NCBI RefSeq assembly: GCF_029338515.1
Contig: NZ_CP119988.1
Span: 1,612,001 to 1,676,000, forward strand
DNA length: 64,000 nt
Direction: 5' to 3'
From: Haloglomus litoreum
Lineage (GTDB): Archaea > Halobacteriota > Halobacteria > Halobacteriales > Haloarculaceae
Below the pieces are notes generated by a model, which saw only the letters and a list, made by a program, of their open reading frames with translations, was not told where the DNA came from and searched no databases. Below are positions 1-64,000 of the stretch, in pieces (position 1 is the first letter of the stretch; each line of letters starts with the position of its first letter). The position numbers were made by a program, and so were the translations under genes.

Positions 1-368
1 CGGACCCGGTCCCGGCAGATGGTCTCGCCGTCGTCGGCGTAGAACAGGTGCGTGTGCTCCCACTCGGGGAACGGGCCGTCCTCCATCGTGTCGACGAAGT
101 AGGCCGCGCCGTCGTGGGCCTCGCGGGCACGGATGACGGAGGTCCAGGTCTGTCGTGGCCCGACGTCGAACGGGCGCATCGACATATCGATGCGTGCGCC
201 CGTCTCCAGCACCTCCGGGTCCGGCTCGCCGTCGGGACCGACGACCCGCTCGACCCGCAGGTTCATGAAGTCCGGCGTGAGCGCCTCCAGTCCCGAAACC
301 CGGGAGTGGAACTCCCACACCTCGTCCAGCGGGGCGGCGACACGCGTCGTCCGCTCGTAGGTCGGCAT
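1..368 (-). CDS. SRPBCC-fold (polyketide cyclase/START-like) protein, 3' end cut by window edge
   Basis: The reading frame starts at an ATG at 368 and stays open to the left edge, so about 122 N-terminal residues are visible. It begins MPTYERTTRVAAPLDEVWEF, the usual opening of SRPBCC small hydrophobic-ligand-binding proteins: a first beta strand, then 'APLDEVWEFHS' leading into the alpha helix. Further strands (LRVERVVG, ARIDMSMRPF, RQTWTSVI, WEHTHLFY) fit the helix-grip fold. Family members bind lipids, act as cyclases or are orphan binding proteins; nothing here fixes a substrate. It is divergent from the PPOX-fold gene at 504. Confidence 0.75.
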   Translation of the reverse strand, partial: MPTYERTTRVAAPLDEVWEFHSRVSGLEALTPDFMNLRVERVVGPDGEPDPEVLETGARIDMSMRPFDVGPRQTWTSVIRAREAHDGAAYFVDTMEDGPFPEWEHTHLFYADDGETICRDRV

Positions 369-503
369 GGCTGGAAGTAGGTGCGGGCGGCGGATAACGG
401 TGACCGTCGCGGCCAACGCGAGCGGCCGATTCGCCGGTGCGCCACGACGGAGAGCACCGTGGGTGCAGCTACTTCTTCTCCTCTCCCAGCGTACGGGGGT
501 ATC

Positions 504-914
504 ATGACGGAGATACCTGCGGAGTACATGGACCTGTTCGAGACGCGGTCGTTCGCGTTCGTCGCCACGTTGCTCCCCGACGGAGCCCCGCACGTGACAC
601 CGACGTGGGTCGATTTCGACGGTGAACACGTGCTCGTGAACACGATACGTGACAACCGCAAGGACCGGAACATCCGAAAGGACCCTCGCATCACACTGGC
701 TATCGCCGACCCCGAGAACCCGTATCGATACCTCTCTGTTCGCGGTGAGGTCATCGAACGACGGGAGGACGGTGCCCGCGAGCACCTGGACCAGCTGGCC
801 GAGCGCTACACGGGCGAGGCGAAGTACCCTGGCCCGGGTGGGCAGGAGCGGGTCGTCCTCGTCATCCGCCCCGACGCGGTGAGCGGGCAGTCGCCGCCGG
901 CACGGAACCAGTGA
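504..914 (+). CDS. PPOX-class (pyridoxamine 5'-phosphate oxidase fold) flavin/F420-binding protein
   Basis: 136 residues from the ATG at 504. The reading frame is open further upstream, but homology-like sequence begins at MTEIPAEYMDLFETRSFAFV. The pattern 'SFAFVATLLPDGAPHVTPTWV...VLVNTIRDNRKDRNIRKDPRITLAI' is typical of single-domain PPOX proteins of the F420/FMN-dependent type, a split-barrel fold that dimerises around the cofactor. Reported family activities are oxidation or reduction of small molecules with F420, or haem or biliverdin binding; the substrate cannot be read from the sequence. It is monocistronic and followed by a palindrome-rich gap facing the convergent Lrp gene. Confidence 0.85.
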   Translation: MTEIPAEYMDLFETRSFAFVATLLPDGAPHVTPTWVDFDGEHVLVNTIRDNRKDRNIRKDPRITLAIADPENPYRYLSVRGEVIERREDGAREHLDQLAERYTGEAKYPGPGGQERVVLVIRPDAVSGQSPPARNQ

Positions 915-954
915 CTCGGAGGGTCGTGGATATCCGCCGTAACCCTGTGGATAC

Positions 955-1130
955 GGGCGAGCGCAGCGAGCGCGTTTCACTTCCGTCGGAGCGAGCTCCG
1001 ACGACGTTCGGGCTGTCGCCCTCACCGCTGGCGACCCCTGGGAGCCAGCGGCATTTTTCTGAACGTTTTTTGCGCCGAGCGATTTCTCGGCGGAGCCGAG
1101 AAATGTATCGCTGGCGGCCACGCCGCCAGT
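955..1130 (+). repeat. modular palindromic intergenic element, copy A
   Basis: The gap between two convergent genes is a chain of inverted repeats. GTCGGAGC/GCTCCGAC lies at 985-1002, CCGCTGGC/GCCAGCGG at 1025-1051, a bipartite stem (AGCGAT-TTCTCGGC/GCCGAGAA-ATCGCT) at 1078-1112, and TGGCGG/CCGCCA at about 1111-1128. Between the second and third is a T-rich core at 1054-1074 containing CTGAACGTTTTTTGCG. The same 21-nt core is found, identical and inverted, at 35399-35419, also flanked by hairpins and by a GCGCG(G)TTTCAC segment. It is non-coding. Its T-tracts would fit bidirectional transcription termination. Confidence 0.7.
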
Positions 1131-1155
1131 CGGTACCCGGGGCGTCAAAAAAGCT

Positions 1156-1584
1156 CTATTTCAGCCGTTCCTGGAGGAAGGACGGGTGGGCCTCCGTGAC
1201 CCCCGCGATGGTGAGGATGTCGTCGGCGATGACCTCGCCGAGGGCGTCCCCGTCGGCGGCACGCACCTCGGCCATCAGCGTGTGGTCGCCGCTGGAGGAG
1301 TACAGCGCCTCCACCGCGTCGAGGTCTTTCAGGGCGCGGGTCGCCTCGACGTAGGACTCGCTGGCGACCTCGATGCCGACCATGGCGATGGACTGGCCCG
1401 AGAGCTTCTTCGGGTCCACGTCGGCCGAGTAGCCGACGATGACGCCCTCGGATTCGAGGCGGTCGATGTACTTGCGGACGGTCGGCTTCGAGACGCCGGC
1501 CCGGTCCGCGATCTCGGCGTAGGAGGCCTGTGCGTCCTCCTCCAGGACGGACAGGATCCGGTCCTCCGTGGACTCCGCGCTCAT
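1156..1584 (-). CDS. Lrp/AsnC family transcriptional regulator
   Basis: 142 residues, the usual length for a complete Lrp/AsnC protein. The N-terminal winged HTH spans about residues 1-60: 'EDRILSVLEEDAQASYAEIADRAGVSKPTVRKYIDRLE', followed by 'GVIVGYSADVDPKKL'. The C-terminal RAM ligand-binding and oligomerisation domain follows (SIAMVGIEV...EALYSSSGDHTLMAEVRA). Such proteins form octamers that bind DNA and sense amino acids or related effectors. The gene is transcribed away from the KH-domain gene, with about 250 bp between the two starts. The effector and targets are not deducible. Confidence 0.92.
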   Translation of the reverse strand: MSAESTEDRILSVLEEDAQASYAEIADRAGVSKPTVRKYIDRLESEGVIVGYSADVDPKKLSGQSIAMVGIEVASESYVEATRALKDLDAVEALYSSSGDHTLMAEVRAADGDALGEVIADDILTIAGVTEAHPSFLQERLK

Positions 1585-1804
1585 ACCCTAGTGTTTGCCG
1601 CCGCCGAAAAACCTCTTTCGGAAACGTAAACCGAAGTTGGTGCCCATCGCGCCATCCGCTCGCCACCTGCCCTCCACCCGCTTGCCATCCGCTCACGGCA
1701 ACGCTCGGCCGGGTCGCGGCGGTTCCGTCGCCGTAGGCTCGGCCCCCTCTTCCGCCGGATTCCGGTGGGAGCCCCCGGTGTGTGAGTCCCGCCCACCGAG
1801 AAGC

Positions 1805-1811
1805 CTTAAAG
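1805..1811 (+). promoter_or_regulatory. TATA box for KH-domain gene
   Basis: The sequence CTTAAAG is centred about 27 nt upstream of the ATG at 1835, the spacing expected for a leaderless haloarchaeal transcript. It supports choosing this ATG over the longer open frame. Confidence 0.6.
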
Positions 1812-1834
1812 GGGGCCGTCACGAACGACCTCGC

Positions 1835-2443
1835 ATGCAGCACGTGACGATTCCGCAGGACCGCGTCGGCGTCCTCATCGGCGAGGGGGGCGAGACGATG
1901 CGGGAGATCGAGTCCCGTGCCGAGGTCCGCCTCGACATCGACAGCGAGACGGGCGCGGTGCGGGTGGAGACGGTCGGCGACCCGGTGAAGGGGCTGAAGG
2001 GGCCGGACATCGTGAAGGCCATCGGCCGCGGGTTCTCGCCGGAGGCGGCCCTCTCCCTGCTGGGCGGCGATATGCGGATGCTCGACCTGGTCGACCTGAG
2101 CGCGGCCACCCGCAACGAGAACGATCTCCGCCGGCAGAAGGGTCGGCTCATCGGGGAGGACGGCCGGACCCGCCAGCTGATGGCCGAACTCTCCGGCGCC
2201 GAGGTCGTCATCTACGGGAAGACGGTCGGCATCATCGGCGAACCCGAGGAGGTCGACGTCGTCCGGTCGGCCGTGGAGATGATCCTCGACGGGGCGCCAC
2301 ACGGTGCGGTCTACTCGTTCCTCGAGCGCAAGCACAACGAGATGGAGACCAAGGGCATCGAGTACCACGAGTTCCCCGGCGGCGAGGAGTCCGTCGGCGC
2401 CGAGGCGACCGGCGACCCCGGCGAGGCCGAGGGCGGCCGCTGA
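1835..2443 (+). CDS. KH-domain RNA-binding protein of the archaeal Dim2/Pno1 type
   Basis: 202 residues. The start was chosen at MQHVTIPQDRVGVLIGEGG because a TATA box sits 27 nt upstream and the KH signature starts immediately. The first KH domain is at residues 1-60 (VGVLIGEGGETMREIE, a GXXG loop). A second, degenerate KH region covers 90-150 (RQKGRLIGEDGRTRQLMAEL). The linker contains 'GFSPEAALSLLGGD', typical of archaeal homologues of Dim2/Pno1, which in eukaryotes binds the 3' end of 18S rRNA during small-subunit maturation. The acidic C-terminal tail is halophile-like. The role in 16S processing is inferred from the family. Confidence 0.9.
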   Translation: MQHVTIPQDRVGVLIGEGGETMREIESRAEVRLDIDSETGAVRVETVGDPVKGLKGPDIVKAIGRGFSPEAALSLLGGDMRMLDLVDLSAATRNENDLRRQKGRLIGEDGRTRQLMAELSGAEVVIYGKTVGIIGEPEEVDVVRSAVEMILDGAPHGAVYSFLERKHNEMETKGIEYHEFPGGEESVGAEATGDPGEAEGGR

Positions 2444-2480
2444 GCGGACATCGGCCGCCCGTTCACGGGCCGCCGGCCGG

Positions 2481-2490
2481 TATATAAATA
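2481..2490 (+). promoter_or_regulatory. second, very canonical TATA-like box upstream of the thermosome gene
   Basis: TATATAAATA lies 38 nt past the KH gene stop and 108-117 nt upstream of the thermosome ATG. The thermosome gene has a closer TATA box at 2561, so this one implies an alternative leadered transcript, a small RNA, or, because the core is near-palindromic, antisense transcription into the KH gene. Confidence 0.4.
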
Positions 2491-2560
2491 CAGGTTCGTC
2501 ACTCCCTGCCACACGGCCAGACGACGGTCCGTGAGGCGGTTTTCCACGCCGGTACAGAAG

Positions 2561-2568
2561 CTTTTATG
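2561..2568 (+). promoter_or_regulatory. proximal TATA box of thermosome gene
   Basis: CTTTTATG is centred about 33 nt before the ATG at 2598, giving a transcript that is leaderless or nearly so. Haloarchaeal chaperonin promoters are known to be heat-inducible; no heat-specific element could be assigned by eye. Confidence 0.6.
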
Positions 2569-2597
2569 TAGAACCACAAACAACGGTTCGACCGACT

Positions 2598-4298
2598 ATG
2601 GCTCAGCAGATGGGTAACCAGCCCCTCATCGTACTCAGCGAGGACAGCCAGCGGACCTCCGGGCGTGACGCCCAGTCGATGAACATCACGGCAGGGAAGG
2701 CAGTCGCCGAGTCCGTACGCACGACACTCGGCCCGAAGGGGATGGACAAGATGCTTGTCGACTCGACGGGCAACGTCGTCGTCACGAACGACGGCGTGAC
2801 CATCCTCAAGGAGATGGACATCGAGCACCCCGCGGCCAACATGATCGTCGAGGTCGCGGAGACCCAGGAGGACGAGGTCGGTGACGGGACCACCACCTCC
2901 GTCGTCATCGCCGGCGAACTCCTCGCGAAGGCCGAGGACCTCCTCGAGCAGGACATCCACGCCACCATCCTCGCGCAGGGGTACCGCCAGGCCGCCCAGC
3001 GCGCGAAGGAGATCCTGGAGGAGAACGCCATCGAGGTCTCCGCGGACGACACCGAGCATCTCGAGCAGATCGCCGCCACCGCGATGACGGGCAAGGGCGC
3101 CGAGAACGCGCGCGACACCCTCTCCTCGCTCGTCGTGAGCGCCGTGCAGGCCGTCGCCGAGGACGACGGCGAGATCGACACGGACAACGTCAAGATCGAG
3201 AAGGTCGTCGGCGGCGCCGTCGAGAACTCCGAGCTCGTCGAGGGCGTCATCGTCGACAAGGAGCGCGTCCACGACAACATGCCGTACATGGTCGAGGACG
3301 CCAACGTGGCGCTGCTCGACACCGCCATCGAGGTCAAGGAGACGGAGATCGACGCCGAGGTCAACGTCGACTCGCCGGACCAGCTCCAGCAGTTCCTCGA
3401 CCAGGAGGAGGAGCAGCTCCGCGAGATGGTCGACACGCTCAAGGAGGCCGGCGCGGACGTCGTCTTCTGCCAGAAGGGCATCGACGACATGGCCCAGCAC
3501 TACCTCGCGAAGGAGGGCATCCTCGCGGTGCGCCGCGCGAAGAAGTCCGACATCAAGGCGCTCTCGCGGGCGACCGGCGCGAAGGTCGTCTCCAACATCG
3601 ACGACATCACCGCCGACGACCTGGGCTTCGCCGGCTCCGTCGCCGAGAAGGACATCGGCGGCGACACCCGCATCTTCGTCGAGGACGTCGACGAGGCCCG
3701 CTCGGTCACGCTCGTCCTCCGCGGCGGCACCGAGCACGTCGTCGACGAGGTCGAGCGCGCGGTCGAGGACTCGATGGGCGTCGTGCGCGTCACGCTGGAG
3801 GACGGCAAGGTCCTGCCCGGCGGCGGCGCGCCCGAGGTCGAGCTCTCGATGGGTCTGCGTGACTACGCCGACTCCGTCGAGGGCCGCGAGCAGCTCGCCG
3901 TCGAGGCCTTCGCCGACGCCATCGACGTCATCCCGCGCACGCTCGCCGAGAACGCCGGCCACGACCCCATCGACTCGCTCGTGGACCTGCGCTCCGAGCA
4001 CGACGACGGCAACACCGCTGCCGGCCTCGACGCCTACACCGGCGACATCGTCAACATGGAGGACGACGGCGTCGTCGAGCCGCTCCGTGTGAAGACCCAG
4101 GCCATCGAGTCCGCCACCGAGGCGGCCGTGATGATCCTGCGCATCGACGACGTCATCGCCGCAGGCGACCTGAAGGGTGGCCAGACGGACGACGACGACG
4201 AGGACGCCGGCGGCCCCGGCGGCCCGGGCGGCGCCCCCGGCGGCGGCATGGGCGGCATGGGCGGCGGCATGGGTGGCGGTATGGGCGGCATGATGTAG
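2598..4298 (+). CDS. thermosome subunit (group II chaperonin, HSP60/CCT family)
   Basis: 566 residues, full length for a haloarchaeal thermosome (Cct) subunit. ATP-driven refolding of proteins occurs inside a double-ring cavity closed by a built-in lid. Visible motifs are the nucleotide-binding [24 protein letters not shown] and [15 protein letters not shown] in the equatorial domain, the apical domain around [16 protein letters not shown], and the second equatorial half ([12 protein letters not shown]-like segment, here [15 protein letters not shown]). The C-terminus is a Gly/Met-rich tail ([18 protein letters not shown]), which in chaperonins lines the cavity floor. Haloarchaea carry one to three paralogues; which one this is (cct1, cct2 or cct3) cannot be decided here. 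Confidence 0.97.
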
Positions 4299-4489
4299 AG
4301 CCGGCCACCGTCACGCCACTCCACCCCCACGACGCACCTCGCACCGTCCGGCGACCGACACTCCGCTTCTTTCGACGCGACACCCGCACAGCGGCGGCAC
4401 CGGCCCGCGGTGGTCGCGGCCTTCGGCCGCTCCCGGTCCCCCCGCTTGCTGCCCCGTCACTTCTTGTTCCTGCGCCGCCGGGGAGCGGT

Positions 4490-4960
4490 ATGGAGGTCGT
4501 CGCCGACAGCCTGGCCATCGACATCGACGCGTTCCTGTCGCGCCCGCTGTGCTGCTTCCTGGCCCAGCGTGGCGAGACGGGCGCGCGCGTCTCGCCGCTG
4601 TGGTACCTGTGGGAGCCCGACGCGGAGACGTGCTGGATCATCGCCCAGTTCCGGAACCGCTCGTACCCCGAGCGGGTCGAGCGCCACCCGGAATCGGCCG
4701 TCGCCGTCGTCGATTTCGCGCCCCACGAGGGCCGGCTGGAGCACGTCGGCCTGCGAGGGGCCGCCTCGCTGGAGCCCTGGGACGACGCCCGCGCGGACCG
4801 GCTCCTTCGTCGGTACCTCGGCGAGGACCGCTCGGCATGGGACGAGGCCTTCCGGGGGCTCGACGGGGAGGACTACGGGTTCATCAGGCTGGCCCCGGCG
4901 ACCGCCGTCGCACGGGGCTACCGCTACGCCACCGGGCTCGGTGCCGGAGACGAGAGCTGA
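4490..4960 (+). CDS. PPOX-fold (pyridoxamine phosphate oxidase-related) protein
   Basis: 156 residues starting MEVVADSLAIDIDAFLSRPL. The segments 'RPLCCFLAQRGETGARVSPLWYLWEPD', 'CWIIAQFRNRSYPERVERHPESAVAVVDF' and 'GLRGAASLEPWDDARADRLLRRYLG' match the split-barrel fold of PPOX-related proteins, which bind FMN or F420. It is only distantly similar to the other PPOX-type protein of this window, at 504. It stands alone between the thermosome gene and a convergent hydrolase, so context gives no pathway. Confidence 0.75.
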   Translation: MEVVADSLAIDIDAFLSRPLCCFLAQRGETGARVSPLWYLWEPDAETCWIIAQFRNRSYPERVERHPESAVAVVDFAPHEGRLEHVGLRGAASLEPWDDARADRLLRRYLGEDRSAWDEAFRGLDGEDYGFIRLAPATAVARGYRYATGLGAGDES

Positions 4961-5071
4961 CCGAACTTCCTCCCGAAATCTGGATTTCGAGAATTACCGG
5001 CTGCTTCTGTCGATAACTGCGCCCCTTCGCCGAGAACCTCCGAGGATACGGACCGTCGGTGGCCGGTGCCG

Positions 5072-5986
5072 TCACCCCGACAGGTGCTCCAGCACCAGTT
5101 CCTGCACCGCTGCCTGCCGCTCGTGGATCACCCAGTGTGTCGCGTCGGGGAACCGTTCGAGCCGGCCGTCCGCACAGAAGCCGACGCTCTGCTCGGCGAG
5201 TTCGGGCAGGAGCGCGTCGTCCTGTTCCCCCCAGACGACGAGCGTGGGCTGTTCGACGGTGATGCCGGGGAGGTCGGGTCGGTGCTGGACGGCCGCGCGG
5301 TACCAGTCCAGCATCGCCTTCATCGCGCCGGGGCGGCTCCAGGCCGCCCGGTACCGGTCCATGTCGGCGTCCGTGAACGTCCCGGGGGAGGCCTGTCGGA
5401 GGAACCGGGCCATCCCCCCGTAGTCGCTCTGCCGGTTGAGCCACTCCGGGACCGCCGGGAGCTGGAAGAACAGGATGTACCAGCTCCGGCGCCACTGCCG
5501 GAGGTTGAGCTTCCAGCGCTCGCGGCTGGGCATGAGCGCGCCCGCGAACGCTGCGGGATGCGGGACGTTGATCGTGACGAGCCGGTCGACCACCTCTGGC
5601 CGGCGGAGGGCGGCGTCCCACGCGACGGCGGCGCCCCAGTCGTGGCCGACGACGTGTGCCGAGTCGCGGCCCTCGCTCTCGACCCAGGCCTGCAGGTCGG
5701 CCGAGAGCCGGTCGGCGCTGTAGTCGGCCACGTCCTCGGGCGCCTCGCTCAGGTTGTACCCCCGCCCGTCCGGGACCAGCACGCGGTAGCCCGCGTCGGC
5801 GATGGGGCGGACGTAGTCGGCCCAGCCCCACCAGAACTCGGGGAAACCGTGGTGCAGGACGACCAGCGGGTCGTCGGGGTCGCCCGCGGCCACGGCGTGG
5901 AGTTCGAGGCCGTCGATATCGCGGTAGACGGACTCGATATCCGGGTCGCGCAGGAGCGAGGCGTCGGTGGAGAGTCGGGGTGGCAT
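5072..5986 (-). CDS. alpha/beta hydrolase, epoxide hydrolase-like
   Basis: 304 residues. The oxyanion-hole motif HGFPEFWWGW is at about residues 80-90. The nucleophile elbow GHDWGAAVAW has Asp rather than Ser as nucleophile, typical of soluble epoxide hydrolases and haloalkane dehalogenases. A cap region follows (LRQWRRSWYILFFQLPAVPEWL), with a charge-relay Asp in 'VWGEQDDALLP' and the catalytic His in 'DATHWVIHE'. The WYILFFQLP cap is characteristic of epoxide hydrolases. The predicted reaction is hydrolysis of an epoxide via an aspartyl ester; the substrate is unknown. A weak TATA-like ATTTCA lies about 26 nt upstream of the start. Confidence 0.88.
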   Translation of the reverse strand: MPPRLSTDASLLRDPDIESVYRDIDGLELHAVAAGDPDDPLVVLHHGFPEFWWGWADYVRPIADAGYRVLVPDGRGYNLSEAPEDVADYSADRLSADLQAWVESEGRDSAHVVGHDWGAAVAWDAALRRPEVVDRLVTINVPHPAAFAGALMPSRERWKLNLRQWRRSWYILFFQLPAVPEWLNRQSDYGGMARFLRQASPGTFTDADMDRYRAAWSRPGAMKAMLDWYRAAVQHRPDLPGITVEQPTLVVWGEQDDALLPELAEQSVGFCADGRLERFPDATHWVIHERQAAVQELVLEHLSG

Positions 5987-6052
5987 ACGCGACGCTCGCA
6001 GGCCGGGGTGAAATGTGCGCCGACACCAGCAACCGAGTGGCGAGGCGCGCGG

Positions 6053-6982
6053 TCAGACGTAGGTGAACCAGTCGTCGTAGTCGTCGGTCCGGCGCTCGAC
6101 GATGTCGAAGAAGCGCTGCTGGATCTCCTCGGTCACGGGCCCCCGCGAGCCGTTGCCGATCTCGTTGTCGTCGACGGTTCGGATGGGGGTGACCTCCGCC
6201 GCCGTGCCGGTGAAGAACAGCTCGTCGGCCGTGTAGAGCTGCGAGCGGGCGATCTTCGCCTCGTCGTGGACCTCGTAGCCCAGGTCCTCGGCGACCTCGA
6301 TGACGGTCTGGCGGGTGATGCCGTCGAGGATGGATTCGGCGAGGCCCGGCGTGAATATCTCGCCGTCGTTGACCATGAAGATGTTCTCGCCGGGGCCCTC
6401 GGCCACGTCACCCTCCTTGTTGAGGACGATGGCCTCGACGTAGCCGTTGCCGCGGGCCTCCTCGCCCGCGAGCATGGAGTTGACGTACGGGCCGGTCGCC
6501 TTGACGTTCGTCGGGATCATGCTGGAGTGGTGCTTGCGCCAGGAGGAGACCATCACGTCGACACCCTCCTCCAGGGCCTCCTCGCCGAGGTAGGCGCCCC
6601 AGGGCCAGCAGGCGATCATCGTCTCCGTCGGGCACTCCTTCGGGCTCACCCCCAGCGAGTTGTAGCCGTAGTAGACCAGCGGCCGGATGTAGCACGACTC
6701 CAGGTCCTGCCGGCGGATGAGCTCCAGCGTGGCCTCGGTCAGGTCCTCGCGCGAGTGCTCGATGGAGTGGTCGAGCGCGCGTGCCGACTGATACAGTCGG
6801 TCGAGGTGCTCGTCCCAGCGGAAGATGGCCGGGCCCTGCTCGGTGTCGTAGCAGCGGACGCCCTCGAAGACGGCGGTCCCGTAGTGGAGGCTATGCGTCA
6901 GCACGTGAACCTGGGCGTCGTCCCAGTCGGTGAACTCACCGTCCATCCAGATGGTGTCGACGTCCATCTCCTCGAATCCCAT
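6053..6982 (-). CDS. ilvE: branched-chain amino acid aminotransferase
   Basis: 309 residues, fold-type IV PLP enzyme. It transaminates 2-oxo acids to leucine, isoleucine or valine with glutamate. Visible features: the N-terminal IWMDGEFTDWDDAQVHVLTHSLHYG block, substrate-binding YIRPLVYYGYNSLGV, the Schiff-base lysine in NVKATGPYVNSMLA, and the phosphate-binding end 'FFTGTAAEVTPI'. All are typical of IlvE rather than D-amino acid transaminase. It is monocistronic and divergent from nothing close; the riboflavin operon upstream runs in the same direction with about 90 nt between them. Confidence 0.95.
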   Translation of the reverse strand: MGFEEMDVDTIWMDGEFTDWDDAQVHVLTHSLHYGTAVFEGVRCYDTEQGPAIFRWDEHLDRLYQSARALDHSIEHSREDLTEATLELIRRQDLESCYIRPLVYYGYNSLGVSPKECPTETMIACWPWGAYLGEEALEEGVDVMVSSWRKHHSSMIPTNVKATGPYVNSMLAGEEARGNGYVEAIVLNKEGDVAEGPGENIFMVNDGEIFTPGLAESILDGITRQTVIEVAEDLGYEVHDEAKIARSQLYTADELFFTGTAAEVTPIRTVDDNEIGNGSRGPVTEEIQQRFFDIVERRTDDYDDWFTYV

Positions 6983-7075
6983 ACCCCGACGCTCGTATCC
7001 GGGGCTAATGAGTGTTGACGGTCCGTGCGAGTGGCTGTCGCGGAGCAGCAGCGAGAACGGGTGGTCGGGGGGCCC

Positions 7076-7768
7076 CTATCGCAGCGCCGCGAGCAGGTCC
7101 GCCCCCTCGACGTAGACGAGGTCGTGGCGGTCGGCGTAGCGGCGGGCGTCGACGGGCGAGCGGGCGCCGCCGGTCTCGTCGTCGAGCATCTCGCAGACGA
7201 CCACCGCGGGCTCGGTGCCGGCGGCGTCGGCGAGGGCGATGCCGAGTTCCGTGTGGCCCTCGCGGTCGGCGAGCAGGTCCGGGGCCGCGCGCAGCAGGTG
7301 GACGTGGCCGGGCGCGCGGAACGACTCCGCGAACGCCTCCGGGTCCGGGTCCGTCGCGTGCCGGCCGAGTTCGCGGATGGTCAGCGCGCGGTCCTCGTCC
7401 GTGATACCGGTGAACGTCTCGCGGTGGTTGACCGTCAGCGAGAACGAGGAGCGCTCGTCGTAGGCGAGCTCGTGGTCGGCGGCGAGCGGGTGGTCGATGG
7501 ACTCCTGCAGGAAGGGGAGGTCCAGCCGCTCGGCCACGTCGTGGGAGACGGCCGTGCAGACCAGGCCGCCGGCGTCGTTGCGCATCCGGGCGACGGCGGC
7601 CGGGTCGACCGCCGCGGCGGGGTAGACGAGGTCCGTCTCGCCCTCGCGGTCGGCCGCGTCGTGGACGAGGACGGGCTCGCCTGCCTGGAACGCCTCGATG
7701 GCGGCCTCGACGGGGTCGGCGCCGGCCGGAGCACTCCCCGCATCGGTGTCGGCGTCGGCGCGGGTCAC
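7076..7768 (-). CDS. ribB: 3,4-dihydroxy-2-butanone 4-phosphate synthase
   Basis: 230 residues. It converts ribulose 5-phosphate to 3,4-dihydroxy-2-butanone 4-phosphate plus formate, an early step of riboflavin synthesis. The acidic metal-binding signature [12 protein letters not shown] lies near residue 40. The family pattern '[14 protein letters not shown]' follows, then '[32 protein letters not shown]' with the conserved His and Glu. It overlaps the upstream rbkR gene by four bases (ATGA), so the two are translationally coupled and share the rbkR promoter. There is no fused GTP cyclohydrolase II domain, as is normal in archaea. Confidence 0.95.
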
Positions 7769-8469
7769 GCCCCATCACCCGTCACGCGGACGGTGAGCTC
7801 CTGGCCGTCCTCGAGGTCGAGTTCGTCGCGGAGCCGGTCGGGGGCGATGACCTCGAGCTGGTCGTCGCCGTGGTGGGTGCGCTCGGGCGCGATGACGTGT
7901 GCGGGCTCGTACGTCCCGGTGTCGGTCTCGACGGTCGCGGGCCAGCAGAACGCCGGCCCGTAGGTGCGCTCGTCGTCCTCCCAGCCGTCGATGCGGACGG
8001 GGTCGAGTGCGTCCATCCGGCCGCGTTCTCGCACACTCTCCTCGTCGAGTTCCACGTTCAGCGTGCCCGCGAAGGGCTCGTAGCCGAGTCGCTCGATGAA
8101 CTGCTCCATGTAGCCCGGCAGCGAGATGTAGTGACGGCCCTCGCCCATCCCGGCCGTGACGGTCCCGTGGAGCGCGACGTCGGCGTCGGCGCCCTCGAAG
8201 ATGCGCCGGTAGTCGGCGTACTCGCGCCGGAGCCGAGCCTCGCCGTCCGGGGTCAGCTCGACGCGCTGGCCGTCGTTCAGGACCTCACGCTCGATGAAAC
8301 CGGCCTCGTCGAGGCGCTGGAGCCGGCGCGACGCGGTCTGGTTCGAGGCGTCGAGCCGCGCTGCCAGCCCCGCACACGTGACCGTCGTTCCGGCGAGGGC
8401 CCCCTCCAGCGCGAGTTCCTTGAGGGTGGCCACCTCCGCGGCCCCGGCCGCGGCTCGTGTCTCTGCCAT
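7765..8469 (-). CDS. rbkR: bifunctional riboflavin regulator and CTP-dependent riboflavin kinase
   Basis: 234 residues from the ATG at 8469. A GTG at 8487 is in frame, but a TATA-like box at about 8498 fits a leaderless ATG better. The N-terminal winged HTH covers about 1-90 ([22 protein letters not shown]). The C-terminal CTP-dependent riboflavin kinase domain shows [14 protein letters not shown] and the AGTLNVEL motif. Archaeal kinases of this family phosphorylate riboflavin to FMN using CTP. The HTH-fused form (RbkR) is an established repressor or regulator of riboflavin genes. Here it heads the operon with ribB, so feedback control of the pathway by its own product branch is likely. Confidence 0.93.
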
Positions 8470-8492
8470 GCCGACGGCTACGGTCACGGTTC

Positions 8493-8506
8493 CGATAAGT
8501 GTATCG
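8493..8506 (-). promoter_or_regulatory. palindrome overlapping the rbkR TATA box, candidate RbkR operator
   Basis: CGATA-AGTG-TATCG is an inverted repeat with 5-nt arms. On the minus strand it contains the likely TATA element (ACTTATCG), whose centre is about 29 nt before the rbkR ATG. A repressor bound here would block TBP, which fits autoregulation of rbkR-ribB. The assignment to RbkR is inference. Confidence 0.5.
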
Positions 8507-8689
8507 TTCTCGTGATGCGTAACGGAAATGGAACGGCTCGGCGGAAATCCGGCCGCCTATCCGTTCGGTAGTGACACCCACGCAAAAGCGCGTCGGTCCC
8601 GGCGTGGTGTCGCCAGTCGGATCCGCGAGATAAACCCCCGGGGGAACCCGGCGACAGAGCGTTGTGTTGAACGTTTCATCACCGACCTG

Positions 8690-9607
8690 ATGGCAGACCG
8701 CGACGACCTGACACGGCGGAGCGTGCTGAAGGCGAGCGCCGCGGCGGCCGGCCTCGGCCTGGCCGGGACCGCCTCGGCGAGCGAGGACGGTGGCCTCGCT
8801 GGTGCCGAACCGATCCCCTGCGTCGACGTGACCGACGCCAGGTCCGACCTGGAGGTGGTGGACGCGGCGTCGGTGGCGCCCGAGACCTCCAGCGGCATCG
8901 GCCCCGGTTCGTTCCTGTTGATCTCCCGCGGCGGGACGACCGCCGGCTGCACCGCGAACTTCGTGTGGGACGACGGCGACGATGTCTACCTCGGCGCGGC
9001 GGGTCACTGCTTCCTGCCGGGCGAGACGGCCGCCTCGAAGAGCGCCGGCGGCTCCTTCGACGCCACGAACCAGACCGTCGAGGTCTGCATCGACTGTGCC
9101 TTCGGTGGCGCGACGGGGCTGAACGGCATCACGGGCGGCCGCCTGGTCGAACTCGGCGAGGTCGTCTACGCCCGCCAGTCCGAGAACGGCGTCGGGCCGG
9201 GCAACGACTTCGGGCTCGTGCGCATCCCCGAGGAGGCCCGCGGGCTCATCGACACCTCGATGCCGAAGTTCGGCGGTCCCGCCGGGACCGGCACCCTCGA
9301 GGCCGGCGAGACGGCCTGCCACTACGGGAACGCCGTCGCCTTCGGCGAGACGTTCCTCACCAAGGGCCGCAGCGGTGCCGGCCTGGGCAGCACGGACGAC
9401 GTCTGGCGGGCCGCCACCGCCTCGGCGCCCGGGGACAGCGGCGCCGCGGTCCAGACCTGCAACCCCTCCGTGACGGGGCTCCAGGGCGCACAGGCGGTCG
9501 GTGCCCTCACCCATCTCACCACCAACGGCGTCGCCGGGACGACGATGAGCCGGGCCGAGGAGATGGCGGCCGAGGCGGACCTCGACATCACCCCCCGGCT
9601 GGGGTAG
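8690..9607 (+). CDS. Tat-exported trypsin-fold serine protease (PA clan)
   Basis: 305 residues from the ATG at 8690. The N-terminus 'DDLTRRSVLKASAAAAGLGLAGTASA' is a twin-arginine signal with an A-x-A-like cleavage site, so the protein is predicted to be folded before export. The mature part has a recognisable catalytic triad: His in LGAAGHCFLPG, Asp in NDFGLVRIPE and Ser in APGDSGAAVQ. Several cysteines (PCVDV, GCTANF, CIDCAF, ACHYG, QTCN) could form disulfides outside the cell. The longer open frame upstream lacks these features and crosses the rbkR promoter, so it was not used. The substrate is unknown; a secreted or cell-surface peptidase is the likely role. Confidence 0.85.
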   Translation: MADRDDLTRRSVLKASAAAAGLGLAGTASASEDGGLAGAEPIPCVDVTDARSDLEVVDAASVAPETSSGIGPGSFLLISRGGTTAGCTANFVWDDGDDVYLGAAGHCFLPGETAASKSAGGSFDATNQTVEVCIDCAFGGATGLNGITGGRLVELGEVVYARQSENGVGPGNDFGLVRIPEEARGLIDTSMPKFGGPAGTGTLEAGETACHYGNAVAFGETFLTKGRSGAGLGSTDDVWRAATASAPGDSGAAVQTCNPSVTGLQGAQAVGALTHLTTNGVAGTTMSRAEEMAAEADLDITPRLG

Positions 9608-9712
9608 CGACACGCGATACTCGCGGTCCTCGGACGGCCCTCGCGGCCCGCTGACAGCGTGTCGGCGCGTCCCCGATGGACGCGGTCGTTGCGGACGCGC
9701 TCGCCGCGGGTA

Positions 9713-10690
9713 TCAGTCCGCGCTCGCGTGAGGGTCCTCGTTCCAGAACTCGCTCCCGCCCTTCAGCTTCGGGACCCAGGTGTCCTCCTCGCGCGCGAGC
9801 AGCGCGACCCGTGACTCCTCGACGTCGCGCAGGACCGGGTGCGTCGGGAGGTACTCCTGGACCGCCTCCGTGAACTCGATGACCTCCTCGTGCTCGGGCA
9901 TCGCCGAGCGGTCCAGCCGGCCGCGCGAGTGCCCGACGTGCATGTACGCCTTCAGCTCCACGAAGTCGGCGTCGGCGCGGTCGTACATCCCGGCGTACCA
10001 CTCGGGGTGATGGTCGTTGAACCCCTTGAGGACCGTCGTCCGCAGCACCGTGCGGGTCTCCTCCTTCGCCGCGAGCACGTCCAGCGTCTCGACGAGGTTG
10101 TCCCACGCGTCGTCCTCCACGGCGCCGACCACGTCGTCGAAGGTCGCGCGGTCGGCGGCGTCGACGCTGACGTACAGCTGGGTGGGGTCGCACTCGGCCA
10201 GTACCTCCGGCCGGGTCCCGTTCGAGACGAGGAAGGTGGTGATGCCGTGGTCGTGGAACGCCTCGATGAGTTCCGGGAGGTACGGGTACAGCGTCGGCTC
10301 GCCGTCGAGCGAGATGGCGACGTGCCGTGGCTCCATCGCCTCCTCGAACGCGCGGTCGGGGACCTGGTCGTTGCCGCCGAAGCCCGACAGCAGTTTCCGC
10401 TGCAGTTCGATGCTCGCCTCGACCACGGCCTCCGGGTCGTCCCACTCGACCCCGTCCAGTTCGTAGGCGTGGCCCTGGTGGTCGCGCCAGCAGAAGACGC
10501 AGCGCTCGTTGCACTTCACGACGGGCGTCATCTGGATGCAGCGGTGGCTCTGGATGCCGTAGAAGGTGTTCTTGTAACAGCGCCCCTCGCCACGGAGCGC
10601 GTTGGCGGTCCACCCGCAGGTCTGGGCCGCGGTGTGGTTCCGGCTGTGGTAGTCCGGGTCGTCCACCTGCTTCGGCCCCGAATCGCTCAT
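9713..10690 (-). CDS. taw1: 4-demethylwyosine synthase (radical SAM), archaeal Taw1/TYW1
   Basis: 325 residues from MSDSGPKQVDD; an ATG 27 nt further upstream (10717) is the alternative. The radical-SAM cluster motif is CNERCVFCWR (CX3CX2C), preceded by 'GIQSHRCIQMTP' as in TYW1. The core contains 'AISLDGEPTLYPYLPELI' and 'LVSNGTRPEVL'. The enzyme condenses N1-methylguanosine-37 of tRNA-Phe with a two-carbon unit from pyruvate to give 4-demethylwyosine, the tricyclic base that stabilises codon pairing. An extra N-terminal cysteine pair (QTCGWTANALRGEGRCYKN) fits the second iron-sulfur cluster of this family. It is monocistronic and convergent with the protease gene. Confidence 0.95.
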   Translation of the reverse strand: MSDSGPKQVDDPDYHSRNHTAAQTCGWTANALRGEGRCYKNTFYGIQSHRCIQMTPVVKCNERCVFCWRDHQGHAYELDGVEWDDPEAVVEASIELQRKLLSGFGGNDQVPDRAFEEAMEPRHVAISLDGEPTLYPYLPELIEAFHDHGITTFLVSNGTRPEVLAECDPTQLYVSVDAADRATFDDVVGAVEDDAWDNLVETLDVLAAKEETRTVLRTTVLKGFNDHHPEWYAGMYDRADADFVELKAYMHVGHSRGRLDRSAMPEHEEVIEFTEAVQEYLPTHPVLRDVEESRVALLAREEDTWVPKLKGGSEFWNEDPHASAD

Positions 10691-10972
10691 GTCCGGAACG
10701 CCGTCGTCGCGCCACATAGGGGTTGTGTGTAGGATTCATCCCGGGCGACCGGTCGCGAGCCGCGCACGGGCGACCGCGACGGAGAGATACTCCCTGTCTG
10801 CATTGTGTGGGTATGGAATCTATTCGCCGATTAATGACGTGGTGATCGAGGAATACCTGTCGTATCTCGATTGTGGCTCTTGTTCGATCTTTGTCGCGTC
10901 GTCCACGCTCAGCCCGCCCGCCGGGACCTGCGAACCGCAAGCCAATTCCCGAGTCGTCCCACATCCCCGGGT

Positions 10973-11341
10973 ATGAGCAACTACTACGTCCGGATGGAGG
11001 CCGCGTGGCTCGTGCGCGATGTCGAGGACTCGAACGACGCCATCGGCGTCGCCATCAGCGAGGCCGGCAAGCGACTCAACGAGGCGGACCTGGAGTACGT
11101 CGACATGAACGTCGGCGCGACCACCTGCCCGGCCTGCCGGGAGACGCTCGATTCGGTCTTCGTCGCGGCCGACACGGCGCTGGTGGGGCTGGCGATGGAG
11201 ATGGAGATCTTCGACGCCGAATCCGAGGAACACGCCAGCCGCATCGCCACCAGCGAGGTCGGCGGCGCGCTCCGCAACGTCCCCCTGAAGGTCATCGAGG
11301 TCGTCGAGACGGAGGAGGACGAGGACGACACGGCGGCCTGA
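10973..11341 (+). CDS. UPF0212 (DUF555) family protein
   Basis: 122 residues from MSNYYVRMEAAWLVRDVED. This small protein family is found across Halobacteria and methanogens and has no established function. A single CXXC (TTCPACRETLDS) follows the conserved 'EADLEYVDMNVG', and the ending is acidic (VVETEEDEDD). The start was chosen at the ATG where the conserved sequence begins; the upstream extension contains no family signal. The 280-nt region before it holds a GCGACCGGTCGC palindrome and no clear TATA box. Confidence 0.85.
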   Translation: MSNYYVRMEAAWLVRDVEDSNDAIGVAISEAGKRLNEADLEYVDMNVGATTCPACRETLDSVFVAADTALVGLAMEMEIFDAESEEHASRIATSEVGGALRNVPLKVIEVVETEEDEDDTAA

Positions 11342-11372
11342 GGCCCGGAGGAACGCCCCCCGGCATCCGATT

Positions 11373-11933
11373 CTACTCCTCGTCGACCAGGTTGCGGACG
11401 GCCGCCGCGAAGGCATCGTGGTCCAGTTCGCCCGCGCGGTCGACGGTCTCGTCGTCGATACGCTCGAGGTCCTCGAGGAGCGCCTGGTACTCCTCGCTCT
11501 CGGCGAGTTCCGCCTCGCTCATCTCCGTCTCCAGGACCGCCCGCTTCTCGGCGAGCGCGAACTGCTCGCGGACGCCCGACTCGTACTGTTCGAGCGAACG
11601 CAGCTGCTCGACCGTCTCGACGAGGTCGTCCTTCGTCACCGGCTTCGTGAGGTAGGCGTCGAACGACATGTCCACGATGTCGAAGTCCGGGTCGACGGCC
11701 GTCACCATCGCCACCCGTGGGTCCAGCCCGCGCTCGTGGATGGCCTCCAGCACCTCGTCGCCCGAGCGCTTCGGCATCCGACGGTCCAGCAGGACCACGT
11801 CGATGTCCTCGTCGATCTCCTCGAGCGCCTCCTCACCGCCCTCGGCGGTCCGGATGTCGTACTCGTCCTTCAGCCAGAGCGCGTAGGCCTCGACGACGTT
11901 GGGCTCGTCGTCGACGATGAGTACCGTGGTCAT
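11373..11933 (-). CDS. HalX-domain response regulator
   Basis: 186 residues. The receiver domain spans 1-115: the acidic pair in LIVDDEP, the phospho-acceptor Asp50 in VVLLDRRMP, a Thr in AMVTAVDPD and Lys in AYLTKPVTK. The remaining 70 residues form the HalX domain (SGVREQFALAEKRAVLETEM...SEEYQALLEDLERID), a helical, coiled-coil-like output module found in haloarchaea and without a known DNA-binding fold. The long open frame upstream of this ATG is an artefact of the TraB gene's opposite strand. The gene is divergent from the TraB gene, with 190 bp between them; a histidine kinase gene lies 2.5 kb away. Confidence 0.93.
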   Translation of the reverse strand: MTTVLIVDDEPNVVEAYALWLKDEYDIRTAEGGEEALEEIDEDIDVVLLDRRMPKRSGDEVLEAIHERGLDPRVAMVTAVDPDFDIVDMSFDAYLTKPVTKDDLVETVEQLRSLEQYESGVREQFALAEKRAVLETEMSEAELAESEEYQALLEDLERIDDETVDRAGELDHDAFAAAVRNLVDEE

Positions 11934-12123
11934 CGAACGGCGATCCCTCCACCACAGGTCCCTCGAACGAGAGTTTGCATTGGGTTTGAATCGTGTATCG
12001 GCGACATTAAAGCCTTCTCTCGGTTTCGCGGTGCGTGAATCGGTCACCGGCGACGGTCCCGATCCGGGCCGTCCGGGCGCCGACTCCGACAGGTGTAAGC
12101 GGCTCGCCTCGCGAACTGAGGGC

Positions 12124-13647
12124 ATGACTGACGGGGCCGTCGCCGACGACGCCGGCGACGCCGATGAGCACGCCGGGAGCGTCCGCGTGGTCGGGACCGC
12201 GCACGTCTCCCAGGAGAGCGTCGACGAGGTCGAGCGCGTCATCGAGGCCGAGCAGCCCGACGTGGTGGCCGTCGAACTCGACGAGGGCCGCTTCCGCCAG
12301 CTGAAGGGCGAGACGCCGGACGACCTCGACGCGGCCGACCTGCTCGAGGGGAACACCGTCTTCCAGTTCCTGGCGTACTGGATGCTCTCGTACGTCCAGA
12401 CCCGGCTGGGCGACCGGTTCGACGTCCGCCCGGGCGCGGAGATGCTCGCCGCGGTCGAGACCAGCGAGGCGCTCGGCATCGACGTCGCCCTGGTGGACCG
12501 GGACATCCAGGTGACCATCCAGCGGTTCTGGGCCCGGCTCTCCGGCCTGGAGAAGCTCAGGCTGCTCGGCGGCCTCGCGTTCGGGGTGGCCGACCCCTTC
12601 GCCGTCGGGATGGGCATCGGCGTGACGGTCGGACTGTTCGCCGGCCTCGTCGCGGGCGCGGTCGGCGGCGCGCCGCTGGTCCCGGCTGGGACCCCGTTCG
12701 CGGGCGTCGTCGATGCCGCGCTGGCCGGTGCGTTCGTGGCCCTCGGCGTCGCGGCGCTGCTCGGTATCGCGCTCCGCCTCACCGCGCCCGAGGAGGGTGA
12801 GGACATCGAGGAGTTCGACCCCGCGGAGCTGACCGACACGGACGTCGTGACGGCGATGATGGAGGAGTTCCGCCGGTTCTCGCCCGGTGGTGCGGAGGCG
12901 CTCATCGACGAGCGCGACGCCTACATCGCCCACGAACTCGTCCGGCTACGGGACGCGGGCAACAGGGTCGTCGCGGTCGTCGGTGCCGGTCACCAGCAGG
13001 GTATCGAGCGCTACCTCGACAACCCGGGGACGCTGCCGCCGATGGAGGACCTCGTCGGTCGGCAGCAGTCCTCGCGGTTCTCCCCGTACCGGATCTTCGG
13101 CTACCTGTTCACCCTGGGCTTTCTGGTCTTCTTCGCCCTGCTGGCGGTCGCCGCCTACACCGGCGTCCCGGGCGCGTCGAGCGGCCTGCTCGTCCGCCTG
13201 TTCGCCGCGTGGTTCCTCGTCAACGGCCTGCTCTCGTTCGGCCTCGCGAAGCTCGCGGGCGCACATTGGCCCAGCGCGACCGTCGGCGGCGCGGTCGCCT
13301 GGCTCACCTCCGTCAACCCGCTGCTCGCGCCGGGCTGGTTCGCCGGCTACGTCGAACTCCGCTACCTGACCGTCAACGTCGCCGACATCGGTGAGCTGAA
13401 CGAGCTGCTCGACGACACGGAGACGCCCATCCCCCAGCTCGTCGGGAAGATGCTCGACGTGCCGCTGTTCCGGCTCATCGTCATCGTCGCCGCGACCAAC
13501 ATCGGTTCCTTCGTGGGGAGTGTCCTGTTCGCCACGGTGCTCATCCCGTACCTGTTCGCCGAGATCGGCGGGACCGACGAGATCGTCCGGCTGATGATCG
13601 CCGGGGCGCGCAACAGCGTCGATCTCCTCGTGGGGGGACTGCTGTGA
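12124..13647 (+). CDS. TraB/TIKI-like membrane protein (putative metalloprotease superfamily)
   Basis: 507 residues. The TraB domain has VVGTAHVSQES (GXXH) near residue 24, then VVAVELDEGR, and in the second half AHELVRLRDAGNR and VVGAGHQQGIERYL (second GXXH). These GXXH and Glu positions are the proposed active-site residues of the TIKI/TraB/PrgY/EreA superfamily. A hydrophobic stretch of about 75 residues (FGVADPFAVGMG to GIALRLTAPEEG) is inserted between the two halves. About four further membrane spans form the C-terminal 200 residues. The gene overlaps the site-2 protease gene by GTGA. The function of archaeal TraB proteins is unestablished; membrane proteolysis is the best guess. Confidence 0.88.
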   Translation: MTDGAVADDAGDADEHAGSVRVVGTAHVSQESVDEVERVIEAEQPDVVAVELDEGRFRQLKGETPDDLDAADLLEGNTVFQFLAYWMLSYVQTRLGDRFDVRPGAEMLAAVETSEALGIDVALVDRDIQVTIQRFWARLSGLEKLRLLGGLAFGVADPFAVGMGIGVTVGLFAGLVAGAVGGAPLVPAGTPFAGVVDAALAGAFVALGVAALLGIALRLTAPEEGEDIEEFDPAELTDTDVVTAMMEEFRRFSPGGAEALIDERDAYIAHELVRLRDAGNRVVAVVGAGHQQGIERYLDNPGTLPPMEDLVGRQQSSRFSPYRIFGYLFTLGFLVFFALLAVAAYTGVPGASSGLLVRLFAAWFLVNGLLSFGLAKLAGAHWPSATVGGAVAWLTSVNPLLAPGWFAGYVELRYLTVNVADIGELNELLDDTETPIPQLVGKMLDVPLFRLIVIVAATNIGSFVGSVLFATVLIPYLFAEIGGTDEIVRLMIAGARNSVDLLVGGLL

Positions 13648-14318
13648 GCCGGAGTACGAGAACCGCCCCCGGTGGCGGTGGCGGCGTCTCGTTCAGCGCC
13701 CGGGAGACGCGTGACCTCGTCATCGCCTGGCTGGCGCTCGGGGTGGCGTTCACCCTGTTCCTGCTTGTCACCTCCGGGCGCGGGCTCGGCCCCGCCGGAC
13801 TCGTGAGCCTCCTCGGTACGGGCCTGTTCGTGGAACTCCTCGCGCTGTCGCTGCTGACCGCGGGCGTGGGGTTCCTGCTGCACGAGCTCGCACACAAGGT
13901 CGTCGCCATCCGGTTCGGCCAGGTCGCGGAGTTCCGCGCCGACTACACGATGCTGGGGCTGGCGCTGGCGGCGGCGCTCGTGGGCTTCCTGTTCGCCGCT
14001 CCGGGCGCGGTCTACCACAGCGGGCGCATCACCCCCCGCGAGAGCGCCGGCATCGCGGTCGCCGGGCCGCTGACGAACGTCGTCCTGGCGGCGCTGTTCC
14101 TCCCCGTCTTCCTCCTCGTCGACGGTGGGTTCCTCGCCCGGGCCGGCCAGCTCGGTGTGACCCTGAACGCGGTTCTGGCGGGGTTCAACATGATCCCCTT
14201 CGGCCCGCTGGACGGTCGGAAGGTGCTGCGCTGGAGCAAGGTGGGGTTCGCCGCGAGTTTCCTGCTGTGTGCAGGCGTCGCCGTCGCGAGCGTCCTCTAC
14301 GTCGGCTTCCCCATCTGA
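13644..14318 (+). CDS. site-2 protease-like metallopeptidase (M50 family)
   Basis: 224 residues with a GTG start inside the TraB stop (GTGA overlap), so translation is coupled. The zinc motif HELAHKVVAIRFG lies in a membrane segment at about residue 75. The second metal-site motif NMIPFGPLDGRKVLRW is near 185. About six membrane spans are predicted. M50 peptidases cut membrane-embedded substrates, classically releasing anti-sigma factors or transcription factors. No CBS or PDZ domain is attached, unlike the second M50 protein at 40815. The overlap with TraB suggests that the two act on one substrate or in one pathway. Confidence 0.9.
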   Translation: MSRSTRTAPGGGGGVSFSARETRDLVIAWLALGVAFTLFLLVTSGRGLGPAGLVSLLGTGLFVELLALSLLTAGVGFLLHELAHKVVAIRFGQVAEFRADYTMLGLALAAALVGFLFAAPGAVYHSGRITPRESAGIAVAGPLTNVVLAALFLPVFLLVDGGFLARAGQLGVTLNAVLAGFNMIPFGPLDGRKVLRWSKVGFAASFLLCAGVAVASVLYVGFPI

Positions 14319-14384
14319 GCACCGGACGGCTCCCGCCCGCGGACGGAAACTCTGGTTGGCTGACACAGACGACCCGGCACCCGG

Positions 14385-14420
14385 TCGAGTGGCCAGTAGA
14401 GCGAAGTAGTAGCCACTCGA
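14385..14420 (+). promoter_or_regulatory. perfect 9-bp inverted repeat upstream of the histidine kinase gene
   Basis: TCGAGTGGC and GCCACTCGA are separated by 18 nt and end 19 nt before the kinase ATG at 14439. It may be an operator or, if within the transcript, a hairpin in the leader. No canonical TATA box was seen. Confidence 0.45.
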
Positions 14421-14438
14421 ACGTTCCAATCAACTGAA

Positions 14439-15587
14439 ATGAGTGTGGGCAGCGTCCGAGAGGCGGTCGAACGGGGCGGCGGGTCGTGGTTCGTCAGTGG
14501 TGTGGGGGTGGTACTCGCTGGTCTGTCGCTCTGGTACGTCATCGTCTTCCGGGCACTGTCGGTCACCACGTCGCCGGTCGGGTCGCCGGGGTTCATCCTG
14601 AGCGTGCTGGAGGTCGTCCTGCTCGGCGGGTTCTCGGTCGTCCTGGTGTACGCCGGGTACTGGCTCGCGAGCAGCCAGTTCGACTCCCGCCAGCTCTGGT
14701 GGGCCGGGCTCTGGACGGTCGTCGGCCTCGCGGGCATCGTCGCCATCGTCGCGCTGCTGCAGAGCTCACAGCTGTCGGAGGGCCGCGCCCTCGCCGAGGT
14801 GACCGTCGTCGAGGAACTGCTCCTCGCGGCCGGCGGGGGCGGTATCGCCGGGCTCCTCATCGGTATCTCGACGGTCCAGTCGATGTGGAACCAGGAGCAG
14901 GTCCAGCGCCAGCGTGACACCCTGGAGTTCGTCAACGAACTCCTGCGTCACAACGTCCTCAACGGGATGCAGGTTGTCCTCGCGAGTGCGGAACTCGTCG
15001 AGGAGGAACTCGACAGCGAGGACCCCGACCGCGAGGCCGTCGCGAGCGCGCTCGAGCACATCGACGACCGGGGCGAGGATATCGTCGAACTGGTCGACAA
15101 CGTGCGGGTGCTCGCCCGGTCGGTCTCCGGCGACGTGTCGTGTGGCCCGGTATCGCTCTCGGCCATGCTCCGCGAGAAGGTCGAGACGGCCTCGGGAGCC
15201 TACCCGGCAGCGACCTACGAGACCGACATCGAGCCCGACGTGGCCGTCACCGCCGACGACCTGCTCCCGGCCGTCTTCGAGAACCTGCTGGCCAACGCCG
15301 TCGACCACAACGACCGCGAGGAGCCCCACGTCGAGGTGTCGCTGCGCTCGGTGCCCGAGAGGGGGGTCGCGGTCGTCACGGTCGCCGACGACGGGCCCGG
15401 CATCCCGGACGAGTACAAGGAGGCGTACTTCGGCCCGGGCGAACAGGACGACGGCAGCGTCGGCCAGGGGCTCGGCCTCTACCTGGTGGACACGCTGGTC
15501 GACCGGTACGGGGGCGAGGTGACGGCCGCGGACAGCGAGCCCCGCGGCGCCCGGTTCGAGGTGGAACTCCCGCTGTCGGACGGGTGA
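14439..15587 (+). CDS. membrane sensor histidine kinase
   Basis: 382 residues. Four membrane spans occupy about 17-40, 51-76, 86-108 and 122-146. They are followed by the dimerisation/phospho-acceptor helix with His171 in ELLRHNVLNGMQVVLASAE, the haloarchaeal LRHNVLN variant of the H-box. The ATPase domain has the N-box (LLANAVDHNDRE), G1 box (VADDGPGIPD) and G2 box (GQGLGLYLVDTLVDRYGG). There is no PAS, HAMP or receiver domain, so sensing probably occurs in the membrane itself. It is downstream of the TraB and site-2 protease genes; the nearest response regulator is the HalX protein at 11373. Pairing between them is inference. Confidence 0.93.
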   Translation: MSVGSVREAVERGGGSWFVSGVGVVLAGLSLWYVIVFRALSVTTSPVGSPGFILSVLEVVLLGGFSVVLVYAGYWLASSQFDSRQLWWAGLWTVVGLAGIVAIVALLQSSQLSEGRALAEVTVVEELLLAAGGGGIAGLLIGISTVQSMWNQEQVQRQRDTLEFVNELLRHNVLNGMQVVLASAELVEEELDSEDPDREAVASALEHIDDRGEDIVELVDNVRVLARSVSGDVSCGPVSLSAMLREKVETASGAYPAATYETDIEPDVAVTADDLLPAVFENLLANAVDHNDREEPHVEVSLRSVPERGVAVVTVADDGPGIPDEYKEAYFGPGEQDDGSVGQGLGLYLVDTLVDRYGGEVTAADSEPRGARFEVELPLSDG

Positions 15588-15826
15588 CCGTCCCTCGCCG
15601 AGTGCACTCCTCCGCGCGAGATCCGGCCGTTCGCCCCCGTGAGCTGCCGCGCACGTCACGGCACGGTACTGGAAATATCCGCATAACTTACGAGAACGCC
15701 GCCCGTCGCTGAAGCGACTCGTTCGGCCGTCGCGGAGGGGTCGCCACCGCCGGCAGGCACGACCGTTACAGACCGCCAAAACCGCATGACTGCGGCGGTG
15801 TCGGCTGCGCACGTCCGGTGAGAAAG

Positions 15827-15835
15827 CTTATATAC
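15827..15835 (+). promoter_or_regulatory. TATA box for the 60-residue membrane protein
   Basis: CTTATATAC is centred 30 nt before the ATG at 15861, a strong leaderless promoter and the main reason to believe the small gene. Confidence 0.7.
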
Positions 15836-15860
15836 ACCCGGAGCAGTCGAGCAGACGACG

Positions 15861-16043
15861 ATGATCGATACGGCGTACCGCGCAACGCTGCTCGCCCTCT
15901 ACCAGTTCAGCATCCTGCTCGGCATCCTGCTGTTCCCGCTCGCGCTCGCGGCCCGGCGTGCCGGGCTCCGGATGCCGATGGACCGTGTCATCGAGCGGCT
16001 CGGCGCCGCCTACGAGAACGCGGCCCACGGGACGCACGCCTGA
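15861..16043 (+). CDS. small single-span membrane protein upstream of proteasome beta gene
   Basis: 60 residues: MIDTAYRATLLALYQFSILL, then a hydrophobic helix (LGILLFPLALAARRAG) and an amphipathic tail (MDRVIERLGAAYENAA). One membrane segment with arginines just after it suggests the C-terminus faces the cytoplasm. It has its own strong TATA box and ends 151 nt before psmB. I do not recognise a named family. The clean promoter, sensible composition and unbroken frame argue for a real gene. Its position next to psmB may be chance. Confidence 0.7.
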   Translation: MIDTAYRATLLALYQFSILLGILLFPLALAARRAGLRMPMDRVIERLGAAYENAAHGTHA

Positions 16044-16162
16044 ACTGGCCCCACGACCGGCCCGGTGAACCGCTTTCTCGACCGTTTCACGTTCCGAGCA
16101 GCAGCCACGCTCCCCCGTCGAGATGGCCTCCGGTCCGGCAGGCTCGGTGCCCGAAGGGGTGC

Positions 16163-16169
16163 CTTTATG
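16163..16169 (+). promoter_or_regulatory. TATA box of psmB
   Basis: CTTTATG is centred 29 nt before the ATG at 16195. This fits a leaderless transcript and fixes the start downstream of the longer open frame. Confidence 0.7.
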
Positions 16170-16194
16170 CACGCGACGAGTGTACCCCGGCCCA

Positions 16195-16908
16195 ATGCGT
16201 CAGAACGAGTTCTCCGCCCCGAGCATCGGTGACGGCATGGAGTCCGCGGTGTACGAGCCCGAGCTGGGTCAGCTCCCCGACGTCTCCGAGAAGGACGCCG
16301 AGAAGGTCAACACGACCGGGACGACCACCATCGGCATCGCGACGGACGACGGCGTCGTCATCGCGACGGATATGCGCGCGTCGCTGGGCGGTCGCTTCGT
16401 CTCCAACAAGAACGTCCAGAAGGTCGAGCAGATCCACCCGACCGGTGCGCTCACGCTCGTCGGCTCCGTCGGTGGCGCCCAGTCGTTCATCCGCTCGCTC
16501 CGTGCCGAGGTCAACCTCTACGAGGCCCGCCGCGGCGAGGACATGAACATCGAGGCCCTCGCGACGCTCGCCGGCAACTTCGCCCGTGGCGGCCCGTTCT
16601 TCGCCATCAATCCCATCCTCGGCGGCGTCGACGACGACGGCCACCACGTCTACTCCATCGACCCCGCCGGCGGCGTCATGGAGGACGACTACACGGTCAC
16701 CGGCTCCGGCCTCACGGTCGCGTACGGCACCCTCGAGCGCGAGTACACCGACGACCTCTCGCTGGAGGAGGCCAAGTCCGTCGCCGCCAGCGGTGTCAAG
16801 GCCGCCGTCGAGCGCGACACCGGCTCCGGTAACGGTGTCTTCCTCGCCGAGGTCACCGAGGAGGGGGTCGACATCAACGGTCACAAGGACTTCGACGAGG
16901 TCCTGTAG
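16195..16908 (+). CDS. psmB: 20S proteasome beta subunit
   Basis: 237 residues from MRQNEFSAPSIGDG. The propeptide is about 42 residues and ends NTTG; autocleavage would expose the catalytic Thr of TTTIGIATDDG. The active-site Asp (mature position 17, ATDMRAS) and the following Lys (NVQKVEQIHP) are present, as is the 'SGSGLTVAYG' strand with downstream 'GVKAAVERDTGSGNG' helix. The mature subunit forms the inner rings of the 20S core and provides Ntn-hydrolase proteolytic sites. The alpha subunit and PAN ATPases are not in this window. It is monocistronic with its own TATA box. Confidence 0.97.
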   Translation: MRQNEFSAPSIGDGMESAVYEPELGQLPDVSEKDAEKVNTTGTTTIGIATDDGVVIATDMRASLGGRFVSNKNVQKVEQIHPTGALTLVGSVGGAQSFIRSLRAEVNLYEARRGEDMNIEALATLAGNFARGGPFFAINPILGGVDDDGHHVYSIDPAGGVMEDDYTVTGSGLTVAYGTLEREYTDDLSLEEAKSVAASGVKAAVERDTGSGNGVFLAEVTEEGVDINGHKDFDEVL

Positions 16909-17104
16909 CGGCCCCTGACCGAGCGGGCGCGCTCCCGACCACGGGACGGCGCTCGCCTTCCGAGGTCCCCGGGTCGGTTCTCTCTCCGATCGTTGTCGAT
17001 ATTCCGGTGCAGCCGGAGTGAGTGGGGAATCTGGCTGCTGTTCCCGCTTCAGATGAATAGCTTCGGATGCAGCGAGTGGAACGACCTCGGCCGACGGTCG
17101 GTCG

Positions 17105-17386
17105 TCAGTCGGTCAGCTCCGACTCGATGGCAGCGAGTCGCTCCTCGATGTCGTCCATGCGGTCGACCAGTCGCTCGACGCGTGCGTCCTCGGCTTTGGC
17201 GTCGTCGACGCGCTGGATGCGCCGGGCGAGTTCGGCGTGTGTCTCGCGGGCGGCACTCTGGAGCTCGTCCACACGCTCCTCGACCGGTCCGTCGGTCGTT
17301 CCGACCGTCGGGACGTCCCGTGACCGGGAGGAGCGCTTCGTCTCCATCTGCCTGACGTGTCGCTGGAGTTCGTCGTCGCTGACCAT
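17105..17386 (-). CDS. small coiled-coil protein
   Basis: 93 residues from MVSDDELQRHVRQMETKRSS; an in-frame upstream ATG at 17446 would add a basic His/Arg-rich stretch unlike the rest. The C-terminal 60 residues are heptad-rich and charged (VEERVDELQSAARETHAEL, VERLVDRMDDIEERLAAIE), predicting a parallel coiled coil. A TATA-like TTCTTATG at about 17444-17451 would give a leader of some 35 nt for the chosen start. No family is recognised. It is divergent from the metallo-beta-lactamase-fold gene. Confidence 0.65.
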   Translation of the reverse strand: MVSDDELQRHVRQMETKRSSRSRDVPTVGTTDGPVEERVDELQSAARETHAELARRIQRVDDAKAEDARVERLVDRMDDIEERLAAIESELTD

Positions 17387-17550
17387 GGTGTCGTGGCGGC
17401 GGTGCCGCCGGTGTCTCGTATCTCGGGCTTCCAGCCAAGACGACATAAGAACCCGAGCGCGTTTTCCGACCCTGAGAACGGCCGTCCACTGGCGGTCTCG
17501 GCATCGGTCGGTGCCAGAATGTTCAGGGGGGCGCCGCCGCTACCGGCGGT

Positions 17551-18399
17551 ATGGTCCGCCACGACGGCATCCGGGCCGACTGGCTCGGGTACGCCACGCT
17601 CCGACTGGAGACGCCCGCGCCCGGCGCGGCACCGGGAATCGAGAGCGCCGACTCCAGCACGGTCGTCTACTGTGACCCGGGCCGCTACGGCGTGCTCTCG
17701 GGCGAGTGGCCGCCGGACGGCGCGGCCGGCGACCCCGACCACCACCCTGCCGGTCCCGCCATCGAGCCACGCGACGGCGACCTCGTCTGCGTGACCCACG
17801 ACCACCACTACGACCCCGCGGCCATCCGCCGGGTCGCGAGCGCGGACGCGACGGTCGTCGTCTTCGACGGCGTGAACACCCACCGCATCGACCGTGACGT
17901 GGAGCGCCCGGTCGACCTGCCCCACGAGGTGCGGCGCGTCGACGACGAGGCCGACATCGCGGTCGGCGAGGTCGTCGTCCGGACGACGGCCGCGTTCAAC
18001 CACGCCGACGGGCCGCACGTCGACGCATCCGGTGACCCGTTCCACCCGGAGGGGTTCGGCTGCGGCTTCCACCTCACGCTCCCCTCGCCCGCCCGGACGG
18101 GGCCGGACGCCACACCCGATGGGGGCGTGCGGGTCTTCTGGCCCGGCGATACCGACGTGCTGGAGGGCCACGCGGAGCTTGACGTGAGCCTGTTCTGCCC
18201 GCCCATCGGCGGATCGTTCACGATGGACCGCCACGCCGCGGCCGAGCTGGCCGCCGCGATGGACCCGGACCTGGTGCTGCCGGTCCACTACAACACGTTC
18301 GAGGCGCTGAGGACGGATTCCCGCGCGTTCGCCGCCGACGTGGCCGAGGCCGGCGTCCCGGTCGTCCTCTCGGAGGCCTGGCCCGCCGACCTGTTCTGA
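17551..18399 (+). CDS. metallo-beta-lactamase-fold hydrolase (UPF0173/UlaG-like)
   Basis: 282 residues. It opens with 'RADWLGYATLRLE', as UlaG-like proteins do (W-x-G-H/Y-A motif), then has the metal-binding VCVTHDHHYDPAA. A central Asn-His is in TTAAFNHADGPH, Asp in FWPGDTDVLEGHAELD, and a late His in PDLVLPVHYNTFEA. Most zinc ligands of the fold are thus identifiable. The substrate is unknown; relatives hydrolyse lactones or phosphodiesters. It is convergent with the zinc-ribbon gene, the stops lying one base apart. Confidence 0.88.
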   Translation: MVRHDGIRADWLGYATLRLETPAPGAAPGIESADSSTVVYCDPGRYGVLSGEWPPDGAAGDPDHHPAGPAIEPRDGDLVCVTHDHHYDPAAIRRVASADATVVVFDGVNTHRIDRDVERPVDLPHEVRRVDDEADIAVGEVVVRTTAAFNHADGPHVDASGDPFHPEGFGCGFHLTLPSPARTGPDATPDGGVRVFWPGDTDVLEGHAELDVSLFCPPIGGSFTMDRHAAAELAAAMDPDLVLPVHYNTFEALRTDSRAFAADVAEAGVPVVLSEAWPADLF

Positions 18400-18400
18400 G

Positions 18401-18688
18401 CTACGCGAGCAACGCGCCGACGAGGAGGACGACCGCGATGAGCACCGCCAGCACCGCGATGGCGAGGAAGGTGACCCGCACGAACCGGCTGTCGGTGACG
18501 AGACTCCGGTCGCTCGCCATCGGCTCCAGCAGCCGTCCGCGGGCGCGTTCGAGCCGCCCCTCCAGCCCCCCGAACCGCGCCTCGTAGTCGTCGCGCGGGA
18601 TGACGACCTCGTTCCGGCAGATGGCGCACTGGTCGGGCGGCTCGTGGTAGGTGCGCTCGCAGTTCGTGCAGATCCACTCCTCCGGCAC
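18401..18688 (-). CDS. zinc-ribbon protein with C-terminal membrane anchor
   Basis: 95 residues from a GTG at 18688. A TATA-like CCCTTTTC about 28 nt upstream supports it, while the open frame further upstream looks like non-coding palindromic DNA. The N-terminus is a four-cysteine ribbon: WICTNCERTYHEPPDQCAIC (CX2C and CX2C). A charged helix (YEARFGGLEGRLERARGRLL) follows, then a long hydrophobic helix at the C-terminus (FLAIAVLAVLIAVVLLVGAL). It is predicted to be tail-anchored with the zinc domain in the cytoplasm. Similar ribbon-anchor proteins are common in haloarchaea and without assigned function. Confidence 0.75.
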   Translation of the reverse strand: MPEEWICTNCERTYHEPPDQCAICRNEVVIPRDDYEARFGGLEGRLERARGRLLEPMASDRSLVTDSRFVRVTFLAIAVLAVLIAVVLLVGALLA

Positions 18689-19072
18689 GACCGCGTAGAG
18701 GGGTGGCCCGGCGAAAAGGGTTGGCGTCCCCGCGGCGATACGAGCCTGTCTTCTGTCGCTGGGACGCGTGTGTGTCTGTCGCGATTCCCTCGGTGAGAAC
18801 AGCATCGACGGAGTGCTGTTGAAATCTCCGCCGAGTCCGGCCGTTCTCGCGAGCGAAGCGAGCGAGAAGTCGTCTGAGCTTGCTCTGACGGAAGTCGAGC
18901 GGCCAGGGCCCTTCCAGGATGTATCCAGTATCATCGCCCACAAACCATCCGACACAGCCCTCCCCTAGCTGTCCCACCGACAGCCACCCAACACGGCGGC
19001 TGCCGGTACGCCCGCCCACACGAGCCGGTAAGTTGGAGATAACAATGACGGGCTGCCACGTGGGCCGGTGTC
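18689..19072. other. 384-bp divergent intergenic region with several hairpins
   Basis: No convincing ORF was seen. It carries three inverted repeats: AACAGCA/TGCTGTT at 18798-18820, TTCTCGC/GCGAGAA with a GAGCGAAGCGA loop at 18844-18868, and ACAGC/GCTGT near 18954-18972. A TATA-like GATAACA at about 19040 lies 30 nt before the GTG of the acetyltransferase gene. The TTCTCGC-GAGCGAAGCGA type of sequence resembles the palindromic units at 955-1130 and 35345-35490. Confidence 0.5.
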
Positions 19073-20155
19073 GTGCCCGCGACAGCGACCATCCGGCCCT
19101 ACGACCCCGATGACCGCGAGGGGTTCCTCTCGCTGTACGAGACGGTGTTCGGCCACCCGGATGCCGACGAGTGGTTCGCCTGGAAGTACGAGCGGAACCC
19201 GAACGTCGAGGCACCCCCGATCGTCGTCGCGGAGCGGGACGGGCGACTCGTGGGCGCGATGCCCTTCTTCGTGCTCCGGATGCGGGCCCGGGGCCGGTCC
19301 CTGACCGGGCGGGTTCCCGGCGACCTGATGGTCCACCCCGACCACCGTCGGCAGGGCATCTTCTCGCGGCTGTCGGCGACCGTCAACGAGCGGCTCCGGG
19401 GACAGGACCGGACGGTCCTGTTCGGGTACCCGAACGACGCGGCCCTCCCCGGGTGGCTGGCGACCGGCTACGACCGCCTCGGGACCGAACCCGCCCACTA
19501 CCGGGTGCAGGACCCCGGGTCGTTTCTCGCGGCGCGGGCGTCCCTGCCCGGACTCGCCATCGTCGGCCGGGCAGTGACCGCGGTGGCCCGCGGCGTGCTC
19601 GCGCTCCGCGACCGGCGCTGGAGGCAGCCACCGGGGTTCTCCGTCGCCCGGTTCGACGACATCCCGGCCGACGTGCTCGCGTCGCTCTACCGCCAGCGGG
19701 TTCCCGCCGAGATACACACCGTCCGCGACGAGTCCCACTACGGCTGGCGCTTCGGGAACCCGCGGTGGGAGTACACGGCCTACGTGGCCCGGGAGGGAGG
19801 CAGTCCCGTCGCCGGGGCGGTCGTCGGCACGCGGGAACGGGACGGGGCGCGGACCACCCAGCTCGCGGACGCGGTCCCGCTGGCCGGGGGACCGCCCGAG
19901 GCCTGGCGGGCCCTGCTCGCGACCATCGTCGCCGAGCACGACGACGCCCGGCTGATTGCGGCGCCGGCCGACCCGCTCCCGGCGGGGCTCCTCTCCTCGT
20001 TCGGCTTCCTCGGCCGGCGGTTGCTCGGCCCGCTGGCGAGCGAGCGGCCACTGATCGTCCGGACGCCGAACGGGACGGACTGGACGGCCGCCGGGTTGGA
20101 TGTCCGGGTGCCGGAGAACTGGCGGCTCTCGCTCGGCGACCGCGACACGTCCTGA
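19073..20155 (+). CDS. GNAT-family N-acetyltransferase with long C-terminal extension
   Basis: 360 residues with a GTG start placed 30 nt after a TATA-like box. The GNAT core is at 1-150: 'IRPYDPDDREGFLSLYETVFG', 'ERDGRLVGAMPFF', and the acetyl-CoA pyrophosphate loop region VHPDHRRQGIFSRL (R/Q-x-x-G-I). The second half is another alpha/beta domain containing 'YGWRFGNPRWEYTAYVA', resembling a second, degenerate GNAT fold. Two-domain GNATs of this kind occur next to surface-polysaccharide genes in haloarchaea, but here the gene is isolated. The acceptor is unknown. Confidence 0.8.
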   Translation: MPATATIRPYDPDDREGFLSLYETVFGHPDADEWFAWKYERNPNVEAPPIVVAERDGRLVGAMPFFVLRMRARGRSLTGRVPGDLMVHPDHRRQGIFSRLSATVNERLRGQDRTVLFGYPNDAALPGWLATGYDRLGTEPAHYRVQDPGSFLAARASLPGLAIVGRAVTAVARGVLALRDRRWRQPPGFSVARFDDIPADVLASLYRQRVPAEIHTVRDESHYGWRFGNPRWEYTAYVAREGGSPVAGAVVGTRERDGARTTQLADAVPLAGGPPEAWRALLATIVAEHDDARLIAAPADPLPAGLLSSFGFLGRRLLGPLASERPLIVRTPNGTDWTAAGLDVRVPENWRLSLGDRDTS

Positions 20156-20186
20156 CCCTCGGCCGTGTCGACGGGCGGGGACGCCC

Positions 20187-21302
20187 TCAGAAGATGCCCA
20201 TCTCGGTCAGTCGCTCGGGCAGGTACGTCTCGGTGACGAAGTCCAGGCCACGCGAGGCGAGCGCCTGCTGCTCGGCCTTCTTGCCGATGTCGAGCTGGAG
20301 CTCGATCTGCTCGCGCCAGAACTCCGACTGGAAGCGTGGGTCCTCCAGCTCCGACTCGAGCGCGTTGATGTCCGAGTCGGCCAGCGGGTCCGTCGGCAGG
20401 TCGTAGTCGACGATGTCCTGCGGACGGATGCCGACGAACTGCGCCGCCGGCGTCGCCAGGTACTCCGAGAGGTGGGCGGACTTGATGGAGCCGTACGCGA
20501 CCGAGCCGTAGATGCGGTACGACCACGGGTCGCCGTCGGTGAAGACCACGACCGGGAGGTCGAGTTCGTCGTGGAGCCGCTTGGTGATGCGCCGGGTCGC
20601 TCGCGCCGGCTGGCCCTTGAGGTGGACGACGATGCAGCCGTACTCCTCGTCGAAGCCGTTCTCGACGAGCCGGTCGCGCATCCCGCCGGTCTCGACACAG
20701 AGGATGAACTCCGCGTCGTTCTCGAGGAACTCGATGGTGTCGGGGTTGTTGGGGATCTGGTAGCCGCCCTCCCCGACGTCCTCCTGGCAGTGGATCTCGC
20801 GCTCGCCCCGGCGGGTCTGCTCGCGCAGGAGGAGCGGGCCCATCAGCGTCGCGCCGGACTCCTCGGGCCGCATGTGGAAGTCCTCGCGGGTGACCCCCGA
20901 GACGACCTCCAGGTCCTCGACCAGGCCGTTGGAGTCGTCCTGGTCGTTGAACTGGGCGAACTCGTTGTCCCAGGACTCGCTGAGGTAGTACAGTTCACGC
21001 AGGGTCGACGAGCGGTCCTCCTCGAGCTGCTGGGCGAGGAACTCGATGGTGTAGATGGCCTTCAGCAGCTTCTGGGCCCCGGCCTTCGTCTTCGCCGTCC
21101 GGGTGGTCTGGCGGTCGCCCAGCACCCAGACCCCCTCCTCCTCGGAGTACTCGATGTTGCTCTTCGTCCGGGTGGGGATGCGCATCCGCGGGACGTCCCC
21201 GTCGGCGAACTGGTCGTAGAACTCGCCCGCGAGTTCGATGAGCTCCTGGCGTGCGCGCTCGCTGTTCGGCTCCGTGTCGGCCTCGGTGTTGTCGGTACTC
21301 AT
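20187..21302 (-). CDS. top6A: DNA topoisomerase VI subunit A
   Basis: 371 residues. This Spo11-type subunit makes the 5'-phosphotyrosyl double-strand break. The catalytic Tyr lies in [12 protein letters not shown] (residue about 112) within the winged-helix CAP domain. The Toprim domain has its metal-binding acidic residues at [11 protein letters not shown] and [15 protein letters not shown]. Length is typical for archaeal Top6A. The start lies one base past the top6B stop, so the subunits are co-transcribed from the top6B promoter in the order B then A. Confidence 0.97.
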
Positions 21303-21303
21303 G

Positions 21304-23742
21304 TCAGGCGTTGGTGGTCAGCTTCTCGTCCTCGATGCCCTCGACCGCGACGTCGAACTCGGCGTCGTCGCCGACGTCGTAGACCAGCTCGGCGGTCTCA
21401 CCGCCGGGAACGGAGGGGTTCCAGCGGACGAACCACTCCCCGTCCATCTCGACGACGCTGGCACCCTCCACCTCCCCGGGGTCGACCGAGCAGATGTCCG
21501 TGATCTCGGGCTCGACGCCCGTGTCGTCGTTGTTCTCGACGACGAGCGAGACGTGGCCGTTCTCCCGGCGCCGCTCGACGAGGACGTTGTTCATGATGCG
21601 GGCCAGCGAGTCCTCGATATCCAGCGGCTCGCGGCCGGTGACCTCGGTGAGCTTGTCGGCCATCTCCGGGAGGATCTCGGCCAGCGTGTCCCGCTTCTGC
21701 CGACGCTCGCGCAGGGACTGCTGCTTGTTGAGGTAGGTCTTCAGCTCGCGGGCGGCCTCCCGGAGCGCGAGTTCGATCTCGTCCTCGATGGCGGGCACGT
21801 TGGCGACGGCGTCCTTCGACTCGCTCGTGAACGGGACGTTCGTCGAGGCGACGTGGACCATCAGCACCGCGGGGCCGTTGGGGATGCCGCTCCCGCCCGG
21901 CTGGTCGAGATTGTAGTTGCGCCAGTTGATGTTCTTGATGACGTCGACCGTCGCGCAGGCGCCGCGCTGGTAGACCAGCGGGACGCGGTTGGCGAACCGG
22001 AGGATGTCGACGCTCCCCTCGGATTCGAGGTCGCCGCCGTAGGCGATGCCCGCCTCGACGATGAACGGGTCGCCGCCGTGGACCTCGGCGTCGCGCGTGC
22101 AGGCCGCGAAGAAGTCCGCGTCGTACTCCTTTCGCAGCCCCGCCTCCACGAGTTCCTCCGTGATGGGCGCCAGGCAGTCGGTCGGCGGGGAGAGGATGTC
22201 CGTCTCGCGCATCGCCTCCAGCAGCCGCGCGATGGCGTCGCGGTCGTCGGCGAGCGCCGACACCTTCGGCGGCTCCTCGTCGACGGTCCGGGCCCGCTCC
22301 CAGAACGACTCGAGGACGTTCTCCTGTGCGGTCTCGCCGAAGGTCTCGTCGTCGCGCTCGGCGGTGCGCTGGGCGGCCCAGGCGACCCACCCGGAGAGCG
22401 TGTCCCGGGTCACGCGGTCCCGGGCGCCGTCACCGACGCCGGGCTCGTCCATGTCGGCGTCGGCGAAGCGGTCGGCGATGCGCCGGGCCAGCCCGTCCAC
22501 CGCGGCGTCGTCCTTCCGGGTCGTCGTCGCCTCGTCCACGAGCCGGTAGCAGTCCGACCCGCGGGTCGTCGTCACCTCGCCCCACGCGGCGGCGACGGCG
22601 TTCTCGCGCACCGTCGAGCCGAGGCGGACGTCGTACTCGGCCTCCACGTCCTCGGCGGCGCTGTCGACCGCGTCCGCCACGTCCCCGTAGCCGACGTGCT
22701 CGTGATCGTCGAGCGCGTCGGCCACCCCCTCGGCGAACGCCTCGGTCGCCTCGGCGCCCTTGTTGGCGGTCGCGTCGACGACGGCGCCGACGACATCCGC
22801 GTCGTCGGTCGTCCCGGGGACGCGCCAGGTCATCTCGCGTCCGAACTGCCTGTCCCGGAAGGCGTCGACGACGTTCGTGGCGGTGGTGGCACCGACGCGC
22901 GTGAACTCACCCTGCAGGAAGCCGCTGATGGAGTACGAGTCCGTCGCCGCCAGCATCTTCTTCAGCGTCCCCAGTTCCACGCCGTGCGGGTGGGGCTTGA
23001 TCTCCTCCGTCTCCGCCGGCAGTTGATCGGTCGCGCGCTCGAACTTCAGCGGCTCGTCCAGCCCCGGCTCCCGGAGCTCGATGCGGGCGTGTGGGTTGAC
23101 GACCGCCGTGTGCTCGATGTAGTCGTGGAGCTGCTGGCGGGCGCGCATGTTCCCCTCCATCTCCAGCTCGATGCGGGTGCCGTGCGGGCGCTCCCAGGTG
23201 GTCGGCTCGTCGGTGTCGATCTCCGGCTCGTTGGCGTCCGTGTCGACGATGAGCTCGAAGAAGCGGGCCTCCCCGCCACGGGGTTTGGAGGTGATCTTCG
23301 CGGGCTTGCCCGAGGTGAGCTGCGAGTGCATCACGGCGGCGGAGATGCCGATCCCCTGCTGGCCGCGGTTCTGCTCGCGCTTGCCGAACCGGGAGCCGTA
23401 CAGGAGCTTGCCGAAGATCTTCGGGACCTGCTCGCGCGTGATGCCCGGCCCGTTGTCCTCGACGACGAGGCGGTAGTAGTCGTCGGCCTCCTCGATCTCG
23501 ACGTAGATGTCGGGGAGGATGCCGGCCTCCTCGGTCGCGTCGAGGGCGTTGTCCACGGCCTCCTTGACGGCCGTGACGAGTCCCCGTGCGCCCGAGTCGA
23601 ACCCGAGCATATGCTTGTTCTTCTCGAAGAACTCGGCGATGGAGATGGCCCGCTGCTCCCCGGCGAGCTCCTCGGCGATCCCGTCGCCGTCGCCGCCGTC
23701 GCCACCCCCGCCGCCACCGAGCTCCGACTGGAACGAGGTCAT
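21304..23742 (-). CDS. top6B: DNA topoisomerase VI subunit B
   Basis: 812 residues. The GHKL ATPase domain is clear: [15 protein letters not shown] (N-box), [16 protein letters not shown] (G1) and [17 protein letters not shown] (G2). The H2TH and transducer domains follow, the latter with [19 protein letters not shown] and '[15 protein letters not shown]'. The subunit closes on ATP as an entry gate and couples to Top6A. It is some 250 residues longer than the Sulfolobus-type subunit because of an acidic insertion at about 300-520. A poly-Gly linker ([13 protein letters not shown]) follows the N-terminal few residues. A TATA box is at 23768-23774. Confidence 0.97.
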
Positions 23743-23767
23743 TACCGGGTCCGTATCGCCCCGGAAG

Positions 23768-23774
23768 GTAAAAC
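23768..23774 (-). promoter_or_regulatory. TATA box of top6B-top6A operon
   Basis: On the minus strand it reads GTTTTAC, centred 29 nt before the top6B ATG, consistent with a leaderless mRNA. Confidence 0.6.
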
Positions 23775-24048
23775 CTGCCCGCTACCGCGGTGGAAGTGGA
23801 ACGCGTGTGTCCGACGGCCGGCTGCCGTCCGTCGGTCGCAGGCGTCGGTGCCGGGGTGGCCGGAAGCCGGGCGACCACCTGACGGGGGTTCGCGAGCGGC
23901 TCGGCAGGGCCGGGAGGCGGGTCCGGGAGGGGCCTCACGCGGGGGACGGACACTCCGGCCCCGCGACCACCTTCGCCGTGCTCCCGGGAACCACGAACAA
24001 AGGCTCGTGTTCCGCCAAATAGTATTCACCCGACACCGCCTGCGCATT

Positions 24049-24062
24049 CGCGCGCGCGTGCG
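24049..24062 (+). promoter_or_regulatory. alternating purine-pyrimidine (CG/TG) tract abutting the gyrB TATA box
   Basis: CGCGCGCGCGTGCG is an unbroken 14-nt pyrimidine-purine alternation, preceded by TGCGCAT at 24041-24047. It ends six bases before the TATA box. Such sequence readily adopts Z-DNA under negative supercoiling. In Halobacterium the bop promoter contains a shorter alternating RY box tied to supercoiling response, so a similar sensing role for gyrase is plausible but unproven. Confidence 0.5.
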
Positions 24063-24067
24063 GGGGG

Positions 24068-24074
24068 TTTAAAT
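24068..24074 (+). promoter_or_regulatory. TATA box of gyrB
   Basis: TTTAAAT is centred 32 nt before the ATG at 24103, which predicts a leader of only a few bases at most. Confidence 0.75.
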
Positions 24075-24102
24075 CCGAAAGCCCACTACCTCCGGTAGAT
24101 AG

Positions 24103-26019
<1,917 letters not shown>

Positions 26020-26044
26020 ACGATTCCAGTATCTGATACACAAC

Positions 26045-26107
26045 ATGGAAACTAACAGCATTACGTCGCAGTCCGGTGCGGAACCGACGGCGGGGGCCGA
26101 CCGATGA
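26045..26107 (+). CDS. possible 20-codon leader ORF overlapping the gyrA start
   Basis: An ATG at 26045 opens [20 protein letters not shown] and stops at a TGA that overlaps the gyrA ATG (ATGA at 26104-26107). It is too short for ordinary ORF lists. The overlap is the arrangement used for translational coupling throughout this genome. It begins 26 nt after the gyrB stop. It could be a leader peptide, or chance in an 84-bp gap. It lacks a recognisable motif, and its first codons are less GC-biased than the flanking genes. Confidence 0.35.
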
Positions 26108-28689
26108 GTTCGGACGTCCCCGACCTCCCCGACGAGGTCGCAGAGCGGGTCGAGAGCGTCCGCGTCGAGGACGAGATGGAGCAGTCGTACATCGACTACG
26201 CGATGAGCGTCATCGTCGGGCGTGCGCTGCCCGACGCCCGTGACGGCCTCAAGCCCGTCCAGCGGCGCATCCTCTACGCGCTGCACGAGATGGGCGTCAC
26301 GTCCAATTCGGGCCACCGGAAGTCCTCGAACGTGGTCGGGGAGACGATGGGTAACTACCACCCGCACGGGGACAGCGCCATCTACGACGCGCTGGCGCGG
26401 ATGGCCCAGGACTTCTCGCTGCGCTACCCGCTCGTCGACGGGCAGGGGAACTTCGGGAGCATCGACGGCGACCCGCCCGCGGCGATGCGGTACACGGAGG
26501 CGCGGATGGCGCCGCTGGCCGAGGAGATGCTGGCCGACATCGAGAAGGACACCGTCGACTTCGAGGCCAACTACGACGACCGCCTGCAGGAACCGGCGGT
26601 CCTGCCCGCGGCGCTCCCGAACCTCCTCCTGAACGGTGCCTCCGGCATCGCCGTCGGGATGAGCACGAACATCCCGCCGCACAACCTCGGCGAGGTAATC
26701 GACGCCTGCATCCAGGTCATCGAGAACCCGGACTGCCCGGTCGCGGACCTCATCGCGACGAAGGAGTCCGACGGTCCCATCAAGGGCCCCGACTTCCCGA
26801 CCGGCGCACGCATCGTCGGGAAGGAGGGCGTCTACGACGCCTACACGACCGGCAAGGGCCGGGTCCGGGTCCGCGCGGAGTACGAGGTCGAACACAACGA
26901 GGGTGGCAAGGACCGCATCGTCATCACGGCGTTCCCGTACCAGGAGAACAAGGCCCGGCGCATCGAGCGTATCGCCGACGACGTCAACGACGGGAAGATC
27001 GAGGGCATCACGGACATCCGCGACGAGTCCGACCGCGACGGGGTCCGGGTCGTCATCGAGCTGAAGCGCGGCGCGAACACGGAGGTCGTCGAGAACCAGC
27101 TGGTCGAGCGCCACCTCGAGACGACGTTCGGCGTCAACTGCGTCGCCCTCGTGGACGGCCAGCCGAAGCGACTCGACCTCAAGCAGCTGCTCGAGGAGTA
27201 CGTCGACCACCGCCGCGAGGTCGTGCGCCGGCGCTCCGAGTTCGAACTCGCGGAGGCCGAGGACCGCGCGCACATCCTCGAGGGCCGACTGCAGGCCCTG
27301 GAGAACGTCGACGAGGTCGTCGAACTCATCCGGAACAGTGAGGACCGGGCGGCGGCCATCGAGGCGCTCCAGACCGACGAGGACGCGCTCGGGTTCACGC
27401 TCAGCGAGGCCCAGGCCGAGCACATCGTCCGGATGCAGCTGGGGTCGCTCACCTCGATGGAGGCCGCCGACGTGGAGACCGAGTACGAGGAGGTCCAGGC
27501 CGAGATCGAGCGCCTGGAGACCATCCTCGGCTCGCAGGCCGAACTTGACCGCGTCGTGACGGAGGAACTGGAGGAGATGAAGGAGAAGTACGACGACGAG
27601 CGCCGGACCGGCTTCATGGAGGACGTGGGCTCGGTCACGCGCGAGGACCTCATCCCCGAGGAGGACGTGGTCGTCGTCGTCACCGAGGAGGACTACGTCA
27701 AGCGGATGCCGCTCGACGAGTTCGACCCGCAGCACCGCGGCGGGAAGGGCATCATCGGCGTCCGCCCGAAGGACGGCGACCGCGTCGCGACGGTGTTCGA
27801 GGCCAACACGCACGACTACCTGCTCTGCTTCACGAGCAAGGGGCAGGTCTACCGGCTGAAGACCTACGAGATCCCCGAGATGGGCCGCACGGCCCGCGGG
27901 ACCTCGGCCCAGCAGGTGCTGGACCTCGACGGCGACGAGGAGATCAACGCCGTCGTCGACGTCGCCGACCTCGACGAGGAGGACTTCCTCGCGATGGTCA
28001 CGCGGAACGGCTACGTGAAGCGGACCGGCGTCGGCAAGTTCGAGAACGTCCACTCCGGCGGCATCCGTGCCATCAAACTGGAGGAGGGCGACAGCCTCGC
28101 CGACGTGGAGGTGACCGACGGCGAGATGGACCTCGTCATCGCCAGCCGCCAGGGCATGACCATCCGCTTCGACGAGGACGAGGCCCGTGCGATGGGCCGG
28201 ACCGCACGCGGTGTCAATGGCATCAAACTGCAGGACGACGACGAGGTGGCCGGGCTCGTCGCGACCCACGACGAGGACGAGCGCGCCCTGCTGACCGTCA
28301 CCCGGCAGGGGTACGGCAAGCGCACGCGCCTCTCGGAGTACCGCCGGCAATCCCGCTACGGCAAGGGCCTCATCGACATCAAGACGAACGAACGCAACGG
28401 GCACGTCGTCGCCGTGAACGCCGTCACCGACGACGACGGCCTCGTTATCATGAGCGAGAGCGGTCAGATCATGCGGACCCACGTCGACGAGGTGTCGATG
28501 CAGGGCCGCAACACGATGGGTGTCGTCGTGATGCGCCTCGACGAGGACGACTGGGTCGCCAGCGTCGACACCATCCCGGCGGTCGACAACGACCCCGACG
28601 CCGAATCCGACGAGACGGTCGAGACGGGCGAGGAAGCCGCCGACGCTACCGATTCCGCCTCCGACGCCGAATCGACCGACGCCGAGTAA
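26104..28689 (+). CDS. gyrA: DNA gyrase subunit A
   Basis: 861 residues. The breakage-reunion domain shows [20 protein letters not shown], the quinolone-region [15 protein letters not shown], and the catalytic Tyr in [11 protein letters not shown]. The C-terminal half is the six-bladed pinwheel that wraps DNA; its GyrA-box is [12 protein letters not shown], close to the bacterial QRRGGKG. Repeated blade motifs ([44 protein letters not shown]) are visible. The acidic Ser/Thr/Glu-rich tail is halophilic. With GyrB it introduces negative supercoils. It is separated from gyrB by 84 nt that hold a small overlapping ORF. Confidence 0.98.
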
Positions 28690-28695
28690 CCCGGT

Positions 28696-29112
28696 CTACT
28701 CCTCGCCGTCCTCGAAGAACCGCTCGTCCAGCGCCTCCCGGGCCTCGTCCGCGGTCTCGTACCGCTCGTCGAGGGCCTCCTGGCTGGGTGCCATCTCGGC
28801 CTCGCCGGCCACGCGGTCGACGCGGAGCTGCGTGCGCTCCTCGCTGAGGCCGAGGCTCTCGGCCATCCGCCGCTCGACCTCCTCGGGGTCGTCGGCCTGC
28901 GACCCGACCTCGCGAGCGATGAGGAACAGGCCGGTCCCGACGGCGGCGAAGAGCAGCGTCAGCGCGCCGATGGCCAGAAGCGCACCGACCTCGCCGCCCA
29001 CGAGGAGCGCGGCGATGAGCGCCACCAGTACGGCGACCAGGACGCCGGCGGCGCCCACGAGCGCGGCTCCCGGCCCGCCGTCGCCGCCGTCCGTTCCGAC
29101 AGCGTCGGTCAC
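28696..29112 (-). CDS. two-span membrane protein with charged cytoplasmic tail
   Basis: 138 residues from a GTG at 29112 (MTDAVGTDGGDGG); the open frame continues upstream but loses coding character. Two adjacent hydrophobic helices (ALVGAAGVLVAVLVALIAAL and GALLAIGALTLLFAAVGTGL) form a hairpin. It is followed by a 75-residue acidic tail with helical repeats (DDPEEVERRMAESLGLSEE, LDERYETADEAREALDERF). It is convergent with gyrA, with stops six bases apart. No family is recognised; hairpin-plus-tail proteins are common in haloarchaea. Confidence 0.7.
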   Translation of the reverse strand: MTDAVGTDGGDGGPGAALVGAAGVLVAVLVALIAALLVGGEVGALLAIGALTLLFAAVGTGLFLIAREVGSQADDPEEVERRMAESLGLSEERTQLRVDRVAGEAEMAPSQEALDERYETADEAREALDERFFEDGEE

Positions 29113-29208
29113 AGCTACCTCCAGGGCCTCACACCCCAAAACGCTGGCCCCCGCGGTCGCCGGTGTCGGGACCGTCAGCGCCATGCCTGGTGGGGACCCA
29201 TTCCGACC

Positions 29209-29880
29209 GTGACCGACGTCCAGTCCCAGTCGCACGCCGACCGCGTGTACGACTGGTGGAGCCGGCATCCGGGGCTGTTCGACCTGTTCGCCACGGCCGC
29301 GTTCTTCGGGCGGTACCGGTCCCTCCGCCGGATGGCCGTCGACCGACTCGGTCTCGAGCGGGGGGACCGCGTGCTGGACCTCGCGTGTGGAACGGGCCCG
29401 AACTTTCCGCTGCTGGTCGAGGCGGTGGGCTCCGGTGGTACCGTCGTCGGCCTCGACCACTCGCGCGGGATGGCCGTGGCCGCGCTCCAGCGGGCCCACG
29501 AGGCCGGGGATGAGAGCCTCCGCGTCGCCCGCGCCGACGCCGGGGCCCTGCCGCTCCCGGACGACGCGATGGACGCGGCCCTGTGTACGCTCTCGCTCTC
29601 GGCCATCCCGGACCACCTGGCGGCCATCCAGGAGCTCAGGCGCGTCGTCCGCCCTGGGGGGCGGGTCGTCGTCCTCGACGCGCAGCCGTACCAGTCCGGC
29701 CCGATTCGCGTCTTCAACCCGCTCGTCAACCGGGTGTCGGCGCTCGCGACGAACTGGTACCCGGACCGGCACCTGCCGACCGACCTCCGGGCCGCGTTCG
29801 GCGCCGACCGTGTCGACGTGGACTGCCACAACGGCGGGACGGCGTTCGTGGCGACGGTGCGGGTGCCGGAATCGCTATAG
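29209..29880 (+). CDS. class I SAM-dependent methyltransferase
   Basis: 223 residues with a GTG start. Motif I is VLDLACGTGPNFPLL, the acidic end of strand beta-2 is VVGLDHSRGM, motif II/III is ARADAGALPLPDDAMDAALC, and there is a post-motif 'LRRVVRPGGRVVVLDAQPY'. The pattern is close to UbiE/phospholipid-type methyltransferases, and an N-terminal amphipathic helix (YDWWSRHPGLFDLF) suggests a lipophilic substrate. The last six bases overlap the convergent arginase gene. The substrate is not deducible. Confidence 0.88.
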   Translation: MTDVQSQSHADRVYDWWSRHPGLFDLFATAAFFGRYRSLRRMAVDRLGLERGDRVLDLACGTGPNFPLLVEAVGSGGTVVGLDHSRGMAVAALQRAHEAGDESLRVARADAGALPLPDDAMDAALCTLSLSAIPDHLAAIQELRRVVRPGGRVVVLDAQPYQSGPIRVFNPLVNRVSALATNWYPDRHLPTDLRAAFGADRVDVDCHNGGTAFVATVRVPESL

Positions 29881-30774
29881 GATGCGTTCGCCCAGCGCGC
29901 TCGCGACGAGTTCGACGCCGAGTTCGGCGGTCCGGTTGTGGTCGTCGAGGATGGGGTTGACCTCCACCACCTCCAGCGAGACGAGCCCCTCGCGGTGGTC
30001 CGCGACCTCCTCCATGGCGGCGTGGGCCTCGCGGTAGGTGACCCCGCCCCGCACGGGGGTCCCGACCCCGGGCGCCTCGTTCGGATCGAGGAAGTCCATG
30101 TCGAGCGAGACGTGGACGCCGTCGGTCCCGTCGGTGGCGACGGCGAGGGCGTCCTCGGCGACCTCGGGGAGGCCCCGCTCGTCGATATCGCTCATCGTGT
30201 AGACCGACACGCCGGCGTCGACGATGGCCTCGCGCTCGGCGTCGTCGAGCGAGCGGACGCCGACGAGTGCGACGTTCTCGGGGTCGATGTCGGTGTGGGC
30301 CCAGTCGTGGTCGGCGAACTCGTCCAGTCCGAGCGTGGCGGCCAGGCTCATCCCGTGGACGTTGCCCGAGGGCGAGGTCGAGGGGGTGTTGAAATCGCCG
30401 TGGGCGTCGAACCAGACGACGCCGAGGTCGTGGTCACGGGCCGCGCCCGCCATCGAGCCGATGGCGATGGAGTGGTCGCCGCCGAGCACGAGGGGGAGCC
30501 GACCGTCGGCGACGGTGGCCGCGACCTCGTCGGCCAGTGCCGAACAGACCTCGCGGGTCTCGTCGAGGAACTTCGCCCGGTCGCCGTACTGCCCGCCGGT
30601 CCGGTCACGGGTCTCCGGCCCGGGGACCGGCAGGTCGCCGTGGTCGGTGCAGCGGTGGTCGACGCCCTCGATGGCGTCGGCGAGCCCGGCGTAGCGGATG
30701 GCCGAGGGCCCCATGTCGACGCCACGCCGGTCGGCACCGAGGTCCATCGGGACGCCGATGAGTCGAACGTTCAT
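29875..30774 (-). CDS. rocF: arginase (ureohydrolase superfamily)
   Basis: 299 residues from MNVRLIGVPMDLGADRRGVD. It hydrolyses arginine to ornithine and urea using a binuclear Mn centre. The metal ligands are visible in VLGGDHSIAIGS, WFDAHGDFNTP and SLDMDFLDPNEAPG; the substrate-loop 'SPSGNVHGMSLA' and 'GTPVRGGVTYREAH' match arginase rather than agmatinase. The start was taken at the ATG where the conserved sequence begins. The gene is divergent from the DUF389 gene. It stands alone, without adjacent ornithine or urease genes. Confidence 0.93.
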   Translation of the reverse strand: MNVRLIGVPMDLGADRRGVDMGPSAIRYAGLADAIEGVDHRCTDHGDLPVPGPETRDRTGGQYGDRAKFLDETREVCSALADEVAATVADGRLPLVLGGDHSIAIGSMAGAARDHDLGVVWFDAHGDFNTPSTSPSGNVHGMSLAATLGLDEFADHDWAHTDIDPENVALVGVRSLDDAEREAIVDAGVSVYTMSDIDERGLPEVAEDALAVATDGTDGVHVSLDMDFLDPNEAPGVGTPVRGGVTYREAHAAMEEVADHREGLVSLEVVEVNPILDDHNRTAELGVELVASALGERIL

Positions 30775-30882
30775 GTGCCCGGGTTCATCGGTCGGTCCCT
30801 TAGGCGCGGGGGTCACAGACATCGCGTGCTCTCGGGCGCCGGTACGTGGGGGCTAGTCCGGCGCTGCAGCCGTCGAGGCAAT

Positions 30883-30890
30883 GCATAACT
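30883..30890 (+). promoter_or_regulatory. TATA box of the DUF389 gene
   Basis: GCATAACT lies 33 nt before the ATG at 30920. It also lies inside the longer open frame beginning at 30881, arguing against that earlier start. Confidence 0.5.
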
Positions 30891-30919
30891 ACATGGGCCG
30901 CTCCGCTGGGTCCGGGCAC

Positions 30920-32290
30920 ATGCGTCTGGTTCGCCTCCTGGTCGATGTCGAGGACCGCGAGGCGCTCGCCCGGGTCCTCGACGAGGAGGGTATCGACTTC
31001 GTGGCCGTCGACGAGCACGACGGGGACGCCGTCGTCGTCGAGTTCCCGCTTCCGGTGCAGGCGGTGGACACCGTCCTCGAGACGCTCGACGAGGCAGGCC
31101 TCGGAGACTCGGAGTACACTGTCGTCGCCAGTGCGGAGATGGCCCGCACCGAACGGTTCGATGAGCTGGAGGCCGAGTACGTCGAGAGCGACGCCGAGAC
31201 CGACAGCGTCTCGGGGGAGGAGATACGGGCGACGGCCCGCTCGCTCCTCCCCGACCGCCGGACCTACTACTCCATGACGGTCCTGAGCGCACTCGTGGCG
31301 ACGGCGGGCATCCTCCTGAATTCCCCGGCGGTCGTCATCGGGTCGATGGCCATCGCACCACAGGTCGGCGCGGCCATCACCGCATCGACCGGCATCGTCC
31401 TCGGGGAGCGCCGGATGATCCGCGACGGGGTGGAGTCGCTCGCCCTGGGGCTCCTCGTCGCGACGGTCGCGGCCACGGCGTTCGGCCTGTTCCTGCACGA
31501 GACCAGTGTCGTCTCGCCGGCACTGGATGTCTCGACGGTGGAGCAGATCAGCACCCGCATCTCGCCGGGCTTCCTCTCGCTGTTGCTGGGCCTGTGTGCC
31601 GGGTCCGCGGCCGCGCTGGGGCTGGCAACCGACCTGCCGCTCTCGCTCGTCGGTGTCGCCATCGCGGCCGCGGTCGTCCCGGCCGCCGCGGCCGTCGGCA
31701 TCGGCCTGGTCTGGAGCCTCCCACTCGTCGCCCTCGGAGCGGCCGTCCTGTTGGTCATCAATGCGGCCGCCATCCTCCTCGCCGGGGCCGCGACCCTCCG
31801 GACGCTGGGGTACCACACTGGGGCGTCGGACGGTGACGGCCACGAGCAGGGGGCGGCCGAAGCCGGCGAGCCCGCGCGTGGACGACTCCTGGCTGCGGGG
31901 ACGGTCCTCGCCCTGCTGCTGGTCGTCTCCGTCCCCGCCATCCCGGTTGTCGAGCACGTGGGGATGGAGAACAGCGTCAACGGTGCTGTCCAGGAGACGC
32001 TGGAGCGACCGGCGTACGAGGAGATATCGCTGCGGTCCGTCGATGTCGGGTTCACCGACCTCGGGCTGCTGGACCGGCCGACCAGTGTCACCGTCCGGGT
32101 CAGCCGCCCCGCGGACCGGAGCTACCCCACGCTCGCCGAGGACCTCGGCGAGCGCATCGCCCGTCGGACCGGTGTGTCGGTCGACCTCTCGGTCGAGTTC
32201 GTCGAGGAGCAGGCGGTACGGACCAGCGCCCCCCGCCGTGGTCGGCTCCTGGCGGGCGGGGAATCGGTGGGTGGCGCTGTCGGCTCGTGA
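30920..32290 (+). CDS. DUF389 (TIGR00341) multi-span membrane protein
   Basis: 456 residues. The N-terminal cytoplasmic domain of about 110 residues has two ferredoxin-like halves (MRLVRLLVDVEDREALARVL). Next comes the DUF389 core with eight or so membrane spans, starting YYSMTVLSALVATAGILLNS and including the conserved VVIGSMAIAPQVGAAITAST. A C-terminal extracellular or cytoplasmic domain follows (PAYEEISLRSVDVGFTDLGL), predicted to fold as beta-alpha-beta. The family is widespread in prokaryotes without assigned activity; the conserved polar residues within the spans suggest a channel or transporter. Confidence 0.88.
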   Translation: MRLVRLLVDVEDREALARVLDEEGIDFVAVDEHDGDAVVVEFPLPVQAVDTVLETLDEAGLGDSEYTVVASAEMARTERFDELEAEYVESDAETDSVSGEEIRATARSLLPDRRTYYSMTVLSALVATAGILLNSPAVVIGSMAIAPQVGAAITASTGIVLGERRMIRDGVESLALGLLVATVAATAFGLFLHETSVVSPALDVSTVEQISTRISPGFLSLLLGLCAGSAAALGLATDLPLSLVGVAIAAAVVPAAAAVGIGLVWSLPLVALGAAVLLVINAAAILLAGAATLRTLGYHTGASDGDGHEQGAAEAGEPARGRLLAAGTVLALLLVVSVPAIPVVEHVGMENSVNGAVQETLERPAYEEISLRSVDVGFTDLGLLDRPTSVTVRVSRPADRSYPTLAEDLGERIARRTGVSVDLSVEFVEEQAVRTSAPRRGRLLAGGESVGGAVGS

Positions 32291-32327
32291 CGGCCGCCGT
32301 CCCCGGCTGCCACTGGAACCTGCGCGG

Positions 32328-33245
32328 TTACTGATACTGCGCGCAGACCCGTTCGAGCCCCTCCTCGAAGTCGATCTCGGGCTCCCAGCCGGTCGCCGCC
32401 TGCATCTTCGAGGGGTCGGCCATCGTGTCGTGGACGTAGACGTCCTCGGGGATCTGGTTCTCCTCGTAGCGGGGTTCGATGTCGGTCCCGAGTTCGTCGT
32501 TGAGGCGCTCGACGAGCTCGTTCAGCGAGTAGGACTCGCCGGTACCGAGGTTGTAGATGCCCTGCAGGTCGTGGTCGGCGGCGAGTTCGATGCCGCGGAC
32601 GATGTCGTCGACGTGGGTGAAGTCCCGTGTCTGGGTACCGTCGCCCCAGATCTCCGGGCGCTCGCCGTTGGCGATGGCGTCCGCGAACTGCGCGATGAGG
32701 TTCGCGTACTCGCCCTTGTGTTCCTCCGCACCGCCGAAGCCCTGGTAGACCGAGAAGAAGCGCAGGCCACAGGTGGTGAGGCCGTAGTGGTGGTTGAAGT
32801 ACTCGGCGTAGCGCTCGCGGGCGAGTTTGGAGGCCTCGTACCCCGTCCGTGCCGTGACCTCCATGTCCTCGGGCGAGGGCTCGGTCCGGTCGCCGTAGAT
32901 GGAGGAGGTGGTCGCGTAGACGACGTGGTCGCAGCCGTCCTGGCGGGCCTGGTCGACGGTGTTGACGAAGCCCTCGATGTTGACGCGGGCGCCCTTCGCG
33001 GGGTCGTCCTCGTGCATGAAGTACGAGGAGAGCGCTGCGAGGTGGAAGACGACGTCGACGTCGGTGGGGAGGTCGTCGTCGAGCACGGAGGCCTCGACGA
33101 ACTCGACCGCGTCGTCGAGGTTCTCGGGCGTCCCGAGGTAGCCGTCGTCCAGCGCGATGACCTCGTTCTCGGCGGCCAGCCGGTTGGCGAGGTTCGAGCC
33201 GATGAAGCCCGCGCCCCCGGTCACCAGCACACGCTTGCCGTTCAT
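32328..33245 (-). CDS. NAD-dependent nucleotide-sugar epimerase/dehydratase (extended SDR)
   Basis: 305 residues from MNGKRVLVTGGAGFIGSNLA. The Rossmann glycine motif is at 8-14, the SDR catalytic Tyr-Lys pair is in GYEASKLARERY, and the catalytic Thr/Ser is in VVYATTSSIYGD. The C-terminal sugar-binding half contains RDFTHVDDIVRGIE and YNLGTGESYSLNELV. The pattern is that of UDP-glucose 4-epimerase and dTDP-glucose dehydratase relatives. It probably supplies a sugar for S-layer glycoprotein or polysaccharide synthesis, but no glycosyltransferase is adjacent. It is divergent from the HTH regulator, 163 bp apart. Confidence 0.92.
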   Translation of the reverse strand: MNGKRVLVTGGAGFIGSNLANRLAAENEVIALDDGYLGTPENLDDAVEFVEASVLDDDLPTDVDVVFHLAALSSYFMHEDDPAKGARVNIEGFVNTVDQARQDGCDHVVYATTSSIYGDRTEPSPEDMEVTARTGYEASKLARERYAEYFNHHYGLTTCGLRFFSVYQGFGGAEEHKGEYANLIAQFADAIANGERPEIWGDGTQTRDFTHVDDIVRGIELAADHDLQGIYNLGTGESYSLNELVERLNDELGTDIEPRYEENQIPEDVYVHDTMADPSKMQAATGWEPEIDFEEGLERVCAQYQ

Positions 33246-33373
33246 ACCGGGGAAGCCGTTGCGCCCCGCAAAGGCGTGTCGGTCCGGCTCCGGGTCGGCT
33301 CCCGCGTTTCCGGTTCCCCGCGTGGCTCGCCCGCATGGTGACGGTCTCCCCGGCGCTGGAGGCTCCACCACCG

Positions 33374-33381
33374 GATTTATG
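33374..33381 (+). promoter_or_regulatory. TATA box of the HTH-domain gene
   Basis: GATTTATG is centred about 31 nt before the ATG at 33409 and selects that start over the longer frame. Confidence 0.65.
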
Positions 33382-33408
33382 CGAAACGGTGGTGAACTGT
33401 CCAGTATC

Positions 33409-33942
33409 ATGTCGTCCATCGAGCTCACCCCCAGTCAGAAGGCGATTCTCCAGGAACTCGTCAACCTCTACCGCGAGTCCGAGACCGCCGTCAAGGGGGA
33501 GGACATCGCCGACCGGGTCGACCGCAACCCCGGCACCATCCGCAACCAGATGCAGTCGCTCAAGGCCCTCCAGCTGGTCGAGGGCGTACCCGGGCCGAAG
33601 GGCGGGTACAAACCGACGGCCGGTGCCTACGAGGCGCTCCAGATCGAGGAGATGGACCAGGCCGCGGACGTGCCGTTCTTCCACGACGAGGAGCCCGTCG
33701 AGGGTGCCAACGTCCAGGAGATCGACCTCACCAGCGTCCACCACCCCGAACTGTGCCGCGCGGAGATCCGCATGCAGGGCTCCATCTCCGAGTTCCACGA
33801 GGGCGACGCCATCCAGGTCGGCCCGACGCCGCTCTCGAAGCTCGTCATCAGGGGTACCCTCGAGGGGAAGGACGACACCAACAACACGCTCATCATCACC
33901 ATCGACGATATGCGGGCGCCCGCCGAGGAGCCCGCACACTGA
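33409..33942 (+). CDS. winged-helix transcriptional regulator with uncharacterised C-terminal domain
   Basis: 177 residues. Residues 1-75 form a winged HTH: LTPSQKAILQELVNLYRESE, GEDIADRVDRNPGTIRNQMQ, and wing 'GVPGPKGGYKPT'. The glycine-rich wing resembles Rrf2-type or HrcA-like winged helices. The C-terminal 100 residues (VQEIDLTSVHHPELCRAEIR, GDAIQVGPTPLSKLVIRGTL) look like a mostly beta domain with one cysteine and a His-His pair; I cannot assign it. It is probably a dimeric regulator sensing a small ligand or metal through the C-terminal domain. The divergent epimerase gene is a candidate target. Confidence 0.75.
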   Translation: MSSIELTPSQKAILQELVNLYRESETAVKGEDIADRVDRNPGTIRNQMQSLKALQLVEGVPGPKGGYKPTAGAYEALQIEEMDQAADVPFFHDEEPVEGANVQEIDLTSVHHPELCRAEIRMQGSISEFHEGDAIQVGPTPLSKLVIRGTLEGKDDTNNTLIITIDDMRAPAEEPAH

Positions 33943-34167
33943 CACCGCGCGGCCGACCTGGTCGCTGCCCGGCCGCTGTCAGTGCCCCGGGCTGGAACCG
34001 ACTGACGTGAGGGCGACGGCCCACTACCTCCGGTAATCGCCGGGCGTCGTATGCGACACGTATCAACCACCCATTCTATCGAGGCGGATTCGGCCGCGTT
34101 ACCGCGTCACACGGCCTCGCGTTGCCGAATCAACACCTTTGTATCCGACCCAACCTGACCGACAGAC

Positions 34168-35334
34168 ATGACAGAGGACGTCGTCGTGCTCGGCTCCGGC
34201 TACGCCGGCACGGGCGCGGTCATGAGTCTCGAGGACGAACTGAACGGCGAGGCCGACGTGACGTGGATCTCCGACGTCCCGCACCACCTCGTTCTCCACG
34301 AGTCCCACCGCTGCATCCGGGACCCATCGGTCCAGGACAAGATCACCTTCGACTGCGAGGAGATCGCCGGGTCGGCCACCCGCTTCGTCCAGGGGCGCGT
34401 CGACGACGTCGAGACCGACGAGCGGACCGTCCACCTCGAGGACGGCTCCACCGTCGGCTACGACTACCTCGTCGTCGGCTTCGGCTCCCGGACGGCCTTC
34501 TTCGGCATCGACGGCCTGAAGGAGCACTCGCTGACGCTCAAGAGCCTCGACGACGCGCTCGAGATCCACGAGGCGGTCAAGGAGGCCGCCCGCGAGGCCT
34601 CGCGCAACGACCCCGCGCAGGTCGTCGTCGGCGGCGCCGGTCTCTCGGGCATCCAGTCCGCCGGCGAGATCGCGGAGTTCCGCGACCGCCACCGCGCCCC
34701 GATAGACATCCACCTCGTCGAGGGCCTCGACAACGTCTTCCCCAACAACGACCCCGTCGTGCAGGCCAAGCTCCACAACCTGCTCGAGGACGCCGACGTC
34801 AACATCATGACCGGCGAGTTCATCGGCGAGGTCGACGAGGACACCGTCTACGTCGGCGACGACACGGAACTGGACTACGACGTGCTGCTCTGGACCGGCG
34901 GAATCACGGGCCGCGACCCGGCCGCGAACACCGAACTCGACCAGGACGAGCGCTCGCACCGCATCCACGCGGCGTCGGACTTCCAGACCGACGACGAGCG
35001 CGTCTTCGCACTCGGTGACGCCGCGCTGGTCGACCAGGGCGGCGACCCCGCCCCGCCGACCGCGCAGGCCGCCTGGCAGGCCGCAGAGGTCGTCGGCGAG
35101 AACGTGGCGCGGGCCATTCGCGGCCAGCCCCTCGAGGAGTGGCGCTACGAGGACAAGGGCACCCTCATCTCCGTGGGCGACGACGCCGTCGCGCACAACG
35201 TGATGGGCATCAAGGCCGTCTCGAAGACGTTCGGCGGTCCGCTCGCCGAGACGCTCAAGAAGGGCGTCGCCGCCCGCTGGATCAACGACGTGGCCGGGCC
35301 CGTCGCAGCCGCGAAGGCCTGGCCCGATATGTAA
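34168..35334 (+). CDS. NDH-2-like FAD/NAD(P)-dependent oxidoreductase
   Basis: 388 residues. The N-terminal FAD-binding motif is VVVLGSGYAGTGAVMSL, a second dinucleotide motif is VVVGGAGLSGIQSAGEI, and the FAD-contacting end is RVFALGDAALVDQGG. 'DYDVLLWTGGITGRDP' and the 'PPTAQAAWQAAEVVGENVAR' block match type II NADH dehydrogenase and related sulfide:quinone reductases. No SQR-type cysteine pair is seen, so NADH:menaquinone oxidoreductase without proton pumping is the likely role. A TATA-like CTTTGTAT at about 34137 lies 28 nt upstream of the start. Confidence 0.85.
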   Translation: MTEDVVVLGSGYAGTGAVMSLEDELNGEADVTWISDVPHHLVLHESHRCIRDPSVQDKITFDCEEIAGSATRFVQGRVDDVETDERTVHLEDGSTVGYDYLVVGFGSRTAFFGIDGLKEHSLTLKSLDDALEIHEAVKEAAREASRNDPAQVVVGGAGLSGIQSAGEIAEFRDRHRAPIDIHLVEGLDNVFPNNDPVVQAKLHNLLEDADVNIMTGEFIGEVDEDTVYVGDDTELDYDVLLWTGGITGRDPAANTELDQDERSHRIHAASDFQTDDERVFALGDAALVDQGGDPAPPTAQAAWQAAEVVGENVARAIRGQPLEEWRYEDKGTLISVGDDAVAHNVMGIKAVSKTFGGPLAETLKKGVAARWINDVAGPVAAAKAWPDM

Positions 35335-35344
35335 ACGAGCTTTT

Positions 35345-35490
35345 TCCGACTCGGGCTTCCTCGCGCTCGCTCCGCTCGCGCTGCGGAGAGCCACTCGTCG
35401 CAAAAAACGTTCAGAAAAAAGGCCGCTCCTCGCGCCCTGCGGGCGCTCGGAGCGGTGAAACCGCGCTCCCTTCGGTCGCGCGGGATACGG
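35345..35490 (-). repeat. modular palindromic intergenic element, copy B (inverted)
   Basis: On the minus strand this repeats the plan of the element at 955-1130. A GCGCGG-TTTCAC segment lies at 35454-35466. There is a long stem (CCGCTCC-GCGCCC/GGGCGC-GGAGCGG) at 35423-35455. The 21-nt core identical to 1054-1074 is at 35399-35419, and a GCTCGCTCCGCTCGCG palindromic unit is at about 35363-35382. As with copy A, it sits between convergent genes. The hairpin arms differ in sequence from copy A while the core is conserved. Confidence 0.7.
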
Positions 35491-35611
35491 ACTGAACTGG
35501 TCCGGGGCTCCCGACGACCTCAACGGCTGACAGCACTAGCCTGCTACATATAGAGGGTGTCTTTAGCACATGCTTCAGTGAGAGTGCGCTCAAGTAGCTT
35601 ACAGCCGTCGA

Positions 35612-36073
35612 CTATGTCTGTGTTTGACGGATGAACTCGTCGAGGCTCTGTTCGATGAGTGTCGCGACGTACTCGCTATATCTCCAGAGTGCTGCATTGA
35701 GCCGCTCTTCGGTCTCGTCATCGAGTTCGTCGAATCCACGAAGGACGGAGTCTTTGGTGAGCTGTGGGTGATACACACAAACCACTCCGAGGGAAGTATC
35801 TGAACTGGAGGTTCCGGCCGTGTGGATTCCGTACTGATCAGTGCCCCAAACACCATCACCTCCTCGCCTCTCTAGTTCAGAATCGAGTACGTCGAGGAGA
35901 CGAACCTCCTCTTCGGTAAGGAGTGGTTCGTCACCTTCGAAGAGTTCAGCGTAAGCGGTCGTTCGGGCACGGTTCGTCCATTCTTCCATATGTGTTCTCG
36001 CACGCAACACGAGCTGTCTCTCGTCTGGAAATTCGGCCATACTCCTCTGAAGGGCGGCAAGGTCAATCAACAT
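35612..36073 (-). CDS. uncharacterised protein in low-GC segment
   Basis: 153 residues from an ATG at 36073 (MLIDLAALQRSMAEF); a GTG at 36079 is also in frame. It is mostly helical and acidic, with 'EEEVRLLDVLDSELERRGGDG', a beta-like middle (LGVVCVYHPQLTKDSVLRGF) and a helical ending (LWRYSEYVATLIEQSLDEFI). I do not recognise a family. Codon use is clearly less GC-rich at third positions than in neighbouring genes, suggesting recent arrival. No toxin, nuclease or DNA-binding motif is evident. Confidence 0.65.
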   Translation of the reverse strand: MLIDLAALQRSMAEFPDERQLVLRARTHMEEWTNRARTTAYAELFEGDEPLLTEEEVRLLDVLDSELERRGGDGVWGTDQYGIHTAGTSSSDTSLGVVCVYHPQLTKDSVLRGFDELDDETEERLNAALWRYSEYVATLIEQSLDEFIRQTQT

Positions 36074-36311
36074 TCGCACGGTGAATCCGAACGTCGGGCT
36101 TTGACCGACTTGCGCGTTGTATTCAGCACGAGCGATAGAGCCTTCTCAGACTCTGTCAGATCGGCGTGCAGCATACAGAGGTTCTATACAGCACAGCGGC
36201 TTCGGTAGATCCGAGCCCGGGGGGAGAGGCGGGTTGAATCGGTGAGAGATACCCAACGAACAGTAATCGCTATGGCTGAAGACATTTGCCGGCTAGTTCG
36301 GAGGTATAGAT

Positions 36312-36726
36312 ATGCAGAGACGGCGATATCTACGTGCTATCGGGGATGTCTCGGTGCCGTATCAGTATCCGGCTGCACAGGAATCCTTCCGGGTAGCAAT
36401 CCAGAGCCCGAGTATCCGGGGGGAACGCTCGTCCTCGAGAATACGGGGAACAACCCTGTGGTAGTCTCGGTAGAAACGAAAGTAGATCGATGCGACCAGT
36501 TGATACCGAGGTCGCTACCGGTACGATGGCCGTTCATCGTGAGTTCATCACTGCCGAGCAGGGAGAAATCGTCACGCTTGTTGCGCAACTCGGCTCAACC
36601 GGGGATGCGATACGGTTCCAGTACCTCCCTGCTGGCGGAGAGGATTCCCCGCCCGAAGTGGCACGACTCACATTCGAGAACGCTGTCGAAGCGAGTGCGA
36701 CTTGGACCGCTACAAGCGGGAGCTAA
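36312..36726 (+). pseudogene. frameshifted Tat lipoprotein gene
   Basis: Three pieces in three frames read as one protein. The ATG at 36312 gives MQRRRYLRAIG, the start of a twin-arginine lipoprotein signal. From about 36347 the next frame gives CLGAVSVSGCTGILPGSN with a lipobox SGC, then PGGTLVLENTGNNPVVVSVE. From about 36485 the third frame gives PVDTEVATGTMAVHREFITA and continues to ATWTATSGS and a stop at 36724-36726. Both shifts are in the same direction and fit two one-base deletions. Intact relatives would be cell-surface lipoproteins with a beta-sandwich domain. Sequencing error is the alternative. Confidence 0.7.
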
Positions 36727-36867
36727 CCCAGGTAGAACTCGTCGCTAACCTTCTGTATACGCAAACAACTGGCCCGGATGTTCGGCGCCGGTCAACGAAC
36801 AGGTAGAGCCCCGAAACACAGTGGCATGGTCCGACGCATTCATGCCTGTAGCGTTTGTGTGGCGCCC

Positions 36868-37839
36868 GTGTGCCCTCCATCTGCGATTCGAACGGACTCA
36901 CTGACGAAGTCCTACGGCGGAGTCACTGCCGTCGATGACCTGGAGTTGACGGTTCGATCTGGCGAGGTGTTTGGTTTCCTCGGCCCCAATGGAGCCGGAA
37001 AATCGACGACTATCGACCTGTTGGTCGGATTCACGGCCCCGACAGCCGGAAGTGGGTGGGTCCTTGGAACCGACATCCGGGACGATGCCGACGAACTCCG
37101 CCGCGATGTCGGGATACTGCCCGATGATTACGCTGTCTTCCCCGAGCTGACCGGTCGGGAACACCTCCGGTCGATGCGTCGGCTGAAAGGGAATGACGAC
37201 GATCCCGACCGTGTATTCGATCTCGTCGGCATCAACGAAGCGGACCGAGACCGAGTTGCCGGTGAGTACTCGAAGGGGATGTGTCAGCGACTCGCCCTTG
37301 GGATGGCGCTCGTCTGTGAGCCGGACCTGCTCGTCCTAGACGAGCCGACATCGGGACTCGACCCCGATGGCGTCGCTACCGTCCGTGACATCGTCCGTGA
37401 CAAGGCGTCTGACGGAACGACGGTGTTCTTCTCGAGTCATCACCTCGCAGAGGTCGAAGCCGTCTGTGATCGAGTGGGCATCATGAACCAAGGCCGGCTG
37501 GTCGCTGTCGATACCATCGATTCCCTTCGGGAGAGGGCGCCTTCCGACACGCGCCTTCGAATGCGTGTCGCGGAAGAGCCCCCATCCCACGTCGTCGATA
37601 GACTCTCCGCTCAGTCGGGTACCGTGCCGGTATCCGTAACCGATGACGAAGTCGTTGTCGCTTGCGAGGAGTCGAGCGCGAAGGCGGAAGCCATCCAGAC
37701 GCTCCACCGGTCGGTTCCGGTGCTCGATTTCGACGTGGAGTCTACATCGCTCGAACACGTGTTCGATGCGTACACTGACTCCGACCGGGAGACAGAGCGC
37801 CAATCCAGCGATGAGGCGGCCAGGGGGAGGAGGACATGA
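36868..37839 (+). CDS. ABC transporter ATP-binding protein (exporter type)
   Basis: 323 residues if started at the GTG at 36868 (MCPPSAIRTDSLTKSYGG); ATGs at 36826 and 36778 would add unrelated sequence. Walker A is GPNGAGKST, the signature is YSKGMCQRLALGMAL (the KGM variant common in drug and CcmA-like exporters), and Walker B is LLVLDEPTSGLD, followed by the switch His (FFSSHHLAEVE). The C-terminal 90 residues are a regulatory extension. It overlaps the permease gene by ATGA. The pair belongs to the less GC-rich segment and is probably a one-permease exporter that homodimerises. Confidence 0.88.
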   Translation: MCPPSAIRTDSLTKSYGGVTAVDDLELTVRSGEVFGFLGPNGAGKSTTIDLLVGFTAPTAGSGWVLGTDIRDDADELRRDVGILPDDYAVFPELTGREHLRSMRRLKGNDDDPDRVFDLVGINEADRDRVAGEYSKGMCQRLALGMALVCEPDLLVLDEPTSGLDPDGVATVRDIVRDKASDGTTVFFSSHHLAEVEAVCDRVGIMNQGRLVAVDTIDSLRERAPSDTRLRMRVAEEPPSHVVDRLSAQSGTVPVSVTDDEVVVACEESSAKAEAIQTLHRSVPVLDFDVESTSLEHVFDAYTDSDRETERQSSDEAARGRRT

Positions 37840-38636
37840 CCTTCGTCGATTATCTTGTACATGACCTCCTTCTCACACGTCGGTCGAAGGTTGGTCGCAC
37901 CGTCTTCGCCGCCCTCGGTTTAGCACCGCTCGCGGGAGTCGGACTCTCGTTCGTCCTCTCGAACGACACCCTCACTGCCCGGTTCGTCCTTCTCTCGATG
38001 TGGCTCGTCGTCAGCGGCGTCGTCCCGATCGTCGCCATCCTCGGATCCGCAGCGGCGATATCGGGTAACCGCGAGTCGGGCCGACTCCGGCTCGTTCTCG
38101 GGTCGCCGACGGCGCAAGCGGATGTCTTCTTCGGGACGTTCGCCGCGAGACTCCTGCTCGTCCAGTTCGCTCTTCTGGTCGGCCTCTCCGTCGCTGTCGC
38201 CCTGATGATCGTCCTCTCGTTGCCGATGGCCCTCGGACGGCTGGGAGGGTTTCTCCTGTTCACCCCGTTGATGGCGACAGCGTACGTCTCCCTTGGCGTC
38301 GCTGCATCGACAACGTCTCGGACGCAGTTACGGAGTCTCTCCCTTGGCGTCGCTGCATTCGTCGCGACTCTCGCCTGGCCGCAGGCGGCAACCGTTCTCG
38401 CCGATGTCTTCGAGTCGCTTTCAGGAATCACACTCTCGGATACGCTCGTCCACTTCGTCGGTACCCTGAGTCCGTTCGGTGCCTACGCTCAGGCTATCGG
38501 AGACGGGGAGGCGATATACGGGATGGCTGCGTCGACACCGTTGCTCCGATCGGGGGCGATGGGTCTGGTCTTGCTTCTGTGGGTCGTGGCTCCACTGGTG
38601 TTCGGATACCAACAGTTCGTGACGGCAGACGTGTAG
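37836..38636 (+). CDS. ABC transporter permease
   Basis: 266 residues with six predicted membrane spans, beginning TFVDYLVHDLLLTRRSKVGR and then VFAALGLAPLAGVGLSFVLS. The cytoplasmic loop ISGNRESGRLRLVLGSPTAQ is the coupling helix region of ABC-2-type exporters: the 'E-x-x-x-G-x-x-x-x-L-x-S-P' motif. It overlaps the ATPase gene by ATGA, so it is translationally coupled. The substrate is unknown; the neighbouring broken lipoprotein gene may once have been part of the same system. Confidence 0.88.
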   Translation: MTFVDYLVHDLLLTRRSKVGRTVFAALGLAPLAGVGLSFVLSNDTLTARFVLLSMWLVVSGVVPIVAILGSAAAISGNRESGRLRLVLGSPTAQADVFFGTFAARLLLVQFALLVGLSVAVALMIVLSLPMALGRLGGFLLFTPLMATAYVSLGVAASTTSRTQLRSLSLGVAAFVATLAWPQAATVLADVFESLSGITLSDTLVHFVGTLSPFGAYAQAIGDGEAIYGMAASTPLLRSGAMGLVLLLWVVAPLVFGYQQFVTADV

Positions 38637-38730
38637 CACGCTGAGTCGGGCCGACAGCTCTCGTTTCCGCCTCCGGACCGGGGACCACCTCTATTCCCGT
38701 TCGACCTCGTACACAATCGGAACACCAACC

Positions 38731-38759
38731 GTGCTGAATACGCGCGCTGTATCCAGCAC
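38731..38759. repeat. 11-bp inverted repeat downstream of ABC exporter
   Basis: GTGCTGAATAC and GTATCCAGCAC, separated by GCGCGCT, pair with one mismatch. It lies about 95 bp after the permease stop and about 75 bp past the end of the convergent gene at 38833. It could be an RNA hairpin terminator for either gene or a protein-binding site. Confidence 0.5.
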
Positions 38760-38832
38760 CGCCGACAAGAGAGGTCATCTCTGACGGATTTCGACACCCT
38801 GCCCGGGTCTGCGATCCTCCCGTCGAGGGGAC

Positions 38833-39288
38833 TCACCCACTCAGATCCTTCCGTCGCCGCCGGATCGCCTCGGCCTGCTCTCGCTGCCCGTCCACGTCCG
38901 CCAGTTGCTCGGCCGCCTCCAGGGTGCGGATGCCGTCGTCGAGGAAGCTCAGGATGTCGCCGGGGTAGGCGTAGACGAGGTAGTCGTCGCTCATCACGTC
39001 CACGATGGCCTCGGGGCCGAGCCCCTGCGCCCGGAGGTCGAGCAGGTAGGAGATGAACTTCTCCTCGGGGTGGCCACAGTGGGGGTTCGACTGGCAGTCG
39101 CAGTCGAGGAAGTCCTCGGCGAAGTCCAGCACCCGGTCCTGCGTCGCCTCGTCGAGGTTGGCCAGGCCCTCGCCCTGGAACAGGATGTCCAGCGTCGCCC
39201 CCGAGAACGCCCCCTTCGGGAAGTTCGTCTCCAGCTGGGAGGCGAGCTGCCGGTGGTTCTTGACGTATATCTTGTCCGTGATGGCCAC
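38833..39288 (-). CDS. small cysteine-rich haloarchaeal protein (DUF5814-like)
   Basis: 151 residues. It opens MAITDKIYVKNHRQLASQLE. A metal-site-like cluster FLDCDCQSNPHCGHPEEKF has four Cys/His within 15 residues. The rest is helical (LDLRAQGLGPEAIVDVMSDD, ILSFLDDGIRTLEAAEQLAD). From memory it resembles the domain found at the C-terminus of haloarchaeal DEAD/DEAH helicases (DUF5814) and also as a stand-alone protein; the function is not established. GC usage returns to the high haloarchaeal level here, marking the right edge of the atypical segment. Confidence 0.7.
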   Translation of the reverse strand: MAITDKIYVKNHRQLASQLETNFPKGAFSGATLDILFQGEGLANLDEATQDRVLDFAEDFLDCDCQSNPHCGHPEEKFISYLLDLRAQGLGPEAIVDVMSDDYLVYAYPGDILSFLDDGIRTLEAAEQLADVDGQREQAEAIRRRRKDLSG

Positions 39289-39372
39289 GCTTGTGCGTGC
39301 TTGTGGGCCGAGCGGCTAAAGCGCCGCGGTGTCCGGTGTGTGTCGGTGTGTCGGGGGACGGGGAAGGCGTAA

Positions 39373-39380
39373 CGTATATT
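39373..39380 (+). promoter_or_regulatory. TATA box for tRNA-His
   Basis: CGTATATT lies about 32 nt upstream of the mature tRNA 5' end, implying a short or absent 5' leader. Confidence 0.6.
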
Positions 39381-39408
39381 CCCGCCGCTGGATTACGAGG
39401 AGTTGCGT

Positions 39409-39480
39409 GTCCGGGTTGGGGTATTGGTATCCTCCAGGCTTGTGGTGCCTGGGAAGCGGGTTCGATTCTCGCACCCGGAC
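39409..39480 (+). tRNA. tRNA-His (anticodon GTG)
   Basis: The 72-nt sequence folds as a cloverleaf. The acceptor is TCCGGGT/ACCCGGA, with an extra encoded G at -1 opposite C73 as expected for tRNA-His. The D-arm is GGGGTATTGGTATCCT. The anticodon stem is CAGGC/GCCTG with loop TTGTGGT (anticodon GTG, 39442-39444), and the T-arm is GCGGG-TTCGATT-CTCGC. CCA is not encoded and no intron is seen. It is the only tRNA found in the window. Confidence 0.95.
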
Positions 39481-39515
39481 TTCTCACTTATATACTGGAT
39501 AAATTCTTTATACGG
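39481..39515 (+). terminator. AT/T-rich tract after tRNA-His
   Basis: The bases immediately after the tRNA are AT-rich with short T runs (TTCTCACTTATATACTGG, then AAATTCTTTAT) in an otherwise GC-rich chromosome, the usual look of an archaeal tRNA terminator. Confidence 0.45.
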
Positions 39516-39740
39516 GCGTCTATCCGGTTGTGTGGTGTATTGTATCATTTTCCCTCCGTCCTGGGCTCGCCGGCCCGTAGAACTCCCGTGTGAGGTGCCG
39601 TGACGTCGGGGCACCGCGGATTCAGGAACGAGGCCACGTTCAGGGCCACCGGGAACGTTCAGTCGGCGTCCCGAGCCCCGTCTCGCTGGGGGCGACGGTG
39701 CAGTGGCGTGTACGTCCGGACCCGATGGCCGTCCCGCCCG

Positions 39741-39748
39741 ACTTATGC
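39741..39748 (+). promoter_or_regulatory. TATA box of the CinA-like gene
   Basis: ACTTATGC is centred 27 nt before the ATG at 39772, which supports that start and a leaderless mRNA. Confidence 0.6.
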
Positions 39749-39771
39749 CCGCGCCGTGTCTCCCGTGCGGT

Positions 39772-40536
39772 ATGGACGCAGCGCTGGTCACCGTCGGTGA
39801 CGAACTCCTCGCGGGCGACACGGAGAACACGAACGCGACGTGGCTGGCCCGCGAGCTGACCGAGCGCGGGGTCGCAGTCAAGCGGGTCCTCACCGTACCC
39901 GACGTCGAAGGCGCCATCGCCGACGCCGTCCGGGAGTACGCCGACCGCTACGATGCCGTCGTCGTGACGGGCGGTCTCGGCGGGACACCGGACGACCTGA
40001 CGATGGACGCCGTCGCCGCGGCCTTCGACCGGTCGCTCGAGGAGAACGACCTCGCCCGCGCGGACCTCGAACGGACGCTGAAAGCCATCACGGACTCGTA
40101 CCCGGACCTGAACGTCGACATCGAGGCCGAGGCCTCCATCCCGGCCGGGGCGCGGCCACTCATCAACGACGCGGGCCTCTCGCCGGGCGCCGTCGTCGAG
40201 AACGTCTACGTCTTCCCCGGCATTCCGGGGGAGATGCAACGGATGTTCGAGGGCGTCGCCGACGAGTTCGCAGGCGATGTCGACTCCCGGGTCCTGTACA
40301 CGAGCGAGCCGGAGGCCAACCTCATCGAGCGGCTCGACGCCGTCCGGAACCGGTTCGGTGTGCTGGTCGGCTGCTACCCCGACCGCGCGGCGGGCCACAA
40401 CCGGCTGAAGCTCCGGAGCGAGGACCCCGGGAAGCTCGACGAGGCCACCGCGTGGCTCCGCGAGGAGGTCCGCCTGGTCGACCCGGACGCCGACACACAG
40501 GTCGGAGAGGCCGTCGGCGAGGACGACTCGGGGTGA
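39772..40536 (+). CDS. CinA N-terminal/molybdopterin-binding (MoaB/Mog-fold) domain protein
   Basis: 254 residues from MDAALVTVGDELLAGDTENT. The molybdopterin-binding fold motifs are GDELLAGDTENTNATWLARE, VVVTGGLGGTPDDLTMDAVA and VYVFPGIPGEMQRMFEG, i.e. the COG1058 domain found at the N-terminus of bacterial CinA. The C-terminal amidase domain of CinA is absent. Stand-alone COG1058 proteins have been linked to pyrophosphatase activity on ADP-ribose or nucleotide-type molecules and to competence/damage operons in bacteria; the archaeal role is unclear. Confidence 0.9.
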   Translation: MDAALVTVGDELLAGDTENTNATWLARELTERGVAVKRVLTVPDVEGAIADAVREYADRYDAVVVTGGLGGTPDDLTMDAVAAAFDRSLEENDLARADLERTLKAITDSYPDLNVDIEAEASIPAGARPLINDAGLSPGAVVENVYVFPGIPGEMQRMFEGVADEFAGDVDSRVLYTSEPEANLIERLDAVRNRFGVLVGCYPDRAAGHNRLKLRSEDPGKLDEATAWLREEVRLVDPDADTQVGEAVGEDDSG

Positions 40537-40595
40537 GCGTGCCCATCCACCACGCACGGGACCCATGAAACCGGTCGGGCCTCCGGTCGAATCGA

Positions 40596-40754
40596 ATGGA
40601 CGGCAGCCGTCTCCGGGCCGCGGTCCGAGCCACCCCGCTCCGGACCGCGCTGGTCGTCGTCACCGTCCTCTCGACCCTGTCCCGGCCGTCCCTCCCGGCC
40701 GCCGGTAGCGATGACGGCCGGGACCGGCTCCGGTCGCCGCTCGTGCGCGAGTGA
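40596..40754 (+). CDS. doubtful 52-codon ORF
   Basis: MDGSRLRAAVRATPLRTALV leads into a weakly hydrophobic stretch (VVTVLSTLSRPSLPAAGS) resembling a short signal peptide, then a charged end. There is no TATA box at the right distance and no recognisable family. In GC-rich DNA such ORFs are expected by chance; it is recorded because the 278-bp gap is otherwise empty. Confidence 0.2.
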   Translation: MDGSRLRAAVRATPLRTALVVVTVLSTLSRPSLPAAGSDDGRDRLRSPLVRE

Positions 40755-40814
40755 GCGGCCCCCGGCGATCCACGATAGCCGTGGCTTCAAGCCCCTCGGT
40801 GGTCTAGCGGCGGT

Positions 40815-42041
40815 ATGCCAAGCTACCGGATCGGGAGCATCTTCGGCATCCCGATCGAGCTGGATCTGACCTTCCTGCTGATCCTCCCGGTGTTCGCGTA
40901 CGTCATCGGGTCGCAGGTCGGCGAGTGGGTCGGCATCCTCAACGACGTGTTCGGTGCGGGCATCGCCGCGGCGCCACTGACGGGCGAGCCGGCGGTCGCG
41001 TTCGGTATCGGGACCGCCGCCGCCATCGCCCTGTTCGCCAGCGTGTTGCTCCACGAACTCGGTCACAGCGTGGTGGCGATGCGCTACGACGTGGAGATCG
41101 CCTCCATCAAGCTCTGGCTGTTCGGCGGCGTCGCCCAGCTCTCGCGCTTCCCCGACGACTGGCGACAGGAGCTGTACATCGCCATCGCCGGCCCCATCGT
41201 GAGCGTCCTGCTCGGGGTCGCGTTCTTCGTCGGCTTCCGCCTCGTCCCCGGTAGCGGCGGGGTCGCGACCGCTGCCATCGCGTTCCTGCTGGGCTACCTC
41301 GCCCTGACGAACGTCGCGCTCGCGATCTTCAACATGCTGCCCGGGTTCCCGATGGACGGGGGTCGGGTCCTGCGTGCGCTGTGGGCCCGGAACCAGCCCT
41401 ACGCCGTGGCGACCCGCCGGGCCGCGACCGTCGGGAAGGCGTTCGCCTTCCTGCTGGGCTTCTTCGCGCTGTTCGGTGGTAGCGGCATCAACCTCTATCT
41501 GGTCGCCATCGCCTTCTTCATCTACATGGGCGCCTCCTCGGAGGCCCAGCAGACGATGCTCCGGGCCGCGTTCGAGGGGGTCTCGGTCAGCGACGTGATG
41601 ACGCCGGTCGAGGAGGTGGAGACGGTCGACGCGAGAACCTCGGTCGCCGACCTCGTCGATCGGATGTTCCGCACCCGCCACACGGGATTCCCCGTGACCG
41701 AGAACGGGCGGCTGGTCGGCATGGTCACGCTGGAGGACGCCCGCGCGGTGAACGAGGTCGAGCGTGATGCCTACCGCGTCGAGGAGGTGATGTCGCGGGA
41801 CCTGCACACCATCGACGCCGACGCAGACGCGATGGAGGCGTTCTCCCGGATGCAGGAGCACGGCGTCGGCCGCCTCGTCGTCATCCGGGCTGACGGCGAG
41901 GGGGAGGAGGGGTCGTTCACGGGGCTCATCTCCCGGACGGACCTGATGACGGCACTCGATATCATCCAGTCCTCCGGTGGGGAGTCCGGCGCGCCGTCGC
42001 TGCGGCGGGAGACGGAGGGCGACCAGACGCGGGACGTGTGA
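40815..42041 (+). CDS. site-2 protease-like metallopeptidase (M50) with two CBS domains
   Basis: 408 residues. It opens MPSYRIGSIFGIPIELDLTF, the characteristic start of the CBS-containing S2P family. The zinc motif LLHELGHSVVAMRYD is in a membrane span near residue 80. The second site is IFNMLPGFPMDGGRVLRALW. About six spans are followed by two CBS domains at about 255-375 (VSVSDVMTPVEEVETVDART, VMSRDLHTIDADADAMEAFS). CBS pairs typically bind adenine nucleotides, so proteolysis may respond to energy status; relatives such as MjS2P are well studied. It is monocistronic. Confidence 0.93.
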   Translation: MPSYRIGSIFGIPIELDLTFLLILPVFAYVIGSQVGEWVGILNDVFGAGIAAAPLTGEPAVAFGIGTAAAIALFASVLLHELGHSVVAMRYDVEIASIKLWLFGGVAQLSRFPDDWRQELYIAIAGPIVSVLLGVAFFVGFRLVPGSGGVATAAIAFLLGYLALTNVALAIFNMLPGFPMDGGRVLRALWARNQPYAVATRRAATVGKAFAFLLGFFALFGGSGINLYLVAIAFFIYMGASSEAQQTMLRAAFEGVSVSDVMTPVEEVETVDARTSVADLVDRMFRTRHTGFPVTENGRLVGMVTLEDARAVNEVERDAYRVEEVMSRDLHTIDADADAMEAFSRMQEHGVGRLVVIRADGEGEEGSFTGLISRTDLMTALDIIQSSGGESGAPSLRRETEGDQTRDV

Positions 42042-42166
42042 TAACCTGGGGCGCTGGGGATTCGTGCACAACTCCCGGGACGCCGGGGGTGATGTCGGTG
42101 CTTCTGGAGTGTGGTCGGTGTGCGTGGTGAGTTCCGGTAGCGGTTCGGTCGTCGTCTCCGTCGTAG

Positions 42167-43474
42167 CTACAACCCGTCGATACGGTCGGCGCACTCGTAG
42201 CCCGCCACGATGGCCCCGTTCAGCGAGCGCTCGGGGTACTGCGCCCGCGAGGCCATCCCGGCGTAGTAGAGGCCCTCGGCCACGTCCTCGCCGAGGTCGT
42301 ACGGAACCACCTTCTCCAGGTAGCCGCGCTCGTACACCGGGGCCGTCCGGGGATTGCGGCCGACCTCCATCCACTCCACGGACGACCGGTCGAAGTCGGG
42401 GAACAGGTCCTCGATGCCCGTGAGCCAGTGCTCCCGGACCTCGCCGTCGTCCATCTCCCAGAGGGCCTCGTCCAGGTCCTGGACGTAACTGGCGGCGTAC
42501 AGCAGGTGTTCGCCGCCGTAGCGCTCCGCGGGCACGAAGTTCGTGTGCTCGATGAGCGCGCCGAAGGGTGCGTCGTCGGCGATGTTGAGCCAGTAGGTGT
42601 CCATCAGGGGCTCGTCCATCCCCAGTACCGCACAGACCGAGCCCTGGAAGTCGATGTCGCACTCGTAGCCGACCCACCGTTCGAGGAGGTGGGGCATCGT
42701 CGCCACCACCAGCGCATCCACGTCGTGGTCGGTCGTCGTCCCGTCCTGCTCGACGGTCACGGATTCGACGGCGTCACCGTGCTGGATGCCCGTGACGCGG
42801 GCGTCCGTCTCGATGTGTTCGCGGCCGACGTCGGCGACGAGCGCGTCGAGCAGTTGGGCGAAGCCGCCGTCGAGGTAGCCGAGTATCTCGCCGCGCCGGA
42901 GGTCGCGCTCGCCGCGGAACTTGATTCGTCCCAGCAGCCACGCCGCGCTCACGTCCTCCTTGCGCGACCCGAACTTCGCGTCCAGCAGCGGCTCGAAGAA
43001 GAACTCGTACACGCCGCGTGTGGTGTGCTCCAGCAGGAACTCGCGGATGGGGACGTCCTCGAAGTCCGCGAGGTCGTCGTACGTGTCGAAGGCGGGGACG
43101 CCGCCGCGGACGTCCACCTCCAGGGTGAGCATCCCGAGCCGGAACTTGTCGTACAGCGAGAGGTGGGGGTAGGCCAGGATCTCACCGGGCGTGTCCAGCG
43201 GATGGACGACGCCATCGACGTAGTACGCGTTCTTCCCGACGCGCCACTCCACCTCGTCGCCCAGGCCGAGCTCCTCGGCGAGTTCGACGATGGTCTCCTC
43301 CGATTTCGAGAGGTGGTGGTAGAACTTCTCGATGGGGTCGCCACGCGTCTCGTAGGTCGCAGCCAGTCCCCCGAGGTCGTCGCTCGCCTCGAACACCTGG
43401 ACCTCGTGGCCGCGCTGCTGCAGCCGGTGGGCGGCGGCCAGCCCGGCCATCCCGCCACCGACGATGCCGATCAT
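42167..43474 (-). CDS. FAD-dependent amine oxidase/phytoene desaturase-fold oxidoreductase
   Basis: 435 residues from MIGIVGGGMAGLAAAHRLQQ. The dinucleotide fold is at 2-30, followed by the GG motif DLGGLAATYETRGDPIEKFY. A C-terminal FAD contact is YYAGMASRAQYPERSLNGAI. The 'FYHHLSKSEETIVELAEELG' and 'LLDAKFGSRKEDVSAAWLLG' segments match the group often annotated as protoporphyrinogen oxidase-like or HpnE-like proteins in surface-sugar and lipid clusters. The reaction is unknown. It lies 74 nt downstream of the pilus-type operon in the same direction. Confidence 0.85.
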   Translation of the reverse strand: MIGIVGGGMAGLAAAHRLQQRGHEVQVFEASDDLGGLAATYETRGDPIEKFYHHLSKSEETIVELAEELGLGDEVEWRVGKNAYYVDGVVHPLDTPGEILAYPHLSLYDKFRLGMLTLEVDVRGGVPAFDTYDDLADFEDVPIREFLLEHTTRGVYEFFFEPLLDAKFGSRKEDVSAAWLLGRIKFRGERDLRRGEILGYLDGGFAQLLDALVADVGREHIETDARVTGIQHGDAVESVTVEQDGTTTDHDVDALVVATMPHLLERWVGYECDIDFQGSVCAVLGMDEPLMDTYWLNIADDAPFGALIEHTNFVPAERYGGEHLLYAASYVQDLDEALWEMDDGEVREHWLTGIEDLFPDFDRSSVEWMEVGRNPRTAPVYERGYLEKVVPYDLGEDVAEGLYYAGMASRAQYPERSLNGAIVAGYECADRIDGL

Positions 43475-43548
43475 GAGTCGTGGTCCGGCGGCGCCCTGTA
43501 AGGCGCTTGTGGATGGCCCCCATCGCCAGGCCGTGGGCCGTGCGAGGC

Positions 43549-45084
43549 TCACACCACCGCCGACCCGGCGACGAGTGCCAGGCAGAACACCGTCGCCGCG
43601 AGTGGCAGCGCCAGCCCGACCCGGTAGCCGATCCTGGCGCGGTCCATCCCGTACCGCAGCCCCGTCGCGAGCGCCGTCAGGAGGGCCGCCAGCACGAGGA
43701 CGTACCCGCCGACCGCCAGGCCGAGGTCGGCCACCGGGAGAGTGGTCCCGAGCCCCGGCGCCCCGCGATTCGTCAGCGTCGTTCCCGCCGCCCCGCCCGC
43801 CCGGCGGGCGGTTCCGGCCGCGAGCGCGACGGTCGTGCCGCCCACGAGCGGCCCGAACACCGCGGCCGTGTTGGCGAGCGTGGCGGTCAGGCGTGCGGTC
43901 TCCCGCCGGGTCCGCTCGGCCAGCCGCCGGAGCTGGTCGAGGTGCTCGCCCGTCGCGACGAGCAGGCTGCCCGCCGGCGGCCCGATCCGTCCGGCCTGCG
44001 CGAGGGTCCCGACCGCCCGAGCGAGGCGAGGGCTCGGCAGGTTCGCGACGGGGCCACCGGGGCCGAGGAACGCTGTTTCGACGCCGCAACCGAGCCGCCG
44101 GCCGCGTTCGGTTGCCACCTCGAAGGCCCCGCCGGCGGGCTCGCCGAGGGAGTCGGCAGCCTCAGCGATGGCCCGCTCGACCGCGACCCCGGCGGCGACC
44201 TCGCGGCCGACCGCGACCAGCGCGTCCGGGAGCGCCCGCTCCATCGCCGCGGCACGCTCCCTGACCGTGACCGCCGGACGGCAGTGCACCGCGAGGCCGC
44301 TGCCGGCAACCCCGGCCGCCGCGACCGGTGCCGCCCATCCCGGAACTGGTGGGAGCAGTCCGACGACCGCCCCCGCGAGGACGCCGGCACCGGCACCCAC
44401 AGCGATGGCTCTCCACGGTCCGTCGTGGCGTGCTGGATGTGATGCCGGGACCGGCTCGCGCGGGAAGGCGACCGGTCGGCGTGCCAGCAGCCAGCCGGCC
44501 GCCCCGAGGAGCGCACCGGGCAGGAGGAGGTCGTAGCCGACCACGACGGTCGCGAGCAGGACCCCACCGGGGACGCCGGCGGTCGCGGCGGCCGGGAGGA
44601 CGCCGACGAGTGCGAGCGGGAGCAACACGCCGAACGCGTACACCGCCGTCACGGGACCGTCGAGTGCCGATGCGGCGGCCGCGCTCCGGTCCTCGACGCC
44701 CTGCATGGCCGTCTCGGTCGCGCGTTCCAGTCGCCGCCGGCGCTCCCCGGCCGGAGCGCCGGTGGCGGCTCCGACCTGTCGGACGGCCCGCGCCAGATGT
44801 GGGTGGTCGTCGGCCGTCGCCGCAGCGAAGGACTCCAGGCCAGACTCCCCACGGCCCCGTGCCTGCCGGACGTGTGTCGCCAGCCGGTCAGCGAGCGGGC
44901 CGTCACCGTCCGCGCCGGCCGCCGCTACGGCCTCCGGGGTCGGCTCGGTACGCGCCCGGAGAGCCATCCGCCCGACCAGCCGTGGCACGGTCCCGGCGGC
45001 CCGGGCCGCCCGCAGGTGGGTCTGCAGCCCCGTCCGTCGGAGGGCCCGGTGGAGCAGCCGACGAGACCACGAACCGTCGGTCAC
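43549..45084 (-). CDS. type IV pilus/T2SS platform membrane protein (TadC/PilC-type)
   Basis: 511 residues with a GTG start inside the ATPase stop (GTGA). It has two T2SSF-like repeats: a helical cytoplasmic piece (SGLESFAAATADDHPHLARA), then spans near 145-190, and the second copy (RAAAMERALPDALVAVGREV with RAIAEAADSLGEPAGG). Further membrane spans lie at the C-terminus (VGGYVLVLAALLTALATGLR). It anchors the assembly ATPase in the membrane. Very Ala/Gly/Arg-rich composition and a degenerate pattern make it a divergent member. No pilin or prepilin peptidase gene is adjacent. Confidence 0.85.
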   Translation of the reverse strand: MTDGSWSRRLLHRALRRTGLQTHLRAARAAGTVPRLVGRMALRARTEPTPEAVAAAGADGDGPLADRLATHVRQARGRGESGLESFAAATADDHPHLARAVRQVGAATGAPAGERRRRLERATETAMQGVEDRSAAAASALDGPVTAVYAFGVLLPLALVGVLPAAATAGVPGGVLLATVVVGYDLLLPGALLGAAGWLLARRPVAFPREPVPASHPARHDGPWRAIAVGAGAGVLAGAVVGLLPPVPGWAAPVAAAGVAGSGLAVHCRPAVTVRERAAAMERALPDALVAVGREVAAGVAVERAIAEAADSLGEPAGGAFEVATERGRRLGCGVETAFLGPGGPVANLPSPRLARAVGTLAQAGRIGPPAGSLLVATGEHLDQLRRLAERTRRETARLTATLANTAAVFGPLVGGTTVALAAGTARRAGGAAGTTLTNRGAPGLGTTLPVADLGLAVGGYVLVLAALLTALATGLRYGMDRARIGYRVGLALPLAATVFCLALVAGSAVV

Positions 45085-47018
45085 TGTCTCCCCTCCGTCG
45101 GGCTGGATGGCGGGTTCGCAGCCGAGTCCTCGGCCAGCGTCTCGCCGCGCTCGGTGGCGGCCGCGAGCGTCTCCCGGTAGGATTCCGCCGGGGTTCGCAG
45201 GCCCTCGACGAGCGTGCTGGTGCCCGATTCGAGCCGTTCCGTGGCGGTGAGCGAGCCGTCAACGGACTCGTACAGCGGTTCGAAGGCCGCGCCGTCGTCG
45301 GTTCGGCGGACCTCCTCCACCCGTCGGACCTGCCGCTCCCGATTCCCGGCCGTCTCGCGGGCGCCGACGGTCACGAGCAGGTCCGTGTCGGCGAACGACG
45401 ACTCCGGGACGCCCAGGTCCGAGACCATCCGCTCGCGGACGGTCGCGGCCCCGTCACCGTGGACGGTCCCGAGGACGGCCGCGCCGCCGGCGCCGACACG
45501 CATCGCCTCGTACAGTACGGCGGCCTCCTCCCCCCGTATCTCCCCGACGACGAGCGCACTCTCGCCGAGTCGGAGTGCCGTCCGGAGTGCCTCGGCCGCC
45601 GTCACCTCGCTCCCCGCCTCGCCGCCCTCCCCGACGCGCAGGGTCTGTACGTCACGCCCGGCCTCGCGGAGGGCCGCCGTCGGGAGTTCCGGAGTGTCCT
45701 CCACGACGACGGTCCGGGCCGTGGCCGGGAGCTCCCACAGCAGCGCACCCAGCAGCGTCGTCTTCCCCGCGCCGCGCTCGCCGGTGACGAGGCAGGCCAC
45801 CCCCCGCTCGACGGCGAGCGAGAGCAGCCCCGCGACGGGGGGCGGAACGGTCCCGTTTGCCACGAGGTCGCGGAGTCGCCACGCCTCCCGGTCGTGGGCC
45901 CGCAGCGCGAACGCGTGCCCGTCGCTGACGGGTCCGGTGACCCCCGAGACCCTGATGCGGCGCCCGGCGATGGTCATCGTCGCGGCCAGCGTCGGCGAGG
46001 CCCGGGCGAACGCCCGCCCGGACTCCCGTCGGAACCGGCCGGCCAGGACCGCCGCCCCCGCCCGGGTCAACCGGAGGTTCGTGGTCATCGTCTCGTCGTC
46101 GCGCCGGACCCGGAGCGGTGTCTCGACGACAGGTGCGGTGGCGAAGACGTCGGAGACGGCCGGGTCGCTGAACAGGTCGACGAGGATTCCGGTCGCGCGT
46201 GTGTGCTTCTCGAGCGCCGTCGCGAGCGTGGCCGTCCCCGTCTCGACCTGTGGCGCGCCAGTGGCGCCGCTCTCGGTGGCCCGATCCAGCGCGGTCTCCA
46301 CGGCGGCAGTCGGCCCCTCGGCCTCGGCCTCCAGCAGCTCCCGTGCCGCCGACAGGACGGCGAGGGTGTCCGCGGAGAACCGGAGCGCCGGCGGCTCGAC
46401 GTGGTAGCGACGCGGCACGTCGGTCCCGGGCTGGTCGTAGAGGCGGACGACGGCTCCGGTGTCCAGTTCGTAGCGGTCCGCGAGCACACCCGCCTCGGGC
46501 GGCGCCCGTGTGGCGAGCGACCGCGTGATGCTGGGGCCGACGAGCGGCTCGAGCAGGGTGTCGGGGGCGTCCTCGGCGACTGCGAGCAGGCCGCTCTCGG
46601 CGGCGGCACGGCTCACTGGCCCCGAGCGGCCGGCGGCCTCGGCTGCCACCTCCAGTGGGTCGCGTCGTGCCCTGTTGGCGAGTGCCGGGTCACGCGTCCG
46701 TACCGTCTCGGCGAACCGTCCGGCGGCGACGAGCAGGGCGACCCCCCGCCCCTCGTACCACCGGGCGATGCCCTCGGCCTGGGTTCGGATGGCCCGCACG
46801 TCCCCGCCAGCGACCGCGTCGACGGCGGTCGCGCGACAGTCCGGGTCGTCCTCGAGCCGGCCCTCCCCCGGACAGTTCGACGCGTCCACGCGGAGCACCT
46901 CGCCACCCGTGCCCGTGCGTCGGGGGCCGCTTCCCCCGGCCAGCTCCGGGTCGCAGCCACACCCGTCGAGTTCCTCCGGGCCGTCGTCACCGAGCAGCGA
47001 CGCCAGGTCGTCCAGCAT
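45081..47018 (-). CDS. type IV pilus/T2SS assembly ATPase (TadA/PilB-type, VirB11 superfamily)
   Basis: 645 residues from MLDDLASLLGDDG. The N-terminal 60 residues contain a cysteine cluster (DGCGCDPEL, SNCPGEG, DPDCRAT). The middle N2 domain includes 'ITRSLATRAPPEAGVLADRY' and the pre-ATPase strand 'LVDLFSDPAVSDVFATAPV'. The C-terminal ATPase has Walker A TGERGAGKTTLLGAL, an Asp box (VVVEDTPELP), Walker B SALVVGEIRGEEA and a His box GTVHGDGAATVRERM. It powers pilin extraction or insertion. It is the third gene of a four-gene operon with the platform protein. Confidence 0.93.
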   Translation of the reverse strand: MLDDLASLLGDDGPEELDGCGCDPELAGGSGPRRTGTGGEVLRVDASNCPGEGRLEDDPDCRATAVDAVAGGDVRAIRTQAEGIARWYEGRGVALLVAAGRFAETVRTRDPALANRARRDPLEVAAEAAGRSGPVSRAAAESGLLAVAEDAPDTLLEPLVGPSITRSLATRAPPEAGVLADRYELDTGAVVRLYDQPGTDVPRRYHVEPPALRFSADTLAVLSAARELLEAEAEGPTAAVETALDRATESGATGAPQVETGTATLATALEKHTRATGILVDLFSDPAVSDVFATAPVVETPLRVRRDDETMTTNLRLTRAGAAVLAGRFRRESGRAFARASPTLAATMTIAGRRIRVSGVTGPVSDGHAFALRAHDREAWRLRDLVANGTVPPPVAGLLSLAVERGVACLVTGERGAGKTTLLGALLWELPATARTVVVEDTPELPTAALREAGRDVQTLRVGEGGEAGSEVTAAEALRTALRLGESALVVGEIRGEEAAVLYEAMRVGAGGAAVLGTVHGDGAATVRERMVSDLGVPESSFADTDLLVTVGARETAGNRERQVRRVEEVRRTDDGAAFEPLYESVDGSLTATERLESGTSTLVEGLRTPAESYRETLAAATERGETLAEDSAANPPSSPTEGRQ

Positions 47019-47044
47019 GGGGTGGATGGTCCCGGCTTCGGGTT

Positions 47045-47464
47045 TCAATCTCCGGGGAGCGGGGTCACGCCGACGACCGCCGTCCCGTACCGGAGCCGGA
47101 GCGACAGCCGGAGTCGATGGTGCCCCGGAGCGAGCGTGAGACGGCCGTGTTCGGCCACGAGGTCCGGCGAGGGGCGCTGCCGGTGCCACGCCCCATCGTC
47201 CACTCGCCACGCCAGCGTGTCGTGGCCGATACGCAGGCGGCCATCCGGCGGCACACGGAGGCGGATGGTCCGTCGGGCGGCGCCGCTCCGCGTCGGATCG
47301 TTGCGTGCCGCGAGTCGCGCCGCCGCGGTCGCGAGTCGCGCCGCCGTCCCGTCGAGTCGGGTCGCGGTCCGGGTCTCCCCGGCCCGTTCGGCGGCCGGGA
47401 GCCCGGTACCGAGGAGCGCCGCCGTGAGCAGCACCGCGAGCACCACGCGCAGCGCGCCGGTCAT
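47045..47464 (-). CDS. secreted or anchored small protein of pilus-type operon (DUF7311-like)
   Basis: 139 residues starting MTGALRVVLAVLLTAALLGT, a single hydrophobic N-terminal helix resembling a signal or anchor. A helical stretch follows (ATRLDGTAARLATAAARLAA), then a beta-rich, arginine-rich domain (TIRLRVPPDGRLRIGHDTLA, GRLTLAPGHHRLRLSLRLRY). It overlaps the coiled-coil gene upstream by ATGA and is followed by the ATPase gene. From memory, haloarchaeal pilus-type operons carry such a protein in this slot (DUF7311); the role is unknown but probably pilin-like or a pseudopilin chaperone. Confidence 0.7.
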   Translation of the reverse strand: MTGALRVVLAVLLTAALLGTGLPAAERAGETRTATRLDGTAARLATAAARLAARNDPTRSGAARRTIRLRVPPDGRLRIGHDTLAWRVDDGAWHRQRPSPDLVAEHGRLTLAPGHHRLRLSLRLRYGTAVVGVTPLPGD

Positions 47465-47862
47465 TCGGCGGCGAGGTCGTCCGGCCAGCTCGTCGACGGC
47501 TCTCGGGGGTCCTGGTCGGGGTCCCTGGGAAGCTCGATGGGGCCTCCGGTGGCGGCCTCCCGAGTCGCGTCCGGACGATGGGTGTCGGTGCTCGACTGGT
47601 CCGTACGCTCCGGTCCGGATCCGGAACTGCCGTCGTGCGCCTCGAGTGCGGCGTGGAGTGCCTGGACGGCGGCCTCCAGGCGACAGAGTCGGTCGTTCAC
47701 ATCCGGGTCGGGGCCTGATTCGCCGGACGCGGTGGTCTCCAGGTCCGGTTCCGCGCCGGTGATGCTGGCCTTCGGTGGGTCGAGCACGGCGTCGTCGTCG
47801 GTCAGGGCGCGCTCGACCGCGCGGAGGCGGGCGGCCAGCGTCTCGGTGTCCGGGGTCGGCAT
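47461..47862 (-). CDS. coiled-coil protein heading pilus-type operon (DUF7310-like)
   Basis: 133 residues. The helical N-terminus (TETLAARLRAVERALTDDDA) and central helix (NDRLCRLEAAVQALHAALEA) are heptad-rich and predict a coiled coil. The last 55 residues are disordered and rich in Pro, Ser, Asp and Thr. The stop overlaps the next gene's ATG. Its position first in a run of four overlapping or closely spaced genes (this, the anchored protein, ATPase, platform) makes it a probable accessory of the assembly machine. The DUF7310 name is from memory. Confidence 0.7.
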   Translation of the reverse strand: MPTPDTETLAARLRAVERALTDDDAVLDPPKASITGAEPDLETTASGESGPDPDVNDRLCRLEAAVQALHAALEAHDGSSGSGPERTDQSSTDTHRPDATREAATGGPIELPRDPDQDPREPSTSWPDDLAAE

Positions 47863-47932
47863 GGGGCCGTTGCTCCCGGTATCGCACTTCAGATTACGGG
47901 TGTCGGAGAGCGCGAGGGGACCGGGTCGCGCG

Positions 47933-49294
47933 TTACTGCTGGACGAGGCTGCGGCCGTCGAACTCCGGTCGGTTGTAGTCGATGTCCATCAGGTCCAGCA
48001 CCGTCGGGCCGATGTCGAACAGGTCGGCGTCCTCGACGGGGCAGTCCGGGTCGTCGACGAACAGGCAGGCGTTGTCGAACGAGTGCATCCCGTTGCGCGG
48101 GCCGGTGTCGAAGACCTCCTCGTGGCCCTTGAAGCCGGACTTGAGGTCGAACCCGTGGTTCGGGACCACCGTCAGGTCGGGCGCGATGTCGTCGTGGGCG
48201 CCCCGATAGGCCTCCTCCTTCGTGACGACACGGTCGGCGACCGGCTCGCCGTTCGGCCCGGTCAGGTTCTCGAGCGCCTCCTTCAGTTCGGCACGGGTCG
48301 CCTCGTACTCGTCCTGTGGCACGCCGCCGTTCGGCTCGCGACCCTCCAGGTTGAGGTAGAAGCGCCCGGGGATGAGCGAGTAGGCCCGCGCCTCCTCGGA
48401 GATGTCGCCGAGTTCGTCGTGGTCGTCGGTGTCGTACTCGAGCCAGCCCTCCTCCTCGAGCCAGGCGTTGCAGTGAACCTCGTAGTCGAGCGTCGTGAAC
48501 CCGTGGTCGGAGGCGACCATCATGGTCGTGTCCTCGTCCAACATCCCGCGGAGCTCGCCGAGATAGCGGTCGACCTTCTCGTAGAACTCCAGGAAGTACT
48601 CGAAGTCCTCCGGGGAGGCCTCCTCGCCGGCCTCGTAGTCGCCGAAGAGGAAGTGGTTGACCCGGTCGGTCGTCATGAAGACGCCGAAGAAGAGGTCCCA
48701 GTCGTCCTCGGCGATGTAGTGCTTGAACGCTTCGAACCGGGCGTCGATGGTCCGGTGGGCGTCCTCCATGAACTCGGCCTTGTCGTCCTGGTGGCCGAGC
48801 TTGGCGTTCACGTCGATGCGGTAATCGTTGGCCTCCAGGTACTCGCGGAGGTCGTCGGGGTAGGCGGCCTTCTCGACGCCGGGCGAGAGGAAGCCGCTCA
48901 CCATCCGCTGGATGTCGCGCTGGGGCGGGAACGTGACGGGGACGTTCAGCACGGACGCCCGACGGTCGGCGTTCTCGACGCGGTCCCAGATGCGCGTGGC
49001 ACGCACGTCACGGCCCATCGGGACGTAGGTGTCGTACGAGCCGTTCTCGCGGTCCTGGAAGCCGTACACTCCGGTCTCGCCGGGGTTGACGCCCGTCGTG
49101 AGCGCGGGCCAGCAGGCGCTGGACTCCGGCGGGACGATGCTGTCGATGGCCCCGGCACTCCCCTCGGCCGCCAGCTCCGTCAGGTTCGGGAAGGTGTCGG
49201 GGTTGTCCGTGATGAGGCTATACGGAACCCCGTCGATACCGAAGAAGGCGACGCGCGGCCCGTCGTCTCCGCGCAGTCGGTCGAACAGACCCAT
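47933..49294 (-). CDS. alkaline phosphatase-superfamily type I phosphodiesterase/nucleotide pyrophosphatase
   Basis: 453 residues. The first metal and nucleophile region is RVAFFGIDGVPYSLI and then 'VPPESSACWPALTTGVNPGE', with the Ser/Thr nucleophile in the TTG segment. Further ligands appear in TTDRVNHFLFGDYE, MMVASDHGFTTLDYEVH and RNGMHSFDNACLFVDD. The family cleaves phosphodiester or phosphonate bonds, sometimes on GPI or sugar nucleotides. There is no signal peptide, so it is cytoplasmic. It is monocistronic, transcribed in the same direction as the pilus-type operon but separated by 70 nt. The substrate is unknown. Confidence 0.9.
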   Translation of the reverse strand: MGLFDRLRGDDGPRVAFFGIDGVPYSLITDNPDTFPNLTELAAEGSAGAIDSIVPPESSACWPALTTGVNPGETGVYGFQDRENGSYDTYVPMGRDVRATRIWDRVENADRRASVLNVPVTFPPQRDIQRMVSGFLSPGVEKAAYPDDLREYLEANDYRIDVNAKLGHQDDKAEFMEDAHRTIDARFEAFKHYIAEDDWDLFFGVFMTTDRVNHFLFGDYEAGEEASPEDFEYFLEFYEKVDRYLGELRGMLDEDTTMMVASDHGFTTLDYEVHCNAWLEEEGWLEYDTDDHDELGDISEEARAYSLIPGRFYLNLEGREPNGGVPQDEYEATRAELKEALENLTGPNGEPVADRVVTKEEAYRGAHDDIAPDLTVVPNHGFDLKSGFKGHEEVFDTGPRNGMHSFDNACLFVDDPDCPVEDADLFDIGPTVLDLMDIDYNRPEFDGRSLVQQ

Positions 49295-49396
49295 ACCCGC
49301 TTGGCCGGCGTCGGGCTACAAGAAGCTTCGTTTCGCCGCCGAACGCACGGCCTCCGGGGTAGCGGCAACGCTCCCCGGGGTCGCGACCGCCGCGGC

Positions 49397-49549
49397 TCAG
49401 GCCGCGTCGCCGTCGTCGGCCCCGGTCGCGCGCTCGCGGTCGTCGTCTGCCGCCGCCCGCTCCTCCTCGACGGCCGGCTCGATCTCGAGGTTCTCCGGAA
49501 CGACGGTGAGGTGGTTCATCCCGACACCGCCTGACTCTCGGGTCGCCAT
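49397..49549 (-). CDS. 50-residue acidic protein
   Basis: The start at 49549 is chosen because a strong TATA box (49573-49583) lies 29 nt upstream. The sequence is MATRESGGVGMNHLTVVPEN, then LEIEPAVEEERAAADDDRER and an Asp/Ala-rich end. The middle (NHLTVVPENLEIEP) is a plausible short strand pair and the rest is probably disordered. No cysteine, membrane segment or known motif is present. It is not recognised. The promoter quality is what distinguishes it from chance ORFs. Confidence 0.6.
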   Translation of the reverse strand: MATRESGGVGMNHLTVVPENLEIEPAVEEERAAADDDRERATGADDGDAA

Positions 49550-49572
49550 GTCCGAAGGGTCGGCCCGAACAC

Positions 49573-49583
49573 GCATATAATTA
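49573..49583 (-). promoter_or_regulatory. TATA box of the 50-residue protein gene
   Basis: On the minus strand it reads TAATTATATGC, centred 29 nt before the ATG at 49549; one of the best TATA boxes in the window. Confidence 0.65.
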
Positions 49584-49924
49584 CTCATGTGCATAACTCA
49601 TTACCGCCTGCCGGCAGATTACCGTCAGTTGTACTGGCGGCAACCGTTGCCGCTCCCTGGGTCGGCCGGGCTCACGCTCGACCCGGTGCGACCGCCCGCC
49701 GTGGATGCGGTACCGAAGGGCGAGCGTTCTCGACCCATCCCGGAGGAAGCAAGCACCGCAACGAGCGACCGCAGGGAGCGAGTGAGGAGCGCAACGACTC
49801 CCGGATGGTCGAGAGCGCGAGGGCTTCGTAGGTGTCTCCGTCGTCGGTGTTGTCGTGTGAAAACGCGAGGGTTCCGTAGTCCACCAGCCCCCTGCTAATT
49901 AGCCACGAGGCTCGAAGTGAATGT

Positions 49925-50000
49925 GCGATATATGTGGGGGATTTCTGTATATATGGCAAAAATATGTCAAAGAAATCAAAATATCCAACTAACCGGAAAA
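49925..50000 (-). terminator. T-rich terminator region after ppa
   Basis: On the minus strand, the 75 nt following the ppa stop contain several T runs (TTTTCCGG, GATATTTTGATTTCTTTG, ATATTTTTGCC) in strong contrast to the GC-rich surroundings. Archaeal termination typically needs only such T runs. Confidence 0.55.
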
Positions 50001-50534
50001 CTAGTCGAACTTCTCGTCGTAGAGGTCCTGGGCGTGCTCGATGGCGTCGTGGGCGGCCTGCTTGTCCTCCCAGCCCAGCGTCTCGACCTCCTTGCCCTCC
50101 TCCAGGTTCTTGTAGGTCGCGAAGAACTCGTCGATCTCGTCGAGCTGCTGCTGCGTGATGTCCTCGAGGTCCTCGATGTGGTCGTAGCGGGGGTCCTCCG
50201 AGGGGACGGCGATGACCTTGTCGTCCTGCTCGCCGTCGTCGTCCATCTTCATCAGCGCGACCGGACGGGCCTCGATGACACAGCCCGGGAACGTCTGGTC
50301 CTCGACGAGGACGAGCACGTCGAAGGGGTCCTCGTCGTCGTAGTACGACTGCGGGATGAAGCCGTAGTCGGAGGGGTAGTGGACGTTCGAGTGGAGGACA
50401 CGGTCGAGGACGACACCGGGGATGTCCTTGTCGTACTCGTACTTGTTGCGCTCACCCTTCAGACACTCCACGACTGCGTAGATCTCTTCCGGTGGATTCG
50501 GGCCGGTCTCGAGGTCTTCCCACAGGTTGGCCAT
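50001..50534 (-). CDS. ppa: inorganic pyrophosphatase (family I)
   Basis: 177 residues. It hydrolyses pyrophosphate with Mg2+, pulling biosynthetic reactions forward. Family I motifs: VVECLKGERNKYEYDKD (substrate-binding K/E/K), VHYPSDYGFIPQSY, and the acidic metal site DEDPFDVLVLVED (D-x-x-x-x-D-x-x-D/E). 'EDPRYDHIEDLEDI' and 'YKNLEEGKEVETLGWED' are the usual C-terminal blocks. Very acidic, as expected for a salt-in cytoplasm. A TATA-like CCTTATGA is 26 nt upstream of the ATG. It is soluble and not the membrane H+-type enzyme. Confidence 0.97.
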   Translation of the reverse strand: MANLWEDLETGPNPPEEIYAVVECLKGERNKYEYDKDIPGVVLDRVLHSNVHYPSDYGFIPQSYYDDEDPFDVLVLVEDQTFPGCVIEARPVALMKMDDDGEQDDKVIAVPSEDPRYDHIEDLEDITQQQLDEIDEFFATYKNLEEGKEVETLGWEDKQAAHDAIEHAQDLYDEKFD

Positions 50535-50636
50535 GCGCCCGGGTCCGGACGGGCGTCATAAGGCGTTTCTGTTTCCCGCCGACGGGGCTCCCGGGTTGCG
50601 AGCGGTGTCACGGACGGTGCCGGCCCGTGAACTGCC

Positions 50637-51287
50637 TCACGTCTCGTCGGCAGCCGCCACCACCAGCTCCAGGGACTCCTCGACGGCGGCGCGCTGGGCC
50701 TCGTCCGGCCAGGCGTTCCGGGGAAAGTACTCGGTCAGGAACTCCTCGCGCATCCGTCCGGTCGCCTCCTCGACCGGGCGGGCGTAGTGGTTGCTCATGA
50801 AGGTCGCGAACGCCCGCGCGTTCGCCCCGTGGACCTCGCCGTGGGCGTCGGCCACCCGCTCGGCGACCGAGGCGTTGTGCTCGTCGACGGCGTCCCAGTC
50901 GTCCGCGTCGCCCGCGCCCTCCAGCGGGATCTCGATACCGCGGTCGATATCCTCGATGCGGTCCGGGTGGACGCTCCCGTCCACGACCCACTCCGAGGGG
51001 TGCAAGACGAGCGTCTCCTCGGTGTTCTCGCCGCGGATGCGCGACGTGTACCCGTGGCCGGCGAGCAGGTCGTCCCGCCGCTCCCGGTAGGCCGCGGCCT
51101 CGTTCCCGTCGACGGCGTCACGTTCGAGCCGGGTCAGTCGCTCGGCCTCGTCGACGACCTCGCGGGGGAGTTCCTCACCCCCCGCCGAAGCGTCCTCCCC
51201 GTTCCCGTGAGTGGCTCCGTCGCTGGTCGCGCCGCCCGGGTCGTCCGCTCGCTCGGCTCCGCCGGTGTGGCTGTCCTCAGGCGTCAT
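50637..51287 (-). CDS. rnhA-operon companion protein of unknown function
   Basis: 216 residues from [20 protein letters not shown]. The N-terminal 45 residues are disordered and acidic. The rest is a conserved-looking domain: REVVDEAERLTRLERDAVDG, YRERRDDLLAGHGYTSRIRG, and 'ETLVLHPSEWVVDGSVHPDR', ending with helices (MREEFLTEYFPRNAWPDEAQ). It overlaps the rnhA 3' end by 11 nt, so it is the second gene of that operon. Such partners of archaeal rnhA are annotated as rnhA operon proteins in haloarchaea (from memory, DUF7108) and have no known function. Confidence 0.75.
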   Translation of the reverse strand: MTPEDSHTGGAERADDPGGATSDGATHGNGEDASAGGEELPREVVDEAERLTRLERDAVDGNEAAAYRERRDDLLAGHGYTSRIRGENTEETLVLHPSEWVVDGSVHPDRIEDIDRGIEIPLEGAGDADDWDAVDEHNASVAERVADAHGEVHGANARAFATFMSNHYARPVEEATGRMREEFLTEYFPRNAWPDEAQRAAVEESLELVVAAADET

Positions 51288-51870
51288 CGAGTGCTTCGTT
51301 CGCCAACTTGTCGGCACGCTCGTTTATCTCCCGCGGAACGTGCTCCAGCGTCCACTCGTCGAACCGGTCGAGCAACTCCCGCGCCCGCACCCGCAGTTCG
51401 CGCAGTTCGGGGTCGTTCGTGTTCCACGCACCCTTCACCTGCTTGACGATGAGTTCCGAGTCCCCGCGGACGTGGACCTCGTCGAAGCCGAAGTCGGCGG
51501 CCACCTCCAGCGCCCGGACGAGGGCGTGGTACTCGGCCTGGTTGTTCGTCGCGCGGCCGATGGTCTCGCCGCCCTCGGCCGCGATGCCGTCGCCGGTGAC
51601 GATGGCGTAGCCGAGGGCTGCGGGGCCCGGATTCCCCCGGCAGGCGCCGTCGAAGTAGACGTGCGCGCGGCCGCCGCTCCCGCGCAGGAGCCCGACCAGC
51701 CGCTGGGGGGAGCCACCCTGGACGACCACCTTCCCGTCGTAGGCGACGGCGGTCGCGCCGCCGTGTTCGGCCCGCCACAGTTCGTGCTCGGTGTTCCCCG
51801 ACGCGACAGTGACGCCGGCTGCCGCCAGCCGCTCGCGGGCCTCCGACGGGTCGCACTCGACAACGGGCAT
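51277..51870 (-). CDS. rnhA: ribonuclease HI
   Basis: 197 residues. It cuts the RNA strand of RNA/DNA hybrids. The catalytic acid residues are visible: Asp in [15 protein letters not shown], Glu in [13 protein letters not shown], Asp in [13 protein letters not shown] and Asp in [14 protein letters not shown]. The basic protrusion of bacterial RNase HI is absent, as in archaeal enzymes. The N-terminal 65 residues ([20 protein letters not shown]) form an additional small domain typical of haloarchaeal members. A TATA box at 51894-51900 serves the operon; the TFB gene is divergent, 139 bp away. Confidence 0.95.
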
Positions 51871-51893
51871 GGTCCGAGGTGCCCGAACGGCGT

Positions 51894-51900
51894 ACTTATC
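51894..51900 (-). promoter_or_regulatory. TATA box of rnhA operon
   Basis: On the minus strand GATAAGT, centred 27 nt before the rnhA ATG. Confidence 0.55.
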
Positions 51901-51973
51901 GGTTCCGGTGGGTGTCGCCCGGCGCCCGCGACGGCTAGTGGTTTCAGTTACGCCAACCGGGAATAGCCGCGGG

Positions 51974-51980
51974 ATTTATG
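51974..51980 (+). promoter_or_regulatory. TATA box of the TFB gene
   Basis: ATTTATG is centred about 33 nt before the ATG at 52010. Confidence 0.6.
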
Positions 51981-52009
51981 TTGTATCCCTGTGCCAAAGA
52001 TTAACCGCG

Positions 52010-52975
52010 ATGTCACGGCCCACACGGCAGCGCGAGCGCAGCCGCGCCGACGAGGGGGAGCAAACGGAGTCAGAGGGGACGCGGACCTGTCCCGAGTGTT
52101 CGTCCGAGAGTGTCGTCAAGAGCGCCGACCGCGGGGAACTCATCTGCGAGGACTGCGGCCTGGTCATCGAGGAGGACCAGATCGATCCCGGGCCGGAGTG
52201 GCGCGCGTTCAACCACTCCGAGCGTCAGCAGAAGTCCCGCGTCGGCGCGCCGACGACGCAGACGATGCACGACAAGGGGCTGACCACGCAGATCGACTGG
52301 AAGAACAAGGACGCCTACGGGCGCTCTATCTCCTCGGAGAAGCGCTCCCAGATGAACCGGCTCCGGAAGTGGCAGGAGCGCATCCGGACGAAGGACGCCG
52401 GCGAGCGTAACCTCCAGTTCGCCCTGAGCGAGGTCGACCGGATGGCGAGCGCGCTGGGCGTCCCACGCTCCGTCCGCGAGGTCGCCTCGGTCACCTACCG
52501 GCGCTGCCTCGACGACGACCTCATCCGTGGCCGCTCCATCGAGGGCGTCGCGACGGCCGTACTGTACGCCGCCTGCCGACAGGAGGGCATCCCGCGCTCG
52601 CTCGAGGAGATCAGCGACGTCTCCCGCGTCGAGCGCAAGGAGATCGGCCGCACCTACCGATACATCTCACAGGAGCTCGGGCTGGAGATGGAGCCGGTCG
52701 ACCCCAAGCAGTACGTCCCGCGGTTCTGCTCGGAGCTCGAACTCTCCGAGGAGGTCAAGGGGAAGGCCGAGGAGATCATCACCGAGACCGCCGAGCAGGG
52801 CCTCCTCTCGGGCAAGTCCCCGACGGGCTACGCCGCTGCTGCCATCTACGCCGCCTCGCTGCTCTGCAACGAGAAGAAGACCCAGCGCGAGGTGGCCGAC
52901 GTGGCACAGGTGACGGAGGTCACCATCCGCAACCGCTATCAGGAGCAGATCGAGGCGATGGGGCTCGCTGCCTGA
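52010..52975 (+). CDS. tfb: transcription initiation factor IIB (TFB)
   Basis: 321 residues from [20 protein letters not shown]. The zinc ribbon is at 25-60 ([20 protein letters not shown] then EDCG). The B-reader/linker region includes [20 protein letters not shown]. Two cyclin-like repeats follow ([20 protein letters not shown] and [20 protein letters not shown]), with the recognition HTH near the end ([20 protein letters not shown]). It bridges TBP-TATA-BRE and RNA polymerase. Haloarchaea carry many TFB paralogues; this one's class cannot be assigned by eye. Start supported by the TATA box at 51974. Confidence 0.97.
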
Positions 52976-53075
52976 GCCGGGTATCCGTCAGCACTGCTGC
53001 CGTGTTCTGGGGTGAGGAGCGCCAGCGCCGCCGGACCACAGACCTAACCACCGACACCGAGTAGGTCGACACGAC

Positions 53076-54041
53076 ATGCAGGTCATCGTCCACGGCGGCG
53101 CGGGGAGTCCGGCCGACGAACCCGACGACCGCCAGCGCGTCCTCGACGAGGCAGCCGTGTCCGGGAGCGAGGCGGCCACCCCGACCGAGGCCGTCGTCGC
53201 CGCGGTCACCGTCCTCGAGCGCGACGAGCGGTTCAACGCCGGCGTCGGCTCGGCCGTCCAGTCCGACGGCATCCCCCGGACCGATGCGGGCCTGATGACC
53301 GACGACCGCGAGGTCGGCGCGGCCTGCGCGATGCCCGGGGTCCGTGACGCCGCCGAGGTGGCGCGGGTCGTGGCCGAGGAGACGCCCCACGTGCAGGTCG
53401 CGGGCGTCCACGCAGTCGACCTCGCCGACGACTTCGGCGTCGAGACCGGGGTCGACCTCTGGACCGACGCGACCCGGGAGCGGTGGGCGGGGATGGACGA
53501 GGCCGCGCCGCCCGCGACCGGCCCCGCCCAGGATCACCTCGCCTGGGTGGACCGGCAGTTCGGCCGGGACGACGCGGGGACCGCCGTCCCGGACGCGAGC
53601 GAGGCGGGCTCGGACAGGGATGATGCCCGGGACCACGCGGACGGCCGCGACCACGACACCGTCGGTGCGGTCGCGCGCGACCACGACCGCTTCGCGGCCG
53701 CCACCTCGACCGGCGGCCGGTGGGCCGCACTCGCCGGGCGGGTGGGCGACGTGCCACAGGTCGGCTGTGGGTTCTACTGCTCCCGGGCCGGCGGCGCCTC
53801 GGCGACGGGCGCGGGCGAGGACATCGCGCGGGTGACGATGGCCCGCCGGGCGGTCGCGCACCTGGAGATGGGGCGGGACGCGGCCGACGCGGCCGACCTC
53901 GCCGTCGAGGAGCTGGCCGACTACACCGGCGCCGAGGCGGGGATCATCGTCCTCGACAACCGCGGCGGCGTCGGCGAGGCGTACAACAGCGACGCGATGC
54001 AGACCGCGGTGGCCCGTGCCGATAGCGGCGACGGGGGTTGA
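53076..54041 (+). CDS. isoaspartyl peptidase/L-asparaginase (Ntn hydrolase)
   Basis: 321 residues. It opens MQVIVHGGAGSPADEPDDRQ, as in plant-type asparaginases. The 'ERFNAGVGSAVQSDGIPRTDAG' block and the autocleavage Thr in GRDHDTVGAVARDHDRF (HDTVG, usually GTVG) precede ATSTGGRWAALAGRVGDVPQ and 'GCGFYCSRAGGASATGAGED'. Autoproteolysis would free Thr as nucleophile. It removes isoaspartyl residues from peptides or hydrolyses asparagine. The residue before the nucleophile is Asp rather than Gly, a mild deviation. A weak TATA-like CCTAACC lies about 30 nt upstream. Confidence 0.92.
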   Translation: MQVIVHGGAGSPADEPDDRQRVLDEAAVSGSEAATPTEAVVAAVTVLERDERFNAGVGSAVQSDGIPRTDAGLMTDDREVGAACAMPGVRDAAEVARVVAEETPHVQVAGVHAVDLADDFGVETGVDLWTDATRERWAGMDEAAPPATGPAQDHLAWVDRQFGRDDAGTAVPDASEAGSDRDDARDHADGRDHDTVGAVARDHDRFAAATSTGGRWAALAGRVGDVPQVGCGFYCSRAGGASATGAGEDIARVTMARRAVAHLEMGRDAADAADLAVEELADYTGAEAGIIVLDNRGGVGEAYNSDAMQTAVARADSGDGG

Positions 54042-54069
54042 GGGCCGTCGTCGGGGCGGCTAGCGACCC

Positions 54070-54645
54070 TCACCCCTCGTCGCGTCCGGAGCCGAGGCCG
54101 TGGTCGAGCAGTTGCAGCAGTCGGTCGACGGGCGTGCTCGCGAGCAGGTCGAGGTAGCGCTCGGAGCGGTCGTAGACCGACCGGAGCTGTTCGACCCGTT
54201 CGAGGTCGTGCTCGGCCCGCTCGCCGTCGGCGTCGGCCAGCTCCTCGGCAGCTTCGTCGAGTGCTCGCGTCATCACCGTCACCTCGCGCCGGACCTCGTT
54301 CTGGAGGAACTCCCGGACGACGTACCAGAAGTCCCGCTCGGCCTCGAAGAAGGCCCGCTTGCCCTCGTTCGGCAGCGACCGCCGCTGGACGAGGTGGAAC
54401 CGCTCCAGCGTGCTCATCGCGGTGCTGACCGTCGATTTCGCGTAACCGCTTCGCTCGGCGAGGTCGTCCAGCGACAGCGGTTCCGCCGCGAAGAACAGCT
54501 CCCCGTAGAGTCGGCCGAGGCTCCGGCTCGCCCCGTACATCTCGGCCGAGCGCGCGAACGCCTCGATCACCCGTTCCTCGGCGTTCCGGACCGCTTCGGA
54601 TGGCTCTCCCTCGGGCGTGCCGCCACCGTCGTCGTGGTCGCTCAT
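54070..54645 (-). CDS. GbsR/MarR-family transcriptional regulator
   Basis: 191 residues. The winged HTH spans about 45-115: YGASRSLGRLYGELFFAAEP, LSLDDLAERSGYAKSTVSTA, MSTLERFHLVQRRSLPNEGK. The helical C-terminal half (RAEHDLERVEQLRSVYDRSE) mediates dimerisation. Proteins of this group (GbsR, OpuAR) control osmoprotectant or transporter operons. Here it is divergent from an ABC transporter operon, and a palindrome lies between the starts, so it is probably the local repressor. The ligand is unknown. Confidence 0.88.
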   Translation of the reverse strand: MSDHDDGGGTPEGEPSEAVRNAEERVIEAFARSAEMYGASRSLGRLYGELFFAAEPLSLDDLAERSGYAKSTVSTAMSTLERFHLVQRRSLPNEGKRAFFEAERDFWYVVREFLQNEVRREVTVMTRALDEAAEELADADGERAEHDLERVEQLRSVYDRSERYLDLLASTPVDRLLQLLDHGLGSGRDEG

Positions 54646-54669
54646 CGGTCGGACCTCCGACGGGGAAAA

Positions 54670-54677
54670 GCATAAAT
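54670..54677. promoter_or_regulatory. TATA-like box centred between the two divergent starts
   Basis: GCATAAAT (ATTTATGC on the other strand) is 29 nt from both the regulator ATG (54645) and the transporter ATG (54703). It may serve the regulator only, or both directions. Confidence 0.5.
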
Positions 54678-54693
54678 CCGATGCGTACGGAAT

Positions 54694-54711
54694 ATTCGGT
54701 ATATGCCGAAT
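54694..54711. promoter_or_regulatory. palindromic operator candidate for the GbsR-like regulator
   Basis: ATTCGG-TATATG-CCGAAT is a perfect 6-bp inverted repeat with a 6-nt spacer. It covers the 5' end or start codon (ATG at 54703) of the ABC operon and sits about 50 bp from the regulator start. It is the only strong palindrome in this 58-bp divergent gap. Confidence 0.55.
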
Positions 54712-55590
54712 TTAGAGAATGGCAATCGAGCACGGGAATCGACCGACAGACCGACGGGATCGGCCGGTTCCGACAGCGTGAAGCGTTCGACCGACGCGAC
54801 CGGCTCGCCGGGCGTGATGGACGAGGCGACCGGGGAGCGCAGGACGGACGAGGTGGTCCTCCGCGCCGAGAGCATCGAGAAGGCGTACGGGTCCTCGCTC
54901 CCGTTCCGGGAGCGGGTCGAGGTGCTGACGGGTGCGGAGCTGACCGTCCGTGCGGGTGAACTGGTCGGTGTCGTCGGCGCGAACGGCAGCGGGAAGTCGA
55001 CGCTCCTGCGCATCCTCGTGGGCGACCTCGCGGCGGATACGGGCACCGTCTCCGTCTCGGGTCGCGTCGGGTGGTGTCCCCAGGAGTCCCGGCTCTACGA
55101 CCGGCTGACCGTGCGCGAGACGTTCGACCTGTTCGGCGAGGCGTACGGGCTCGACGACGAGACGGTGGCCGAGGCGAGGGACCGGCTCGCAGACCGGCTG
55201 GACTTCGAGCGCTACCTCGACCGCCGCATCGACCGGCTCAGCGGCGGCAACCGGCAGAAGGTGAACCTCGCCGTGGCGCTGCTCCACGACCCGGACGTGC
55301 TCGTCCTGGACGAGCCGTACACGGGGTTCGACTGGGAGACCTACCTCGCGTTCTGGGACCTGACCGACGATCTCCGGGAGCGCGGGACGGCCACGGTCAT
55401 CGTCTCGCACTTCGTCGAGGAGCGCGAGCGCTTCGACCGCGTCCTCGAACTGGTCGACGGCCGACTCCGGACCGACGAGGACCCGGGACCCGGCTCCGGG
55501 AGCGGCGAGCCTTCGGCCACCAGCCGGCACGAGGCGGCGACGGATGGGGCGGCCCCGGGGCCGGAGGTGAGCGCCGATGGCGACCGCTGA
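54703..55590 (+). CDS. ABC transporter ATP-binding protein
   Basis: 295 residues from the ATG at 54703, or 257 from ATG 54817, where the conserved part begins. The first 45 residues are low-complexity and the TATA spacing favours 54703 only if the box at 54670 is used. Walker A is VGANGSGKSTLLRI, the signature is IDRLSGGNRQKVNLAVALL, and Walker B is DVLVLDEPYTGFDWETYL, followed by switch His in VIVSHFVEERER. A disordered C-terminal tail (PGPGSGSGEPSATSRHEAAT) overlaps the next gene by 14 bp. It is the ATPase for two permeases downstream. Confidence 0.88.
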   Translation: MPNLENGNRARESTDRPTGSAGSDSVKRSTDATGSPGVMDEATGERRTDEVVLRAESIEKAYGSSLPFRERVEVLTGAELTVRAGELVGVVGANGSGKSTLLRILVGDLAADTGTVSVSGRVGWCPQESRLYDRLTVRETFDLFGEAYGLDDETVAEARDRLADRLDFERYLDRRIDRLSGGNRQKVNLAVALLHDPDVLVLDEPYTGFDWETYLAFWDLTDDLRERGTATVIVSHFVEERERFDRVLELVDGRLRTDEDPGPGSGSGEPSATSRHEAATDGAAPGPEVSADGDR

Positions 55591-56374
55591 CGGGACCGCC
55601 GGGCGGTTCGCGGTCGGCCTGCGGTCGACGCTATTGGCGTCGCTCCGCTCGCCGACGGCCCTGGGCCTGCTTGTCGCCCTGCCGCCGGTCGTCGTGGTGG
55701 CCTACGCGGAGGCGATGGCGAGTTTCCCGGCGCTCCCGTTCGTCGAGACGGTCCCGGCGACGGCGGGCCGGCTGAACGGGGCGCTGTTCGCGACGGCGTT
55801 CCTCGCGGGCCTGCTCGGCCTGTTCCAGGTCGTCAGCGCGGCCCGAGCCGACCGCCGGCTGGTGGTCGCGGGCTACCCCCGGGCGACGCTGTTCCTCGCC
55901 CGGCTGGCGAGCGTCCTCGTCGTGGTCACGGTGGCCGCGACGCTCTCGCTGGCGACGCTCTGGCTCGGCGCCGCGCCCGAGGCGCCGGTCGCGGCGTTCG
56001 GCGCGCTCCTGCTCGCGGGCCTCACCTACGGCCTCGTCGGCGTCCTCGTGGGGTCGGTCCTCCCCCGCGAGCTGGAGGGTTCGCTCGTCCTCGTCACGCT
56101 GGCGGACATGGACGCCATCCTGTCCAGCGGGCTGGTGGAGGCTGAAGGGCTCGGGTCGCTGACGCCGCTCCACGCCGCGAACCCGCTGTTCCGCGCCGCC
56201 GTCCTCGACGGGACCGTTCCGAGCGACGACCTGCGGGCGGGCCTGGCGACCGTCGCCGGCCTGGCCGTCCTCGCGGCCGTCGCCTACCTCCGGCTCGTCG
56301 GGACGACCGGTGGGGCAGCCATCGAATCGGCGTCCGAGGAACCGGCTGCCGGCAGCGGGGGTGACCTGCGATGA
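55577..56374 (+). CDS. ABC transporter permease 1
   Basis: 265 residues with six predicted spans, e.g. ALGLLVALPPVVVVAYAEAM and LAGLLGLFQVVSAARA. The cytoplasmic coupling segment reads RADRRLVVAGYPRATLFLAR, nearly repeated in the next gene (TTDRRLVVAGYRPWQLLAGR), so the two permeases are paralogues that presumably form a heterodimer. ABC-2 exporter architecture. It overlaps the ATPase gene (14 bp) and the second permease gene (ATGA). The substrate is unknown. Confidence 0.83.
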   Translation: MATADGTAGRFAVGLRSTLLASLRSPTALGLLVALPPVVVVAYAEAMASFPALPFVETVPATAGRLNGALFATAFLAGLLGLFQVVSAARADRRLVVAGYPRATLFLARLASVLVVVTVAATLSLATLWLGAAPEAPVAAFGALLLAGLTYGLVGVLVGSVLPRELEGSLVLVTLADMDAILSSGLVEAEGLGSLTPLHAANPLFRAAVLDGTVPSDDLRAGLATVAGLAVLAAVAYLRLVGTTGGAAIESASEEPAAGSGGDLR

Positions 56375-57099
56375 CCGGGCGGACGCGCGCCGGGACCGCC
56401 CTGCTCGCCTCGGCCCGGCAGTACGCCCGGACGCCCGTCCTGCTGGCGCTGCTGGTCGCCGTCCCGGCCTACCTCGTGGCGGTCGTCGGCCGGGTGGTCC
56501 CGGACGCCCAAGTGCCCCTCTACGGCGTCGATGGGGTCACGGCGACTGGTGCCGCGGCCGCCTTCGGGACGCTGATGGCGCCGCTCGCGGTCGCGCTCGT
56601 CGCCGGCATCTCGGGCCTGTTCCTGGCCGACCGGACGACCACCGACCGGCGGCTGGTGGTCGCGGGCTACCGGCCGTGGCAGCTGCTCGCGGGACGGCTC
56701 GGCGTCCTGCTGGGGGTCACGCTCGTCGCCAGTGCCGCGACGCTCGCGGCGCTCTGGACCGTCCGTCCGCCCGACCAGCCCGTCGCGTTCGCGGGCGCGC
56801 TGGTGCTGGCGGGGCTGGGCTACGGCGCCGTCGGCGCGCTCGCCGGTGCCGCCCTCGACCGTCTCCCCGGCACGTACGTCCTGCTGTTCGCACCCACGCT
56901 GGACGGGTTCCTCGTCCAGTCCCCGCTGACGAGCGGCGGCTCCGACCTCGCCGGCTACCTCCCCGCCGGCGCGCCGGTCGACCTGGCGATGGCGGCCGCC
57001 TACGGCACGCCCGACCTCGTGGTCGCCCTGCGCGGGCTGGCGGTCGCCGTCGCCCTCACGGTCGCCGCGACGGTCCTCTTCTACCGGCGGCTCCCCTGA
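56371..57099 (+). CDS. ABC transporter permease 2
   Basis: 242 residues with six spans (VLLALLVAVPAYLVAVVGRV, LMAPLAVALVAGISGLFLAD, GRLGVLLGVTLVASAATLAA). It shares the DRRLVVAGY coupling motif with permease 1. It ends the GbsR-linked operon; the amidohydrolase gene starts 65 nt later and may have its own promoter. The two permeases and one ATPase suggest a complex of the ABC-2 type with two ATPase copies. Confidence 0.83.
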   Translation: MTGRTRAGTALLASARQYARTPVLLALLVAVPAYLVAVVGRVVPDAQVPLYGVDGVTATGAAAAFGTLMAPLAVALVAGISGLFLADRTTTDRRLVVAGYRPWQLLAGRLGVLLGVTLVASAATLAALWTVRPPDQPVAFAGALVLAGLGYGAVGALAGAALDRLPGTYVLLFAPTLDGFLVQSPLTSGGSDLAGYLPAGAPVDLAMAAAYGTPDLVVALRGLAVAVALTVAATVLFYRRLP

Positions 57100-57164
57100 G
57101 CGGCGTCCGGCGACGCGTCACCGCGCCCCGAACGTTCATCCGCCATCCGGGTGACGGCACGGGC

Positions 57165-58808
57165 ATGACGCCACCGGCCGACCGCATCCTGACGAACGCC
57201 GAGGTCCACACGCTCGCACCCGACGGGGGTGAGCCCGCAGGGCGAGCCTCGTCGAACGTGTCCGACGGGGACACGGTGCACGAGGCCGTCGCCGTCCGCG
57301 ACGGGCGGGTCGTCCGCGTCGGGTCGGCGTACGAGGTCGCCTTCCTGCGCGGCGTCGAGACGACCGTCCACGACTGCGGAGGTCGGGTCGTCCTCCCCGG
57401 CTTCGTCGACGCACACACGCATCTCGACATGGTCGGGCGCTACCTCGTCCACGCCGCGCTCGGCGACGCGACGGGCCCGGCAGACGCCATCGAACGGCTC
57501 GTCGAGGGGGCCAGGGCTCCCGAGGAGAGCGAGTGGATCCTCGGCTTCGGCTACGACGAGTCGACCTGGGACGACGCGCGCTACCTCACCCGCGAGGATC
57601 TCGACCGCGTCAGCGAGGAGCGACCCGTGGCGGCGTTCCGCGAGGATGTCCACACCGTCTCGCTCAACGGCGTCGCGCTGGCCCGGCTCGGCGACGACAT
57701 CGCCGACGAGAACCTCCGCCGCGCGGGCGGGGAGCCGACGGGCGTCGCCGTCGAGGGGGCGGTCGGGACCGTGCTGGACGCCACACGGGGCGACCAGCCC
57801 GAATGCGAGTTGCTGCGCGCGGCGAGTGACCGGGCCGCCGAACTCGGCATCACCGCGGTGGGCGACATGGTCCGGGACCGGCGGGTCCCGCGGGCCTACC
57901 GTGACCTCGCGCGTGACGGCGAGCTGGGGCTGCGCGTCCGGCTGAACTACTGGACCGACTTCCTCGACGCGCTGGAGGGGGCGGGCCTGCGGACCGACGA
58001 CGGGGACGACCTCGTGCGCGTGGGGGCCGTCAAGTCCTACACCGACGGGTCGCTGGGCGCCCGGACGGCGCGGCTCTCCGAGCCCTACGCCGATGCCGAC
58101 ACCGCGGGCACCGGCGACGGACCGGAGGACGGTGGCGCAGGGAGTGGGGACGGGGAGGAGGCTCGCGGGCAGTGGGTCGTGACGCCCGACGAGTTGCGCG
58201 AGTACGTCGAGCGCGCGGACGCGCTGGGCCTGCAGTTCTGCGCGCACGCCATCGGAGACGAGGCCATCGCGGCGACGCTCGACGCCTACGCCGAGACGGA
58301 CGCAGCCGCCGCACGCCACCGCGTCGAGCACGCCGAGGTGCTGACCGGGGACCTGGTCGAGCGGTTCGCCGAGGTGGGTGCGGTCGCGTCGGTCCAGCCG
58401 AACTTCCTCAAGTGGGCGCGCGAGGGCGGCCTCTACGAGTCACGCCTCGGACGGGAGCGGACTCGCGCGTCGAACCGGTACGCGGCGCTCCGCGAGGCGG
58501 GCGTCCCGCTGGCGTTCGGGAGCGATACGATGCCGCTGGGTCCGCTGTTCGGCGTCCAGCAGGCCGTCACCGCCCCGGCCGAGGCCCAGCGGCTCGACGT
58601 GACCGACGCGCTCCGGGCGTACACCCGCGGCGCGGCGTACGCGTTGCGCGACGAGGATCGGTTCGGCGTCGTCGAGCCGGGCAAGCAGGCGGACCTGGTC
58701 GTCCTCGACGAGTCACCGTGGAACGTCGCCCCCGACGCCATCGCCGACATCGACGTGGCGGCAACGCTGGTCGGCGGTGAGCTGACGTACCGCGGAAGCG
58801 ACTTCTGA
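57165..58808 (+). CDS. YtcJ-type amidohydrolase
   Basis: 547 residues. The N-terminal beta-sandwich precedes the metal-binding LPGFVDAHTHLDMVG (HXH). Further ligands: the carboxylated-Lys-equivalent region in RVGAVKSYTDGSLGARTARL, His in LGLQFCAHAIGDEAIAATLD, His in ARHRVEHAEVLTGDL, and Asp in PLAFGSDTMPLGPLFG. The order and spacing are those of YtcJ/LAF3-like amidohydrolases, whose substrates are mostly unknown amides. It contains an acidic Gly-rich insertion near 312-335. The conserved sequence begins at MTPPADRILTNAEVHTLAPD, hence the start. No linked catabolic genes. Confidence 0.88.
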   Translation: MTPPADRILTNAEVHTLAPDGGEPAGRASSNVSDGDTVHEAVAVRDGRVVRVGSAYEVAFLRGVETTVHDCGGRVVLPGFVDAHTHLDMVGRYLVHAALGDATGPADAIERLVEGARAPEESEWILGFGYDESTWDDARYLTREDLDRVSEERPVAAFREDVHTVSLNGVALARLGDDIADENLRRAGGEPTGVAVEGAVGTVLDATRGDQPECELLRAASDRAAELGITAVGDMVRDRRVPRAYRDLARDGELGLRVRLNYWTDFLDALEGAGLRTDDGDDLVRVGAVKSYTDGSLGARTARLSEPYADADTAGTGDGPEDGGAGSGDGEEARGQWVVTPDELREYVERADALGLQFCAHAIGDEAIAATLDAYAETDAAAARHRVEHAEVLTGDLVERFAEVGAVASVQPNFLKWAREGGLYESRLGRERTRASNRYAALREAGVPLAFGSDTMPLGPLFGVQQAVTAPAEAQRLDVTDALRAYTRGAAYALRDEDRFGVVEPGKQADLVVLDESPWNVAPDAIADIDVAATLVGGELTYRGSDF

Positions 58809-58939
58809 CGGGCTGAGACGCCGGTCTGGCGCCCGTCCCGGGTCCTCAGGGTCACCCAGCCGGTCCGCCTGTGACGGACCGATTTCTGCCGATGGGCCAC
58901 ATCAACATCGGATTCCTCTCCACGACCCGTCTTTGTAGA

Positions 58940-58951
58940 GAAAATCTTTTC
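58940..58951 (+). promoter_or_regulatory. short inverted repeat in the nadA promoter region
   Basis: GAAAA-TC-TTTTC lies 44-55 nt before the GTG of nadA in a locally AT-rich stretch, next to a TATA-like TTTTCATAG. It may be a binding site for a NAD-pathway regulator or only part of the core promoter. Confidence 0.35.
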
Positions 58952-58994
58952 ATAGCTGGATACACTACGTCAGGTACTTCCAAGGTGTCTCACC

Positions 58995-60128
58995 GTGCCG
59001 AAGATGGAAACAGCGGACATCGAGACGGACCTGAGCCTCTTCAAGTACGACAACCTCGAACAGCTCCCGCCGGCCTACCGGGAGCTCTCCGAGGCCGAGC
59101 GTACCGACCGGATCGAGGCCGCACTGGACGAACTCGGGGACGACGTCGTCATCCTCGGTCACAACTACCAGCGTCGGGAGATCGTCGAGCACGCGGACTT
59201 CATCGGTGACTCCTACCAGCTGAGCAAGGAGGCCGCCAACGCCGACGCCGACTACGTGGTCTTCGGGGGTGTCACCTTCATGGCCGAGTCCGCGGACATC
59301 ATCACGGACGACGACCAGACGGTCATCCTCCCGTCGATGGAGGCCTCGTGCCCGATGGCGGGCATGGCCGAGGCGCTCCAGGTGGACGCCGCGTGGGCCG
59401 AGATCACCGAGGCCGCCCCGGACGCGAACATCATCCCCATCACGTACATGAACAGCTACGCCGACCTGAAGGCGTTCTGCGCCGAGCAGGGCGGGCTGGT
59501 CTGTACCTCCTCGAACGCGCACAGGGCGTTCGAGTACGGATTCGACAAGGGCGACAAGGTCCTGTTCCTCCCGGACAAGCACCTCGGCGAGAACACCGCC
59601 CACCGGCTCGGGATGGAGGACTCCATCGTCGAGTGGGACCCGTGGGACCCCGAGGGCGCAAGCGCCGAGGAGGCCGCCGAGGCCGACATCATCCTCTGGG
59701 ACGGCTACTGCCAGGTCCACGAGCGCTTCCGCGAACACCACATCGAGGACATCCGCGAGGAGCACCCGGACGTGAACGTCGTCGTCCACCCCGAATGCCG
59801 CCGCGAGGTCGTCGAGGCGGCCGACGTGGTCGGCTCCACGTCGACCATCTGCCAGACCGTCGAGGAGGCCGAGCCCGGCGACAAGTGGGCCATCGGTACC
59901 GAGATCCACCTCGCCAACCACCTCTCGCGCTGGCACCCGGAGGTGGAGGTGCTGCCGCTGTGTGGTGACGCCTGCATGGACTGCAACGCGATGCGCCAGA
60001 TCGACCCCAACTACCTGACGTGGGTGCTGGAGGAGCTGGTCGAGGGGCGCGAGCGCAACGTCATCGAGGTCGCGCCGGGCGAGAAGGAGCTCGCCCGCCT
60101 GGCGCTCGACCGGATGCTCGAGATCTGA
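58995..60128 (+). CDS. nadA: quinolinate synthase A (4Fe-4S)
   Basis: 377 residues from GTG 58995; an ATG three codons later (59004) is the alternative. It condenses iminoaspartate and dihydroxyacetone phosphate to quinolinate. The three cluster cysteines are in EASCPMAGMAEA, HPECRREVVEA and CGDACMDCNAM. Conserved 'VILGHNYQRREIVEHADFIG' and 'LFLPDKHLGENTAHRLGM' blocks are present. It is the first gene of nadA-nadB-nadC, with 3 to 12 nt gaps, so all three steps from aspartate to NaMN are made together. Confidence 0.96.
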   Translation: MPKMETADIETDLSLFKYDNLEQLPPAYRELSEAERTDRIEAALDELGDDVVILGHNYQRREIVEHADFIGDSYQLSKEAANADADYVVFGGVTFMAESADIITDDDQTVILPSMEASCPMAGMAEALQVDAAWAEITEAAPDANIIPITYMNSYADLKAFCAEQGGLVCTSSNAHRAFEYGFDKGDKVLFLPDKHLGENTAHRLGMEDSIVEWDPWDPEGASAEEAAEADIILWDGYCQVHERFREHHIEDIREEHPDVNVVVHPECRREVVEAADVVGSTSTICQTVEEAEPGDKWAIGTEIHLANHLSRWHPEVEVLPLCGDACMDCNAMRQIDPNYLTWVLEELVEGRERNVIEVAPGEKELARLALDRMLEI

Positions 60129-60140
60129 AGCGTGACCAGT

Positions 60141-61700
60141 ATGCAACAGACCACGACCGACGTACTCGTCGTCGGGTCCGGCATCGCCGGCTGCGCCGCC
60201 GCGCTCGCGGCCGCCCGCGAGGGAGCCGAGGTGACGCTCGCCACGAAGGCCACCGAACCGGAGGACGCCTCCTCCTGGTGGGCCCAGGGGGGCATCGCCG
60301 TCACGCGCGAGGACGCCGACGCCTTCCGCGAGGACATCATCACGGCCAGCGACGGCGAGGCCGACCCGGACGCAGTCGACACCCTCGTCGACAACGCCGC
60401 GGCCGCGGTCGAGGACGTCCTGCTGGAGACGCTCGATATCGACTTCGATACGGTCGCCGAATCCGCGAAGGTCGACGACGACGCCGCGACGGACGGTGGC
60501 GAGGAGGAGTTCGCCTACGCCCGCGAGGCGGCCCACAGCGAGTCCCGCATCCTCCACATCAACGCCTCCACCGGGCGCCACATCCTGCCGCCCCTGCTGA
60601 ACCACCTACAGGACCACGAGCACGTCACCATCGAACAGGACACCGCGGCGCTCGAACTCGTCACGCACGAGGGACTGGTCCACGGCGCCATCCTCGAGCG
60701 CGACGGGGAGTTCGCGCCCTGCTTCGCCGGCGCGACCGTGCTGGCGACGGGCGGCATCGGCTCCCTCTATCCCCGGACGACGAACCCTGAGGGCTCGACG
60801 GGCGACGGCATCGCGATGGCCGCGCTCGCGGGCGCCGACGTCGAGGACATGGAGTACGTCCAGTTCCACCCGACCGCGTACGCGGGCGACGAATCGGACG
60901 ATACGTTCCTCCTCAGCGAGGCCGTCCGCGGCGAGGGCGCCCTGCTCCGGAACGCCGAGGGCGAGCGGTTCATGCCCGACTACCACGCGGACGCCGAACT
61001 CGCGCCGCGCGATGTCGTGGCGCGCGCCGTGCAGGAGCAGATCGACGAGACGGGCGGCGTGACGCTCGACGTCTCACCGCTCGACTTCGGAGAGGAGTTC
61101 CCCGACCTCGCGCATAAGTGCGAGGAGTACGGCGTCGACCCGGCCGACGGCATCCCGGTGGCGCCGGCCGAGCACTTCCTCTGTGGCGGCATCGACGTGG
61201 ACGACCGCGGCAGCGCCTCGCTCGACCGCCTGTTCGCCGTCGGCGAGTGCTCCCGTACCGGCGTCCACGGCGCCAACCGGCTGGCCTCCACGTCGCTGCT
61301 GGAGGGGCTGGTCTGGGGGCTGCGCGCCGGCGAGACAGCCGCCGACGCCGGCGACCCCGAGTTCGTGGAGGCGCCGGACCTGCTGGACAGCGACCCGGCG
61401 CTCCCGGACAACTTCGCCCGCGACAAGTTCGTCCGCCTGCGCCGCGTGATGGGCGAGTACGTGGGGCTCTCGCGGAACCGCGACGACCTCGGGCGCGCGC
61501 AGGGCGTCCTCCGGCGGCTGAAGGGCGAGGTCGACGCCTACACCCGGACGCGGACGAGCCGGGGCCTCTACGAACTCCGGTCGGCGACGGTCGTCGCCCT
61601 GCTCGTCTCCCGTGCGGCCAGCGAGAACCCCGAGTCGAAGGGGTGTCACTACCTCGAACCGCCGGCCGCGGCCGCCGAGGCGGAGGCCGACGGGGACTGA
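60141..61700 (+). CDS. nadB: L-aspartate oxidase
   Basis: 519 residues from ATG 60141, which has a GTGA ribosome-binding-like sequence 9 nt upstream; GTG 60132 is also possible. It oxidises aspartate to iminoaspartate, the substrate of NadA. The FAD motif is DVLVVGSGIAGCAAALAAAR; SSWWAQGGIAVTREDADAF and the active-site 'HINASTGRHILPPLL' follow. The succinate-dehydrogenase-like end is LFAVGECSRTGVHGANRLAS. The Glu of 'EYVQFHPTAY' distinguishes NadB-type enzymes. The reoxidant in an aerobic haloarchaeon is probably oxygen or fumarate. Central gene of the nad operon. Confidence 0.95.
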   Translation: MQQTTTDVLVVGSGIAGCAAALAAAREGAEVTLATKATEPEDASSWWAQGGIAVTREDADAFREDIITASDGEADPDAVDTLVDNAAAAVEDVLLETLDIDFDTVAESAKVDDDAATDGGEEEFAYAREAAHSESRILHINASTGRHILPPLLNHLQDHEHVTIEQDTAALELVTHEGLVHGAILERDGEFAPCFAGATVLATGGIGSLYPRTTNPEGSTGDGIAMAALAGADVEDMEYVQFHPTAYAGDESDDTFLLSEAVRGEGALLRNAEGERFMPDYHADAELAPRDVVARAVQEQIDETGGVTLDVSPLDFGEEFPDLAHKCEEYGVDPADGIPVAPAEHFLCGGIDVDDRGSASLDRLFAVGECSRTGVHGANRLASTSLLEGLVWGLRAGETAADAGDPEFVEAPDLLDSDPALPDNFARDKFVRLRRVMGEYVGLSRNRDDLGRAQGVLRRLKGEVDAYTRTRTSRGLYELRSATVVALLVSRAASENPESKGCHYLEPPAAAAEAEADGD

Positions 61701-61702
61701 CG

Positions 61703-62515
61703 ATGCTCGACCCCGAGCAGGTCTCCCGCTGGCTCCGCGAGGACCTCGGCCACCACGACGTGACGAACCACGTCCCCGGCGAGACGGCCGGCCGGCTCGT
61801 CGTGAAGGAACCCGGGGTCGTCGCCGGCCTGGAGGCCGCCGCGGCCGTCTTCGACTACCTCGACGTGGCCGTGACCGAGCGGCTGGACGAGGGCAGGCAC
61901 GTCGATTCGGGCGACGTGGTGCTGCGCACCGATGGCCCCGCGAAGGCCACGCTCCGCGCCGAGCGCACGGCCGTCAACCTCGCGGGCCACGCCTCCGGCA
62001 TCGCCACCCGCACACGCCGCGCCGTCGACGCCGCCCGCGAGGTCGACGACGACGTGCGGGTCGCGGGCACCCGGAAGACCACACCCGGCCTCCGGGGCGT
62101 CGAGAAGCGCGCCATCGCCGCCGGCGGCGGTGACACCCACCGGCTCGACCTCTCGCACATGGTGATGGTGAAGGACAACCACGTCGCCGAGATGGGGCTG
62201 GAGGGCGCCGTCGAGCACTTCCGCGAGCGGGTCTCGTTCGCAACCAAGATCGAGGTGGAGGTCGGGGAGCCGGAACAGGGCCCCCGTGCCGCCGAGGCCG
62301 GGGCCGACATCGTCCTGCTGGACAACATGGACCCCGCGACGACCGAGCGGGCGGTCGACCTGCTGCCCGAGGGGGTGCTGGCGGAGGCGTCGGGCGGCAT
62401 CACCGTCTCCGACGTGCCGGCCTACGCTGCGACGGGTGTGGACGTCATCTCCATGGGGTCGCTGACCCACTCGGCGCACAGCCTGGACCTGTCGTTCCGG
62501 ACCGGGAGCAAGTGA
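61703..62515 (+). CDS. nadC: nicotinate-nucleotide pyrophosphorylase (quinolinate phosphoribosyltransferase)
   Basis: 270 residues from the ATG 3 bases after the nadB stop. It converts quinolinate and PRPP to nicotinate mononucleotide plus CO2. Family markers: EDLGHHDVTNHVPGE, TLRAERTAVNLAGHASGIAT, VAGTRKTTPGLRGVEKRAI, HRLDLSHMVMVKDNHVAE, and 'IVLLDNMDPATTERAV' plus 'EASGGITVSDVPAYAATGVD'. The conserved Arg, Lys and Glu that bind the phosphates are all visible. It closes the operon. Confidence 0.96.
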   Translation: MLDPEQVSRWLREDLGHHDVTNHVPGETAGRLVVKEPGVVAGLEAAAAVFDYLDVAVTERLDEGRHVDSGDVVLRTDGPAKATLRAERTAVNLAGHASGIATRTRRAVDAAREVDDDVRVAGTRKTTPGLRGVEKRAIAAGGGDTHRLDLSHMVMVKDNHVAEMGLEGAVEHFRERVSFATKIEVEVGEPEQGPRAAEAGADIVLLDNMDPATTERAVDLLPEGVLAEASGGITVSDVPAYAATGVDVISMGSLTHSAHSLDLSFRTGSK

Positions 62516-62623
62516 CGTTCGGCGCGGATTCTCCTCGACCGCCCGTGTTCGAGGCTCGCACCGCTCCGACCCGAGAGCCGTGTCCACCCGAACCTGGCAC
62601 GAACTAACCTATCAATTGGCGAA

Positions 62624-62632
62624 CTACTATAT
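62624..62632 (+). promoter_or_regulatory. TATA box of the flavin oxidoreductase gene
   Basis: CTACTATAT is centred 33 nt before the ATG at 62661, in an AT-rich window (CTATCAATTGG precedes it). This supports the start of the truncated gene. Confidence 0.6.
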
Positions 62633-62660
62633 CTCCTTGCGAGTTCTATCGTGATCTATC

Positions 62661-64000
62661 ATGGCAGTTACAACCCGCGTAGACGATAGTGCGCTAGCCG
62701 ACCTCCGTGCGGCGTCGGGAGGGTCGGTGCTCCAGTCGGGCGACGATGGATACGACGAGGCCCGGACTGTCTGGAACGCGATGATCGACCGGAGGCCGGC
62801 GGTCATCGTCCGGCCGACGGGTGCTGCCGATGTCATCACGGCGGTGAACTTCGCCCGCGAGCACGACCTCCCGGTCTCCGTGAAGGGCGGCGGCCACAAC
62901 ATCGCCGGCAGGGCGGTCTGCGACGACGGGCTCGTGATCGATCTCTCGACGATGCGGTCGGTCCGCGTCGACCCGGAGGCGAGAACCGCCCGGGTCGGGC
63001 CCGGGGCGACACTGGCCGACGTCGACCGCGAGACCCAGGCCTTCGGACTGGTCGTTCCGACGGGTATCAACTCGACGACGGGAATCGCCGGCCTGACCCT
63101 CGGTGGCGGGTTCGGCTGGGTCTCGAGACGGTGGGGACTGACCGTCGACAACCTCCGGTCGGTCGACATCGTGACCGCGGACGGTCGGCTCCGTCACGCG
63201 AGCGAGACGGAGAACGAGGACCTGTTCTGGGGCGTCCGTGGCGGCGGTACCTTCGGTGTGGTCACCGACTTCGAGTTCGAACTCCACGAGTACGGCCCCG
63301 AGGTACTCTCGGGATTGATCATCCACCCGCTGTCGGATGCCCGCGCAGTGCTGGAGGAGTATCGGTCGTTCGCCGCCGCCGCGCCCGACGAGGTGACCCC
63401 GTGGGTCGTCCTCCGGAACGCCCCACCGCTCCCGTTCATCCCCGAGGAGTGGCACGGGGAGATGGTGCTCATCTTCGCCGTCTGCTACGCCGGTTCGGTG
63501 GAGGCGGGCGAGGCGGCGCTCGCCCCGCTCCGGGCGATCGGTGACCCCATCGTCGACGTCGTCTCACCCCACCAGTTCACCGACTGGCAGCAGGCGTTCG
63601 ACCCGCTGCTCACCCCCGGCGCGCGCAACTACTGGAAGTCGCACAACTTCGTCGAGCTCACCGACGCGATGCTGGAGATCCTCCTCGAATTCACGGAGCG
63701 GATGCCCTCGCCGATGACCGAGGTGTTCGTCGGACAGCTGGGCGGCGCCATCAACCGCGTCCCGGCCGACGCGACCGCGTACCCCCACCGCGATGCCGAG
63801 TTCGTGATGAACCTCCACACCCGCTGGGAGGACCCGGCACAGGACGAGGCCTGCAAGGCGTGGGCCCGCGAACTGTACGACGCGATGCGCCCGCACGCCA
63901 CGGGTGGCACCTACGTCAACTTCATCCCCGAGGAGGCGGGCGAGGAGCAGGCGGCCTACGGCGAGAACTACGATCGGCTGGTCGAACTCAAGGACCGCTA
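62661..64000 (+). CDS. covalent-FAD oxidoreductase (PCMH/BBE family), 3' end cut by window edge
   Basis: The frame is open from the ATG at 62661 to the right edge (446 codons visible). The PCMH FAD-binding half has PTGAADVITAVNFAREHDLP, then VSVKGGGHNIAGRAVCDDG. The His of GGHN is the usual 8-alpha-histidyl FAD attachment residue. GINSTTGIAGLTLGGGFGWV and NLRSVDIVTADGRL complete the domain. There is no Cys in the second attachment motif, so the flavin is probably bound once, as in 6-hydroxynicotine oxidase-like enzymes. The C-terminal BBE segment (NFIPEE and NYDRL) is reached just before the edge. The substrate is unknown. Confidence 0.9.
   Translation, partial: MAVTTRVDDSALADLRAASGGSVLQSGDDGYDEARTVWNAMIDRRPAVIVRPTGAADVITAVNFAREHDLPVSVKGGGHNIAGRAVCDDGLVIDLSTMRSVRVDPEARTARVGPGATLADVDRETQAFGLVVPTGINSTTGIAGLTLGGGFGWVSRRWGLTVDNLRSVDIVTADGRLRHASETENEDLFWGVRGGGTFGVVTDFEFELHEYGPEVLSGLIIHPLSDARAVLEEYRSFAAAAPDEVTPWVVLRNAPPLPFIPEEWHGEMVLIFAVCYAGSVEAGEAALAPLRAIGDPIVDVVSPHQFTDWQQAFDPLLTPGARNYWKSHNFVELTDAMLEILLEFTERMPSPMTEVFVGQLGGAINRVPADATAYPHRDAEFVMNLHTRWEDPAQDEACKAWARELYDAMRPHATGGTYVNFIPEEAGEEQAAYGENYDRLVELKDR

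Follow-up and report, generated by a model that had tools for sequence, protein, structure and literature searches.

Modular palindromic elements shared by many haloarchaea, an apparently undescribed family likely to act as two-sided terminators at gene 3' ends

Introduction

Bacterial bidirectional intrinsic terminators lie between convergent genes and carry a hairpin with a T-run on one side and an A-run on the other. In the archaeon Haloferax volcanii, intergenic transcripts end where a C follows a T-stretch, and an inserted T5C stopped 95% of transcripts in vivo (PMC7237163).

The elements described here were found in a 64,000-nucleotide stretch of the Haloglomus litoreum genome (positions 1,612,001 to 1,676,000 of NZ_CP119988.1), referred to below as the window. 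Judged by sequence and layout, these look-alike hairpin clusters are one repeat family found across salt-loving archaea. It is apparently a widespread family of modular palindromic terminator cassettes that has so far gone undescribed: no description of it was found in the searched open-access papers, and six element loci compared with the Rfam covariance models gave no match up to E = 1. On the reading that we regard as quite probable, every copy forms a palindromic cassette, stops transcription in both directions as an intrinsic terminator placed at gene 3' ends, and spreads between sites.

The two copies in the window

The longest block common to both regions is the 21-nt sequence TTTTTCTGAACGTTTTTTGCG, which sequence search places at 1054-1074 on the forward strand and, base for base, at 35399-35419 on the reverse strand; the initial annotation was thus exact in reporting a core present twice, the second time inverted. 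For a 16-mer with up to three mismatches, 0.09 matches are expected per window and two were found, both exact. A covariance model scored the two copies at 66 and 48 bits, and the next match in the window reached only E = 0.12. Copies 1 and 2 fold better than all of 200 shuffles (z of -4.7 and -3.9), and nearly all of the eight T5/A5 runs in the window (2.8 expected) fall within them. The element is longer than first described, with extents of about 955-1156 for copy 1 and about 35337-35484 for copy 2.

Copy 1 lies on the plus strand, and the transcript of a PNPOx-family oxidase gene (381-914, plus strand; an open reading frame matching Pfam PF01243, E 4.5e-18) would run into it from the left. 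It opens with hairpin H1, of the GGGCGAGCGCAGCGAGCGCG type (955-976), which recurs in most copies. A TTTCAC linker between H1 and H2 (975-980), kept as TTTCAC, GTTCAC or TTTCTC among copies, is followed by an extra hairpin module, CGTCGGAGC/GCTCCGACG (984-1003), which L007 and L316 share and of which L311 has a variant. Hairpin H2, CCGCTGGC/GCCAGCGG (1025-1051), directly precedes the first T-run, which is followed by C (T5C; 1054-1058). The core CTGAACG, a second T-run (T6) and GCG form the left arm of an outer stem (1059-1074), within which two nested hairpins lie (1082-1129). The right arm, GGTACCCGGGGCGTC-A6-GCTC (1132-1156), ends on a base that overlaps the stop codon of a minus-strand Lrp/AsnC regulator gene (1156-1584; open reading frame and Pfam).

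Copy 2 has the same order on the minus strand, with H1 and a GTTTCAC linker (35456-35484), H2 (35423-35455), the two T-runs with the core between them, the same as in copy 1 (35399-35419), and a nested hairpin with the right arm A5-GCTC (35337-35398). A gap of 2 nt separates its right end from the stop codon of a plus-strand pyridine-nucleotide-disulphide oxidoreductase gene (34168-35334), whose convergent partner is a DUF7539 gene (35612-36079, minus strand). Both copies lie between convergent genes, as had been noted. Of the named relatives, Haloglomus halophilum ZY41 is the nearest, with 95% protein identity for the neighbour gene of copy 2.

The hairpins described around the core are present, but they are not unrelated extras: T6-GCG pairs with the distal arm, which ends in A6 in copy 1 and in A5 in copy 2 and adjoins a stop codon.

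Anatomy and pairing of the element

From left to right, the general layout comprises H1 (typically CGCGCGAGCGAAGCGAGCGCG), TTTCAC, H2 (typically CCGGC...GCCGG), T5-6, a core of 7-8 nt and a second T5-6, followed by GNG-GAGYGGT, at least one nested hairpin, ACCCGA-CNC, A5-6 and a short right end, beyond which an opposite-strand stop codon usually stands, within 2-16 nt of the A-run. The outer stem follows the scheme core-T6-GNG...CNC-A6-core', the distal arm pairing with the T-run, with the 3-4 bases after it and with the GGT box.

An alignment of 29 Haloglomus copies has 99.2% of the outer-stem cells paired, a value that falls to 64-65% when the partners are slid by one column. Double-changed cells number 30, against a shuffled mean of 7.2 (none of 500 shuffles as high) and at most 5 in the slid controls. 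Between core and right end, the pairs GGA/TCC, GTA/TAC, GCA/TGC, CCA/TGG, CGAC/GTCG, CCAC/GTGG and CTAAAG/CTTTAG occur, and across 24 core alleles the core matches its own right end so well that only one of 5000 permutations did as well. Because the core pairs and coevolves with the right end, it is to be read as the genus-typical arm of a terminal stem. The contrast first drawn between a conserved core and variable hairpins needs revision on this point, since the core is not independent but varies between genera together with the other arm. For the same reason, a conserved protein-binding core is disfavoured.

The Haloglomus pair of core and right end, GAAC/GCTC, contains one A.C, which becomes G.U on the other strand; fold energies are similar on both strands, with no clear strand bias from G.U versus A.C pairs. 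A further feature of the outer stem (GAGYGGT...ACCCGA) in all elements is a conserved tandem G-A/A-G internal motif adjoining a one-base bulge, swapped for CAAG/CGCAG in a subset of Haloglomus copies.

Copy number and distribution

The 16-mer CTGAACGTTTTTTGCG occurs 14 times exactly and six times with one mismatch in the single-contig genome of 4.70 Mb, and its reversed form does not occur, which agrees with the original judgement that the repetition is no coincidence. Once variant cores are included (T6-GGTGCAGA-T6, T5-CATCGACG-T5 and T5-CCGCAAG-T5), the genome holds at least 37 elements, and 37 were inspected; the additional copies came from generic patterns and from a covariance model built on the right half. 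The exact core is confined to Haloglomus, except for one match, found at identical coordinates in two further genomes of the family. Searching the whole genome and the Halobacteria thus yielded far more than two copies.

The generic pattern T5-N4..14-T5-N1..9-GAGNGG was found in 136 of 142 genomes of the family and in every one of its 22 genera; a single genome gave up to 54 raw matches (runs longer than T5 being counted repeatedly). The reversed pattern mostly gave 0-2 matches per genome and never more than 5. In the class, the pattern occurs in 95 of 116 genomes, representing 41 of 46 genera, a proxy count in which relatives without GAGNGG are missed. The usual cores elsewhere are CGCCCACG, CCCCAAG/CCCCACG, GGTCCAGA/C, CATCGACG and AGCGTAGA. 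Genomes outside Haloglomus were taken in listing order, and some were chosen for holding arrays.

Position relative to genes

None of the 37 copies lies inside a gene, as called by a codon-usage script without annotation, and the right end abuts the stop codon of an opposite-strand gene in 32 of them. Neighbours are convergent at 20 of the 35 classified copies, and ten copies have co-directional minus-strand genes on both sides. A strict tie to convergent genes is thereby rejected: the convergent location noted for the window is common genome-wide but not required, and the firmer rule is a right end at a gene 3' end. Elsewhere than in Haloglomus, of 44 right-hand genes on the minus strand, 21 have their end at a distance of 2-16 nt from the A-run, the next nearest being at 76. 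For one element (L174), the gap to a tRNA-Arg 3' end is about 6 nt.

Four exceptions (L010, L310, L070 and L071) have co-directional neighbours and a right end away from any stop codon; L010 sits immediately upstream of the gatB start. As a separate observation, L172, L175 and L177 of genome G046 show apparent partial copies of tRNA 3' ends flush with the elements, the full tRNA gene lying about 100 bp further on. Their junction reads ACCACC-TTTTT, as though the CCA tail were encoded.

Modules and nested repeats

Shared versions of H1, H2 and the inner hairpins recur among copies in various combinations. Nearly the same H2 is found in copy 1 of the window, L004, L011 and L012, and nearly the same inner hairpin in L006, L008, L011 and L014. 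At orthologous sites in H. halophilum (L008/L032, L016/L037 and L019/L047), the core is kept and the hairpins differ. The pattern points to an exchange of modules by recombination or conversion.

Two-hairpin modules such as CATCAGAACGC..GCGTTCTGAT-TGCC-CGTGGAATCGC..GCGATTCCACG are nested, nearly unchanged, in loops or stems of many elements (L020, L310-L314, L007, L043, L044 and L073, and the window at 984-1003 and 1082-1129). They could represent a second, small mobile repeat with hairpins as its target. The module GGGACTCCGTCCC-GCTTGCA-GTCGGACGTAGTCCGAC lies inside the H1 or H2 loop of L031, L062, L067 and L241, in two species, and short repeats of the GTGACACCAGCAACAGGACCGCGCC type stand just outside H1, in the left flank, of L004, L008, L012, L032, L033 and L041.

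Gain, loss and allele swaps

Fifteen copies of the genome were compared at orthologous sites in two Haloglomus sister species. The element is absent from both at L001, L006, L010 and L012 and from one at L005, L013 and L015; at L005 and L013, apparent decayed remnants occupy the site in the sister species. A different allele with a matching right end at the same stop codon is found at L004 and L009 and, in one sister, at L011.

The aminopeptidase gene of genus g3 offers a filled and an empty site. At the empty one (L203), the gene ends in ...GAAGCGTAA and native downstream sequence follows. At the filled one (L199), the gene tail runs to the stop, followed by H2 and T5-CATCGACG-T5...A5-GGTCGGTGCAG; past the element, the last 45-50 bp are repeated, ending in the ancestral GAAGCGTAA and the native downstream sequence. 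Filled and empty sites of the same kind were seen at pheT and hisF. The different junctions at HMG-CoA synthase and spt5 suggest repeated, independent hits on these genes. At the aminopeptidase insertion, inverted ends were suggestive, yet they are absent from the other insertions looked at. The filled, empty and swapped-allele orthologous sites support a mobile element, and with it the early suggestion of a spreading unit.

Direct repeats, boundaries and arrays

Many copies in other genera are flanked by direct repeats of the host gene 3' end, 15-230 bp in length, the best scoring 184, where controls reached no more than 18. Of the 69 elements from outside Haloglomus, among which tandem arrays are over-represented, 33 scored at least 20; among L150-L189, loci that were not chosen for arrays, 14 elements did. 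The repeat starts 6-13 nt past the A-run (about 9 nt) in 28 of the 33, which fixes the right boundary, and its other end varies widely, lying between 67 and 258 bases ahead of the first T-run. By eye, no microhomology was found at the gene-tail junctions beyond the repeat itself. Since no flanking direct repeat above control was seen in those Haloglomus copies that were tested, copy 2 of the window among them, the case for insertion in this genus is built on presence and absence and on allele swaps.

Tandem arrays consist of units of 150-190 bp, each a gene tail plus an element, and N elements usually go with N+1 gene tails. At the same radical-SAM gene, the gene-tail arrays of L142, L143 and L135 are largely homogeneous within species and differ between species, a sign of concerted evolution.

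As for terminal inverted repeats of the MITE kind, the outer stem gives inverted ends on the core side, with H1 and H2 lying outside. The short target duplication of constant length expected of a MITE derived from a DDE transposon was not seen: duplications are variable (15-230 bp) or absent. Nor was the lack of target duplication expected of the SMRs and PATEs of Haloquadratum observed, 33 of the 69 non-Haloglomus elements having direct repeats.

Termination at the element

Among 109 elements, a hairpin ends 0-4 nt ahead of the first T-run in 107, and the base after this run is C in 87. The hairpin before the first T-run has a median of -20.7 kcal/mol, compared with -12.6 kcal/mol at random places. 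A transcript arriving from the H1 side would meet the GC-rich H2, then T5-6-C, the core of 7-8 nt and a second T5-6. The opposite transcript would leave its stop codon, reach T5-6 within about 10 nt and then run into the same outer stem. The element thus likely works as a two-sided intrinsic terminator, an activity that we infer from the Haloferax T5C motif. Of the families that the initial annotation had offered, a bidirectional terminator is the one to which the hairpin and T-run anatomy and the gene-end location lend support.

How the copies may spread

The copies would spread by an insertion mechanism with a fixed right boundary, one end of the element lying a few nucleotides past the hairpin foot and the other being free. 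The tail of the target gene would be copied along, so that the gene would stay intact and gain a new terminator. It can be proposed, tentatively and with rather more doubt than confidence, that housekeeping and tRNA genes across the class receive mobile bidirectional terminators at their 3' ends, by an undescribed mechanism that copies the gene tail. A fixed right and a free left boundary fit an HUH-type cut, template switching, or the import of tail plus element by homologous recombination; none of the three accounts for right ends that are flush with stop codons and lack repeats, such as those in the window.

Two rival accounts draw on this boundary. If hairpins induced template switching or illegitimate recombination during replication, with the copying strand halting just past the hairpin and restarting in the gene tail, insertions and arrays would be by-products and the terminator itself an ordinary one kept by selection. 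A breakpoint fixed on the hairpin side and variable in the gene, the 150-190 bp tandem units and the decayed downstream copies all accord with this, but the native allele of the sister species has no element to duplicate, so the inserted material came from elsewhere, and N elements usually precede N+1 gene tails; on balance, we consider it unlikely. A right boundary that falls about 4 nt beyond the terminal stem's foot could also reflect a selfish, REP-like palindrome cut at a fixed distance from the hairpin foot by an HUH (Y1/IS200-like) transposase acting in trans, the terminator look being incidental or a tolerated by-product. Such an element would be palindromic, extragenic, present in many copies and gained at new sites, all of which is seen. 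It would not, however, need two T-runs, the first mostly followed by C, that recur across alleles and genera, nor do right ends flush with stop codons and long direct repeats, atypical of HUH elements, suit it, and we hold this origin to be decidedly unlikely.

Two further accounts were weighed. The small RNA family raised at the outset, or a 3'-UTR regulatory RNA, could draw on the conserved, covarying structure; nothing else was found in its favour, the Rfam search of six loci having been negative, both strands being about equally stable and the core varying freely between genera with pairing kept, which makes it highly improbable. Scarcely credible is a convergent evolution of independent terminators with gene conversion in place of mobility: terminators are under selection and the sharing of modules suggests conversion, but the clean empty sites and insertions, and the identical 21-nt block at non-homologous sites, speak against it. 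The mobile bidirectional terminator remains our preferred reading.

If it is correct, the stop signals of many haloarchaeal genes would be interchangeable, spreading cassettes rather than fixed parts of genes, which bears on the evolution of archaeal termination. It would also account for partial gene-tail duplications in haloarchaeal genomes, reveal an unrecognised route by which short non-coding DNA moves, and place natural bidirectional terminators at hand for haloarchaeal genetics.

Comparison with known systems

The variable left insertion boundaries set the element apart from a standard transposon. REP elements and small extragenic palindromes are, like it, short, palindromic, extragenic, near gene 3' ends and present in many copies; unlike them, the element is longer and modular, carries T- and A-runs and often has gene-tail repeats of 15-230 bp. 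Bacterial bidirectional terminators resemble it in that a hairpin with a T-run and an A-run serves both genes, whereas in the element a stem-forming core separates two T-runs, several hairpins are nested, and copies are spread through genomes.

Among haloarchaeal repeats, the MITEs, PATEs and SMRs of Haloquadratum are similarly short, non-coding and mobile, with inverted or palindromic ends, and the nested palindrome insertions of the element recall SMR behaviour (PMC3119063). Compared by description, SMRs and PATEs are reported without target duplication, while the element shows long duplications and its terminal arm is a terminator stem (PMC3119063). Finally, the T5C terminators of Haloferax volcanii share with the element a T5 followed by C, sometimes with a hairpin upstream, downstream of genes; they are described as simple, whereas the element is a two-sided, nested, repeated and moving cassette (PMC7237163).
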